Assembly (NCBI GenBank): GCA_023053545.1
Contig: JAKZAN010000001.1
Coordinates: 13,222,024 to 13,286,023 of the forward strand
Direction of reading: 5' to 3'
From: Lepidurus packardi
Lineage: Eukaryota > Arthropoda > Branchiopoda > Notostraca > Triopsidae
DNA length: 64,000 bases
Part shown: positions 1 through 64,000 of the stretch, piece after piece
Numbering within the stretch: the stretch's first letter is position 1
Layout: the number at the start of each line of letters is the position of its first letter
Translations under genes and position numbers: made by a program
Notes under the pieces: generated by a model
What the model saw: only the letters and a program-made list of their open reading frames with translations
Databases searched by the model: none
Told to the model about the DNA's origin: nothing

Positions 1-200
1 GAACTCGGAAACCAAAAATTAAACTTTAATGTTCATACACTGGAAGAAAGAGAGTCGAACTCGGAAACTAAAAACAGATAAAAACAAAAAAACATTTGCT
101 TTAATATACACTGGATGGACGACAGTCGAACACGGAAACTAAAAACAGACTAGGAAGACTACTGTCATAAATCAACTACAAAAAGGAATAAAAAAAAACT
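1..200. repeat. Tandem repeat, right edge of an array
   Basis: Units beginning GAACTCGGAAAC(C/T)AAAAA start at 1, 57 and 128 (third unit GAACACGGAAAC). Each of the first two continues through CTTTAAT..TACACTGGA and ends in AGTC. Periods are 56 and 71 bp, so units differ by indels. The array probably continues left of the window and decays by about 170. Confidence 0.75.
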
Positions 201-1969
201 ACCAAAGTCGTTATGTATTAGTATCCTGTGTGAGCAGGTGGGTTTTCTCGGAAAAGAGCCCGGATCTGTCTTTGCCTCGTACTGTACCTCCCAAACCTGC
301 TGCCTTGATCGTAGTTGCGAACTTTTTTTTTCTGTTTTCTAGAGGAATTGGGGGGTGCACCGATGACAGGCTTCGATATGTTCTAGACGGACCTCACTGC
401 GACCCCAAACGGTTACGGTACGGCGTGCCATCATCCACACAAGGCTTATGGATTGGGATAATGCATCTGACGTAAGTTTCCCAGAACCTTAACAATATGA
501 ATTAGAGCTCGACGCCCGGGAGGCAACCCAAGCAAAGAGGAAGAAAAAAAAGCCCTGGTAGCCACAACTCGCTAATGGTGTTGCTTCCCATTTTTTTGTG
601 ATGATATTCAATGAAGGCGAAATGGGAAAGCGTGTGAGCTCTTTTGTACTGGTATAGGTCTAGTGAAAGCCCGGGTTGCTCTCACTTGGGGAATTTTTCT
701 TTTCTGTTATAATTCTCGTTGCTTTGGCTTGCTGTTAGAGCTAGTGCTCCTGGGTATCTTATTACGTTGCATAAATATCGATTAGTCTGTTCCAGGAAAT
801 TCTCGGATGAGCGTGACGGACGTCCAAACCCATAGGTGGAAAAAAAATAACAAAATGCCGAGCAAAAAACCGTTTCGTTAGTAATACATCACGGTAAATA
901 AACCGCGCTCGGTTTTCTTCGATATTAAAAGGGGATTGGGTCTCTTCTGCGTTTTCCGTGTCGCGGAAAACGCCACAGGAAAAAAACAGTAGGGAAATGG
1001 CTGTTATTGAGTACAGAAATTTCGGGCCGGGTGACGCAGCCGTGATGACATATAACTCAGGTTAGTATTGTCTTCTTCGAGTCGGGACTCCCAGGTGGTG
1101 GGACCTTGAGCACGACCCATTATGTATGCATATACACTAGCAAGTATGACTATTACTATGGATAGTGTGCATATAACGGGATGAGAAGAAAGGGGTGAGG
1201 AGGGTTGGCAGGGAGCGGGAAACTCGCTAGTGTGAGTCAGTCGCAAGTGTAGGAGAAAGATTTCCAGGCCATGAGACAGACAGGTGCTCCCCCCTTCTCA
1301 CAATTCCAGACACAGACACACAAAACGTAACTGAGTCACCGTGTGATGACTTATAGTGTGCATCACTTTCCATTTTATGGGATGCAAATTAAAATGGATA
1401 AATATTGAATTGAATGTTCATACCCCACCTAAAATCAGTAAATAGGTAGGAACTCAAGATGATTCATATATATTATAAAAAACAATCTCTAACCAAGAAA
1501 CTTACTTTTACAAAATAATAAAAGTAAGAAATTAACCTTTATATGTTTAGAATTATTTATTATTATTATTAGTATCAATATTTATTTGTAAATTGATGGG
1601 TAACAAATGATCCTTAACGTTTTAAGGTAATAATTGCTCGAGTTGCGAAGCTTCCAGTCGATAGGAGAAAGTGATGTGCGGGTTCCGGTTTTTTATATGA
1701 TTTTTTTTTTTATGTTTTTGTTCAAATAAATCTTCGCCAGACGACATAACCACGTCCTTGGTTTACTTTACTTACGGGGAAAAAAATCCTCTGCTCATTA
1801 GGTTGTTAACCAAAAGGAGGAGATTCTTATTCGGAGCAGGATAAAGGAAATGCATGGGCGATGATTATACCCAAGATGGAATACTGATGAGCCATTGAGT
1901 GACAAGAAGGTGTCTTATAGAAAAAAAAATAAAAAAGGACTTTTTCTGTTATAAGTTAAAGTTTTTCTC

Positions 1970-1996
1970 TTTTTTTTTTTTGGGGGGGGGGGGGGG
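1970..1996. repeat. T12-G15 homopolymer junction
   Basis: Twelve T (1970-1981) run directly into fifteen G (1982-1996). The G-tract could form a quadruplex-like structure. Exact length may be an assembly estimate. Confidence 0.9.
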
Positions 1997-2427
1997 TGGG
2001 CTATACCTGTCTGATACTTCCTGTTCGACGAAAACGGGTCGAAATATATGCACTGCATGGATCCGTTTCGGGACGAGCCAAAAATTGTGCGTAGAAGTTG
2101 CCAAGGTTTCGGAGCGAAAAAAAAAAGGGTCGTTGCACTAAAATCAACTTGAGCGCCAAAAAAGTTCGTGCATTCTGATTGCTATAATTTACCTCCACGA
2201 AGCGTCTCATAGATTGAAACGCAGGGAAACAAAAGGTAGTGAAGTGGGGTATAGCGCCGAACTGCGGAGGATTGACCGGTACGTAACCTCTGAACCTTGA
2301 TCTTCCCAATTGTAAAGGGTCGTTTGGGGCCAAAGATGAGGGGCTGGATTACGACTCTGCCTTTATGGCACGACAGCGCCGGTTTTAATCGTAATACAAG
2401 CATTTAGGAAGCCTTTAATTCAAGACG

Positions 2428-2443
2428 CCCCCCCCCCCCCCCC
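2428..2443. repeat. C16 homopolymer
   Basis: Sixteen consecutive C (G16 on the minus strand). Confidence 0.9.
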
Positions 2444-2747
2444 TAAGGGCACCAAATCTCCGAGGTTGTTGCTCCACAGGTTCATTTTTCTATTCATCAT
2501 ACAGCAGACGTGCTGGCGTTGAATTTGATTGGAGGGGGGTAACTTTTCAATCTGAGCGCAATAAATTGGGAGATGGATCTTTATCTACGTGCTATAAGTC
2601 TGTAGTCCTTATATTGCGTTATCTTCTGGTTCTGATTAACGTTCGTGGGAGGGAGGAAGGGATAGCCGAGGTTAAAAGCCTCTTCTCCAGAATGCTGACC
2701 TCGTCGTAACACCAAATGAAGCAAATGGGCATTTTTTCTTTTTTTTC

Positions 2748-2780
2748 TTTTTTTTTTTTTTTTTTTTGGGGGGGGGGGGG
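2748..2780. repeat. T20-G13 homopolymer junction
   Basis: Twenty T (2748-2767) run directly into thirteen G (2768-2780), preceded by two shorter T-tracts broken by single C. Same arrangement as at 1970-1996. Confidence 0.9.
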
Positions 2781-4539
2781 CGTTTTTTGAATAGCTTACA
2801 ACTTAATGGGCACTTGCCCTCGTGCACATCTAACGTTCTTCTTGTCTTCCTAACAGCTATGCTGGGCCCAATGGCCCTATCTTTCTTAACTGGGACAGCA
2901 TTGTTGGTCAGGAACCAAGTTCAAAAGGGGCTTCTGTGCCCGTGCATGTGCATAGCCTCAGCCTGGGCAAGACACAGAAGAATTGGCGATGGCAGAATGA
3001 TATGGGGCTATAAATTATTGCGGGTCCTCCTCCGCCCAATCAAGAGTGTCCGAGGAAAGCTCTCGAACCAAGGAAACAATGGGTTTTTTGGGGGGGTTTT
3101 TTTTTTTGGTGGTGACAATGCAAAGCCGCCCAGAAAACTCGAAGATGCATGGCCGATTCTCTTTGTTATTTCCTCTTTTCTTCGATTTATTTTAATTAGA
3201 ATAAAGAAAGGTTTCTATTCGATTTCGCATCTGTCCGAGTCCCGAGTGCAGAATTATCGCAGTCAGGCTTTCAACTCCCTTTCTCGCCATGGTTACTGTA
3301 TAATCTAACCCGCTTTGGTTAATTGCGAGTCGCAGACAGGTCCTAATTCGACTGTGAGCTGCATGCTTAGTTGGCTGTTTGCTTCGCGCTGCCCTTTTTT
3401 GGCTCGTGTTCGCAATTTTGCCCCTTTTTGATTTAAAATTGGGGCGGGGGGCGAACGAGGGCCTGATTAGGAGAGCTCAAGATGAACGAAATGGGGTTAT
3501 CAGTTAACAATGTGATAGCATCAGCACCTTTGCCAATATCCCAGTTTTTGTGGCATTTCCTTTTGCTGGCGCAGTAACTCGCGACTCTCTCCAGGACTTG
3601 TCACTAATGAGTCACAAAGACTCGGCGGGACAATCGCGCATGACACGAAGCAATTAACGGTTACCTACCCCCCACTCCCCCCTAAAAAAATTTAAAAATA
3701 ATTTCCTGTATGCTTCCCAAATTGCGCGCACGCCGAAGCGGACTGACGTAGTAAAAAAATGACCTAAAAATGCATGTTGGCTTAATTCGTCGATTGGAAG
3801 CCGGTAACTCCCACTCTTATGAATGCGGATGCTCTTGGAATCATTGAGGAACCTTTGGGGCAAAAGAACACGAGAAGACACCACACCTTGTGGCGAGTTC
3901 CAGGCGAGATTCATGCAGGCGTCCCTTATTTTGAATTTTCAGTGATTTTTCTTTTTGTAAGCAAGGATGAGTCCTGCATAGATGGAAGATAGTGTTCCTG
4001 GCATTTTCTTTTTTTGGGTCTGGTTAAACTCACGCTGGCCGTTGCCCATTTTTCAGTCAAAAAATCTTTCAAAGGTTTAAGGACAGGTGATTTGTTGGTA
4101 TTCGATAGGGAATGACAGCTAAACCCACAAAATACGTTAAGAAGCCCAGCACCCCGAAAAAAAACTGTCTAGGGCAATTCCGCTGTATGATAAATGGCCC
4201 ACGAATTCAGAAAGAACGACTTGGAGTTTCTTTTATTATTATTATTTTTATTATTACCATTACGTTTTTTGGCTGGACTAACACAAAAAAACGTCATTAG
4301 GCGTGTGAGCTGGGGCCCTTTTTCGGGGTTTCTCTTATGACGTACTGGATGAGGGCTGGTAATAAGTCAGCAAAAGTATATACGACTGTTAAAGTGTTGA
4401 CCGCACTTGCCATATGGTTATCTAGGATGAGAAAAGGGAGTTTGGGGTTTGGAAGCCCCCTTAATGATGTATAACTGCGGAAATGGTTTGTTAGGCGTAG
4501 TTTTTACCAAACAGCTCTTGGAAAATAAATGAGAAAAGC

Positions 4540-4557
4540 GGGGGGGGGGGGGGGGGG
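4540..4557. repeat. G18 homopolymer
   Basis: Eighteen consecutive G. Confidence 0.9.
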
Positions 4558-7500
4558 TTCGTTACTGTATGATCGGATGGTCTGATTTGTATGTCAGGTT
4601 GATTACGTTATGCCTGGACAACGTTGCCTTGATAAACCGGTTCGATGAGAAAAAGAAGGCCACGGTCACGAGAAGCCAAGTCCATATAGAACTGGTATAG
4701 ACGAAACGTGAACGAACCAAAAGTACTTCGGGAGGAGAGGGACCTAGAAACAGGAAAATGGAGTCCCCAAAAATCCAGTTATAAGTTCACGCAAGCTTAA
4801 TGGACGAGATAAATTGATCTTCGCTTGTTAAATAACAAGATCAAAAAAGTTTTTAGAGTAAAGTCATGCTTTGCCAGCCTTCTTCCCTTTTTATGATCGA
4901 TGTGTGAGTACTGTGCTTGCTGAATGTACACACTTCCTTCTGACTGCAATTATTTTCTTGTGTCGGCGTCTAACTCGTCCTTTTTTTGGTCTCATTTCAA
5001 GCACATTACCAGATCCATGACTCGTTTCTCTGTCCGTCCGAATCCCACAACGAAATGAAACCTTATACTTACCTTACCAAAACCCAGGAAACGGGGGACA
5101 GAAAGACACTAAGCAAGAAAAACAGACTTTTATTCCTTTCCTCCCCCCTATGTTATCCTTATTAACTCCTTGGAGACAGCAATAAGGCATAACGGAGCGA
5201 GGTTTGTCCATCGCACCTCTATACACGTACGAACATTCTTTTTTCTTATTCGCCACACACGGTATAGACACCAGGTATTCTGTATCATGCCAAGGAAACT
5301 CTGTTGTGAAACTCAACAAAAATAAAACCCTTAATGATATGGAATGAAATACCAGGGACTGAAAAATATTACGCCTAACTTAACGTCATGCATAATTGCC
5401 ATTTCCCGAAGTAAGGAGACCTTATCATTAAGTTTTATTTTTAGAATACGTTTGTGTTCTGTTCTGTGTTGTATTTTTCCCAAACCACTAGGAGAGTGAA
5501 GGAATATCCCTGGCCGCCTTTGGAAGTGCTCTGCGATCATTTTTCTGGGACTCGGTTGCCATGTTTCGATGTGGTACTGCGTGTCTTGGAGCTCGGGTAT
5601 AATTTGTCATTATGAAGGGAAGATGACATGGCCGCTAAAGTGTGGTTGACACATGCCACTAATAAGCCCTCGGGTGTCATATCACATCCCGCGTTACCGT
5701 TACCATCGCTCCCGTAGACAGTTCCAGGGAATGGTATAGACTCGCATAAAACTAAATACCGCTTTCAAAGCGTTTGGGCTAAATTTTGTTGGTAATTTCA
5801 ACTGTTCAATTTGGTGGGTAATTTCAACTCCATTGGGAAAGAAATGAGGGACTTGATTGTTAAAAGCGCGAGGGTTGGAGTCTTGCGAAAATGCAAATGT
5901 GTTTGTGCATGCACTTTGGCAAGTGACAAACGACCAGTCGTGGCGCCATACATGGCCAAACTAAAAGCTGAGCACACTCAACCAGCACACGGATGGATAC
6001 GGGACAAGAGCTGCAGTCTTTACGGGGGTGAAGGGAAGGGGGTAGGCTCTCTCCATTGGCGTGCTTGTCATAGATGCGAAATTGGATGGACTATTGTAAC
6101 ACGGGCTTCCATCACAAGCTCTATAGGGCGCTTAATGGTCTTGGCAACTTGGCGGCGATAGTGTTCTTAAAAGTTAAAGTTAATGAAATCACCCATCACA
6201 AGCCTCTTGGCTCCGGAAACGGGGCGGGCAAGAATGCCGATCCTGGAGCAGTATATACACTACAGTGCGAGAGCCGATTTACATACACCAGAGCGGTTTT
6301 TCCTCGTGCGATCACCGTATAGTCTGGTATGTTCTTTTACAAACGATTTCCCACGCTGTTTCGTATATAAAGGAATGCTATCCCCTGGCTGTTATTTAGC
6401 AATTACCATTATACATCCTCCCTCTCTTTTAACACTCGTATCTCCCTGTCGTAATTCGCTGTCTATACACACGCTACTGTTGTTTTCCCAGTTTGTTGTT
6501 GTTTTAGGTTTGTCATTTTTATTAACGGCGGCGAGAGTGGTTGTATTACAGTACGTTCCAACAGGTAATCAGAATACGTAACGCGCCAGCAGAAAATTGC
6601 CATAACGAAGGGAACTTCCGTAAGACTGTTTTGTCCTTCCGTGGCTCTCTTAAATTTGACAATGTCTTGGCTGTCTTGGCGTTCCTGGATTCGCTACTTC
6701 TTTGTTTTCTTATTACATAGAAAGGGACATCGTGTAACGTGAACATCCTTTACCCGACTTCCCGAACAGATTAGAATAATAATAAGGAGCGAGACGAGAA
6801 AATGACAAGCCGACTTCTTTAGACAACTTCCGGTACTCTATAGCGTGAGTGTCATCATCAGACATCTGCATCGCATGGCATAAACCCCGAGATGAAGTAC
6901 AATAGATGCGAAAGAGCTAGCAGGCAACCTGTTTCTTATGTAAATGAACCCGCATCTAACCGTGTTTAAAAGGATGCATACGCGATTTCTCATCTGAGGG
7001 GAAAAAGTAGTGAAAAAAAAGTTGACGCAAAGGAAAGCCCAACACGATAGTCATGTTAAAGGAAAATAAAAAAAAATAAAAAAGGGACCAGTGTAGATTG
7101 AAAGACGATGCTATAGACTGGCAGGAGCAGCTGGGATGATGAAGTGTGCAAATTGATCTGTTGGCCCCAGGATGTCTGGCTGCGGAACAACAATAGGACG
7201 CGCTTAATAATTGGCCACACTTGTGGGGCAAATTGTTTTCGAATGTTTGCAAATTGCAAAGTGTCGGTGTCCCTGTCGTCTCATTTGCTGGCGTACTATT
7301 TACCTTGCCCAACGGACATTGAGAGCCCACGCAGCTGTTAACATAACACATTAACCAAGTAAATACCTTGAAAAGGAACATTTTAAGCGACACTACTTGG
7401 TACTTATGGCATTGTAAAAGCGTTTTAATGACGTAGTTTTCCTGTCATGAATCTTTAGTTTTAATTTTCTTGCCTTAATTTCTTAAAATGCGTACTTTGA

Positions 7501-8859
7501 TAGCTCTAAACCCCAAGAAAATGACTAGAAAGTGGTCTATCTTTATTGACAGTGCGAGTGTGTGCCAATTACAATGGTAACTCCAGGAACCGGGCATTCT
7601 CGCGTCTGTAAAAAGGGGGTCTACCGTGCTTCCAAGTCATTCTCAACTTTTTTAAATTTGACATTTTTTTAAGACAAGGATGAGGAGGGAGATGTAGAGA
7701 AACCGTTTCTTATAGGTAATGGGAATTGAACACCTGGAAACTGAAATATTGAACTAATGGAGCCTAAGATACATCATCTTGACGTAACAAGGTCACGCGG
7801 CTTGGAAGAATTCATTTTCCCTAGTTTCCCTGGAATTAGAGGCTCTTTTGTTTCCGTAACACTTATCGTGGTGCTGAATTGAGGCTCAAGCTCCTCTTTT
7901 TTGTATTACCCGTAAAAGTCCTTTATTGTTACTTCTTTTTGCTTCCTAGGCTTGTACTTCTTAGTTGAAAGTGTTGGTGCTGGATGGAATCGGCCCCGCC
8001 AAAGCCCCCCCTCCCCCCCTTTAACATGCTCTATTGCCGATAGGCTCTACGTGATGGAGCATCTATTTAGCTGTAATTTTGAGATACTACACTCGAAACG
8101 CTGTTACTCTTCTTGCACTACCAACAAGCGCCATGTTTTTTACGCCTGTTTTCATTGTAGAATGTTTTATTTAATTTTTTTAGCCTTTATCGAGCAAAAA
8201 GGATGTTAAGTACAGTTCTGTTTAGCGGGACTGGACTAAACTTGATTGATGTTCACCCTAAAAAAGAGGGATTTGTTCTTTAGATTTATCTGGTTTGGGA
8301 AATTTTTTGTTGAGCTGCAAAAAACTTCTCGGAACATTTGTATCATGTTAGTGTCGCTTTTTCCCGAGTTAAGGGTTTCCTAACGAAGTAACGTGGTTAA
8401 CTTCCGGAAGACGCCGTGACAAAGCAGTTATTCATTTACGCAAATCGTCCAACGTGTTGTCTTGAAGCGATTTTCATTGGTCATTATGCAAATGGATAAT
8501 TAGCTTCCATGTATGTGTCTATTGAACCCTTAGATGGGATCCTTCAGAGTAATGGGCATTCTCATTTCGTTTCCGTTTCTTCAATGTCCTAATTTTAAAA
8601 AGTTAATTAGTACATCGTCGCCAATCATTCCAATTACTCTTAGGTTTGGAAATACATGTGAAAAGTTACAAGGTTTGAACGACCAAAATTAACGTGTACT
8701 GCAATCGAACGCAGTAGACCTGAGCTTATCTCGAACGGACAAAAAGAGGCCCAGGCCACAGTGTAATAAAAACTGGATGTTTTCGTGTTCAGGCAGGTTT
8801 GGGAAAACGCGTTAGGACATGAAAGGAACATAGCTATTACGCCGCTTACATCATATATA

Positions 8860-8911
8860 TTGCTGTACTTCTCTGAGGTAAGGAATAATTGCTGTACTTC
8901 TCTGAGGTAAG
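8860..8911. repeat. 23-bp direct repeat, two copies
   Basis: An identical 23-mer (TTGCTGTACTTCTCTGAGGT plus AAG) lies at 8860-8882 and 8889-8911, separated by 6 bp. It looks like a recent local duplication. Confidence 0.9.
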
Positions 8912-10880
8912 AGAATGCAAAAGCCGAGCGAAATGGGAAACTTTGGGCTGATTTGACAGTATTTACATTGCAGTTTCCATGAGACGGTGCTTTTATGTGG
9001 GACGTAGCTGTTTTGCTTCGGGTTGTTCCGAGAAACGGTGGCGTCATTAAAAAAAACAAAAAACTTTTAATTACGTAGATTAGCGAAAATTATTTCGCAG
9101 TTGCAGTTCGTCTAGACAATTAAAGTTTTTTGGCTGAAAGTTTTCGCATACTGCGCAGTTTATTAATGAAACTGTTAACTAGTTAATACAAGGATTTCGG
9201 TGCCAACTACACTTTAAACTTAATAGTCATTATACCCATTGCTGATCAAAATTACAACTTTGCTCGTGCTTTTTTTTACTCCTTCTGTGTAATATATCGT
9301 GTTACCAATATTTTTTATTATCTTTTTCGAAGAAATTGAGATTACTTTCAAGTGTAACGCTTTGTTGAATAATGGTCCCAGTATTTCCCTGACCATGGTG
9401 ATTATTTTTTGTTAAGACTGTTTGTCACCCCAGTTACTCGAATAATGCCATAAAGTTAGCATACCTTTTTTATATATTTTTTTATATACAGAGAAGCTCT
9501 ACGTGCCATTACCTTCCGATTGGATCGCCCAACGACAAATGCCTAATCCCCTCTATCATTGAGTCTGAAAATAATGCACGTCTGGCGTACCTATTGACCC
9601 CACTATTTATCCATTCCGTCTGTGTTTAGCTAGTGTACCGTACACGTAACAACAACTTTTGCCCATTTAGGAACTTCCAAAGTTCAAACAAGTGTTTCGA
9701 CGCTCGTTGCCCTCGGAAAGCAATCCATTAATTATCGAAATTTCCTGTCGAGTATCCAAATGGCGAATCCCTCATTAACTCATGTCTGGGTTGCTCACTC
9801 CCCCCTTATCTGCGGAATCACATTATAGATATGTTATAGTCACCATATCCTTTGCACACGTTGGTCGAAACAAGTCTATTTAAAGTCAACGTTGAGTCAA
9901 CACAATTAAGAGCGCTGCCAAACGAAAGAAAGTCTGTTAGTATTTCCCCAACAAATAACCGTGACGCATTCCAGCTTTACAGCATTGAGGGTGTTTCAAA
10001 TGTATCCGAACGAAAACTCCCAATCCATATTATCTACCTGGGGTCGAAGAATGGGCATAGTGTGTACTAAAAATGGTGTAGGTAGGACAACCAGGTTATC
10101 ATTAGCAGCTCTTCAGGAAAATTCCCCTTTTTACGAGCAGTTAAATTACCGAAAATCCATCATGTCCTTTCATACCCTTTTCGCAAAGTACTGCGCATCC
10201 GTTGCTATGCAATTTGCAACTTGTCAAAGGGGCTCTAGTGCATGCAATGTTGCTCCGTCCGCTAAACTTTCAGATGAATCATCTCTTTTTCAGAAAACGA
10301 CTGCCAAATTGCACAAACTACACGTACACACTACATCCTCAAGTACCGTACGTGATATAGAGCTTTTCAACGTATCTGTTCTCTCGCATGTGCGAAACCA
10401 AAACTTGTGCTGCATCAACGACCCAAATTTAACTCCTTATAAATACTCTTTATTCGTGCTCCATGACAGGAGTACTTAAACGCAAGGAGCAGCGGCTACA
10501 GCTGTTATAGTTTTTGCATCTCTCATTATCTGCTGAGCTGCGCTGGTAATGGCTATCTCTCTCACTTTCTCTCTCTTATCTCTGCTACCAGCTCTTAACC
10601 TCGGTGTACAATTTCGCGTAATATAGTTTATATGTTACTCGGCTAGGAAACCGTGTACAGTCTGTTATAGTGCGGATGCACTGTTGCCATCGATTTATGT
10701 ATGCCAGAGATCTCTGGGAACGGTTTTCATAACTTGGTCCGTCTCATACAAACACACATACAGACATAGATATACTGGTTGGGACAGCTTCGGGCTTTAA
10801 TTCTGCGATTAATGAAACTCGTAAGGTCCAGATACTACACAAAAGGGGGTTATTAAAGGGGATTTCGTTTGCAAAACCAT

Positions 10881-11067
10881 GTGCTGCTACAGCAAACTGT
10901 GGTGACAAATGTTACTGTTCAGCAGCAAAACAAACCTAGAAAGTTTGCCGGTAATTAGCTGTTTTATTTCCTTTTTCTGTTCTTACGCAAGGCCCTTGCA
11001 AAACAATAACAAACATCAGCGCCATCTGCGACTGTTTTGCATCAATTAGCTAAGGTATAGGGGAGCC
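10881..11067 (+). mobile_element. MITE family A, 3' part
   Basis: Shares with 20831-21001 a start GTGYTGCWACAGCAAAC, then TTTGCCGG(T/C)AATTAGCT, TTACGCAAGG, and the core AACAAACATCAGCGCCATC. It ends in the terminal motif AGCTAAGGTATAGGGGAGCC followed by TTAA (11068-11071). The left terminal repeat seen in full copies (33954 and 35740) is not recognisable. No coding capacity. Confidence 0.8.
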
Positions 11068-11071
11068 TTAA

Positions 11072-14000
11072 AGAATAAAATAGTATATTTTACTAGTACT
11101 TTTGCGTACCAACCTCCCCCACTTTTATATTATCTTTATTATTATTATGATTTCCTACTCACTCGTTTTAAGTAAACGGCGTTCTTCTACCGTGGAAATG
11201 AAGGATCAAGGACACGATACTACGTTTCCAATAAAATAGCCTCTTCCTCTTTGCTGAAGCGCCTTGTAACTTATAACGCTACTTGTAACTTATAACCCTC
11301 ATTAGGACAAGTTTTCTCTCTCTGGCTCTTTTTTGTTTCTTAAATCCGTAAATCATTAACTAGGTAGCGAAACGTTGTACTAAGAAACCGGTTCACATTC
11401 GCTTTATCTGTTTTGTTGGATTTGCAAAGCCAACAGTAATGAGCTTATATTTTGGGTTTCTTTTATCGGCCATGGTCATATAGCGTAGCTACGTTATATT
11501 TGGCAAAATATACAAAGTTGCCCAGATAAAGAATAGATAGATTATTTTCGGAATTTGTGCTCGTCTTTTTCGGGATATATATATATATTTTTTACTCTGT
11601 GGCGCTATCGCTGACAATCCTGTCCCTGTACCCTGTGGTCTTGCTCGAATAAGTTGCTGTAACCACCTGCAACAACCAGTTATTAGATAAGTTGCGCTGA
11701 TGGCATTCAATTGAATCCCAGGCAAATGGAAAAGAAGCGATGTTTGAATCCAACTTCCACTTTTTATGGTTTGTTGCTCTTAAAAAATAAATAAAAAATT
11801 GAAGGTGCAACTTCATATTCTGATATCCATCAGAAAGTTTCCGTACCCCGTTTTATGTAGCTGCTTTTCGGGGTAAGGATCGATTGTTGGCAAAAGGCGG
11901 GTCGTTTGGGACGGGACCGATAATGGCCAACATTTATCCTGCTATAGATTTTATATGGGAGCTAGCTGTAATTTGATTTCGGGGACCTGAAAGCGTGAAA
12001 CGACTCTTTTTATGTTATATTTCTTATTTTTTTTCCAACGTCTTCTATTTTTCATTTTTCGCTCCGTGAAAGAGGAATTCTACTTTGAGGGATAATTGAG
12101 CGCAATTACTGACCTTTGGCCTGGCCAAAAGTACAGATGCATATGGCTTGATAGTTATTCGTTATAGTTTATGGCGATGTAGTGTGCAGTAATAATGGGG
12201 CCCTAAAAACAAGTCGAAAAGAAAGCGGAGCCCTCGGGTCTGTTTTGGACGGGAAAAAGTAGCCAAACTACTCTTGGTAAGACGTTTTTTAAAAAAAAAA
12301 AAAAAAAAAAAAATACTTAGACACCAAGATGAATAAGGGATCCGGATCTGACGTCATGGTGACGGTCATCCCCATCATTATGTTGCTTTTGTGGTCTCTT
12401 TCTTGTGCATGCCTTAACGAAGGATGAACTTCTAACTTTGGGAACTCTTCCGGACGCCAAGAAAAAAAAAAGAACATACGACATGATAGGGGTTGGAACC
12501 TTATATTCGCATTAATTGGACAAAACTTGCGGTTCACTTTTTTTGGGTGGGTTGGTTGGGGTCTGTGAGTGATATAGTTGGATAGACAAAAAGAAATCAA
12601 TAGTTTTTCCTGTCATCCGTTCTTTTCCAGTTACTTTTCTCAAACCGGTTCAGTGTATGACGAAACTAGCGAAAAAGAATCTAAAAAAATAAACCAAAAA
12701 TAAAGAGCAAGTTGGTAAAAAGGAAAAAATACCCAACAAAAAAGGTTAATAAAAAGAGCTTATTTTTTCGGACTCGTTGCCTCCAAGATGCGTAAGTAAT
12801 GAGCAGGAATTAACACAAAACCGTGATGGGGTCTTTATATCACAGTTGTAGCAGTATAGCCTTACGAGCTGGAAGATGTTGGGAGGTTTATAACATTAAA
12901 TAGAAGGCGAGGGAAGGGAAAAACGGTAACGTGTTTTTAACGTTTAGGACCTCAAGGTGATGATGCAGTTTAGGAGCAAGGAGAAAACGTGAAGCGCGTA
13001 AAAGAAAAAAAACATCCTGTGGTTGCCCCGGAGAGAAGGTCAATGTGCCACAAAAGAGCGATGCCAATCAGCAAAATGGATGGCTATAAAACGCCTGGTC
13101 AAGCACCGAGTCCCGAGTAAAAACTCTATATTTTTATATTTTTGCTTTATATATCTTATCAGATTTTTAAAATTACATGTCTCCCGTTGTTTTTCGACAG
13201 TAATTTTGGTGGAGGAGGGGGATTCAAGGATCATATCTATTGATTTTCCCACATGACTAATACATAGTGTTTACCAAGTGTTGCTTCAATTCTGAAAGCA
13301 CTTGTGAATGTGTTGTGAATGTAGATTAAACTTTCCAGTTTTGCTGCAATTAGTTGGTTGTTTGTCACAGGCAAAGCAGGCGACTCGTTCTATTTTGGCT
13401 GGCCTTGTAAGCACCCGCAAGGAAGGAAAAGTCTTCATGTTTGGTGTGAGAAGTACTTTTAGTGGCCGGTACACGTAGCGGCATAATGCATTGGAATTGT
13501 CTAGGAGTATATTACGTTGTAATCCAGTGAGGATAGAAAGTTTGTATGGTTTTTGGCTGAGGCTCTTTTTTGCAGTCAGGCTCATGCAATAAGATTCATC
13601 CCAAGCCCCTTAAAAGGGAATCTGGGAAAGTAAACCAGCCCACGAGAAAAGGTACTCTGGAAACAAATCGAACTCGGGCTGATCAAAAAGGAGGACTTAA
13701 AAAGGGACACATAAAAGTGACCTTCTCTTGTCTTTTACAGTTTCTCCCTTGTAGAATTACAACAACAAAAAGTTCTGTTTACAAATTTGAAACACTTAAA
13801 AAGACTGCATTCAATGCTAGGGGGAAAGGAATTGTTACTCGATTTTCCAGTGGGGTGACAGATCCCAGTCGAGGTTAGTTAGGTTCCTGGCAGCGACCCC
13901 ATGAAGAAACTAACCGAGATGAGACCATTGTTGTACCACGTTTTCTCGGCTCTGGTGGTGGTGTCGCCGCACCAAGGCTATTGTGCCTGTTCCTATTGTT

Positions 14001-14744
14001 GCTCGCGAAAGATAAGTGTCAGCTCAATGCTTGACGACGTACGTAAAAGCTATGGTGTGGCTGTCAGGGCTGTCCGAAATGCTCAAGCCCCGTCACCCAA
14101 TTACTTTCCCAAGGAGTCCTGACAGATCTTTTGAATTTGGTCAGAGCCATCTCCTTTTGTTACCAAGAGGTCCGTATCTGCGCTTGACTGAGTATGTCAC
14201 GTGTCGAGCTTAGTAAATGTGCTAGGACTCGTAATATAAGGGAATAATTATGATATTTATGGGCTCGTTAACTTGATGCTGTGTGTTGTTCTGTGTAGGA
14301 ATCGTTTTGGGTATTGGAGCGGTCAATTCATCGGCGGGATTACGAGACATCATTGGATTTTGCCAACCGAAACCCCGTGAGTTTTGACTCTGACGGCAAG
14401 AATCCATCCTTCATGGCCCTTTCCAACTGTACTTTATATATTACTGCAGAGGGAGAGAGGGAGGCAGAGCGATCCTTTTAGGTTGTCTCGCTCAGATTTT
14501 TACCGTCTTTCATTGACACCCCCTTTGGTCTTTGGGGTTTTTGCTCTTCGTTTGAGTTATATATGGCAGCACTTTCAGTAATAGGAGGAATGACCCAACA
14601 GAAAGCTTTGTGCCAAGGAGAAAGATCGAAGACATTATTGTCTGGTTATTATTGAGTTTACTTTCGCGGGATAAATACTGCATAAATCCTCCATGTCAAG
14701 CAATGCTTAAGCCTCTTCGAAAGGGTGTATACACTGCCTTGTTA
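11072..14744. other. Anonymous intergenic DNA, no supportable gene
   Basis: No frame here resembles a known domain. An A23 tract (12291-12313) and a short duplication of TTGTAACTTATAAC (about 11267-11297) are the only obvious structures. Confidence 0.5.
12291..12313. repeat. A23 homopolymer
   Basis: Twenty-three consecutive A. No retroposed sequence was recognised upstream, so a SINE or LINE tail cannot be claimed. Confidence 0.9.
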
Positions 14745-15222
14745 AACCTCCTGCTTTTTGTGTTTTATACTTTCTTACGCAAGGCTTTGCAAAATATAAC
14801 ATGTTTTTCGGATTTAGTTACAAAAGTGTGTAACGTATCCCGCTGTCAAAAGTGGCACTTGTGTGTCCCTTTCGAACAATGAATTTTCGTTTCAGCTAAC
14901 GGAGTGAAAGAAAGAACAAGTTTTAACAAGTTGATCGTTAATCATAACCTAAGTTAATCAAGTACGTACAAGTTAATCATTAGCCTAACCAAACCTAGCC
15001 TAACCTTAGCTAACTTAGTTCAATTCCAATCCAACTACCAATTTTCAACTCGAGTGACACCGGTCTGTCATTCTTTTCCTGGAAAACGTTTGGCAACAAT
15101 ATGACACACGTAGTGTGCTTTTGACTTCGGGTTTTTAAACCGGAGGACCTGTTGGCAAAATAATAACAACCACCAGTGCCACCTGTGAAGGATTCGCATG
15201 AATAAGCTTAGGTACGGGAGCT
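14745..15222 (+). mobile_element. Composite MITE: family A interrupted by element B
   Basis: The outer parts are family A: CTTTCTTACGCAAGGCTTTG on the left, and AATAATAACAACCACCAGTG to GCTTAGGTACGGGAGC on the right. They are split by a 358-bp insert (14797-15154). The same A-B-A arrangement occurs inverted at 45603-46045, so the composite has itself been copied, or B inserted into an ancestral A. The left terminus of A is not recognisable here. Confidence 0.75.
14797..15154 (+). mobile_element. Element B, hAT-like MITE nested in MITE A
   Basis: Bounded by an exact 8-bp direct repeat GCAAAATA (14789-14796 and 15155-15162) that is single in uninterrupted family A copies (GCAAAACA). The right end CCGGAGGACCTGTTG and a decayed left end resemble inverted repeats of type CAACAxGTTCTCCGG, clearer in the copy at 45673-45972. 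An 8-bp duplication is typical of hAT elements. The superfamily is inferred. Confidence 0.7.
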
Positions 15223-18200
15223 GTCAGGGGGATCTAACTTTTAAAGTGCGTTGATTCGGGTCGACAAATCGAACGTTTGAGCGTTTCGAGTTTGAAGCTC
15301 TAGGACTCTAGAATGTCACGTACCGTGCCTTGGCGGTAAACAAGCACGGTATCTAGATGAACTAGCATAAAAGGATATGTAACGAGCATTGTTTCAAATG
15401 TAAAAGCCCCCGTGCATTTGTCAAAAGCCTGGTTTTCCATATAGCACCGTGCTGTCTTCCGCGTGTGGTGATCCGCACGTTTTAAAGCCACTACGACCAT
15501 TATGTAGAGAAAATTCCTTGGCTTGGGTTCCCTGTATTCTGCAGTTATTTCTTCTTTTTTAAAACCGAAAAGTAGCTCGTTCGCGAGTCAAGTGGCTCAT
15601 ACGGGGGCCGTTGGTATACCATTTGGCTTATTAAGGAGCTGGCACCGATGGGGTTCACTTTTGAAAGGAAAGATCTTTAGCGAAAGGTCTTGTTGCTAGC
15701 AGTAATAATGCGAGTTTCCTGACGTTGCAGCACGTCGTTTCCCAGAAAGATAACATGATAAAGGGAACAGAACAGAGGGCTTGCAAGTACGGAATGTCGT
15801 TGTCGTGGCAACCGAGGCCGAGGAGTTCATGGGGGAGTTTGCTTTATACGAGGAGATACGACTTGAGAAGGACGGCAGATCTGACAGAGAGGGAGCAAAC
15901 GCAAGAGAGGCGGACGTTTCCATGGCAAACAATCCGCTTTGGGATGTTGACGGGGAACAAAACCCAAACTAGCAAAAGACACTGGCACTGAAATTGAAAT
16001 TGGTTCCTAGAATGATTTCTGATGGAACCAAACTTCTTTTAATTAATTCGTTTTTTACCATTTTTCTAAAAATAATAATAATAATAAATCTTGAATGGAG
16101 CAGGAAGTATTCGGGATTTTTCATCTGGTCCCTTTATTTACTAAATTTATTTCCTCTCGTGTGCCAGTCAGAACTGCGAACTAGCACGCAAGGGGAAGAT
16201 AGAGGTGGAAAAGTTGTTTGCAAACTTGTGCAATAGTTCTCGTGTCATATCCACAAGAAAGAAATGGGAATCTAACATGGCGCCAGTAGGACTCGGAGAA
16301 TTTGGCTATAATAGAGATGCGCATCTCGGGAAAATTTAATATGAAGAGAGGAAAAAGCTTGCCGAAACACTATTACTACCCCAGACCAAAGGAGGAAGTC
16401 TTCTTTCATGTTATACTATAGTATTATAGAGCTGCTCTTCTGGGTGGATGCTTTTGGGCCTCTTTCTCTCTGTCTCGTTGTGTTTTCACCCCTTTCTTCA
16501 TAGAAATTTATGCTAAATATATATCCCAGAGAAATAATGTTGGAAATGGACGAGTTTTACATTCAACACTCACCTTGTCTTTTTACCCTTGCCAAGTTTT
16601 TTACCCACTTTTCGGCGCTGGTGCTAAGGTGGTTTAAAGCTTTTCCTTAACTCTAGAGGAAATTGACTTTCCCGGAAACCCTGCGATGATGCTGGATACT
16701 GGGTGCTGCTTGCTACTGGTTCTATCCTGCGTGTCTTCGATCCAGTGTCTTTCATCCAACGAGCAAGCCACTTGTGCTGCTCCTGTCTTTGATAGGAAAC
16801 AAAAAAGGGAGCAGAAATCACCGGCCTATATTCTATAGCATAGCCATAGCGAAAAGACAGGTTTGGTGCGTATCCCTCCCTTTTTCACGATTTCTCGTCT
16901 TCGTACCACTTGAAGCATTTCTTTTGAGGGCAAAGTTAGGCCTAGCTCCGATACGCCTAGTCGAAAAATAGATCCTTTGATAACGCCTTGTTGAGTTGCG
17001 AGTTAAGGTTTCTTCTGTTTTTTTCGGCTCCACCTTTCAGCCTAAGCAATTTTGTCTCCGTCAAAGTTTCAAGTCCTTATTATATAGAACTAACCAGCAT
17101 CTCGTGCTCAAGCAGTGTATAGGCAGAGCAGAGAGGCAAACTTCCTCACTTTGATAGCATCTCTGTATGCAGATTGTGTATAACCCCCAAGCTCATGATT
17201 TCCACACTAAAGCCTACGGTGGCCTGCGTCCTATGGATCGCATTTTCATAGTATGAGAGAGCAAAAAGTATCTTTACAAAAAACGAAGGCGTTTTCTTCA
17301 CTAATCTTGAGGAATCGTCACGATGAACGAGCTAAAATGCTGCCCCAAATCGTTTTTCGCATCCAATTCATAAGCAGGGCGGTATTGTATTAGAAGGGAG
17401 AATCTCTCGTATACGTGTGTACGTGATGGGGAAGGGGGTGGAAAGTGCGTTTGAGGTAGATCAAACACAAGGATAATTGTTTCTTCTCGCCTAAAGGATT
17501 CCCGGTAGACTCGCGTAAGAAAAAGAAAAAGTTTTCTGCGACCACAAAAGTTGTAGGACAAAAGAAAGCTGTGGTGGTGTCTTTTTGGTGTGTTGATGAT
17601 GACGAGGCTCGGTCGTGACCTCGGCTCATGATGGTGATCGGACCGTAGAGGCCATAAAGTCTCTTCTCGCTTTGCAGTAAACGTCTCCACGTGAAGCTGG
17701 GTTGTATTGTTGGTCAGCTCCTGCTGCATTTGTGCGTCCCTTTTCCTTCCAGATTTTTTTGTGTATGTGGCCTTGTCTGTCTATATAGAGTCCATACAAC
17801 ATGCGAGAGGGTTCTCGAGATAGAAGAGAAATTGCTAGTGATATATATGTCTGTGCTAGTACGCTCTTTTCTTTATAGCTTCTTACGTCCCTTTTAGGAA
17901 GTCATGCAAGGGCTGCTTTGGTACGCTTAACTTATTTGCAAAAGAAGACCAGTAAGCATGACTTTCTATAGCCATTGCAGAAATCCCCCCAAATAGCCCT
18001 TCAAAACAAAATGTCCAGTGACAGTCTATGTTCGCAAAGGAAATCGCCGAGCTCCTGCACTTTTATAGAGGCCTGTAAATCAACGAGTATGGCTGATCAC
18101 AAGTATAACTTGTCGTATGGTGCTCGGCAACACAAATTTTGTCAGTGTCCGCACTACGACGTTCATTGTCGATCATTAAGGAGGGAAGTTCGGCATTACT

Positions 18201-20830
18201 GCAGCGGGTACAAACGCTTCCACCAACAGAGAGCGGCACTCGCTATGAAACTCGTTCTGCTCCAGTGCTGTAATGACGGAAATACGCTGGGGCAAGCTTT
18301 TGCTCCACAACCATCGCTAATACTAGCCATCCTAGCAACTTTCTTAGACAAGATCATCAAAGTCCAATTTTATAATACACAAAAATCCCTACTGTCAAGC
18401 GCACTGTTTTCGGCTGACGTTTTTCTTTGCCAAATGGAGATTTCTAGTTCCTATTTTTGGCAAATAAGGTCTTCAAGCCTTGGGTTTACTTTAGGGAGCA
18501 AAAGATGCTCTTTGAATCGAAAGCCGGGTAGCTAAATTGTGAATCCAGAGGCCCGGGAATGGAATTATAAATGTTTCGTTTTAGGCTGACTGAGTTAATT
18601 GGGCATATTAGGGTTTCTGTAATTGTCCAAGTTCGAGTTTATGGCATTGGGTGTTGGCATTTCCAGGCGACGTGGGGTTCCTTTTAGCCAAACTGAACAA
18701 CCAACAGCGTGAAATCTGTGATTGCTCCTTGCTGAGCTTATTGTAAAGTAATCAAGGTTTAACGTAAGACTGCTGTATTTACGATGCATAGTCCTTTATA
18801 TAGATAGTCGAGGTACAAGGTCATGTCAGTTTATCAGTCCCAGTGTGAGTCAGTCCAGGTCGATTAGTCAGATCCTGATCAAGTCTCAAGAATGACAACC
18901 TTCACCTTACACTTTTGCCATACCGCACAAGCTTATCATGAAATAATTTTAAGGTTCCCACTCTTACATTATCTAGAAACTCCAGAAGAATGCATTTCTA
19001 AGGTGTGTACTGGTTATATGTTTGGAATGTAGCGGTCTGGTATTAAAATAACAAAAAATACCTCGAAGCTGACTCAAATTATGGATCGTATTTTGCTATT
19101 CCCTCTTTCACTCGTGGCATATTTTCTGGAAAGGCTTTTACTTTCTAGCTTAGTGATGTCATTTTTATTTTATTTTTTGAAACCCCTTCAAGAAAAACAA
19201 TTTTCTTAGGCTATTTTATTTTTACTTTTCAGCTTAGCAAGCAAAAGACTGTTGATTTAATGCATAAGACCTGGGGCGGTTTTCCCTCAGATGCATATGT
19301 ATAGACCAAGTTGTATAGGGTTTATTTATATATCCTTGAATTGGGGATATTGGCTGGTGTGCTTACCTTCTTGTGAAACCCAGGGTCGAGTTTGATTTTT
19401 GTTTTTTTTTACTTATCTTCTACAGTTTCTTATAATGGAAAAGGCTGCTTTTGAAAAATAGAAAAGGGTTGCTTTAAAATATGCTGAACTAGCGTGCTGT
19501 GCTGGCACCTAAACCCTTCTTTTAAGGAGATAAAGATGCTAGTGCTGTTGACTATAATACCACTGCTTGCAATGTTAGGAAGAGAAAAACGAAACAAAAC
19601 GGCAAGGTCGATTTAACAATCTCCCAAGATGCGCGATTTTGTCTGACAAGGCCTTCCAATTATACCTCTGGTTTTATATGCCTCTTTTGCTTGTGTGGCT
19701 TGACACCTAAGGCCACTTGCAAAAAAGAGAGAGAAAGAGAGGAGTAAACCAACGTTTGTATCGAGGCTGAGTTACAAGGAAAGGGTTTTTGGGAGTGTTC
19801 TTAATAGCCAGGGCTTGAGTTAAAGCCTTTTTAGCGTAAGCTACATTGAACATTATGCCCACTCGGTGTCGAGCTAAAAAAGGGAGAAAGTTTCAAGTAA
19901 GACAGGGCGAGCGTATATTCGGCGTTGATTTATCTTTATTGAAGACTTCCTTTTTGTACCTTGTGACCCTGCCATATATTAACGCAGGGAAGTCTTTTCG
20001 AGTCCTAGCGTGATTCGGAGAAACCCAAAGAGCCTTTGTAAAGTGTGCGGGATGCTCTGGGTTTATCGCTGAGAATAAAAAAAAAAAAAAAAAAAAAAAA
20101 CGTGTAACGCTTAAGAGCAATTATGGAGAAGGAGCCGCATACAAGAGAGGCCGCAGATGTCGACCGTGGCACCGCCAGCCGAGTTACTGACTCGCTTAGA
20201 AGCGAGTGCATTTCTTTTCCAGTTCAGTTCCAATAGTGCAGCATACACAGTCTTATTCTTTTTAATACGTATATATAAAAGGGGACAGCCAGGACGAGAT
20301 TCTATAGAGAAAAAAAGTCCTTTTGACTTATCGCGGCCATTGGACTGCACTCGATTTAATATCACGCGATTATGCTAAAGTAACTTGATTTTATGGCCCC
20401 TTTTCCTGTTTTTTTTTCCCTTCATAGGACTGTGGCATAAGTAAGTTAAAGAAGTGTAGTAGAAAGAAGTTAAAGGTTTGATAAGATTAATTGAGTCGTA
20501 TTTGGGGAAATAGCCCTTAGTAAATCACCTATAAGCCTATTTCTTGGGCGTTGTACGCTGTATATAACATCCACTAGCTCCATGACGCTGGCTCTTAAGA
20601 TTCCCGTATACCTTCGCTAGTGCTAGGCTTTTGCCAACTCATAAAAAATTAGTAACATCCAAATGAAGTTTGCAACGATGTGAAATAGGTGGCCTATAAA
20701 TATGTCTTTTGCTTGTGCACTAGCTGCTAATGAAATAATACTTTTCCTTTAGATTGCTTTCAAATCTGGCGTGATAAGCCGTTTTCGAGAAATTTTGTTT
20801 TAAACCTTCGACGACTTGATTTAGGACATT
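15223..20830. other. Anonymous intergenic DNA, no supportable gene
   Basis: The longest open frame (186 codons, 17975-18535) has a random-looking composition and no recognisable motif. An A24 tract lies at 20077-20100. Nothing else stands out. Confidence 0.5.
20077..20100. repeat. A24 homopolymer
   Basis: Twenty-four consecutive A. Confidence 0.9.
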
Positions 20831-21001
20831 GTGTTGCAACAGCAAACACTAGAAGCCATTAGCAAACGTAGAAACTTTGCCGGCAATTAGCTATCTATTT
20901 GTCTTTTTTTATGTTCTTACGCAAGGCTTTCGCAAAACAATAACAAACATCAGCGCCATCTGCGACTGATTTGCAACAATTAGCTAAGGTATAGGGGAGC
21001 C
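20831..21001 (+). mobile_element. MITE family A, 3' part
   Basis: The best match to the copy at 10881-11067: the core AACAAACATCAGCGCCATC and the end TTAGCTAAGGTATAGGGGAG plus CC are the same, again followed by TTAA (21002-21005). The left terminal inverted repeat is missing or decayed. Confidence 0.8.
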
Positions 21002-21964
21002 TTAAAGAGCCAGTATTGTATGTATATAATATATACAGTATACAGTATATAATACAATTCAGTTGTATTCAGTATTGTATTAAGAGCCAGATAGTATTCT
21101 CAGCTTTCGAGACTAGTGCGAGTGGGGGAACAGCCAAAATAAAAAAGAACCCATAAGACCCGTACATAAATAGAGCCCACGCAGGTCACCCGCACACGCA
21201 CACGCTATACTCAGCACCCAGAGTGAAACACTTGGCTTGTGTTGTACGCAAGCTTGGCGCTTGTTTATCCAAGGAGATTGTTTCGTCGCCTTAGCCCGTT
21301 TCCATGACCAGCATCCATCAAGAGTTTTTATCAGACGTCCCCAGAGAAAAGGCCTTTTCGGATGACCCAAAACCAAGTTCTCTCATTGACGATTGTTGGC
21401 TCAACGGGAATGATTGTCACGTCACGCCAGACACCACCCCACCAACGTTTATAGATAGTCGCTAATAAAAGCTTGGGGACGCGAGAATTATATCCGCTCC
21501 AAAGAGAAGGACGTCGTTTGTCCATTTGTTCCTGGACCAACAAACCCAAACAAAAAAAAAAAGGAAAGAAAACGCATTAGTGCCTTGTGCTTCGGGTACG
21601 GATAAAGGAACCGTGCTCAATATCTTGAGAGCGGGAGGGGTGTTGAGCTATACGATGTAAGTTCATTCCTTTGCTGACAAGGATTATTCGTTACCAATCC
21701 ACCAGGCCTTCTCTGAACTCTTGTCTGGACGGTTTGAAAAGCCTGGAAGGTAGAAGATTCTATATTTTTTTATACTTTTCTGTGTCTTTTGCTCTCCTTT
21801 CGGTTTTGTAAACCTAACGCTTATTGCTCTACTTCCAAAACCAATAAAGCTACCACCAAACTACTGCAGCACTATACCCTTATATCTGCCGCTCAGGATG
21901 TTAACCGGAACCTTATGAAAAAAAACCAACCGATTGAGACGAGACACTGGGGTTAGCCAACAGA

Positions 21965-21985
21965 TTTTTTTTTTTTTTTTTTTTT
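21965..21985. repeat. T21 homopolymer
   Basis: Twenty-one consecutive T. Confidence 0.9.
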
Positions 21986-22479
21986 GTTACACGCTAGCCC
22001 CTCTCTTCGTCTCTTATAAACGTGATGGTGCTTTTTGGTTTAGCAAAAGCTCCAATACAACACTACGTCTTGGTCTACGACTGAAAACGTAACCATTTGC
22101 TAGCTGTCCCTCATGGGACAGAACTAAAACTCTGGGGAAAGTAGAAATGGTAGAAATGGGGAAAGTAGAGGTGGAGATTTCTTTTTTCTCGCCAGCGAAA
22201 ACACGATCGCTTTTTCCCTTTTTGGGCTTTTTCCCCATTGACTTTTGCCCTATAGAGAACGAAGCTTTCTTGGCACGCGACTCGTTGATCAGCGTGCGCC
22301 GCTTTGGGAAACTTACGAGGAGTTTGTTACAGGCAGTTGAAAAGCCTTAATTGCCCCTGCTTGTCGGAATGTTACTGACGTGCATACAGAACGTCAGGAT
22401 TGTGTATATTTTCAAAGGGAGAGTAGTTAAAACTGGCCAAGCACAGGGATGGCCAACGTTGAATGGGTCATCACCATCT

Positions 22480-22494
22480 CCCCCCCCCCCCCCC
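22480..22494. repeat. C15 homopolymer
   Basis: Fifteen consecutive C. Confidence 0.9.
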
Positions 22495-23962
22495 AACAAA
22501 ATCTTCTCACTTTGGAAGAAGGGGGAAGTAAAGCAAGATTTTTGGCCGGGTTCTAGGAAGTTAACATGGAAATGTCCACAGGAGGCTGAACCAAGAAGAC
22601 AAGACCCATAAGTTTCCTCCCCCTAAAAAAAAAAATATAGAGGAAAGTCATCTATAGAGCAACGAGGTCACTTGGGTCATCGTGAATGCCAATGTCCGTC
22701 ATGGTACTTGCTTATCAACCCCCTCTGTTGCCTTTGCCCTCCTTTTCAGTTGCTGTTAGGGGAGAAGCGTTATGCGTTCTTATATAGACTTGTAAAAGGA
22801 TACAGGATATTTTTTTCTTTTTTTCCTCTCCTTCTTTGAGTCTCCTAGGCCGTGCGGAAAGTAAAGAAAACGAGCCAGAAATGTGTCTGCGTGTGTGTCA
22901 AGGAAGAGAGAAAGGTGATGGTCCATGACGGAAGCGTTGGCGTGGACGGAAGCCTCTCGCGGAAGAATGCTTCTCGGAATTCGGCTCTGTAGCCCCCAAA
23001 AAATAAAAATAAAAAACAATATCATGGGACAGTCGGGAAGCTTTTGAATCCCACGCTTTTCAGATCAAATGAATTTTGTTAAGGCTAAAGAAAAAAAACT
23101 TCAGAATTAGAGCTCACAGTCTTTAGGCTCTTGTCTTGGGGGTGGGTTGGAAGATATAGATAACTATCCGAAACGTCTTTTATTTTTCGTGTGCAAGTAA
23201 AAGGTTCGGTACCCCGAAGTAAAACCTGAGAGATTCCGTTTGGCCGACCATAAGGGTCAGAACGGGGCGAGTGAAAAGTCAGTGAAGCGAAGACGAATGT
23301 CTGATTCACTGCTGAATCGCTTGCCAAAATGGCCAACATCAGTACGATCACCGGCGTTTTATGACCGTTTTCCGTTTTCCCTCACTAAAGCACGTGCGGT
23401 AGTAATATATAGCAGATTTGATTCTCCAAACTTGGTTCTTTTATGCGATATTTAGCGGAGGGGAAACCGAAGAGAAAAAACTTTTTGAGGGGAAAAGGGA
23501 AAAATAAACCTGAAATTATCCTAGCAAGACTGCGAGTTTTCAAGCATTTTATTTCGCTCAGAAAGAAAAAAAACAAAACGAGTTTTGCTTTTCAAGGAAA
23601 ATAAAATAAAATGTTTGCTGTGATTAAGGGCGAGAACACAACTTGTACCCTTTTTTCGTCGTTAATTTGGGAATTTGCTCCAGAACTCCAAGAGTGAGCA
23701 AACGAATTAGCAAGAGGGCGTCGCCAGTGATTACTTACAGTAATCTCGTTGTTTTCTTTCGCTGTTTCTTTTGAAGGGGAAGCTTTATAAAAGAACGTAA
23801 AACTAATTACAGAGCAAAAGACAATTTAAATATATAAAAAATTCGATGAGTTTCCGTTTTCAAGAGCACACCAAAACACGCTGGATGAGGATTTAACACG
23901 CGGAGCTCGAAAGGAGAATTCAATCAACTGAAGATTAAACAATTGCATTGGTAAATAGAAGA

Positions 23963-24294
<332 letters not shown>

Positions 24295-24322
24295 TCGGAG
24301 TATTCGGAGTTTATCGGAGTTT

Positions 24323-27300
24323 ATATTTGTATATTTTTTACATGTTTTTTTACAAATATATTTTTCAAGAGAAAAAAGTATGGGACCCTGTGACCCCAAC
24401 TAATTCGGAAGCTTGTTGCTGCGGGGTCTAAAGGAATACGGGAGGGTGGACATTTCAATCTTCGAGCGGTAAAGATTCAAGATGTCCACACATTCTATGG
24501 GACGTGTCAGGCAGGAGATGGATGAGGTTGTCCTGGAACCAACAATGCTGATTTCTCTGAGGAAGAAGAACTTTTTTTCCAGGAGCAGGAAGCTGCAGTA
24601 ATATCCTTTTCTCTCTCCTCCATTCCGGAGGGTTTTGCTACAACTGCTGACAACAATAGTTTCGGAAAAAGGACTTGACCATGCACTATCCCAGGCATTT
24701 AAGAAAAAGAAGAAAAACAAAGAAAAAATGGATGGGATTACTTAGGCTTGCTTATGCTTTTCGTTTGGCTGTAAGAGAACGAATTCCATTTGGGTTGTAG
24801 GGTACGCTATGAATCGCCTGGTAGCAATTCGTCGTTATATATAGGTCTTGAGAAGATTGATGGATGCCATCCGGTCAGTCCCTGTACGTTAATGTGCGTT
24901 CTATGTAGAAAGAAAAAAAGGCTCATGTATGCTCTAATAGCAAACTGTCTCAGTACTTTGTATGCTCCTGAGATCTGTGCTGTTTATGTATATGGTGTTG
25001 TATGGGTTGGAGGCTTATTGATTTTAAAAGGGACATGTTACAGGTTTGGGTGCGGGAAAGTCAGACAAGTGGTAACTATGTTAGCAGCTGAGGTGAGTTT
25101 ACTTTGTAGGGGACAGTTTGTGACATACATAAGCATGGAATGAGGCGCAGTATACTGTCCCGACCAGCTTTTTGGTAATTAAGTTTAAGGAGCCGAGGGA
25201 GCATTGAGGACGCGGAAGTAAAAGGAAACTTTAAGGTTTCAAGGCATGGGGTTATACGAAAACTTTGGAAGAAGGGGTCCGTATTAGCTAAGGAGAAGAC
25301 GCCAACATAAATTCAACCTGCCGCGCGTGCTTGCAGACAATTTTGGTAACGTGTGTGTGCGTATAAAAAGTTTTTTAGGCCTTTTAATGTGTGATTCGAG
25401 CCGAGTTGGAATTTCTTTTTAGAATTTTTGTCCCTCAAGCCAATTGAAATTTCCCACGTTCTTTGATAGATCGTATAATACGTCTGTCAGTTTGAAAAGG
25501 GTCCCGAATTAAACATCTGGGATCATTTTCATCGGAACTGAGGCTTTTCAATAGGGCAAGTTCCAAAGCGAGGGGTGAAACTCTTTTGATGTTCTATAAC
25601 GCCATTTAATTGCCTTCGTTTTTCAAAAGGGTCTGTCGTTACTCTACCTTAAACAAGGAAAAAAGGGGGAAAAAAGAGAGGGAGGGAAAAAATTGAATTT
25701 TGGGGTTCCCAGCTGAGCCAAAAAAGCTCAAAACGGTTCACTGCCTCTGCTTTTTTAATGGAGCTCCTAATTATCACGAGGTTGGGCCAAGTCATTAAGA
25801 TCCGGGTTATATTCCTATTCATTGAAGCATACAAACCATACCATTCAACATACCAAGAATCGTGCCTGGATCAGTTAAAGTACAAATCTATACAACCTTT
25901 GATCTTGAAAGAAAAGGCTAAGAAAAAAACTGTCTTAAAAAAAGCTACCATAAAATGAATTTATAATGAATTTATTTTGAAAGGAAATATTTGTATTTCC
26001 ATCACAAGCGAGATGGGAATTAAGCTATTCTAGAAAAAATTCTTAAGAAATGGATCACATGGCGTTCTTACGTCATAGATGTAACCAGTTATCCATGGTG
26101 CGAAAGCTTTATTTCCTGTTTTAAGCACTGAAGTAAACAGTGAGGTTCAGCAACCATGCTAACAAGCGCCGTGAGGCAGGCCATAGCACCTCTGTGACGT
26201 CATGAACCAATAGCTCCTAAACGGCAAATTCTCACAAAGTTCAGCCATAGTTAATCGCTTAGGTAACTTGAAGGACCAGTGTCCACAGAAATCTCAAAGA
26301 CAAGCGATTTTTAGTGACTAATTCAATGCTGTGCTTCTTGTACTCAATCGTATCAAGGTACGACTCAGTTTGGCAGAGCCACCAACGAAGTGTTGCTTAA
26401 CACCTTAAAAGGCTTTGGCTATAGCTGAATTGAACATGATGAGCGTGACAAAAGTCCTTTTTTAAAGCAAGTCCGGTCCATCCTTCTGGTTTTTCTACCG
26501 ACCACGGATGTGAACAACGCTCTAAAACGTTGGACTGCAACCATCCTTGACATGGCAGACCTTTGGCTTCCCTTTTTTCCCAGTCCTACACTCCTATTTT
26601 CCCTTCTGGGATGCTCGTCCACCGTATCCTCCCTGTCCTCTACATCTACAGTATACACGTAGGCCTTCCTGCAACTCCGAAGAAAAAAAACTGTTAGAAT
26701 CAATAATAAGCCCAATTTATATGTTAAAATATTTAAAGATTATCCAAGTTGACGCGTAGATGGCGTAAATACTTCAGCTGAACATCACAGATTGAGAACA
26801 ACCCTATATAGCTCTGTATATAGTGAAAGTATTTGGGTAGAACAGAATTCCGCTGCGAAGAGATTCAAATTAAAAGAAAAATTCATAATAGCCATGGGAA
26901 TAGATACTTTATGAAATTCTTTTTATTTATTTTTTACGAGAGTTGTAACCTGTAGGCGGTAATTTATCACATCCTTTTCCGTGTTATGGTATTTTAAGAG
27001 ATAAAGTGGCTCTTCCAGACTTCATTTGCAAACCAAAAATGTAAGAGCTTCAGTTTGTTCTTTACTTTCCACAAACCAGAAACCCACAGAAAGAACGAAA
27101 AAAAAAACATGAAAAAGAATTGGTCTTGACGTTCTTCTTTCCTCTTTGCCAAAAACTTAAAAAGAGAAGTAGATGAAAAGAAATATGGAACTTAAGCCAA
27201 TTAGTCTTAGGTGGCCCTGGTAAAGTTTTTCTCCTGGGGGTTAATTTTCCCTCCTACTCCCCAGCTCTGATGGAATAGAATCGTAGTTTTTAAGTTAATT

Positions 27301-30300
27301 TCCCGGCACATTCTTTTTTCTTATTTGTGGTATGGATTTTGGGAGGACTCGTTTTTTTCGAGGTAGAATTGCGTTGCTGGGGAAAAAGGAAGTCCTCAAG
27401 AGTCAACATAAAGAACCCTGGCTCCTTATCGACTAAACTCGCGGTTGCAATAACTAGAAGTCCATGTCCAAGTTTTAAGATAGCTTTACATGGAGCTGTC
27501 CAAGTTTGCCGCTGCATTGCTAAAGTCTCTAACCTAATAGCTCTCCCTTCTTATATATTGCTGGAGTACTTTTTTTGGGCGTAGAACAAGTACTACGATG
27601 TTTTCCTACCAAAAAAAGGCGAGACAAATACAAAAAACTGAAGAAAAGAGATCGAGGTTCACTTTCCGATGTGATATTGCTCCTTGGATAATACCATTTC
27701 CTTAGACATACATAATACGTCTAGCATTCACATGCTTTAGGGTCCCCTTCTGCATATAAACCACTTTAGATTTAGTTCTCCCCCTTCGAAGACGCAAACG
27801 AACACACTGGGATTGCGACAACTTTTATAGGTCCAAAGCAATCCCTAGGTGGCAAAAGACAGGAATGAGTGCCAAGTAAAAAAAAAAAAAAAATCCCTTT
27901 GGTTTTCCCCCCTCTCCAAAGGGTAACTGTATCCATATTTCCTTCTGGCGTCACTCGGGATCCATTTCGTGTCCGTTGTATCTGTCGTTAAGTCCGAGAG
28001 GCAGTATTAAAAATCTGGAAGTTAAGCGGGGAAAAGGCGTGTTTGGCTGTGCGTGTTGTGTAGTGCGTATACTGGGAAGCAGATGAAATTCTTGTCGGAA
28101 TCTTGAAGCCTGAATGTAAGAAAAAGTAATAGCAAGACTCTAAGCCATGAGACGATAAGGAGCATTGTTGTAAACGGATGAAAGATCCTGAACCACTTTA
28201 TAAAGGAACGCAGTGGCGCATTTCGGGAACTTAATGGCACATAGATAGCATTTACTATAATGCTCGTGTTCGTGGGAAGAACGATTTGGGGTTATGTTGT
28301 GCGCCCTAAAATTTCCCCTCGTAAGTTATTCTGTACCCTAGATCAGCGTATGGTCTCTAAAAAGTGCCCATTTAACCAACGACCCGGAGTCGACCTCATA
28401 AAACTTCCGTCTTGCTCGAGATCGTTTCCCAACTTCGCTTGGCCTTATCTTCGCAACAGAAATGCAACCAGATTTTGCACACTCAGGACTTGTTGTGTAC
28501 ACCAGAGATGAGCTTTCTTCAAACTCAAATCGAATCCTGTATTCCCAGCAGCAACTCAAACATCAAGATGAACCAATTTGCCTCACGATCCTGGCGGAAT
28601 GCGAGCCTCAGATAGAAACCCCGGCTGGTTATATGCACTGGTTAAAAAAAATTGATTTTACAATACATGTACTTTCCCCGTCCAAAACCACGTTTCTTAC
28701 CAATCGTACCGCGATGCAATAATGAATAACGAAGCGCAACCTATCGAATTTCGTTCGTAACCGGGATGTTGTCCGGTTACTCCGGTCCGGCTTGGCGTTC
28801 TTTCACGTCAGTACATTCTACGTTCTAACTTTAAGCTTTATTAAGACCACGGTGTACTGCCAGTAATGGATAATTTTTTGTCAAAAGCTGCCGCTGATGT
28901 CATACCATTTCTCATTGTCATTTCCTAAACTTTAAACAAGAAATTAAAAGAAACAGAAGGAGATAATTGAAAAACTATTTTTCTAAACTCTTGCTTTAGA
29001 TTTTGATAAAATTATGTATTTAAAATTTTCGTAACTTTTCATATAAACGTTGGAACCATATTTCGTGCATGAAACTAAGGTTGATCAAGGCCAGAAAGCT
29101 GAAAACCTCTTGGGCGTTGCACAAAAGGCCATATGGTTCTCCGCATTATAAGTATTGTATTGACTCTGTGCGCTTGCAACCCCCCGTTTTATATAGGCCT
29201 GTGCAGACCCTTTTTCTGTTTCTCCCTCATTAAAAACAGGATTTACGACTCCAAATGAGCTGTTCGACTTTGGCGGGTTCCACCTAGTTGCACTGGTATA
29301 TGTGTGTCTAATATCACGTATTAAAGTGTCGAAACTTTTGTGCGCTGTTATTATTTGACCTCGGATGTTTTTTGTCTCTTGGCTGGCTGATGGATTTTTA
29401 GGACCTTGCTTCGGTCAAATGAAAGGGGGGGGGGACTCTTTTGGTGCCGCTAAAAGTTTGGGTGTCAAGAACTTAAAACCACCAGCACTTCTAAAGCTCG
29501 CATTGGTTATGAAACTTATATATCTATATTTTATATATCTTTTAGAAGGAAATTGTATGTCACAGCGTTGTTTGGGGCACACGGTATTGTATTCCAAACC
29601 TAATGTGTCGTGCCGTGTCGTGCAGTGTGGTGCCTAGCACCAGTCTAACAGGGCCTGGCTTGTCTAGCAAATCAATTCCTGGAGCTTCATTTAGGCCTCC
29701 GTATGGGGTCCAAAAATTATCCCTTTTCCCCCTTTTATATTCCGCACGTCTCCAACCGTGTCTAAATGTGATGTTGTAACCATCGGCGAAGAGACTCTAA
29801 AGTTGTTCAACAGACAGCACAAATACTAACAGTTGCATTAGCCTGGTTAAGCTACTCGACGTCGTACTTGGCATCGTGAAATCCCAGGAAAAGGTCGAAC
29901 TCGTCCGAGGTAGTTGAAAGAGAAGCTGACAGCGAAGCTTTATCGAGTGGTACCTTTCGGTATGTCACGTTGCAATCTGACGGGAACTCTATAAGACCCT
30001 ATAAGCAACAATTGTATGTAATACAAGAAAGGGAGGAAAATTATTGGGCTCCTAAAGTGTCGAGCACGTATTATTTTTTTATTGGGGGGAGGGTAGTACT
30101 TAAGTATTTCTGTATGATTGTTTACAGGAATAGAAAAGCTTTGAGGGTTTCTGCTTTTAGACCTTCCCATTTATGCCAGCTGCTGGTCAAAGGGAACTTG
30201 GCGTTATATTGGTAATAGATTTATTGATCAGATTCCGGCCAAGGAAGTTCGTTATATTTCTTTCCTTTTTCAACGCTTGGAGAGACGAACGCAGGAAAGC

Positions 30301-33300
30301 CACGCCAGCAAAAAACGCGAGCTTTTTTTTGCTTCTATATTAAATTAGTTTCCTGCTTTAGACGGGATTGCTAGATACACTCTGCAGTTGCTATAACCAG
30401 CAGTTTGGGTTCCAAGAGTACATACTGCACAACGCTGGGCTCACTGCATACAGTACTTCCCTCGTAAGACGTGGTCGTTGAATAGTACAGGCGGGTATAG
30501 GCAGCTTGCAGAAGCCAACTGCCATGCCAGGATAGAAAAGGGGGTTAGGATCGAGGGGGTTGAGTAACATGTTGGTTAGGTTTCCTCATAATCCATGCGT
30601 GAAAGGGTATCGTAGAAGGCATAAGTAGGGTGAGATGTACACGTGCTGGATTATGTGTGTGTGTTACACAGAGAATGACCATACGTTTGGTTGCGCTCAG
30701 GTTTTTCGAGTTCAGAGGGTTACTTATAATAGGCAATCGCGTTGGGAGTAAAAAGCAAGCAGATCAGTTTGGGGAAATGTTCGAAAAAGGGCGGAAAAGA
30801 CGCAAAAGGTTCCGTGTAGCAACCCCGAAACCCAGGGGGTGGCGATTGCAACGGCCACACGAATCGAATACAACAGCTCCATAGGCTTTTCCTTCGGCAC
30901 CCTTGCTGCATATATCGACCCTTCTACCTTTGGGGTCTATACTCGTCCCTGGCACACACACATATAACACATCAATACGACGAACCCGTCCCTTTCTACA
31001 GACATTGATAAGGGTGAAGGGGGGTTAGAGAGCACCCATGGACGGGGAAAAACGTCTTTTTGCTCCATATACCTTCAATGACTGTCAAGCTGCAAATAAC
31101 GCCAATTTTTTTTATTTGATTTTTTTTTCGAGTAAAGCCACCTACGGTATCGTATGCACACAACCAGCAAAACGCAGCAGTGACGCCCCAAACACCGAAT
31201 TGGTAATGGAATGATCTAAGGTTTCAGTCATGAAAAAGAGGCTCTGGGATTTTTTTTTATTTATTTTTTAAACTAGCGAACCTTCCTAATAGTTGGATTT
31301 TTTTTTCTATGACTATATATTAGAGAGTGCAGGTGCGTTAGAGGAGGTTTAGTGGGAATGACACGTGACTTTCACACTGCACTGGGTCTTATTTTTTCTG
31401 CTAGGTGCGGGATAGCCTTTGGTCAAGAGGGGGGGGGGGGGATTGTTTGCTACTAACACGTGCATTCATAGCCCATCAGCCCACCCTTCGCCTATGATAT
31501 ATTTAGGTAGAACGGCAATTGAAAAACAGAGCCTATAAATGTGTATGTGCCAGACAGTCCTTGCGTGCTTTGTTATCGTTCAATACATCGGCTTCCCTTG
31601 ACAGCTTATAGGAACATGTCCCCTCTACCTACGGTTTAATTATGGAAGAATCTCTTTAGATACACGAAAGTAATACAAGCTATTTCCGTGCTAGAGGTTT
31701 CTGAATTTTCGCATTTTTGTAGATTTTCTGGTACTTTTTCCACTTTGTGAAATACCAAATGCATAAAAAGGAATTCATTTCTTTTTTACCCCGCCACAAC
31801 AAGTTCTCGGAAAGAAGCGTTTGCACGCGGCTCGAGTTAGCTAGACAAGCAGTTAGTGTTTTCTTTTTTTTTCAGTGCAGTCGGTTCTACGAAGGCGTAA
31901 TGTCCCGTGCTTCCGAGAATTACGTAGCGTTTCACAAAAGAGTTGGTATGCTGCATGCTCCTACCGGATGCATCCAAATGCGAATAGAATATTGATGTAT
32001 TATTGGTTCAACTCAACTATATGTCCTTTGCTGCCGCCTCATTAAACCTAGATGAAAGTACCGAACGTACTGGACATATGTCTCTCTCTTTCTTTTTCAT
32101 TTGCTCGCGCAATTCTCGCTCTATTTTTATTTCCCCTTTTTCATCAAGCTCATCGCTAATAAGACCAATATAGTATTAGACTAAACCCCCAACAGTTTCG
32201 AGCATTTTGGAGTTTTCAACCCCTATAATCGTACTAACAAGTAGTACTAAGCCCAGGCAAACTTGGCATACAATACACAGGACATAATATTTAACGTTGG
32301 GAAGGGGAGAATGGACTCAACCCTTTCAATCCCTAACGTAAAGCCCTGGCTTAACTGTAAAGCCTCGCCAAGCGGTCGTGTTACCGGTCTACCAATTTTC
32401 CCTCAAGTAAAGAGGCGGAGTAAAGGTGGCCGTGGGAACGGCACAAGCAACACGTGCCCTTGTTATTACTCATACAGGCCCTTCCCCCACCTTAACTAGC
32501 AGCATTCCTGTCCTGGTGCCGCTCTATTTCGAACGTTTGTCATTAGACTCCTGCCACTTTTTACGCTCCTCCTTCCGTTTGTATCCTTGTTTTTCTATTA
32601 TGTACGCCGGCACCAAGGGACAGGGGAACGAATACCAGTTCAATGGAATTGGAATTGCGTAATGGCGAGTTTTGATTCCTAGGCTGCTTAGCATACATGT
32701 CGAGCAAGAGGACTGACACGTGCGATGTATAGAGCCAGGGAGCGTGTGGATGACCCGGTGTGGGAAATATATCTATAGGGAAGCCGCTATTGGCATTATG
32801 CAATCTCAAAAGCTCTAAGGTTTTTGTGTGAAGCGGATGGCCCCGTGTATAGCTTTTACCCCCTACCCCACTCTTCCCCTCTCATGTTACGAAGAGCTTT
32901 TCATCTTAACAATGCTCCTCATTATGGTCCCAGCGGTTTTCGGTTTGCCTTAGTGGGGAACAAAACGTTCGGAAATACGCCGAGTGTGCGTGGCCAACTT
33001 TTGCGAACCCAAACGTTTCACAGCCCAATCAGATTGTCAGCAGTGCCACGTGGAAAATCCGTAAGCCAGTATTGACTTTTATTGTAATGGATTTATAACG
33101 CGTGAAAAGGGGCCTTGCGTTGGAAACTTTTAGGATTGCTAGCACAAGGAGATGAAAAGAACTGGCCAACAGCCCAAGTGTATACGCACACAGCTATCTG
33201 TATGTGTGCCACCACGCAAGGATACTTCGGATGCTTTTTTGGGGGAAAAGGAGTGTATTACTTGGACATCCCCAGCACGCGTTCAATACCGTTTTACTCC

Positions 33301-33953
33301 CTCTGTCTCTCTTTCTCTCGCTTGAGAGAAACCTCCTGGTAACTATAGCACCCCCGCTGCTCCATCAGCATTCCCTGCTAACGCGTTGATTACTATTTCT
33401 TGCTGTTGATTTTTTATTATTTTTTAGGGGGGTATAAGGGAGCAAGCACGGAGAAAAAAAGAGTATTATTCCAAAAGGCCAGGGGGAAAGAAATATCTTG
33501 TTTAGGAGAAAACGTTGGGAGCGAATGAGATTTCCGGAGCCTGTCAATCAGAAGGTGTGATTCTCTAGGTTGACATGTGTGTAACATAAGTTTGGGGTGG
33601 AGGGACGCAATACGTAGCTGAAGCTTCCCCAGTTGCAGCTGCCGATGTGAAACTCAATAACGACTTATATAGCCCGCTAGGAAGCGAGACAGCGAGAGCG
33701 CGAGGGAAAGACATTGGGATTTCATTCGATGTGGACCATTAAATTCCACGGCTTGGAAAATGGGAAATAGCAGCTTTTGAAATAGGAATGGGGAAAGATG
33801 GGTCCAACGAGAGAACCGGCACGGTTGTTAATATGGTTCAACCCCAAGTCTTTCACTGCAATGTCGGGTGCTGGTGTTTGGGCAAAGAGAAGAAATTGTT
33901 CCATTTAACTCTTGTTTAGATTCTTACATTATTTTTTATTATAAATAACAAAC
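24323..33953. other. Anonymous intergenic DNA, no supportable gene
   Basis: No frame is convincing. 28462-28722 (+) reads somewhat protein-like but overlaps two other frames of equal length and has no motif I know. Homopolymers include A16 (27878-27893) and G13 (31429-31441). Confidence 0.45.
31429..31441. repeat. G13 homopolymer
   Basis: Thirteen consecutive G. Confidence 0.9.
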
Positions 33954-34226
33954 GGCTCCTGTATATCTTAGCTCGGTATAGGCAGTTAGCATGGGGAATC
34001 TCAGAACGACTTGTCGTTGAAGGCAGCACATTTCATGAAGCAATGCTTCGACAGTAAGCTTGAGCCTACTAACAGTACATCACCAATCCAGCATTTTTTC
34101 AATGAATAATTACCGACAATTAGCTGTATGTATTTACTTTCTTACGCCAGGCTTATGCAAAACAGTAACAAACATCAGCGCCATCGATGACAGTTTCGCA
34201 TCAATAAGCTAAGGTATACGTGAGCC
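33954..34226 (+). mobile_element. MITE family A, full-length copy
   Basis: Both ends are present: GGCTCCTGTATATCTTAGCT on the left and AGCTAAGGTATACGTGAGCC on the right, imperfect inverted repeats of about 20 bp. The right end abuts TTAA (34227-34230). The left half shares GGTATAGGCRGTTARCATGG and CAGTAAGCTTGAGC with the 35740 copy, and the right half shares the family core AACAAACATCAGCGCCATC. 273 bp, no coding potential. Confidence 0.85.
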
Positions 34227-34230
34227 TTAA

Positions 34231-35735
34231 CACAGTAGAAAGAACTCTTTTTTTCTCTCTATCAAACGGATAGATTTGGATGGTATTAGAAGCTGAGTGC
34301 TCTGCACGCGGCAGGACCAAGTTAGGTATTGTTGAGGACTTGCTTTTTCCCCGTGGCCAAGCAGAGAAGAGGGCTCTTGAAAAGCTCTGACGAGGCGGGA
34401 GACCAAACGATGCAAAAAGCAGATTTATTTTTTATTTATTTTTTTTAAGTTTAAGGCTCGATGGTGCTGACAGTAAAGCGTTGCCTTTTACTGGGATAAA
34501 CTTTCATTAACGACCCGTTGCCGAGGAGGCATACAAACTGATTGTTGGGATACCGTCACGCAGTCTCTTCCCATTCTCTCATTCCTTCTTCGCTTCTTAA
34601 ACTGTGTCCATGCTGCGTCTCTAGGAGGTTTTCAATCTTCCTTGCCGTCACGGCTGTCTCCAGGCTATCGTATAGCAAACTCCCTCAAAACTTGGATGCT
34701 GAGTTGGCTACTACATAGAGTTTTAAAATCCTCAACAGCTTGGGCAAATTGTTATGCAAATGCTCCTTAGCTTTTAACACAATGAAGAAACACAGTGTCT
34801 TGATCTCCCTAAGCTGCAACGCTTTCGGGAACATAAGGGGTAAAATAATAAAAAAAAAATGTTTCAGATGGGACTGTAATTGGACAACTTTTTGCGAATA
34901 AAAGAAGATGAACACACTTGCCTAGTAATTTAATTTCCTGTTTTTAGGGGAAATTGCCTAGTTGAATTGCATGACGGAAGCACTTGAAATGCGCTTCTCC
35001 ACACAGTTTGGCTTGTTAAAAGTAAAGGAATTAAAAAAAGTAAAGGAAAACAAAAGCTTATAGTACAGACGTCATTGGCGTGTATGTTGTACAAGCTTTA
35101 AATGAAAAGACAGGCCCTTTGTCGTTTTAACCAGTCCCCCAAATCGTTCGGATCGAGGAAACGGAGAAGTAAAAAGCCGGAGTGACAGGTCCGGAAGAGG
35201 TACCCTGTACTTAAGTTTATTGATGTAATAGCTGTGTGCGGAGTTGCCCATTTCCAGGGACGGACAGGTGCTCTACAAGAAAGTTGTGTCAGTCTCTGAT
35301 GGCTTTTATCGTGCTGTTAGCTTTTCATCGCAGCCAGCGAACCTAAATGGGAACCTAGACTCGACGGCAGAGCGATCAGCACCTGTCCACCTTGTGATGA
35401 TGATCAAAAAAGGGCAAACTCAGCCATAACAGCGAGCAGTAGCAGCAGCAGCAGGACAATGCCCAAAACTTATAAAGATTATAAAGCCGCTTAAAGCTTT
35501 GGGAAGGAAACTTTGGCCGACGAAAAATTAGTCCCCATGTTCGCTTAACGTACCAGAAAGGCTCAATTTACCGACTTTTCATCACGGTTTCATTGTGGAA
35601 TTCACCAAAGCTGGCTGATTGAGGGAATTACGAAAAGCTGGCAAGCGCTGAGTTCTCAAATAGAGATACTTTTAAACTCCATGACCTTTCTGGGGGCTTT
35701 ATATGTACACATATATATGCTTGTGATCAATAGTA
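34231..35735. other. Spacer between two MITE A copies
   Basis: No gene or repeat recognised. The two flanking MITE A copies are in the same orientation about 1.5 kb apart. Confidence 0.5.
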
Positions 35736-35739
35736 TTAA

Positions 35740-36040
35740 GGCTCCCATATACCTTAGCTCGGTATAGGCGGTTAACATGGGGAATTTCGGGACAACTTTG
35801 GGAGAAAACAAGTAAATTTCATGAAAAAATTATTTGACAGTAAGCTTGAGCTTACTGCACATCTTTCTCCAATAATTAAAAATGAATAATTAAATAAATA
35901 AAAATAAGCAATATGCAAATAAATGCAATTAGCTACCTATTTCTTTTCTTACCTTCGTACGCAAGGCTCGCAAAAACAATAACAAACACCAGCGCCATCT
36001 GTGGGTCATTCCCATCAATAAACTAAGGTATTCGGGAGCC
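35740..36040 (+). mobile_element. MITE family A, full-length copy
   Basis: The left end GGCTCCCATATACCTTAGCT is preceded by TTAA (35736-35739). The right end is AACTAAGGTATTCGGGAGCC (the reverse complement of the left with a few mismatches), followed by GAAG, so the second TTAA is lost or TTAA belongs to the terminal repeat. 301 bp. The core reads AACAAACACCAGCGCCATC. TTAA targeting would fit piggyBac-like elements, but no transposase is present to assign it. Confidence 0.85.
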
Positions 36041-37426
36041 GAAGAAAATCCTTCGAATATTTCTGGGAAATACGGCAACAGACTGTTCAAGATCGGCTGA
36101 ATGAAAACATGTACTACTGAGCGCTGCTGTAGTAAAAGATTGCAAAATTGCATGCCCATAACGAGCTCCATTCATGTCAAATGTCTTTGCTCTTACATAT
36201 GAAACCGACACTCTTAAGGAACTCGTTAGTAAGGGACAGCATTTAATTAATTTTTATGATCACCGAGCTGGGCGACATTATGCTCGCAGGATGAGCTCTT
36301 GCAGCGATTTTCATGTACGTTAATAGGGTCATTTCCGTTATTGCTTACGCTCTTGCTGGTTTGTGAGCACGTAGACAAACAGGTATCCTATCGTTTAACG
36401 AGGGGGTACCCAGTTATTAAAATCCGCATACTTTCCTTTGGAACAAAACGTTTGAATTATTTTTTTCTTTTCTTGGGGGGTATTAAATGATAGCGTGAGA
36501 TTATTAATGGGAGTTCGGTCCGGTTGCAATTCAAAGAAATGGGTAACGGTTACCGGGGACACCCCCAACTTAATCCTTCGAAAGCCGATTTTTTTTTTAA
36601 AGAAAAAAGTTTCTATGGTTCCCTGCGCCGCATTTGCATTTTAGATAAGACCTGGCGCTGATTTCCTCGCTGTGTGCAATATGCAAATGTCCATAAAAGC
36701 TTCTATAGCGGGGTTTTGCAAGAGAGTGGGGGGGGTCTGCTGCTTTGGGGGATGTCAAACTTCTTGCAATTCAAGTTTATAGCGAAGCATGGAGAGAGAG
36801 GGGCTCACTCGTTCCCAACAATAGCTTTTTGGCTCAACCCCTCAGGAGTATTAAAGCAGGTGCTGGTACTTTGAATTTTCTGGGATCTTCAATTTACAAA
36901 ACCCCGGTATGGTACCGGGGGAAAAAGGTTTAAGCTTTTTAGAAGCAGACAAGAATAAGATGGGTTGTTATACGACATGGAGCTTGACAATCAAAGTTTT
37001 TATGGGACTGATACACCGTGATCTCATTAAACTCCCGAAAGGTACAACGTAATATTACAGCTGTGTGTACACTTACGTAAATGTATTTCCTTTGCCTGCT
37101 TTGCCTTATTTCCAAAGTTGTTTGCCTTGTTGCAATAAACCTTGCACTGTAAAATAAGATCGCCTTGATAAGTACGCGCGAACAATTCTTAAACGTATAC
37201 AATTCTCTTGTGGTTACGTCGATTGGGGACGCTTATGTTTGTTTAAGCGAAAAAGGATCCGAAAACTCACGCTCCGGTGCTTTTGGCCACAGGTTTTTAC
37301 TCCAAACCCCTAATTTGCATAGATAAATTGTCCTTGATAACAAGAACAACCTTGAACCATGCAAAAGCTTTAAGAATTAGGTACATTTGCCACATTTCAA
37401 AACGACATGGAAAAAGCCGGTCGGAG
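36041..37426. other. Anonymous intergenic DNA
   Basis: No gene or dispersed repeat recognised. Several short low-complexity T and G tracts. Confidence 0.5.
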
Positions 37427-37428
37427 TA

Positions 37429-37922
37429 AGGCCACGGTGTTGTTCAAGTAGTTGAAGTTTCTTGCCAAAAGATGGCAATGGTGTCATACCCCTCTATCAT
37501 GATTTTATCATGAATTATGCAACTTGAATTAATGCAACTTGAAATTTTATCATGAATTATGCAACTAACACTTGCAACAGGAATTTCAAAGAAATTTTAC
37601 AATAACATTGAACAATTCTTTCTTTAAAATATCTTGATAAAAAATAATTTAAAACGCTGCCCAATATCATTCGAAAGATCTAAATATGTGGATGTATTTG
37701 AACTGGTTCAAGTTACGAAAATTTTAAGTAAATAATATATCTAAATCTTTTAAAGCAGCGTTTTAGGAAAATTTTTTATCAAGATATTTAAAACAATCAA
37801 ATGTATCGTTGAGTTCCTTTTACATGTCTGTTTCGAGTTTTGTTTCCAGTTGCATCATTCTATTGACATCAATGTCATCTTTTGACAAAGAAAGACCAAC
37901 TTCTTGAACAACACCGTGGCCT
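37429..37922. mobile_element. Foldback MITE with long inverted arms
   Basis: The ends AGGCCACGGTGTTGTTCAAG and its reverse complement at the right side are near-perfect. The inner arms also pair: ATATCTTGATAAAAAAT and AAAACGCTGC followed by AGATCTAAATAT on the left match inverted counterparts at about 37740-37800. Arms are about 230-250 bp with little loop. TA flanks both sides (37427-37428 and 37923-37924), consistent with a TA target duplication (Tc1/mariner-like). Inside the left arm ATTTTATCATGAATTATGCA is duplicated about 45 bp apart. Confidence 0.85.
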
Positions 37923-40900
37923 TAAGTGTATTGGGACTTGGGGTTTTGTTTAACTTCAAAGAGATCACTAAAAAAAAGGAGTTGGAACTAGTTTATGGGA
38001 GGTGTGGACTCCAGGTCAGTTAAATGGTCAGTGAAGAACTCTTCCGACGCTTTTGGCCCGTAAAATGTTTTGCATCCGGCCAGCAACTTCACCTTTTAGG
38101 AGTTCTGGGTCTCCTGCGGCTAAATAGTCCCAAAGATCTTCCGTTCCGGCTAGATTTTTTCCGAGTCACTTTCTTAATAGATCCTTTCACCCGTGGTGTT
38201 CACCTTTTTAGCTTCCTCGCCACCATCTTCTTGCCCCTCTCGTTATTTTTAAGGTTTGTATTATATTAAAAGTTAGGATGCCTAGATAATAAGGGCCTTC
38301 CTGCTGGAGAACTAGTGTCTAATAAGGTTGGTATGCGCCTGGCGCTCAAATGCCCTTGCTGGCAGGCATATTTCTGCTGGGAATGAGAAACGGAACTTGA
38401 CTCTATATTACCTTTTCTTACGAGACCTACCTTCACGTAGCGCTTTTTTAATTTTTTTTTCTTGAGTGGTAAGCCTTTACAAGACTTTATTTATATTACT
38501 TGAAAGTTATTCAACACTGGATTACCTTTTCCTTTAAGGTAAAAAAGAAAATCATAACTGAGGACATGGGAACACAACTAGGTTGGGGCTTTTCGTGGGT
38601 TGGAGAAGGGCATGAATGGCAAAACTAATACTATTAGCGAGGAAAAGAGATCGGTGCATGTTACAAGGTCGGGTTCCAGGACTTGAGCATATATACTTTT
38701 CTGTACAAAAAGCGATATGTGCGCAAGTTAATTTTTTTTTTGAAAGCAAGTGATGCTTGACATGATGGTACACTTTCTAGATAGTATCTAGAGGACAATT
38801 TGCTACGCATCACGTGACGTCCGATTTTCTATGCTCAAGATTTGCAAGTTCTTGACATGCAAGCGTTATCTGGCAATTGCACTGAAATTTCGAGCCAAAA
38901 GAATAAAGAAAAAACGATTCCATTTGGCTTTTGGACCACGCGGATTATATACGCGAACTAGGGAGTTTTCCGGGAATCCCATGGATGATTGTTTTCGGAA
39001 AGATAGTTTATTTCTAAAAATGATGGGGTAATAGCTGCCAAAATTCGGTCGAACAAATTATGGCCGTGCCCCACGGTTCATTTACGTGGTAATATATACT
39101 CGAATTTTTTTTGGCATTTGGTGTCTTGTTTGGTTTTGGCCAAATGTTGGTATTTTAATACAACAAAAGAAAACAGATGTGGTAACGCTAAGTAAGAAAG
39201 TAAAAAAAAGGCTTGAGGTAAAGACGTTAAAAAGAAAATAGATTAAAGCCTGGTGCCTTTTTTGTGGCCGCAGTTCAGGACTTTTTCTTGTCATTTTTGC
39301 TTTTATTTTGGTTTCGCTGGCTCACTTTCTTGGAACGGAGACTTAACATGAGCATTTGAGCCATATAACTATGAGGCATGCGTGCCGACAAGTAATTGAG
39401 GAGCTCCTAAGGCAAAAGCCACTTTATATGTGCTCGGTTAGGTTCATATTCCTCAAGTGTCACACGACACAAGATTCAGGCACGGAAAGCAATCGCTTCC
39501 CCCCTTTTTATTACCTTCACTAGCGACCATCGGCCATGCCATTTTTCGGGGTTATCTGACAAGTAAATGGAAGCTTTCTTTAAAACCAATTATGAATAAT
39601 AATAATAATAATACCCTTTTTGTGCATGTTCCCCTACATTGTAAGGCTGTAACTTATTGTGTGTGTCAATGAAGAGTTGTGAACTCTTCTGGGGAGTATA
39701 TTCACCACAGAACCCCAGTGTGACCACAAAATAACAAGCTTTGATGGCTGTTGGCTTTTGCCATATTTTAAGATATACAACCTCTCTTATAACAGGGATT
39801 ACTAAGAGTTTCGGTTATGTTGTGTGGCTCCTTGTCGACTTGCATACTTGAAATACTGCCAGTTAAGTTCTTCTCAAAGCTAAAAGTTGTATGTTTCTGA
39901 TGGGCGGAACATGACTTGTAAGGTTTGCGTGCAATTACCTTCGGCTTTTGCATTTCTTAGCGCTGGGCACCGAGAGCCCCCAAAACGAGCTTTTCACCCT
40001 CGCACAGATTTTGAAAATAAACGCCCCACTTCCATTCCATGGGTCGGCGACTTTTGCTCTACAGAGCTCTTACAGAGTTCTACAGAGCATACACATGGCC
40101 CACATGTCCAGAAGGCCCCCCGTTTATGAAAGGGCGGCCAGAGAAACTCGTTGTCGTTATTAGATCAAAGGATAGGTCATTATCGTAGTAAATGGCTCTA
40201 AAATTGGAAGCTCGAATCTTATTGACAGTCTTGATTGAGGAAAGAGGGGATGTAGTGTTTTGTCGGGGGGTACGGAAGTCATTTGTTTTGGTTTCAAAGT
40301 CTGTCGCTGAGTTGGACACTCGTAGCGTTGGAAATGTGCTGTCTATTTAGACTATCTAGAAATATCGCTATAAGGTACTCGGTGACCCCAGTTGTATCAC
40401 CATTAAGCCCCGGAAATAAAACGTGTGAATCTTGCGTACTTTTTATCTTGGTTATGTACCCTAAGAGCATTAGCGAGTTACTAAGTGCTGTGTTGTTTTC
40501 TTTTACCGGGTTTTAGTGCTTTCGTCGTATAAGGCTGGAACTTTTCTCTCGGTAGGCAAAGCCCCCGCTTTAGTCAAGGAAACGGCCTGCTGCCTCTAAA
40601 CTCGGCAGGCGTAGGCACGAAAAACGCATAAACGCAATAAGGCCCGTTAACGCTGTGCCGACAATAGACCATCGTTTTAAAGAGGGGCTCCTGTTTTTGT
40701 ATTCTTTTCTTTCTTTTTTATGACTCGAGCATTGTTAACGCTGTACGCCTTGTGTCCTAGGGCCCAAGTAACCTGTAGACGCATTTCTAAAAAGTGCCGA
40801 AATCCCAGCCATGACTAATATCAGTTGGAAACTTGGAATCAGTTCCTTCTGTTTCAGTTTGGTTCCAGCAGAGGCATGGAACGGAACCATTTTAGTCTTT

Positions 40901-41921
40901 CTATCCTTTCTAAAGAAATGGTTAGCCTTTTTGAAAGCTTTATTCTTGCCTCGGCCTGTTTTATAGGTTAAAGGTCGTCTTTCACCCCGAAAAGGAAAAG
41001 CTTTGGAACCTAGTTCTTTTTGCCGAAATAAACGATGTGCAGCCAAGGGGATATTGAAGTTAAGCTCCCCCTTTTTTCTTCTTCCTTTAGCTTCCATGCT
41101 GTTGTTTAATGACAATAGCCTTGGTGCACGACAACTTTCAAAGTACTTTGAAGGGAACGTGGAAAATGATTACCAAACTAGGAATGATAAACTTTCCACT
41201 GGCTCTCTCTTTAATTTTAATAACATTCATATGCATTGACGCCCTCTTGTTTAGCATCGTATCGCCCCTTAACGCTGTGCAGCATGCGTGACCCGAGCAA
41301 ATACAACGAGATGGAAAGCTTTTATTAGTATTCGACATTATCACAGGAGTCTTTCAGGTAAAAGGAACATATGTCCTATACGGTAAGTAATCACACATGA
41401 GGCCTCTTCACCTTGCGCGCCCAAGAACTTCGTATCCGTATGGGCTTGGTTAAAGGTAGGATAACAATGGCGATGTCATTTACTAGTTATAATTGGGAAC
41501 AAGGGAGGAAGTTGGAAGGATCAGCCTTTTTTTTTCCCTAATCTAGCGTAGCTAGAGTTCGCATATTCCCCTACTGATGTTGTATGATGACAGGTTTTTC
41601 CGACGTGGAGTATTGTTGGCGTCGACAGGTCCTTTGCAGGGGTTAGCCAAGGACGTTTTGACGAGTATTCATTAAACTGCCAATGCTTTGGAGTAGTTTC
41701 GCCTCCTCCCACCATGCATGAGCAATGACTTTTCAGCTCAAGGTGTTCGTTTTGGAAGAGTAGCTAGAGCTGGGGAGTATCCTCCAGTCAAACTAGAATG
41801 AGAATGAAAAGGATAGAGCCTTTCGTTGTGTTAGGGAAGTGTTGTCTATTATAGAGGTCCACAGTCTAAAAAGTCTAGAATTAATATTCTTCGTTTCAGG
41901 CCAAGCTCAAGAAACACAAGC

Positions 41922-41922
<1 letters not shown>

Positions 41923-41952
<30 letters not shown>
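41923..41952. repeat. C30 homopolymer
   Basis: Thirty consecutive C, the longest single-base G/C tract in the window. On the minus strand it is G30. Confidence 0.95.
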
Positions 41953-41953
<1 letters not shown>

Positions 41954-44900
41954 AATGGTCTAGACCCCCGTGTGAGAGCATTGGCATCGTGACATGCGAT
42001 GGGAAAGTTGTTCGACGAGACCCCAAACCGTTAAGAATGGGGGGGGGGAAGCTGCAATTCTATGTGGTCCACCATTTTTGCACAGCTCCAAAGTAGCCAC
42101 AAAAGCTGTAAACAGATTAACTTGGGTGGAGATCCTCGTAGCCATGAAACTACTCATTTGCAATTTGGTGAAGACGAGGAAACGACTCCCTAGGCTGCAG
42201 TATAGCACTGCACGCATGTGAAAAAGTCAAAAAGGTCAGGTTCTTCGGGCTTCTGTTGATGGAAATCCTTATGTATCATGGTACATATATCCTGACATGG
42301 TACATATATGAGAGTAAAAAGAATTCTCGTATGAGGCCCTTAAACCTTCTTGTTCTATGCTTTTTTGTGTGGGGTGCATGGAGAATGGCCGTATATCTCC
42401 GAGTTTAAGAGTTTATAAATGCCAGATTTTGACTCCACTTCCTTGCTATCTTTATTAGGAATTGCTAAAGCGTAAAAGACACAACAATGCCAAATGATCG
42501 GAACCTATAAAAGCAAACAACGTGTAACACCAGGAGTTGCATTTTAACAATAGCTGGTGCCCTTGTCTCACGCACGTCAGTTACGCACTTTACACATGAC
42601 AACCTTTAGAAATTTCCCGGCCTTGTCAAGATTATTGCCAAGCCCCAAATTTTCTTCGCCGGGGCCTTCTTTTTCCTAGTCATTCGCCGCAGACAATCCA
42701 AAAAACAAAACGTCTTCATCTTACAGCCGAGTGTCAACTAGCTCACACACACACACATGTCCGCCTCCGCCTCTTCCATGTGCCTTATGGGCTTCCCACC
42801 ATGGGTTACACGCTTTGGCTTACCAGGAAAAAACAAAATTGGCAATTTAGGCATTTGGTCCGTAACTACGCTTAGTCGTCTGAAAAGACACGGCTGGTTG
42901 GCGAATGGCAACATGGCTTATGTGCACCTAATGTATGTGGGAGGCCGGGCGGAGGGGGGGGGGGATCATTATGCAATGAGGAAATACTTGGGTTTCAGGA
43001 TAAGTGCAGGATAATTGCTGTATATAGTGTGAACTGGAAAGTGGCTGTTCAAAGAAACTTAAGCTGGTAATGCCTTAACCGCTGTCCTTTTACATGTGTT
43101 TACATAGGTTTGCCAGACTATTTCCTTTTATGGGAAGCCCTTGAAGCCTTGTGTCATACCGAATAGTGAATCTTCCGGAGCGTTGGTTAAACTTCACCAA
43201 AAGCAATTTTGTGTGTGTGCTCCCGGCGCTGAAGCAAGTTTGGCCAGAGAAGAGGGAGACTTTCCAATGCAAAAATGCGAGGAAGCTTTGGATTCAATTA
43301 AGCCCAAACGGTCGTTCAGGACAGGAAGCAGGTAATTAGCCTTTGCACGCTGAACCAGATTGCATGGCTAATGTGACTTTGATGATTCCTTACTTGGTTA
43401 TTTCATCCTTCTCTTTTTGCACCAGCCCTCTTGGATACCACCCCTTTCCATCAATGCCCATGTTGCAAACGTGCCAAGTCTCCCATACTCGTCAAAGGAC
43501 GGGTCGTCCTAGTAAACCCTTTTTCGATTAGATGATAAAAGTTCAGGGTGTTCTAGTTAAATACGGGAACGCGTATTCACACGGCAAGATCAATCTCGTC
43601 CCGTTTTTCTCACATTGATAATCCTATAACGTGAACTTAAAAAGGTTTTTTCTATATTTTTCTTTTTAGCCATGTTCGGAACTGCAAAACATTATTTCTT
43701 CCCCCTAGCCATGCATGATTAAATAACCCTGCATTGGAAACAGCCCAGAGCTTTATCAAGATGAAGCCCTTATTTTAAAAAAGCCTTAAAAAAGCTTAAG
43801 AAAACGCTTTACACTCTAAGAGCGATGAAAAAGCGTGAGGCCAATTAAATACGACGGAAAAAGAGAACGAACAAACCGGATTCTTCCTATTTCTGTTCAT
43901 GATAATAGCCTGCTATGGGAAAGTGACCGGATCTTTGGCCGTTCTACACCATTCCCTTACTACTGCCGCATCAGACCAAGTTCCGGTACTTACAAAAGAT
44001 TTCAGTTCGTCACGACAGTTAACATGCCGAACATGAGGCTATAGAAAAAAAAAGTACATTTATCTACGAGATGTGACACAGGCCCCGTCTCTAGTGTGCA
44101 TATATGTATACATATCGCAGGCTAATGTAGCAGGGCAGAATTATATACGTGAAGGGGAGCAACTCCTACGCACCCAACACCCCCCTCTTCTCTCTTTCTT
44201 TCTCTATTCTTGTTTGTCTTTTCCCTCCCAACATGTACAATCCCCCCGCATTAATGTTCGCATAACACCAAATCATGGCGAAAAATCATGCTGAGCTCGA
44301 GATTCTGGACCCTATCAATGTAACCCATATGCCAAGGGTGGACTCTTGGTACATTGGTTACATTCATGAACCCTTTTGGCCTTCTTTTTCCCTATCGGTC
44401 AGGCCGTGAAGTCCCCCAAAACAGCGTTGCAAGCCGTAATAATGCTTATCCGGTGGGCTAATACAACTGGCCAAGGGGATTAAACCCATTAGTTTGCACA
44501 CGCACGCCCATAATTAGGCAAGAAAAAGGGGTTGGGCTGTGATTGTAAAAGGGTAGGAGGATGCCAAGTAAAGCGAAGAGAGCGCCAGTACATGATTCAT
44601 GAAAAAAGAGCAAAGGGGTGACAGGCTCCCAGAAGTGCATAGGATTCATGCGATGCGAGGTGCCAGGAGTGGCTCGTTGCCTTTATTGGTGATGCAGAAT
44701 GCATGTTAGATGAGGTGGTGCGGTGTTAGCTGTTCGGGAGCAAGGGGAGAAAGAAAATTGTAAGCTTTTTGACGCGTGGCCCCTTTTTAGTTAGCATTGT
44801 GGGATACATGGATGGGTCTGAGAAACTTCCTCTTCTTGCTTGTTGGCTTTTCTTGCCTTTCAGATCCTTTTTTTTCTTCTTTTTTTTTTTACCTTCGTCC

Positions 44901-44987
44901 CCTTTTTAAACAACATCGTAGACTTCCCTTCGTTGCGTATGCAAAACAGCTGAGAACGTGACCACGCCAAATGTATCAGTCATCATT

Positions 44988-45006
44988 CCCCCCCCCCCCC
45001 CCCCCC
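44988..45006. repeat. C19 homopolymer
   Basis: Nineteen consecutive C, followed by GCCCC. Confidence 0.95.
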
Positions 45007-45602
45007 GCCCCTTACCGTGGCTCTCTTTCTTCTTGTATACAGCTTTACAGCTGCACGTTTCTTGGACCGAAGTTTTTAAAGGTAAAGGTGAAGAGGGGAG
45101 ACCCCCAACATAAAATGTGGTCTTTTTTATTGGATCAGATAGGGTCAGTTCTTGCAATCTCTCTAATGTAACTTGACTAATCCTATGTTATGTCCTAGGG
45201 AAATATGAAGTGACTTTTAGAATACGTGTTAGGACGGTTTTACAGGCTTTACTTTTTCTTTTTACTACTTGGGGCATTGAAGGGAAACAGACGGAGGGGG
45301 CGGGAAAGTTTGAAGCTTATTTACATACATTGTGGGCCGTTAGAAAAACAAACAACAGGCATTTAGAGTAATGTCCTGCTTCACGTCCATTCAAAATTAG
45401 GTTATATTTTCCACTGGAATAGCGCCGATAAACCAACCCCATACTACGAAAGTGCACGCACTTCAAGTCACGTGGATTTGTGTACAGTCTTTACAGTACA
45501 AGCTGGTTTTATAGCGAAAAGAATCGCCTAAAAAAAAGAACTAAATTATGTTTTCTACCCTTTTTTATTTTTACACGGCCAGCTACAAAACTAGGAACTT
45601 AA

Positions 45603-46045
45603 GGTTCACGTATATCGTAGCATATTGACGGGAAAGAGTCACAGATGGCACTGATGTTTGTTACTGTTTTGCCAACAGGTTCTCCGGCTTAAAACCCAGA
45701 GGTAAAAAAGTACAACAGTGTTTCATATGGTTGCAAAATGTTCTCCGGGAAAAGAATGACAAACAGGTGTCATTCGAGTTGAAAATTGGTAGATGGATTG
45801 GAAAAGAATTAATGTACGTTAGGTTAATGACTAACGAAATCGTTAAAACTTGTACTTTCTTTCATTCCATTAGCTGAAAAAAAAATTCATTGTTCGAAAC
45901 TGACACACTAATGTCATTTTAGACAGGTCTATACACTACGTATGTTTGTCACTAAACCCGGAGAACGTGTTGGTTTTGTGAAAGCTTTGCATAAGAAAGT
46001 GAAAAAAGAAACAGATAGCTAATTGCCGGCAACTTTGAAGCGTCT
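45603..46045 (-). mobile_element. Composite MITE: family A interrupted by element B, inverted
   Basis: Preceded by TTAA (45599-45602) and beginning GGTTCACGTATATCGTAGC, the inverted, slightly decayed family A terminus. Then comes GATGGCACTGATGTTTGTTA (inverted core), the insert B (45673-45972), and the remaining A sequence including AGCTAATTGCCGGCAACTTT (inverted). The layout matches 14745-15222 on the other strand. Confidence 0.75.
45673..45972 (-). mobile_element. Element B, hAT-like MITE nested in MITE A
   Basis: The ends are inverted repeats: CAACAGGTTCTCCGGCTT at the left, and CAACACGTTCTCCGGGTT read from the right on the minus strand. It sits in the same TGTTTTGC site of MITE A as the copy at 14797-15154. 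The target duplication (45665-45672 and about 45973-45980) has diverged. 300 bp against 358 bp in the other copy. Confidence 0.7.
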
Positions 46046-49000
46046 ACTGTCAAATGTCTGACAAAGTCAGTCCCTGAAAGTATCAAGTATGCAATTGTGT
46101 AAATTTATATTAAAAAAAGCTTCATAGAACACTAGCAAAAGTTTCCGAGTCATAAAACCAGGAAATTAGCTACAAACATATGATAAAGTCAAAGCACGAT
46201 TCTAGTTTTTAACAAACCTTCTTTCGATGGGTCGTTAGGTAGTTTTATAGGTGGTATAATACCTAATACCCCATGTACTCTCTATGGTCTAAATCTAAGG
46301 TCAAGGTACAATACGTATCTAAATTAGGCTATGTTTTTGCGAGACGGAATTGCAGTTGGAAAAAGAAGAGGGTTCAACCTCTTCAACACCTGTTGGTGTT
46401 TTTTTCAACTCAGTTTTTGCAACCTTGACAAAAGCTAAGGTTATTAGCCAATTGTTTATATCATTATTACAGGTGCTTGTAAATTACCGAAAAAAACAAT
46501 TTCTTTTTGTCTTTCTTTCTCTCTCGTTCTTCCTCTCTGATGTCTTACAAGTAGCTATAATCGTCAGAAAAGCAGCCAGAAGAAGTGCCTAGATTATGGG
46601 TCAAAAGATCAGCATGGCAGCTTCAGGGTCTTCCAAGAGTTGGACTACCTTTAAAAAGCAGCCGCCGTAGGCCATTCCCACGAAGTTAGAAGGTCGCAAA
46701 TAATGGCCTTTTCCTCCCCTACTACTACGATCTCGGCGATGGAAGTGAAAAAAGAACACATTAACATTATTCTTACCGGGGTTCAAAACAATCCAGTACC
46801 AATGGAAACCTTAGCCAACCGACCAACACGTTACCTTCTAACTAAAAGAAAATGATAGCCCCATTTACCAAACTATATTCTTATCGGCCGTTGAAGTAAT
46901 GCCATGCGTTAGCAGTAATATGATGACAAGCAAAGATGCGTCCTAATGATCCTAACAGAAAAAGCGGCAATACGTTTTTTTTATTATTTTATTATACTCT
47001 TGCCCCTTGCGAAACCTTGCCGCCAGGCTAGAAGAATTTACCCAGGCAACCCACAACTTTCACCTTGCCCTCTCTATGCCGCTTCAGCTTCCAACGGGTG
47101 AACGACTACAATTTGCAGCCATTTATTGATCCGTAAGAAAAACTTCAGGTAGTTTGGTTTGGGTTTTATCGCGAAGACGCCTTCTGATAACAAAGTAACC
47201 CAGACTTGGGGTACAGGGGATTGCATGAACAGTGGGGATCTGGGGTAGGCAAAGCTTGAAATTCGATTATGGGGCAGATTTCTGCTGCTCTTGCTGCTGG
47301 CTCTAGGGAAGTACAAACAGGGATGTCCTCCCCGTCATCACCATGCCGAAACAGCGGGAATCTGAAGCGGTATAGAGAAGTGTGGGTTCTCACGGAAGTT
47401 GTCCGATGAGGAAACGATGTGACCCCCTGCTGATTCTTCCCCCTCTTTCGCCGACACTTATACACGCGCCACGCCCACCCACTGTCTCCTGTTGGCATTT
47501 CCCCTGTCAAACAGAAGATGGGTTTTGACTATTTGCAACATGAAGAATGAAGATGCAGCAGTAACCGTGCTTTTACCAATCCCAGAGAATTTTGTAATCA
47601 AACATTCGTACTCTCTGCTCTGAATCGTACTCGCTTGTTTTCTTACCTTTTTTGAAAAGAAGATTTTAAAATGTAAAAAAAGATCTAAATATAAAGAAGA
47701 TTTTAAATTGCAAATAAAAATTAAATATAAAGAAGATTTTAAATTGCAAAAAAAAAATTAAATATAAAGAAGATTTTAAAATGTAAAGCCTTGAAAGGGA
47801 ATAAAAGTGTACACCCTTCTCTTACTACTACTTGGATTTGATTACCCCAGAAGCGCTGGAATGGCTGTCATTCGGATGGAAATTTGTTCCAGCAGCGTAA
47901 CCTCCCACGCCATCTACGAGCGCAAGTTTGTTTTAGCGTCCACCAGAAAGTACCTCGTGGAGGGGTACTTTGAATTGCAAATGGCGGTGTTTTACTGCCC
48001 AAGGACCTTGAGGCTCGGTCGGATTTTTATGCTAATAACCAACATGAAAGTCATGGTTGCCATTGCAAGCAAACCAACACGAACGATCGCAAGCAAATGG
48101 CCCCATAAAACCTCGAAACAGACGTATTAAGTCCCGGCTTTCGTATAAGGTTTCGACCAGCAAAACCACAAAAAGCGGATTCCGAAATAATAACGTTTTC
48201 GTCAGCAAAAACTTCTTCAAGTGGGGGAAAACCGGAGTAATGTTCCTAGCCTTTACCTGGGAAAATGTGATTATTCCAACTTTACACCCAGCCATTATTG
48301 GATAGCTTACGTCAACGTCAGGAACTATCAAAGTCGGCGTCGTTGCAAGTACTGATACCCCCCTCTTCCTCTTTTCCTTCTAGCGTCCCTTTTTGCTTTA
48401 TACCTTCAATGCGTTATACCGTCATTAAATTCCGAGCGAGAGGAGATAGCTTCTAATGGCTTGGCCATTGAGAGGAATTAGTAGCACAGAGTCATCAGTG
48501 AGTGCGACTATAAAATCCCAGCACAAGAACCCTGCTCTAGTCGCTCACCCGGAAAAGCTTCTATTAAGATCCACTTTGGGATATGGCTTCAGGATCTTTC
48601 GATATCCCCATAGCTAAGGGTAAAAACGAACAAGGAAACATCAGCCCCAGTACGACACATTCAACAAATTATGCAACTACACCCAGGTCTTATCCGTTCT
48701 TATTGGAAAACTCCCCCTTTGGCTCCGGTACAACGTCCATCGCCGGCTCCGATTCCCCGAAGACGTATTTCAACCTTCCTTGAAGACATGAGGGGTGAAG
48801 ATGAGCTTGCTAGCGAATAATAGGAAAGACGGGAAGTAGGTCCACTGACCTGGAATGAGGAAGGTCAGGGGTCGACGACGCGGAACTGGACTCGTCATTG
48901 TATGCTGTGCACATGGGCGCGCAAGACTCAGGAACACTATCCGTGCGAATTACCCAAGACATCGCTTACAATGAATAAGAACCTATTCTTTTAGGCCTTT

Positions 49001-50757
49001 TACCAAGAGTTCCATACAAAGGAACTTGGATAAGAAGCAAACAAATCTTCCACGATCAACAAAAACGTTATTTAATACCACTGTCACCTTTCGCTAGTAG
49101 GCTGTTTGGGATGTCACCGCAAAGGTTGGAATTCGATAAAAAGGATGACCAGAAAGAAACCTCTATAGTGCAAAACTTGGGGGAGAAGTCTCAGTGTTGA
49201 AACTTGAGAGAGGATAGTAGGCTTGTTGGTGAACGTTTCCTGTCCGTGGCATCCTCGAGGATGGAATTCACCTGCGTTTCGTTAACACGACATGATGCCG
49301 ACTGGAACATTAAACCAACGTGGACATTCCATCCGGACTTCCTGCTCTACTGGCTCGTCGATGCCTTCCCCGTGTGTAAAACGATGCCTGGGAGATGGAT
49401 AGTGATTTCAGTTCCCAAACTCCCAGCACATATTTAGTTGAGCCATCCAAGGTGCGGCTGAGGAAGAAGAAAAAGAACCAAAAAATCTGTTCAAGTAAGG
49501 CCAGTTTTGCACAGACAGTTGGTACGTTTTACGCCCTCCAACTGGAGAAGGTCGTAACGAGACTAAATAAGTCGCCCTGCTGGCATTCGCATCTATCCGT
49601 GCCGTTACTATATTCTCGTCTATGGATCCAACAACGACAAGCGTCATTTATGGTACATCAACAAATAGCGCAATGGTACAAAGTCGATTACCTCGTACGA
49701 AATACTTGTTTCTTTTTACACGTTTCTGCAATATGACTCACAGAATTTGAACGCCCCAAAAGATAATGAATAGAATAACAAGATTATAAGATTGGAGTTT
49801 GAACTGGGCGCGGCGGCGTCACGTCGTTCCGTGAAGTACACAAATAGATAGTTCCCCGTTGAGGCATAGTTTCCATGTGTTCTTTGCTGTGAAAGTCAGG
49901 GGGAAACTCTTAGAAATGGTAGATATTTGGAACGATGTGAGCCTTGTGAACTTTTTTTTTTGCTTGTTACTCGCCATTTCTGATTTAAGTCCAACACCAA
50001 AACAAGTGACTGCACGCTACAGCCACACCTTTTGTCTATTTGTTTACGCCATGGCTCTCGTGGCGGGAAAATTGCAAAATTTTACACTTCAATAACTAGG
50101 GAACGGCTTTTCCGAAAAATTCCGAAAGAAAATGCACAATTCTGAAACAAAGTCTGGACTACAAGAATCAATCTTAGAACGTAAATGTGCTGGCAATTGC
50201 CCTTTAAGGTACAATATAAGAAACCCAAACAGAAAAGATGTTTTCGGATACTGACCTTAGAGCCCCCAATTATTTTTTTTTCCTTTTCACGTTTTTCAGC
50301 ACTGGCAAGCTAATAGGACGCGTTAAAGGACGGTCCAGGTTGGTTCTAATAAGACTTGTCTTTTGTGTAGACGTTTTATGGGTCCATTTGCAGGGAGTTA
50401 AGAACACGCTATAGCTACTGGGGTTCACAACTTTATGGTTCCCCTTCAGCCAAGTTTAATAGGAGTGTGGAATTCCCATAACCTTCTGGTCTGTCCATTA
50501 ATTACTTTGGTCTCACCTCCAACATACCTGTCATTTGTTTTCAGGTCTGTGGTTTGCTTTGAAACTCAGGCTAGCTCGGAACGAAAGCAAGTAATAATAA
50601 CTAAGCGATCATATTAGCTTAATTTTTTCAGATTACGTCAAGTTCATTTTGACGACCGGTCGAGAATATGATGCAAGTGTTGAGTGTGATAAAGGCATTT
50701 TATAGAAAACAAAATTATCCATCCGGTGTATTTGCACTTTCTTAATAGCAAGCGTGT
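46046..50757. other. Anonymous intergenic DNA
   Basis: No gene recognised. It includes a 37-bp tandem repeat at 47657-47788. Poly-G/C tracts become rare toward the right side of this stretch. Confidence 0.5.
47657..47788. repeat. 36-37 bp tandem repeat, about 3.6 copies
   Basis: Units start with AAGAAGATTTTAAA(A/T)T at 47657, 47694, 47730 and 47767, each running to AAATATA. AT-rich minisatellite. Confidence 0.9.
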
Positions 50758-50880
50758 TTAAGCTTTCTGCCTTGGTCGATAATCAGTAGAACTCCAGTCA
50801 GTCCACAAGTACATGTCGGTGACTTGGACAGGTGAATATTTATGAGCACCATTTACATCTCTGACGACCAGTAAATCCAT
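50758..50880 (-). CDS. Possible small exon or ORF remnant, unrecognised
   Basis: A 40-codon frame starting at an ACCATGG context and reading MDLLVVRDVNGAHKYSPV, then a Tyr/Trp-rich tail ending in RPRQKA before a stop. The residue pattern (DVNGAHKYSPVQ, LWTDWSSTDYRPRQ) looks more protein-like than random frames nearby. I cannot assign a family. A second short coding-like stretch (VVKDGEILQLRITRS, about 50915-50960, same strand) lies just upstream in another segment. It could be a decayed gene fragment or chance. Confidence 0.25.
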   Translation of the reverse strand: MDLLVVRDVNGAHKYSPVQVTDMYLWTDWSSTDYRPRQKA

Positions 50881-51483
50881 GGTTTACACAAACTTCAGTT
50901 AGTCATTTGCCTAGGATCTGGTAATACGTAGCTGCAAAATTTCGCCGTCTTTTACTACCTTAATAGCACTTGCAGAAGTAAAATAGAAATTGCTAGCACT
51001 TCTAACATTATTTCAAATTACAGACGTTTTAAACATCCACTGTGTTCGCGTTAGGGCTAAATATGTTTTCTTTACAGATCTCGCGCCCAATGCCTTGATT
51101 AGATTATACTGGCAGCACGTGCCGTGAGTGACATCTTGAGTTCATAGGGGCTTTGTGGCGCCATCCGTGGACGTTGAGAAAAGATGAATTTCTGGAGTTA
51201 TGTTTCTATTTTCCAACACAATTAACGCTTGTAAATAATAATAAAAATAAAAACAATATTAACTCAAACTGTTTAAAACCTCAGCTTAACTTTGGTATGT
51301 AAGAAATTTTTTAAAAGATCGCCCTGGGCATTTTGGTCGCTGTTGGCCGAACGCGTTTCTTCCTGCGCAAACGAAAGGCGGTACGTTTAGCCAGCGAATC
51401 CAAGCTGAACACGGAAGGGAATTCTGTCAACACAAGACGTGCGTTTTAAGTCTCGTTCTAGAAAGCAATATTCCTTTGTCAAA
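50881..51483. promoter_or_regulatory. Upstream region and 5' UTR of the FKBP2 gene
   Basis: 600 bp between the possible remnant and the FKBP2 start codon. The last 150 bp (51335-51483) are richer in CG dinucleotides than the surroundings, as expected of a housekeeping promoter. No clear TATA box. The transcription start cannot be placed from sequence alone. Confidence 0.4.
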
Positions 51484-51969
51484 ATGAAAATCACGGTAAG
51501 TCTGGCCATCTTTCTTTGCTTTGCTATGTGCGCCTTTGCCGAAGAGAAAGCGGGAAAGAACAAAAAACTCCAAATTGGTATTAAAAAACGAGTCGAGAAC
51601 TGCACGCTCAAGTCCAGACGAGGTGATCTGCTACATATGCATTACGCGGTGAGTTCTCTCTTTCAGAATTACTCTGTGGAATAACCCACATTATTTTTCT
51701 CCTATTTCTAGGGAACTTTGGAAGATGGAACCGAATTCGACAGCAGTTACCCCAGAGGAGAGCCGTTAACCTTCACACTGGGATCTGGACAAGTCATCAG
51801 GGGCTGGGATCAAGGCCTAATGGGAATGTGTGAAGGAGAGAAAAGGAAACTGGTCATTCCGTCCGACTTGGGTTATGGAGCTTCAGGAGCTCCACCTAAA
51901 ATCCCAGCAGATGCCACACTGATATTTGAAGTGGAGCTTATAAAAATCGAAAGAAAGAATGATTTGTAA
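51484..51969 (+). CDS. FKBP2: FKBP2/FKBP13-type ER peptidyl-prolyl isomerase
   Basis: Two exons (51484-51648 and 51712-51969) joined in phase 0 give 140 residues, the usual FKBP2 length. Residues 1-19 form a signal peptide ([19 protein letters not shown]). The FKBP domain spans about 45-135 with the rotamase/FK506 pocket residues visible: Y54, F64-D65, F76, V83-I84, W87, Y110 and F127. Cys40 and Cys95 have the spacing of the disulfide known in FKBP13. The C-terminus KNDL resembles the KDEL-like ER retention tail of the family. The enzyme catalyses cis-trans prolyl isomerisation in the ER lumen. The start ATG has a CAAAATG context and gives the signal peptide directly. The gene is tail-to-tail with GNA1 on the other strand. 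No disruption is seen. Confidence 0.95.
51649..51711 (+). other. FKBP2 intron 1, 63 bp
   Basis: Donor GCG/GTGAGT and acceptor TTTCTAG/GGA. Removal joins HMHYA to GTLEDG, the conserved FKBP sequence, with no frame change. Confidence 0.93.
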
Positions 51970-52050
51970 ATATCGTTAAATCAGCAAAAAAAAAAACATC
52001 TTGAGTGTTTCAATACTGGTTTCATTCCCACTTTTGTTCGTTTAAAAAAG

Positions 52051-52056
52051 AATAAA
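52051..52056 (+). terminator. FKBP2 polyadenylation signal, proximal
   Basis: AATAAA 82 bp after the FKBP2 stop codon. A second AATAAA lies at 52097-52102. Both fall in the 218-bp gap to the stop codon of the convergent GNA1 gene. Confidence 0.7.
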
Positions 52057-52096
52057 AATTGCCCACACCCTGCTCTACCACCGTAAAAAACATGAC

Positions 52097-52102
52097 AATA
52101 AA
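52097..52102 (+). terminator. FKBP2 polyadenylation signal, distal
   Basis: A second AATAAA, about 85 bp before the end of the converging GNA1 coding sequence. Use of this site would bring the two 3' UTRs close to overlapping. Confidence 0.55.
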
Positions 52103-52187
52103 AGTTTAAACCAATCCAACAAGACGGAATGTGAGTAAAAAGTCACGCTGAAACGCAGATCGGCAGTTACACAATCAATATAGGAAA

Positions 52188-53005
52188 TTATAGTTTTGGC
52201 TTGCCACTTAAGCGAATCACTAAAGTATTGGCATTTCCTGCTTCGCCCACGAATCCCAGAGTTTCATAAAAGGGGATCATTTTGTCATTGCAATCAAGAG
52301 AAATTTTGTAGCTGCCCATGATTCTAGACATTGAGATCAGGGCTTGTACAAGACTACGAAAAATAGCAAAAAGAGGAGCCGTTATGACTAAGTATAATTA
52401 AGGGGCTAATACTTACGTTTTCCCAAGCTGCTTTCCGCGATAAACATCGCTAACAACGACATCTTCAACCCGGGCACGGATTGCACACTGACGTACAAAT
52501 TTCCTCTCTAACAACAAAGTAGCAGAGCCAATAACCCGGTGGGTATTTTTGTCTTCCAGGACAGTAACGTAATACGTGTCTGGAGAAGATTTCATAACCT
52601 CAAACTGAGCTTCAAATTCTTCTCGAGAAATATCTCCAACCACCGTAAGCTGCGCCAAGATTTGTAGAAACCCTGCAATAGTGAAGCAATCGAAGTTATT
52701 TATATTCTCCATTCAATATTCTAAATATATGTTTACCTTTCTCATAGTCGTTTATATGTAAGGGCCGTATATGTATATTCTCCTTCTTAGATAACTCCAG
52801 AAAATTATCGGAATGGCTAAGCTTTGCCAGAACTTTTGGATTGTACAAATAGCCATGTTCAAAAGCTGTTCCGTTCACTAGAAGTAGCACAGAAAAGGGG
52901 GAGGTTATAGGTCAGTAGGACGAATAAAACTAATTGGAAATGTGATTAAACATTTGACTCTGTCTTACCTAAAGTCGACGATGAGTTTCCATTGGTTTGA
53001 GCCAT
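52188..53005 (-). CDS. GNPNAT1: Glucosamine-6-phosphate N-acetyltransferase
   Basis: Four exons (53005-52969, 52877-52737, 52672-52417, 52353-52188) splice to 199 residues, close to animal GNA1 proteins. The enzyme transfers acetyl from acetyl-CoA to glucosamine-6-phosphate, a step in UDP-GlcNAc synthesis for chitin, N-glycans and O-GlcNAc. The GNAT fold is visible: IRPLHINDYEKGF (about 48-61), the strand RVEDVVVSDVYRG (127-139), the acetyl-CoA loop RGKQLGK (138-144), and the C-terminal part CNDKMIPFYETLGF (166-179) that contributes the active-site dimer region in this family. All three introns (63, 64 and 91 bp) are GT-AG and restore frame exactly. The start ATG is followed by G (ATGGCT). 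Convergent with FKBP2. It appears intact. Confidence 0.93.
52354..52416 (-). other. GNA1 intron 3, 63 bp
   Basis: Donor AAAAC/GTAAGT, acceptor TTTCGTAG/TCTTG. Joins GKQLGK to T and LVQALI, completing the acetyl-CoA loop. Confidence 0.9.
52673..52736 (-). other. GNA1 intron 2, 64 bp
   Basis: Donor GAAAG/GTAAAC, acceptor TATTGCAG/GGTTT. Joins NDYEK to G and FLQILAQLT. Confidence 0.9.
52878..52968 (-). other. GNA1 intron 1, 91 bp
   Basis: Donor TTTAG/GTAAGA, acceptor ACTTCTAG/TGAAC. Joins a 12-codon first exon (MAQTNGNSSSTL) to VNGTAFEHG. Confidence 0.85.
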
Positions 53006-53718
53006 AATGTGCTAACTTTGCTGTAGCTTTTTAAAAGCTAAATCTACAATAAATTATTTACAGAAATTACACAAGACGACAGGTTGGACTGCCGAATAAG
53101 CTGTGACAACGGAATGTTAGTAGTGGTGAACGTGGGTAGGTGGCTGTTCTGGGTTCGTCTGTTGGTGGTCTGTTGTGGTCGATTTTGAAATGTGTAGAGG
53201 TTTTTAGCTGTGCCAGTCTATGATTTTTATTTACTGTTGATTTTTAAAGAAACGGCTTTGTTTGATGTCATGTCATTATTATGGCATTAATTATGGTATT
53301 CTGTAAGTCCTAAAACTATTTGATATAGAGCAGAAAACGGACTTGACTGATAGGAGAAAAGATGGTCAGTAAAAATATGAAATGTTATCAAGTTATATGT
53401 ATCAAAGCATTTATCAATAGATATTAAGTTGTATCAAAATTTATCAGAAATGCGAATTAAAATGCGAACCAAATGCGAAACGATAACGAACTGAAATTGC
53501 ATGTTTTTTTTTTTTTTTTTATTGGCATGTTTTAATGGTTTGCTTTTTAGCTGTGATTTTTATTAATGTTATTAGCTGTGATTATAATATCAGAAGACAT
53601 TTGCGTTATTGGTAGATATATATTTTGTAAGTTTTTCGCTAATACAGTGAATTCACTATTACATGCAATGCAAATACAAATCTAGGTTATTTAGAATAAA
53701 AATGTTGACAAAACAATA
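53006..53718. other. Spacer between GNA1 promoter and the transposon region
   Basis: The first 150 bp should hold the GNA1 promoter. A T17 tract at 53504-53520 (A17 on the minus strand) and short repeats of ATGCGAA (53450-53480) lie downstream of the RPA-like ORF and may mark the 3' border of the mobile element. No Helitron 3' hairpin could be placed with confidence. Confidence 0.4.
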
Positions 53719-54774
53719 TTATTTTTTCTTGGTGACGTTGACGATTTCTTTTTTTTCTAGGTCTACCGTGAAGTCGAAGTCTTTTGTCGTTAGTAATTTC
53801 ACGATGACAGCATTCGCAGTGTCTGGAGTCAGTTGTAGAGTTTCTTCTTGTTTGCAGAAGTCTTTTAGTATGGTTTCTGTCATCGATGCTTCGATAATGT
53901 TATTATCGTTGAAGAAACCCACTGTGCCTTGGAAAGTTAGTGGAGTCGTTTGTCTAAGTTGAATTTTTTTGCAGTTTGTGCACGTAATGGTAGGGTCATC
54001 GTTATCTGGAATGGTCGGTTGTCGTTCTGTTTTTTTTTTGCAGGCTAGGCAGGTTTGGAAAATACCAATGTTGCAGTGGGCTATGGCTTCCAGTATGATG
54101 GGCTCCGTTGTGTCGTCTAAAATGGGTTGCTGGATGTCCAGTTGGGCTTCTGTTCTTGTAAAGAACGATTGCTGCGTCAAGGCGAAGTTTTGATAATCTT
54201 GATTATAGATGACATCGGTAATTTCGTAAACTTTGTTTTTTTCGATAGTAACTGTTTGGTTTTTCCAGGTAATTAGTGTGGAAGTACAGGTATCGTCTCC
54301 AATTGTTATTTCGCGGAACGTTTGCCCTTTGTTCGTTGTCTTCTCTTCGCTAATGTTTTGGATTTGAACGATGATTTTGTAACGGGTGTCGGGAAACTCT
54401 ATACAAGTTTGAAGTGTGGCTTGTTGCTGTTTTCTTGGCGAATAATTAAATTTGAGCGTTTGATTTGTCTCGCTGATTTGCGAAGATTGGGTAATCTTAA
54501 TAAGATCGTATTTAGTTCTTTTTTGTGGAGTCTGACCTGAAGGTGAGCTATTCGGTAGGATTTGGATGGTGATGGGTATCTTGGCGGTCGAATAACGTTT
54601 AATTCTGCTATAGGAGCCAGCAATAAACGACAAACATTCTTCGTATGTATTGTCCGACGTCTGCAGAAAAAAGCGAAAATTTTGGCCTGGAATTTTGGTG
54701 TACTTCGATGGACTCTGGTTTTGGCGCAAAGGGGTTATGTCATGGACGTACCCGGTGTAAGCGTCTGCTCCCAT
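53719..54774 (-). CDS. RPA1-like single-strand DNA-binding protein of a Helitron/Helentron
   Basis: 351 residues from an ACCATGG start. It resembles the large RPA subunit in its DNA-binding core. A first OB-fold (about 1-112) contains YVHDITPLR and FRFFLQTSDNTYEECLSF. A second (about 118-212) contains IGDDTCTSTLITW and a KNKVYEITDV motif. A C-terminal OB-fold (about 225-320) carries a four-cysteine zinc ribbon, C242-C245 and C265-C268. Helitrons of plants and animals often carry such RPA genes, thought to coat single-stranded DNA during rolling-circle-type transposition. It lies on the same strand as, and about 8 kb downstream of, the helicase-endonuclease ORF. The frame is fully open, so it may still be expressed. 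A diverged host RPA paralogue is less likely given the neighbourhood. Confidence 0.8.
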   Translation of the reverse strand: MGADAYTGYVHDITPLRQNQSPSKYTKIPGQNFRFFLQTSDNTYEECLSFIAGSYSRIKRYSTAKIPITIQILPNSSPSGQTPQKRTKYDLIKITQSSQISETNQTLKFNYSPRKQQQATLQTCIEFPDTRYKIIVQIQNISEEKTTNKGQTFREITIGDDTCTSTLITWKNQTVTIEKNKVYEITDVIYNQDYQNFALTQQSFFTRTEAQLDIQQPILDDTTEPIILEAIAHCNIGIFQTCLACKKKTERQPTIPDNDDPTITCTNCKKIQLRQTTPLTFQGTVGFFNDNNIIEASMTETILKDFCKQEETLQLTPDTANAVIVKLLTTKDFDFTVDLEKKEIVNVTKKK

Positions 54775-54785
54775 GGTTGCCGTTT

Positions 54786-54873
54786 CTGGTGGAAAGAGAA
54801 TAAGACATGATGAGAAGAGTTGCAGTGAAGAACTATTGGATTAAAAAGTTGTGAAATGAAACTATTTACTTAC
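54786..54873 (-). other. Candidate 5' UTR intron of the RPA-like gene
   Basis: On the minus strand a donor GCAAAA/GTAAGT (54873-54868) and an acceptor TTTCCACCAG/AAACGG (54788-54786) sit 11 bp before the start ATG. The 88-bp intron size fits the local genes. Inferred from sequence only. Confidence 0.5.
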
Positions 54874-54981
54874 TTTTGCAATAGGGTGTTTCGGAATGGT
54901 GAGGTGAAATTGCTTTCAATTTCTTTTTTGGAACTGTATGATGAATATTGATTTGCACTTAGTGTTTGGGAGCTGTGAGTG

Positions 54982-55858
54982 GACTGTTTTCTGTCATTCC
55001 GTGTGAGGTCTTTTATAGTCGGGTTCTATCGTAGAGTTGATGCCTGGAAGAGTAGGTTCTTCGTAAAGTCAAGTTCGGTCAAAGTCCAATCATGGAGGCA
55101 AAGGTTCAAGTCAATTAGTCAGGTCATTTTCTTCCTTTTGTTAATGAAAAGGGTACAATTTAGAAAGAAAAAATTTCAAAGGTGTACCAGCAGTTAGGGA
55201 TGGTCAATTGAAATTTGTATCCTTAGTTCGAGTGTCAAAGCACATTTTGAAGTTTTCTTGCTTAGTAGCTGGATGCAGTTGTCTTATTGTTTGCCGCTTT
55301 TGGTGTGTTTTTAAAAGGTGTCACGTTGTGGAAGGCAGTTAAATTGCAGTTGGGTTATGCGTATATCGAGTTAAAATAGAGAAAAATACATGATGGTTTT
55401 GTATTATACGGAAATCCCAAACTATTTATCTAAAATGCAAGAAATATATATTATGTACCTGAGGTAAATCTTTGAAAATGAAAACATCATATTTGTTTTA
55501 AAACATACCAATATTTTGAAATGTACTAAAATTGGTAAAAAAAGTGTTGACCGTTTAATTGGGTGGGAGGGTCCAAACGTCGTGAAATTTGTATGACGCC
55601 GCATTTATGGACGTTCCCTTATTAATAGGGAATGCTTTTCCTTAAAATAGCTTTCGATAATGATCGAAGCCATTTATTCGTAGGGCAATTCGTTTTACGA
55701 CTTGATGATTTTAGAATGGTTGGAAATTTTTTGGATTGTTATTTTTACAAACGAAATAGAATCGGTGGTATCTATGCCGGTATTGGTGCTCATGGGAAAT
55801 GTTGTCATATTCCATACCTACTATAAGGAAATACTTATAGAACAACATTATAGTTTCA
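54982..55858. repeat. 0.88-kb direct repeat, copy 1
   Basis: Starts ACTGTTTTCTGTCATTCCGT and ends near ATAGTTTCA. It matches 56599-57636 over its whole length with scattered substitutions and small indels, once a 159-bp insertion in copy 2 is removed. No coding potential. The repeat pair probably arose by segmental duplication inside the transposon, or represents two nested elements. Confidence 0.92.
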
Positions 55859-56598
55859 CCTGATTATTGCTGAGCTGCGTAACTGTCCGTGTTAAGAACG
55901 TGGAATATTCGATTTGTTATTTATGATTAATAGCAGAAAAATGTATTTAAAATGTGTGATCTGAATGTACATTTTACTGTCACTGGGTGTTTGCGGAGTA
56001 TATTATTGTGTCTGTCTTTTTGCGATGCGGAATTTTGTACTGCTTAGCTATATGATGTGATTATGGCATGTTTTGTAGCTTCGTATTTACAAGTCTGACA
56101 TTTGAATGTAAACAACTTTATGATCGGAATATACCGGGAGTTGAACAAATTTTTGGGCTTCGGCACAGCATGTATAAATTGGTGTGGTTGGGAGTTTTCC
56201 TTTTTTTATTTGTATTGTGTGTAAGTGGCGTATTCCGTGTAGCCTGCAGTAATAAGACAAGGTACGTATTTGAAAGTGCTGTCGATCGAGGGATTAGTGA
56301 AAGTAGTGAATTTTGTTGTTAAAGCATTTATTTTGTTAACGTACCGAAAGTTGCAAAATTCTTACGTTTCAGTTCAAAAAGGGTGTAGGGGACTTTTTTC
56401 TTTTTGTCGTATGTTTACGTTTGTACTCATCAGGGCTGAAGCTACTCGATGTCTTGATACGACAGGGAATTTCGCCATAGTTTATGTGGACTGTAAGAAA
56501 CAAAAATTATATTCATGACGTTATAAGTGAAAGAGTAACGTGGTTAAGGTCAATAAAAACGCTTACCGAAAGTTGAACAAATCCATATGTATCGGTCC
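55859..56598. other. Spacer between the two 0.88-kb repeats
   Basis: Contains the endonuclease C-terminal remnant (56087-56131), and one or two units of the 200-bp array family: TACCGGGAGTTGAACAAATT at 56132, and the donor-like motifs at 56340 and 56561. Confidence 0.7.
56087..56131 (-). pseudogene. C-terminal remnant of the EEP endonuclease
   Basis: Reads YSDHKVVYIQMSDL and a stop on the minus strand. The end of the intact domain at 63090 reads YSDHKIVYIEIPKS and a stop. The SDH motif is the catalytic C-terminal motif of the EEP fold. The homology stops abruptly upstream, where an array-type unit begins, so this is a break point left by recombination or by a second truncated element. Confidence 0.75.
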
Positions 56599-57636
56599 AA
56601 CTGTTTTCTGTCATTCCGTGTGAGGTCTTTTATAGTCGGGTTCTATCGTAGAGTTGACGTGTGGAAGAGTAGATTCTTCGTAAAGTCAAGTTCGGTCAAA
56701 GTTGAATCATTAGGAGAAAGGTTTAAGTCATTAGTCAAGTCATTTTCCTCGCTTTGTTAATGAAAAGGGTAAATTAAGAAAGAAAAAATTTCAAAGGTGT
56801 AGAAGCAGTAGCGACAGTCAATTGTAATTCTCATCCTTATTTCGAGTGTCAAAGCACGTTCTGAAGTTTTCTTGCTTGGTAGGGATAAGGGGTGGACTGG
56901 CCTATGGGGCATTGGGGCAGGTGCCTCATGTGCCGGCTCAAATGCCCCATGCGGCGGCTCAAATTCCTTCTTTATTACTCAGCGGCACCGGCAGGTAGAA
57001 AATCCCCATTGCCCGCTGTAGAGCCAGTCCGCTCCGGGTAGGGATGCAGTTAATTGTCACTGATGTTTGCCGCTTTTGTGTGTTTTTAAAGGGTGTCATG
57101 TTGTGGAAGGCAGTTGAGAAATTGTAGTTGGGCTACGTATGGAGTGGAAATATAGAAAATACTTGATGGTTTTGTATGACAGGGAAATCCGAAACTATTT
57201 ATCTAAAATGCAAGAAATATATATTATGTACATGAGGTAAATCTTTGAAAATGGAAACATCGTATTTGTTTTAAAACTTACCAATATTTTGAAATGTTCT
57301 AAAATTGGTAACAAAGTGTTGACCGTTTGGCCGGTTTGGGTGGATGGGTCTAAATGGCGTGAAATTTTTATGACGCCGCGTTTACGGACGCTCCCTTATT
57401 AATTGGGATACTGGTTTTCCTTGAAGTATAGTTTTCGATAATGATCGAAGCCATTTATTCGTAGGGGAATTCGTTATACAAGCTGATGATTTTATAATGT
57501 TTGTAAATTTTCTGGATTGTTATTTTTACAAACGAAATAGAATCGGTGGCATCTATATATATAGTCGTGTTATGGGAAATCTTGTCATATTCCACCCACT
57601 ATGAGGAAATACTTGTAGAACAACGTTTTAGTTTCA
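56599..57636. repeat. 0.88-kb direct repeat, copy 2, with a MITE insertion
   Basis: Same sequence as 54982-55858. The 1038-bp span falls to 879 bp after removal of the MITE at 56887-57037 and one target-site copy, matching copy 1 (877 bp). Confidence 0.92.
56887..57037. mobile_element. hAT-type MITE, 151 bp
   Basis: Flanked by an exact 8-bp duplication GTAGGGAT (56879-56886 and 57038-57045). The termini AAGGGGTGGACTGGC and GCCAGTCCGCTCCGG are inverted repeats close to the hAT-type CAGGGG..GGACTGGC ends. Copy 1 of the surrounding repeat lacks it, giving a natural empty site. Internal short repeats of GGCTCAAAT.CC. Confidence 0.88.
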
Positions 57637-58270
57637 GTTATTTACTTACTTTAGTCTGTGGGAGTTTGGAAATGGCAGCTGAAGGCGGTGGGAAAGTGTG
57701 CTAGTGTTTGATGTAGTGTTTGTTGTAAAATGAGAATGAACGTAAGTGTTGCGGGACAGCAAGACGTGAAAGGTCTGAGTGTGATACGCACGGTATTGTT
57801 GATGAATCCTGTATCTTGTTGAATACATGATATTCTAGGCAAAACTGTGAAAATCAATATTTGTCAAATAGTTGTATTCCAAATTCTAGAGTGAAAGGAG
57901 CTGATTAGACTATATGTGTAGTTATATATATACACTTTTGTAGACTTTGGGACGATTGTATAAATCTTTTTTGTTTTCGGTATTCTTTAGAATTATTTTC
58001 ACATATCGTATTTGCAGATGAATTTATTTGAATTATTATTTACTTATGTACATTTGCTTTGTATAATTATATTTATATAATTTAACAGGCATTGCCCATT
58101 TTGTTATGTATTCGATGAGGCATATACATTTGTGTGATTCTGATAGGCTTGAAGCTCCGTATTTGGTAATTGAATGAAAATAACTTTGTGATCTAATAGT
58201 ACGTTTCATGAACAGTTGTAGAATTAGGTATGTTTGAGTAAATATGATGTAACGTTAATGATGAATATAG
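57637..58270. other. AT-rich spacer
   Basis: No gene recognised. The start (57637-57660) holds ATTTACTTACTTT, a minus-strand GTAAGTAAAT donor-like site resembling the one upstream of the RPA-like gene. Confidence 0.5.
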
Positions 58271-58401
58271 CAGGCCCGTATCAGGGGGGGGGGGGGGTTT
58301 GGGGGTTCAAACCCCCCTCCCCGAAATGTTTTTTCTCCATGACGATATTATATACTACCCCCCAAAACCCCTCCGGAACCAAAATCCTGGATAGGGGCCT
58401 G
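58271..58401. mobile_element. hAT-type MITE, 131 bp, G/C-rich
   Basis: The ends CAGGCCCGTATCAGG and, inverted, CAGGCCCCTATCCAGG form terminal repeats. The flanks GAATATAG (58263-58270) and GAGTATAG (58402-58409) match at 7 of 8 positions, as in an aged hAT target duplication. The interior holds a G-tract and an inverted GGGGGTTCAAACCCCC hairpin, and has no coding potential. Confidence 0.85.
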
Positions 58402-58629
58402 GAGTATAGTCATATGAAGTAATATATATGTTGGTTTGAGTCAGGGGTTTGAGTATGTCAGCAATTTTGAGAGCTTATGTACTGTGAGTAAAGAGTAAAA
58501 ATACAACAATCGTTTTGTAGCTTTGTATCGTTGTGAAGCAGGAATTTATTAGTACGAGACTGTGGGAATACACATTTTGTAAGTTACATATAGAGTCAGG
58601 CTTGGGCGACCTTGGAGTTGAATTGGACA

Positions 58630-60284
58630 CGGGGTTTGTGTTGTGTACAGACTGCTGAACTCGGGAATTAACGTGGAAAAAGCCAATGCTACCTAACATG
58701 TTGCTCAAGGCAAGTTGGGCGAAGTGAATTTCTTTGTCGCTAAATAGAACGATTCGGTCTCCGAGAAATAGAACGGTTTTTCGAAGCGGTTTTCGAAACT
58801 GTGGCGTCTTTCCTGGAGAAGGTTATCTCAATTTGCCTCTTTCAAGGACTGCTGAGTTCTGGCTGCGTGACTGGCAGGCTCTAATACGATATCGAGGTGG
58901 CAGGAATTTGTGCCCGTGATTTGGTTAAGTACGAAATTTGGCTGACTTTTTTTCGGCCCATAGTGCCTGGAAGACATGACATACTTTTCTTGGCCTCTCT
59001 TACAGAGTCTCAAGTTGTGGAGCACGGCGTCTTTCAACAGGACAGGACCAGGACGTATGGTGGACAGATCAGCTTTATATGAGCAACGCGATCGGGATAG
59101 CCATTGACCTTGGTCAAGACTTTTGTTGGAGACTTGCTGTCACTAGAGTCAACAAGGCGCAAATCTTCTTCCGTATTCTCGTCAACAGCAACGTAAAAAT
59201 AGAAGGCTACTTCGTCGTCTTCAAGTTTTGGGACCTGGAAGGAAAAATTGACTTTGTACTGGAATTAATTGTTATTATTGCCGGAACGATAACAACAAAT
59301 AAGTACGGATTATTATGCCCAGTTTTTAACGACAATTTGTACGAATCAACCCTATTTGACTGACACGTTTGTGAACGTCAAGTCCTACTCGTATGACTTA
59401 GACAACTCGTTGGTGGAAACTCGCTGAGTTAATTAATTTACCCTAGGTTTTGCTGTAAATCTTATAGTACAGTCAACTAAGACATGTTCATCTAGCGGCT
59501 GCTTAACAAACGCGGTTTCAAGTTCTAAGTATCCATTGGGTATATGTTGAACACCAAAGGTATGTCCGTCATGCTGAAGCCAACCATAGCTGTTCACCTT
59601 ACCGCCTTGGTCGCAAGTATGTTTTGAAAATAATTACGAAATTGTAGAACGCTCAGAAATGAAGCGGGATTTGACGAACCGTAGACCGCTGTGTCTCTGG
59701 CTGACTCGGCTCATGGCGAGACATATCAAAGTGGAATCAAAGACGCCAGATCGTGGGTGTGGAGGCCCAAGTAAACTGGTATGCCGGTAAGTACCCCAAA
59801 TCTAGCTCAGGTACAGTAAGGCCAGTGACAACCACCACCTTACAAGTCCAGTTTATTAAATTCACTTTCGAATTCTGGAAGTAACGATATAGTTTTTATC
59901 AAGATACCTTATTGGGCTCACTTGGGCTTACTTAAAGTCTTTACTCGAGTTTCCAGATAAGTTTGGTAGACGAAGTAAAATACAACTGATACGACTGCAG
60001 TAGGGAGGATACTGTAAACGCTACTGCTTTTTGAAGTACGCCGGCATGGTTTTCCTTTATTCTCTAAATTAAATAATTTGAATGTGATTTTCTATATAAT
60101 ATTAATAGGTTCTACATTACTGACGTTACCGGGATGCTTTACATGATCTATCTCATTATCGCTCTTGAAAGAACGGTTTTGTCTGTAGCTTTCTTAATTT
60201 GTCGAGTACATAACGATCCGCTATTATCTTTATAGGTATAGCATGGCTTCCCTTTGTCCTTGCGGGCTTGCGCTGTTGGGCCAT
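58630..60284 (-). pseudogene. MOGS: Decayed N-terminal half of mannosyl-oligosaccharide glucosidase (glucosidase I)
   Basis: Glucosidase I (GH63) removes the outermost glucose from N-glycans in the ER. Homology is read in pieces along the minus strand. A start-like MAQQRKPARTKG (60284) and cytosolic tail come first. A membrane segment follows, SSVYSILPTAVVSVVFYFVY (about 60025-59960), as in this type II protein. Next are WGTYR (59798), VYLGLHTHDLAS (about 59779) and YGWLQHDGHTFG to LETAFVK (59630-59442). A GT-AG intron follows (59441-59235), then VPKLEDDEVAFYFYVAVDE (59234 on), NFVLNQITGTNSCHLDIVLE (about 58940), FENRFEKPF, and FAQLALSNMLGSIGFF (about 58720). The pieces fall in different frames with stops between, so the gene is broken at several points. 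Retained introns exclude a processed pseudogene. The C-terminal catalytic half is absent. It is surrounded by transposon sequence. Confidence 0.8.
59235..59441 (-). other. Retained intron in the MOGS pseudogene, 207 bp
   Basis: Donor CCTAGG/GTAAAT and acceptor TTCCTTCCAG/GTCCCA. Removal joins FTAKPR to VPKLED in the same frame, so this segment derives from genomic DNA rather than mRNA. Confidence 0.75.
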
Positions 60285-60762
60285 TTACTGTAATATAAGT
60301 AAATTTTGTTAGCCGTTTTCATGTTTTTATATTAATATTGGGATTATAAGTTAAAAGAAAAAGGACTTCACTCGTGAAAAACTTACAGAAATACAGTATA
60401 GTAGAAATGTAATGTAAAAGAATATAAAAAAATACGTCTGTTGTTTTGAAAAAGTATGTAGAGGGCAGGCGCGTCACTTTTGCTATTGGTTGACACAAAA
60501 TTAAGCCGCGCTTGTTTTGACCAACTGGCTATTAGCAAAAGATTTGAGTAACTTTTTCATGACTTCAATTTAAATTCGATACATCTGAATCAAATTTATT
60601 GGTATTTTAATTTAAAAAATAATATTTTTTTATTCATGAATTGTGTTGGAGTGCATGAAATTGATACACTCCAAAACAGTTGATGACTGGAATAGATTTT
60701 AAATGTAATTAACTGTTAGTGATGTGACGAATTCACGGATATGGTTAAATTCAATAAGAAAA
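60285..60762. other. AT-rich spacer
   Basis: Upstream of the MOGS pseudogene start. No gene or repeat recognised. Confidence 0.5.
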
Positions 60763-61824
60763 AGCTTACCGAAAGTGTTATATAAATCCTTTTGTTTTGG
60801 CTCAGAAAGCTTGTCAGAGACTTCTTTGTGTGTGCATGTGGCCGAATCCATGAAGTTGACAATGTGAAAGGGTGTAGGAAATCAAATTTGCGTCTATGAG
60901 TTTACTGAAAGTAATCGTAAATGTCGGTATGATAATGCAATTAATGAAAGTTAATGGAAAAGCTTACCGAAAGTGACAAAGTTTTTAGGTTTCGGCCCGT
61001 AAAGTGAGGGATTGATACTTTTCTTGTTCTTTTTTTTATGTCATGTAGGCTATATCAGTGGCGGATTCCATACAGCCTGCACTATAACGAAGGGTATGTA
61101 TTTGAAGGTGTCTAGACAGGTTTGAGTGAAAGTAGTGAACTTTGTTATAATAAAGATTCATGTTGTTGAATTCTAAAAGGAAAACTTACCAGGAGTTGCA
61201 ACATTTCTAGGTTTCATCTCATTAAAGGGGTGTAGGGGACTCTTATTGTTATAAAGTGATGATTCCGTAAAACCAGCAGTCTGAAAGGGGTACGCGCGTA
61301 GTTGTATTGGTCTAGCTGTTTACATTGTCTGTCTCTGAAAAAGTAATAAACCTTGTTATTATTATATATAAGCTTTATATTCTTTACTTCAAGAAAGCTT
61401 ACCAAAAGGTTCAGGAATCTTTAGGATTGGTCTCGAAAAGTGTATTTGGGACCATACAGCATGCAGTGTGAACTTGAATTAGCTTCGTGTATGCAATAGT
61501 GACTTGTTTTTCACGTACAGCGTTGCTATAGTATTCAGCATTTACGGCTGTTGTATCATTAGATTTCACTAGGGTAGGAACTACTCAGTTTCTCAATATT
61601 ATACCACCGGGAATTCTGACATATGCTTTATGTGAACTGTAAGAAAGAAAGGGTATTTTGCATTTTACCGGAATTTTTTGTTTTTGCCTGCAAACAACTT
61701 TTTTAAGCATTTTAAACGTCGCTGATTCCAAAAAAAAAACAATCATTTTGCGCGGAAAGTATTATTTTACTATGTTTTATGTTGCTGTGTTTTACTATGG
61801 TTGCTGTTGAAGACAGGTATGTGA

Positions 61825-61862
61825 TTAGGTTAGGTTAGGTTACGTTAGGTTAGGTTACGTTA
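61825..61862. repeat. TTAGG-type telomere-like repeat, left block
   Basis: TTAGG units with regular TTACG variants, cut at GTTA by the foldback MITE. TTAGG is the usual arthropod telomere unit. Its position inside an element shows this is interstitial. Confidence 0.9.
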
Positions 61863-62107
61863 GGGCCGATTTCCACTGAAGGTTAAGGCGCTTAGCCTAT
61901 ATGCTTAAGACAATTCAAACAAAAATAATTCACCAAAAGGATAATTCATGATAATTCACCAAATAATTCAGTTTGATGAAGGAGGCGTAACCTCATAAAA
62001 CTGAATTATTTGGTGAATTGTCATGAATTATCCTTTTGGTGAATTATTTTTGTTTGAATTGTCTTAAGCATAGGCTAAGCGCCTTAACCTTCGGTGGAAA
62101 TCGGCCC
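61863..62107. mobile_element. Foldback MITE, PIF/Harbinger-like, inside the TTAGG array
   Basis: Nearly perfect 112-bp arms (61863-61974 and 61997-62107) with a 22-bp loop. The ends GGGCCGATTTCC and GGAAATCGGCCC are flanked by TTA on both sides (61860-61862 and 62108-62110). A TTA duplication with GGGCC-type ends fits PIF/Harbinger elements. The superfamily is inferred. Confidence 0.85.
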
Positions 62108-62198
62108 TTAGGTTAGGTTAGGTTACGTTAGGTTAGGTTAGGTTAGGTTAGGTTAGGTTAGGTTAGGTTACGTTAGGTTAGGTTAGGTTACGTTAGGT
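62108..62198. repeat. TTAGG-type telomere-like repeat, right block
   Basis: About 18 units of TTAGG with periodic TTACG variants, continuing the left block in register after the foldback insertion. Confidence 0.92.
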
Positions 62199-62760
62199 GA
62201 TGTCGATTTGGAATAAATGTTTTGTCGAAAAGGAATGATTATTACATACATAAGATTTCCATCTTTTGTGTTGCAAATTTCCATGATACAGTGTTTTCCG
62301 CGCGAAATGATTGCTTTTTTTTGGAATTACCGACCCTTAAAATGCCAGAAAAAATTGTTTGCAGGCAAAAACAAAAAATTCCGGTAAAGTGCAAAAACTC
62401 CGAAAGAAAATATGTATTCATGAAGTTAATTGAAGGAATTATATTATTACATTCAAATAGCGAAAACTTACCGAAAGTAGTACGAATCCTTATGTTTTGG
62501 CTGACAAAGGGTGTTGGAAACTTTTTTTATATGTTTATATGTCCCGAGTCCATAAAGCCGGTAGTGTCAAAGGGTAGGTAATTGAATTCGTCTATTAGGA
62601 ATCACTGAAAGTAGTAAAGTTGTTATTATCATATTGTAATGCGATTTGAATTATGAAAGTCAATAGGATAAGCTTACCGAAAGTTCAACAAGTTTTTAGG
62701 TTTCGGCTCGGATTTTCGTTTACCAATACCAATATTAGTAAAAAGTGGTGAGTTAACGGG

Positions 62761-63089
62761 TGGGTTGAACAGCAAACATCTGTTAGTTAGGTTTGTGGGT
62801 GGTCCCGTAGAAGGGAACCAATCCGTGGTTTTTTCGTGTTAGTTTCATGCATGATGGTTTCATGCGATCCTGCTAATTTCATTCAGTAAGTATAAGGACA
62901 TATATACGTACGGAAGTTTCACGGCGCGTGGCTGAATTGTGAAATAGTGTTAATAGTAATCGGTGATAACTTGTAGTATATCCATATTGTTGAGTATCTT
63001 GTATTGTAATTGCTGACCATCTTGTCACTTTTAGTATACAGAATATTTAACTGCTTATCCGTAGGGTATAAGAATCGGAAATGTCGTGC
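62761..63089. other. Region downstream of the helicase-endonuclease stop codon
   Basis: A probable 3' flank of the ORF on the minus strand. No polyadenylation signal or further repeat was placed with confidence. Confidence 0.4.
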
Positions 63090-64000
63090 TTATGACTTTG
63101 GGATTTCAATGTAAACAATTTTATGATCGGAGTAATATGTTTCGTATACGCCGGTTTTGGGTTGATTAAAACTGGTGTAAATATGATCTAGTGTTGACAT
63201 ATAGTCAGTGGTATAGGCGGTTATGTGTTGTTGAAGACGTAGGGGTTTAAGTATTTGTGTTACTTTCGATAAATCTGTTGCACGAGTGTGTATGTCTATA
63301 TTGAAATCACCTATAATTACTATATTTTCATAAGATGTATCTATATCACTTATTAAATTGTGTAGCGCATCAAAGAAATTTTCGACGTTGAACCCGTGGT
63401 GTCTGTACAAAACGTAGATTGCAAGTGATAGTTGTGCAATATGTAAACTGCAAAGTTCGAGGTATTTGTTGGAACAACGTCTAGTGAACATTCCGTCGAG
63501 TTTTGAATACATAACCATTCCATAAGGTGAATTTCCTTTGTGATTTGTAGTGAAATCCATACGGTGTAGATCAAAAGAATCTAGTTTATAATCAGCGTCG
63601 TAGTCTGCCGCGCATAAACGAGTCTCACATGCAGCAAATACAGTAGTTGCTTTGATGAACGGATCATTTACAAGGTCAAGGAAATGTTTACGCAATGAGA
63701 CTATATTTAAAAATGCAATCATTTTTGTTTTTGTATGAACAATAGATCTTGGATCTAATAACGTTAACTGTTGAGGTTTCGTTCGTAAACGATCCATTTC
63801 TTTTTTGGTGTCGGAGGAAATTTTAATACCAGGTTCATTGAGATCTTCTATAAAAAGTCCCTCAAGCCGTTTGGCCCTACTGATAGCAACGTAATGCATG
63901 TTTGACGTAGCTCTTCCTAAATTGACAATTACCTGCTCCATTGTTTGTCCTTGTGCACGGTGAATTGTTTTCGAGCTGTTTGGCCGTAGTGGATACTGGA
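63090..64000 (-). CDS. Helentron Rep/helicase-EEP endonuclease, C-terminal part, runs off the window
   Basis: The frame is open to the window edge, so this is the 3' end of a larger gene on the minus strand. The first part is the last helicase motifs of a PIF1-type superfamily 1 helicase: TIHRAQGQTMEQV (motif V) and MHYVAISRAKRL (motif VI). After a linker an EEP endonuclease domain follows. Counted from the Met at 63941 it shows Asn79 in FLNIVSLRKH, Glu106 in AACETRL, GDFNID (211-216), LDH (251-253) and the C-terminal SDH (271-273). All main catalytic positions are kept. This fusion is typical of Helentrons, a class of Helitrons. Rep HUH motifs should lie further right, outside this window. 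The RPA-like gene 8 kb downstream supports the assignment. Confidence 0.9.
   Translation of the reverse strand, partial: QYPLRPNSSKTIHRAQGQTMEQVIVNLGRATSNMHYVAISRAKRLEGLFIEDLNEPGIKISSDTKKEMDRLRTKPQQLTLLDPRSIVHTKTKMIAFLNIVSLRKHFLDLVNDPFIKATTVFAACETRLCAADYDADYKLDSFDLHRMDFTTNHKGNSPYGMVMYSKLDGMFTRRCSNKYLELCSLHIAQLSLAIYVLYRHHGFNVENFFDALHNLISDIDTSYENIVIIGDFNIDIHTRATDLSKVTQILKPLRLQQHITAYTTDYMSTLDHIYTSFNQPKTGVYETYYSDHKIVYIEIPKS

Follow-up and report, generated by a model that had tools for sequence, protein, structure and literature searches.

A probable three-transposon nest around a telomere-type repeat array in Lepidurus packardi, with the repeats in a predicted transposase intron

The unit in the window and its nested palindrome

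A stretch of 64,000 nucleotides from Lepidurus packardi (C1:13222024-13286023; hereafter the window) contains a short unit in which inverted arms surround an array of TTAGG and TTACG repeats. A first-pass annotation had drawn attention to these arms and to the position of the array far from a chromosome end, and both points hold: the arms (61656-61737 and 62315-62396) are 89% complementary across 82 nt and reach about 100 bp when the alignment starts at the exact ends, and about 764 kb separate the unit from the end of the 14.05-Mb contig. The extent given there, 61656..62396, described a real element but not its true bounds, 61651-62401, which are set by 8-bp repeats, GAAAGAAA, directly outside both exact ends. 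The parts of the unit are listed below, the element as a whole being recognized from its ends and duplications, its alignment to a longer relative (locus L024) and the alignment of its arms.

61643..61650, unstranded: left 8-bp target site duplication, GAAAGAAA
61651..62401, + strand: non-autonomous, decayed transposon of the Merlin superfamily, 751 bp with the palindrome counted
61651..61760, + strand: left terminal inverted repeat, starting GGGTATTTTGC, about 100 bp
61790..61816, + strand: remnant of transposase exon 2 (its 3′ end), from alignment to L024
61817..61862, + strand: predicted intron 2, with donor GTATGTGA and then the TTAGG/TTACG array as far as the nested insertion
61863..62107, unstranded: 245-bp near-perfect palindrome, PIF/Harbinger-like, with TTA duplicated at 61860-61862 and 62108-62110
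62108..62198, + strand: second part of the TTAGG/TTACG array, 18 units
62199..62216, + strand: remnant of the transposase C-terminal codons with the stop (GATGTCGATTTGGAATAA), brought next to the array by an internal deletion
62292..62401, − strand: right terminal inverted repeat, with the terminus GCAAAAACTCC
62402..62409, unstranded: right 8-bp target site duplication, GAAAGAAA

This copy runs from the end of exon 2 through the splice donor, the array and the last codons with the stop to the right arm, and the 21 bases immediately 5′ of the donor are identical to those of L024. The array itself occupies about 61825-61862 and 62108-62198, being split by the palindrome, which is absent from the first-pass annotation and whose 80-nt arms are 98% complementary. 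PIF/Harbinger elements are defined by a 3-bp TWA target duplication (PMC4482050), and TTA stands on both sides of the palindrome; by genome search it was matched in the 15 copies of a larger carrier, a Helentron-type element, and nowhere else. A known structured RNA was also considered and dropped, as Rfam gave no match within the window at gathering thresholds.

Merlin relatives and their transposase gene

The 108.6-Mb assembly (344 contigs) was searched with the unit, and the best 40 of 89 candidates were scored, so that the copy and locus counts are lower bounds. At least 15 near-full-length copies were found, that of the window included, and the arms were matched at no fewer than seven further places (L024-L030). 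L025 and L026 have common flanks, as have L029 and L030; each pair looks like one insertion that was duplicated, and given these flanks the free loci, at least seven, fall at five sites.

Among the matches found, L024 is the sole copy with both ends and all exons. In this 2.24-kb element the same arms surround a transposase gene, whose frame is open for 324 aa, with no internal stop, once two predicted introns (62 and 311 nt) are taken out. The second predicted intron is composed of the donor GTATGTGA, a 267-nt TTAGG array with TTAGC variants and a 36-nt tail ending in TTTCAG; that is, a TTAGG-type array would make up most of a predicted transposase intron. The protein, scanned in a typed version two residues short, matches Pfam DDE_Tnp_IS1595 at residues 149-263 (E 3.6e-18), and this match crosses the second junction. 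Candidate catalytic D, D and E, read by eye, lie in EIDESKF, ISDFWKAY and NSIESSW, and DDE_Tnp_IS1595 was the only Pfam match at E up to 0.01, no Zn_Tnp_IS1595 zinc finger being detected in the protein.

Merlin elements are defined by GG-ended inverted repeats of 24-462 bp, a target duplication of 8 or 9 bp, and a DDE_Tnp_IS1595 transposase with DDE residues and no Zn_Tnp_IS1595 (PMC8101967). L024 agrees with these published elements in its GG-ended repeats, 8-bp duplication and DDE_Tnp_IS1595 domain without the zinc finger; the window copy agrees in ends and duplications alone, its gene being reduced to short remnants, as is expected of a non-autonomous derivative. The ends GGGTATTTTGC and GGAGTTTTTGC are found in the window, L024, L025 and L026, and the 8-bp duplications differ by site: GAAAGAAA in the window, CTTTCTTA at L024 and GCACCCGC at L025/L026. 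TTAGG-bearing insertions of Merlin are present at three independent sites (window/Helentron, L024 and L025/L026), each with its own 8-bp duplication and two of them free elements besides the window, and L027 is a fourth site with a stub alone, in which just ATTAGGTTA remains after the donor, followed by a deletion. The exact splice-donor junction occurs at 19 places in the genome, namely the 15 Helentron copies, L024, L025, L026 and L027, against none for the backward control, and ATTAGG follows it directly in all 19; the junction is absent from L028, L029 and L030, which are uninformative about the array.

These copies bear directly on the test proposed in the first-pass annotation, by which the same arms with TTAGG interiors at unrelated loci would speak for mobility, and a single copy, or arms beside this array alone, for a local inverted duplication. 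The former was observed in the window, L024 and L025, with different target duplications, and the matches at L024-L030 are at odds with the latter. A local inverted duplication around an interstitial telomere scar of break repair or fusion, with no mobile element involved, could explain why arms bracket a telomere-type array, and break repair is a common explanation for short interstitial tracts (PMC9693754), but it is contradicted by the same arms at unrelated loci, the different 8-bp duplications and the transposase gene; this extremely improbable explanation was rejected because the dispersed copies have different target duplications.

A further peculiarity of the free loci is that the right-arm region is tandemly repeated in L024-L027, L029 and L030, in varying number; the L024 unit measures about 148 bp. 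Such growth of the terminal repeat is foldback-like.

How does this cargo compare with those already described? Several Merlin families contain internal tandem repeats, and it has been suggested that Merlin helps their spread (PMC8101967). The tandem repeat here differs from those published in that it is of the host telomere type and lies in a predicted transposase intron; words beginning with 'intron' or 'telomer' have no occurrence in the main text of that report (PMC8101967). Merlin elements and Helitrons have also been recorded from Daphnia pulex (PMC2884549), in a paper with no occurrence of 'telomer'. Tandem repeats are also known on MITEs, as in Xenopus (Hikosaka and Kawahara, 2004, in PMC6947457), and MITEs with (GTCY)n microsatellites have been described (Coates, 2011, in PMC6947457). 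The present case resembles these in that a short inverted-repeat element spreads a tandem repeat, and differs in that the repeat is telomere-type and the parent element and its gene can be identified (PMC6947457). In the titles and abstract openings of the open-licence literature searched, telomeric repeats in a transposase intron were not described. The superfamilies are thus known ones, and it is the position of the cargo that is unusual and informative.

The Helentron-type carrier

The Merlin unit lies within a much larger repeat, of which the following parts fall in the window.

53071..64000, − strand: part of a Helentron-type element that carries the Merlin unit and runs on to C1:13294586 (19,493 bp in total)
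53719..54774, − strand: 351-aa Helentron open reading frame, at the position where an RPA-like gene might be expected
63090..64000, − strand: C-terminal part of the Helentron Rep/helicase/endonuclease frame, with Exo_endo_phos

The main frame of this element, 2722 codons scanned as two adjoining halves, contains Helitron_like_N (in both halves), a PIF1 helicase and a C-terminal Exo_endo_phos (E 4.8e-06 and 4e-07) together with a zinc finger and DUF6570; a Rep (HUH) and a PIF1-type helicase are therefore in one frame with an AP-type endonuclease at its C-terminus. Helentrons are characterized by an RPA-like second gene, the lack of a target duplication, a T-rich target and subterminal inverted repeats (PMC4067079). 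The present element is like them in its Rep/helicase frame with a C-terminal endonuclease and in its defined ends without evident duplication (PMC4067079), and its second frame of 351 aa, which has no Pfam match at E up to 0.01, is close in size to the 358 aa of a Helentron RPA gene (PMC4067079). It is unlike them in having a Merlin/Harbinger nest with a telomere-type array between the two reading frames. When 11 left and 11 right ends were inspected by eye, without formal scoring, no duplication was evident, the left flanks were mostly A/T-rich and an inverted AAGCTGTGACAAC-type motif was seen close to both ends. Judged by its sequence, the 19,493-bp repeat is built like a Helentron.

Identity among the 15 copies reaches far outside the Merlin unit, at about 98.6-100% over long stretches. 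The first-pass annotation saw in the small element a possible spreader of the repeats, which agrees with its three insertion sites but not with these 15 near-identical copies: since the shared sequence runs far beyond the unit, they appear to have been spread by the 19.5-kb Helentron, which the small element would have entered once. Fifteen independent transpositions of the small element were rejected on the same ground, as the shared sequence extends through the whole Helentron. With 1,055 bases of Helentron flank to the left of the unit as query, all 15 full matches also held the Merlin unit, and no Helentron copy without the unit at this site was seen among the 40 of 46 candidates scored; because no empty site was found, the insertion of Merlin into the Helentron rests on the 8-bp duplication.

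Could the 15 copies instead be segmental duplications, or duplicates of the assembly, that owe nothing to Helentron transposition? Their high identity over long stretches (about 98.6-100%), the location of three of them on contigs of 21-27 kb and the right flank common to three copies would be understandable in that case. However, 33 of the 63 listed matches to the left edge start at the same edge within three bases, one of them being just 41 bases long, and all 11 left flanks inspected differ; moreover, the element encodes Rep, helicase and endonuclease, and its copies are spread over small contigs and five large ones, so that mere duplication seems very unlikely. At the right part, 16 of 44 matches, the window's included, cover the whole query, and most of the shorter ones stop at the same right edge. 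These counts are lower bounds, the left-edge search having scored 40 of 145 candidates and the right-part search 36 of 91.

Three minor features of the carrier were also noted. L065, L069 and L071, which are Helentron copies, have a common right flank and different left flanks. In L060 the left flank is similar to the right end of a related element, which might reflect a captured flank or elements arranged head to tail. Within the Helentron, window positions 55288-55858 and 57064-57636 form a direct duplication of about 570 bp, 86% identical, with 14 match places including the window.

Taken with the Helentron as carrier, the locus very likely consists of three nested transposons that surround a telomere-type array, one of them a Merlin with (TTAGG)n in its second predicted intron. 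The arms, the duplications, the transposase domain, the splice signals with the restored frame, the nesting and the dispersed copies can be read directly, and an outline of how they may have arisen is as follows: initially, a cut-and-paste transposon of the Merlin superfamily would have gained (TTAGG)n within the second intron of its transposase gene. If the gene is transcribed and the intron spliced as predicted, the array would be removed from the message, so that transposase is made and the array is carried at each move; being free of cost to the transposase, it can ride along with every transposition. A shorter Merlin derivative would then have arisen through an internal deletion that placed the array directly before the end of the gene; this derivative presumably inserted in the Helentron with formation of the 8-bp duplication, and a PIF/Harbinger-like palindrome would have inserted at a TTA of the array. 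Rolling-circle transposition of the Helentron would presumably then have distributed all this to 15 or more places. In general, internal deletions would yield short derivatives consisting chiefly of arms and array. The proposal of the first-pass annotation, that a mobile element with TTAGG cargo could spread the repeats, is supported in this outline, with the qualifications that the array belongs to a predicted intron and is not free cargo, and that most copies would owe their spread to the larger carrier.

Telomere-type arrays: identity, origin and distribution

An exact (TTAGG)5 has 104 matches in the 108.6-Mb assembly and the pattern read backwards has none, which indicates that the array is not due to chance. 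The last base of contig C3, the only contig end read, closes a (TTAGG)13 run, and for this reason TTAGG is very probably the telomere repeat of this genome. Near this end, L033 (C3:12865435-12866234) has two copies of a subtelomeric unit with a short TTAGG/TTTGG tract between them, and then the terminal (TTAGG)13.

The interior arrays and this chromosome end were compared in their variants. The first-pass annotation saw in the regular TTACG variants the amplification of one variant array; TTACG is indeed the mark of the Helentron-borne lineage, but L024-L026 have TTAGC variants instead, and the terminal run of C3 is pure TTAGG. Recent copying of the array from the telomere is unsupported, given TTACG or TTAGC in the arrays as against pure TTAGG at the C3 end. 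Among the 15 Helentron copies the array is constant, with three exceptions: the window copy is two units longer, and L019 and L020 each have one substitution.

As for how the repeats came to be in the intron, two explanations have to be weighed. In one, neither telomere nor telomerase was ever a source: a short intron contained a few TTAGG-like bases, and slippage enlarged them into a microsatellite, the present array. Its length changes by whole units, the window array being two units longer than those of the 14 other Helentron copies and the arrays of L025 and L026 differing by 10 nt, or two units, which favours continuing slippage, and it contains variant units, whereas the C3 end is pure TTAGG. 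Against this, the unit is exactly the chromosome-end repeat and unrelated elements in this genome also have TTAGG-type arrays, which is suggestive, not decisive, and we would give slippage close to an even chance. The other explanation is that the array entered the intron as a block, through telomerase acting at a break in the transposon or through capture of telomeric DNA. The identity of the unit with the chromosome-end repeat and the presence of such arrays in several element families favour a telomeric source, and insertion of telomeric repeats during break repair has been reported in primates and rodents (PMC7215372). On the other hand, the copies found include no array-free intron and no intermediate, and variants within the arrays are frequent, not telomere-pure; block entry is plausible, though we hold it short of even.

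Why, then, should telomere repeats form a transposase intron? UUAGG-like sites are preferred targets of arthropod hnRNP A/B proteins. If transcribed, the intron would be (UUAGG)n, an RNA like a telomere transcript that could offer dense potential hnRNP A/B sites. In L024, read-through into intron 2 stops the frame after VEDRYVIRLG, and retention of the intron may shorten the transposase to about 199 residues; such a product would lack the second D and the E and could act as a repressor. In the P element a repressor is made when the third intron is retained, and splicing of that intron is blocked with the help of hrp48, which corresponds in the fly to hnRNP A1 (PMC7776569). The likeness is that of a transposase intron whose retention would truncate the protein; the difference is that the P element belongs to another transposase superfamily and that intron regulation here is only conjectured (PMC7776569). 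By this analogy the array might be a working intron that controls transposase splicing much as the P element third intron does and is kept by selection, an improbable idea which, if true, would mean that telomere repeats are held in a transposon by selection and are not accidental cargo.

Short interstitial telomere tracts are often taken as scars of breaks or fusions. Besides the 104 exact (TTAGG)5 matches (23 loci), all recovered in fetched sequence, runs of four not preceded by G gave 24 matches at 18 loci, 12 of them new, and the resulting 35 loci comprise 34 interstitial ones and one chromosome end, runs of exactly four after G lying outside the census. When the 34 interstitial loci of INTERSTITIAL telomere-type DNA (at least four to five perfect TTAGG units) were sorted by enclosing element, 17 fell in this Merlin (14 Helentron-borne and three free), the fifteenth Helentron copy, L020, being outside the census because of a substitution. 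A second family of transposon-like elements, whose ends read CAACA(C/G)GTTCTCC, accounts for twelve, and one (L056) lies between other inverted arms. Thus, 30 of 34 are in transposon-like elements, a proportion that counts copies and corresponds to about three element founders (four with the L049 family, outside the census) as against four loci without a detected element. With half of the loci in one transposon lineage and 30 of 34 in transposon-like elements, the tracts here should not simply be read as marks of rearrangement. In four others (L031, L037, L052 and L059) the sequence inspected around the array gave no clear element. The longest interstitial TTAGG tract found is L031 (C86:58115-58454), about 340 bp with one interruption and with AAGGTAAGCG-type repeats on one flank; no inverted arms were seen within 450 bp and no element was recognized, which counts against the transposon idea.

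Reviews have proposed that interstitial telomeric sequences can originate from mobile elements (PMC6410037, PMC9693754). The idea that they bring telomeric repeats to internal sites is shared with the present case; in the reviews it is a proposal only, whereas here the carrier, its ends, its duplications and its copies are directly seen (PMC6410037, PMC9693754). The proposal becomes testable copy by copy, and the nest offers a concrete route by which telomere repeats could reach sites far from chromosome ends.

The second family is large: 577 candidates appeared at a first look, and with the best 40 scored, 40 of the 66 listed matches span the whole 480-base query, array included. Its 12 census loci were assigned because they resemble L040 outside the array (74-99% identity), in one half alone for L051 and, for L034, in a right half and in a palindromic relative, in which the counted array lies. 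The inverted ends are 13 bp long and imperfect, with one intact end alone in L036, L051 and L058. Of ten members examined by script, eight had both flanks readable, and all eight have 8-bp duplications, exact at six (L042, L043, L046, L050, L053 and L054) and imperfect at L055 and L057. The family is represented at L034-L036, L038-L048, L050, L051, L053-L055, L057 and L058 (for example, L040:1-480), with a degenerate TTAGG/TTAAG/TTAGC array and the palindromic relative in L034, L044 and L048. L049 and L056 are two more elements, in which TTAGG-type arrays lie between unrelated inverted arms.
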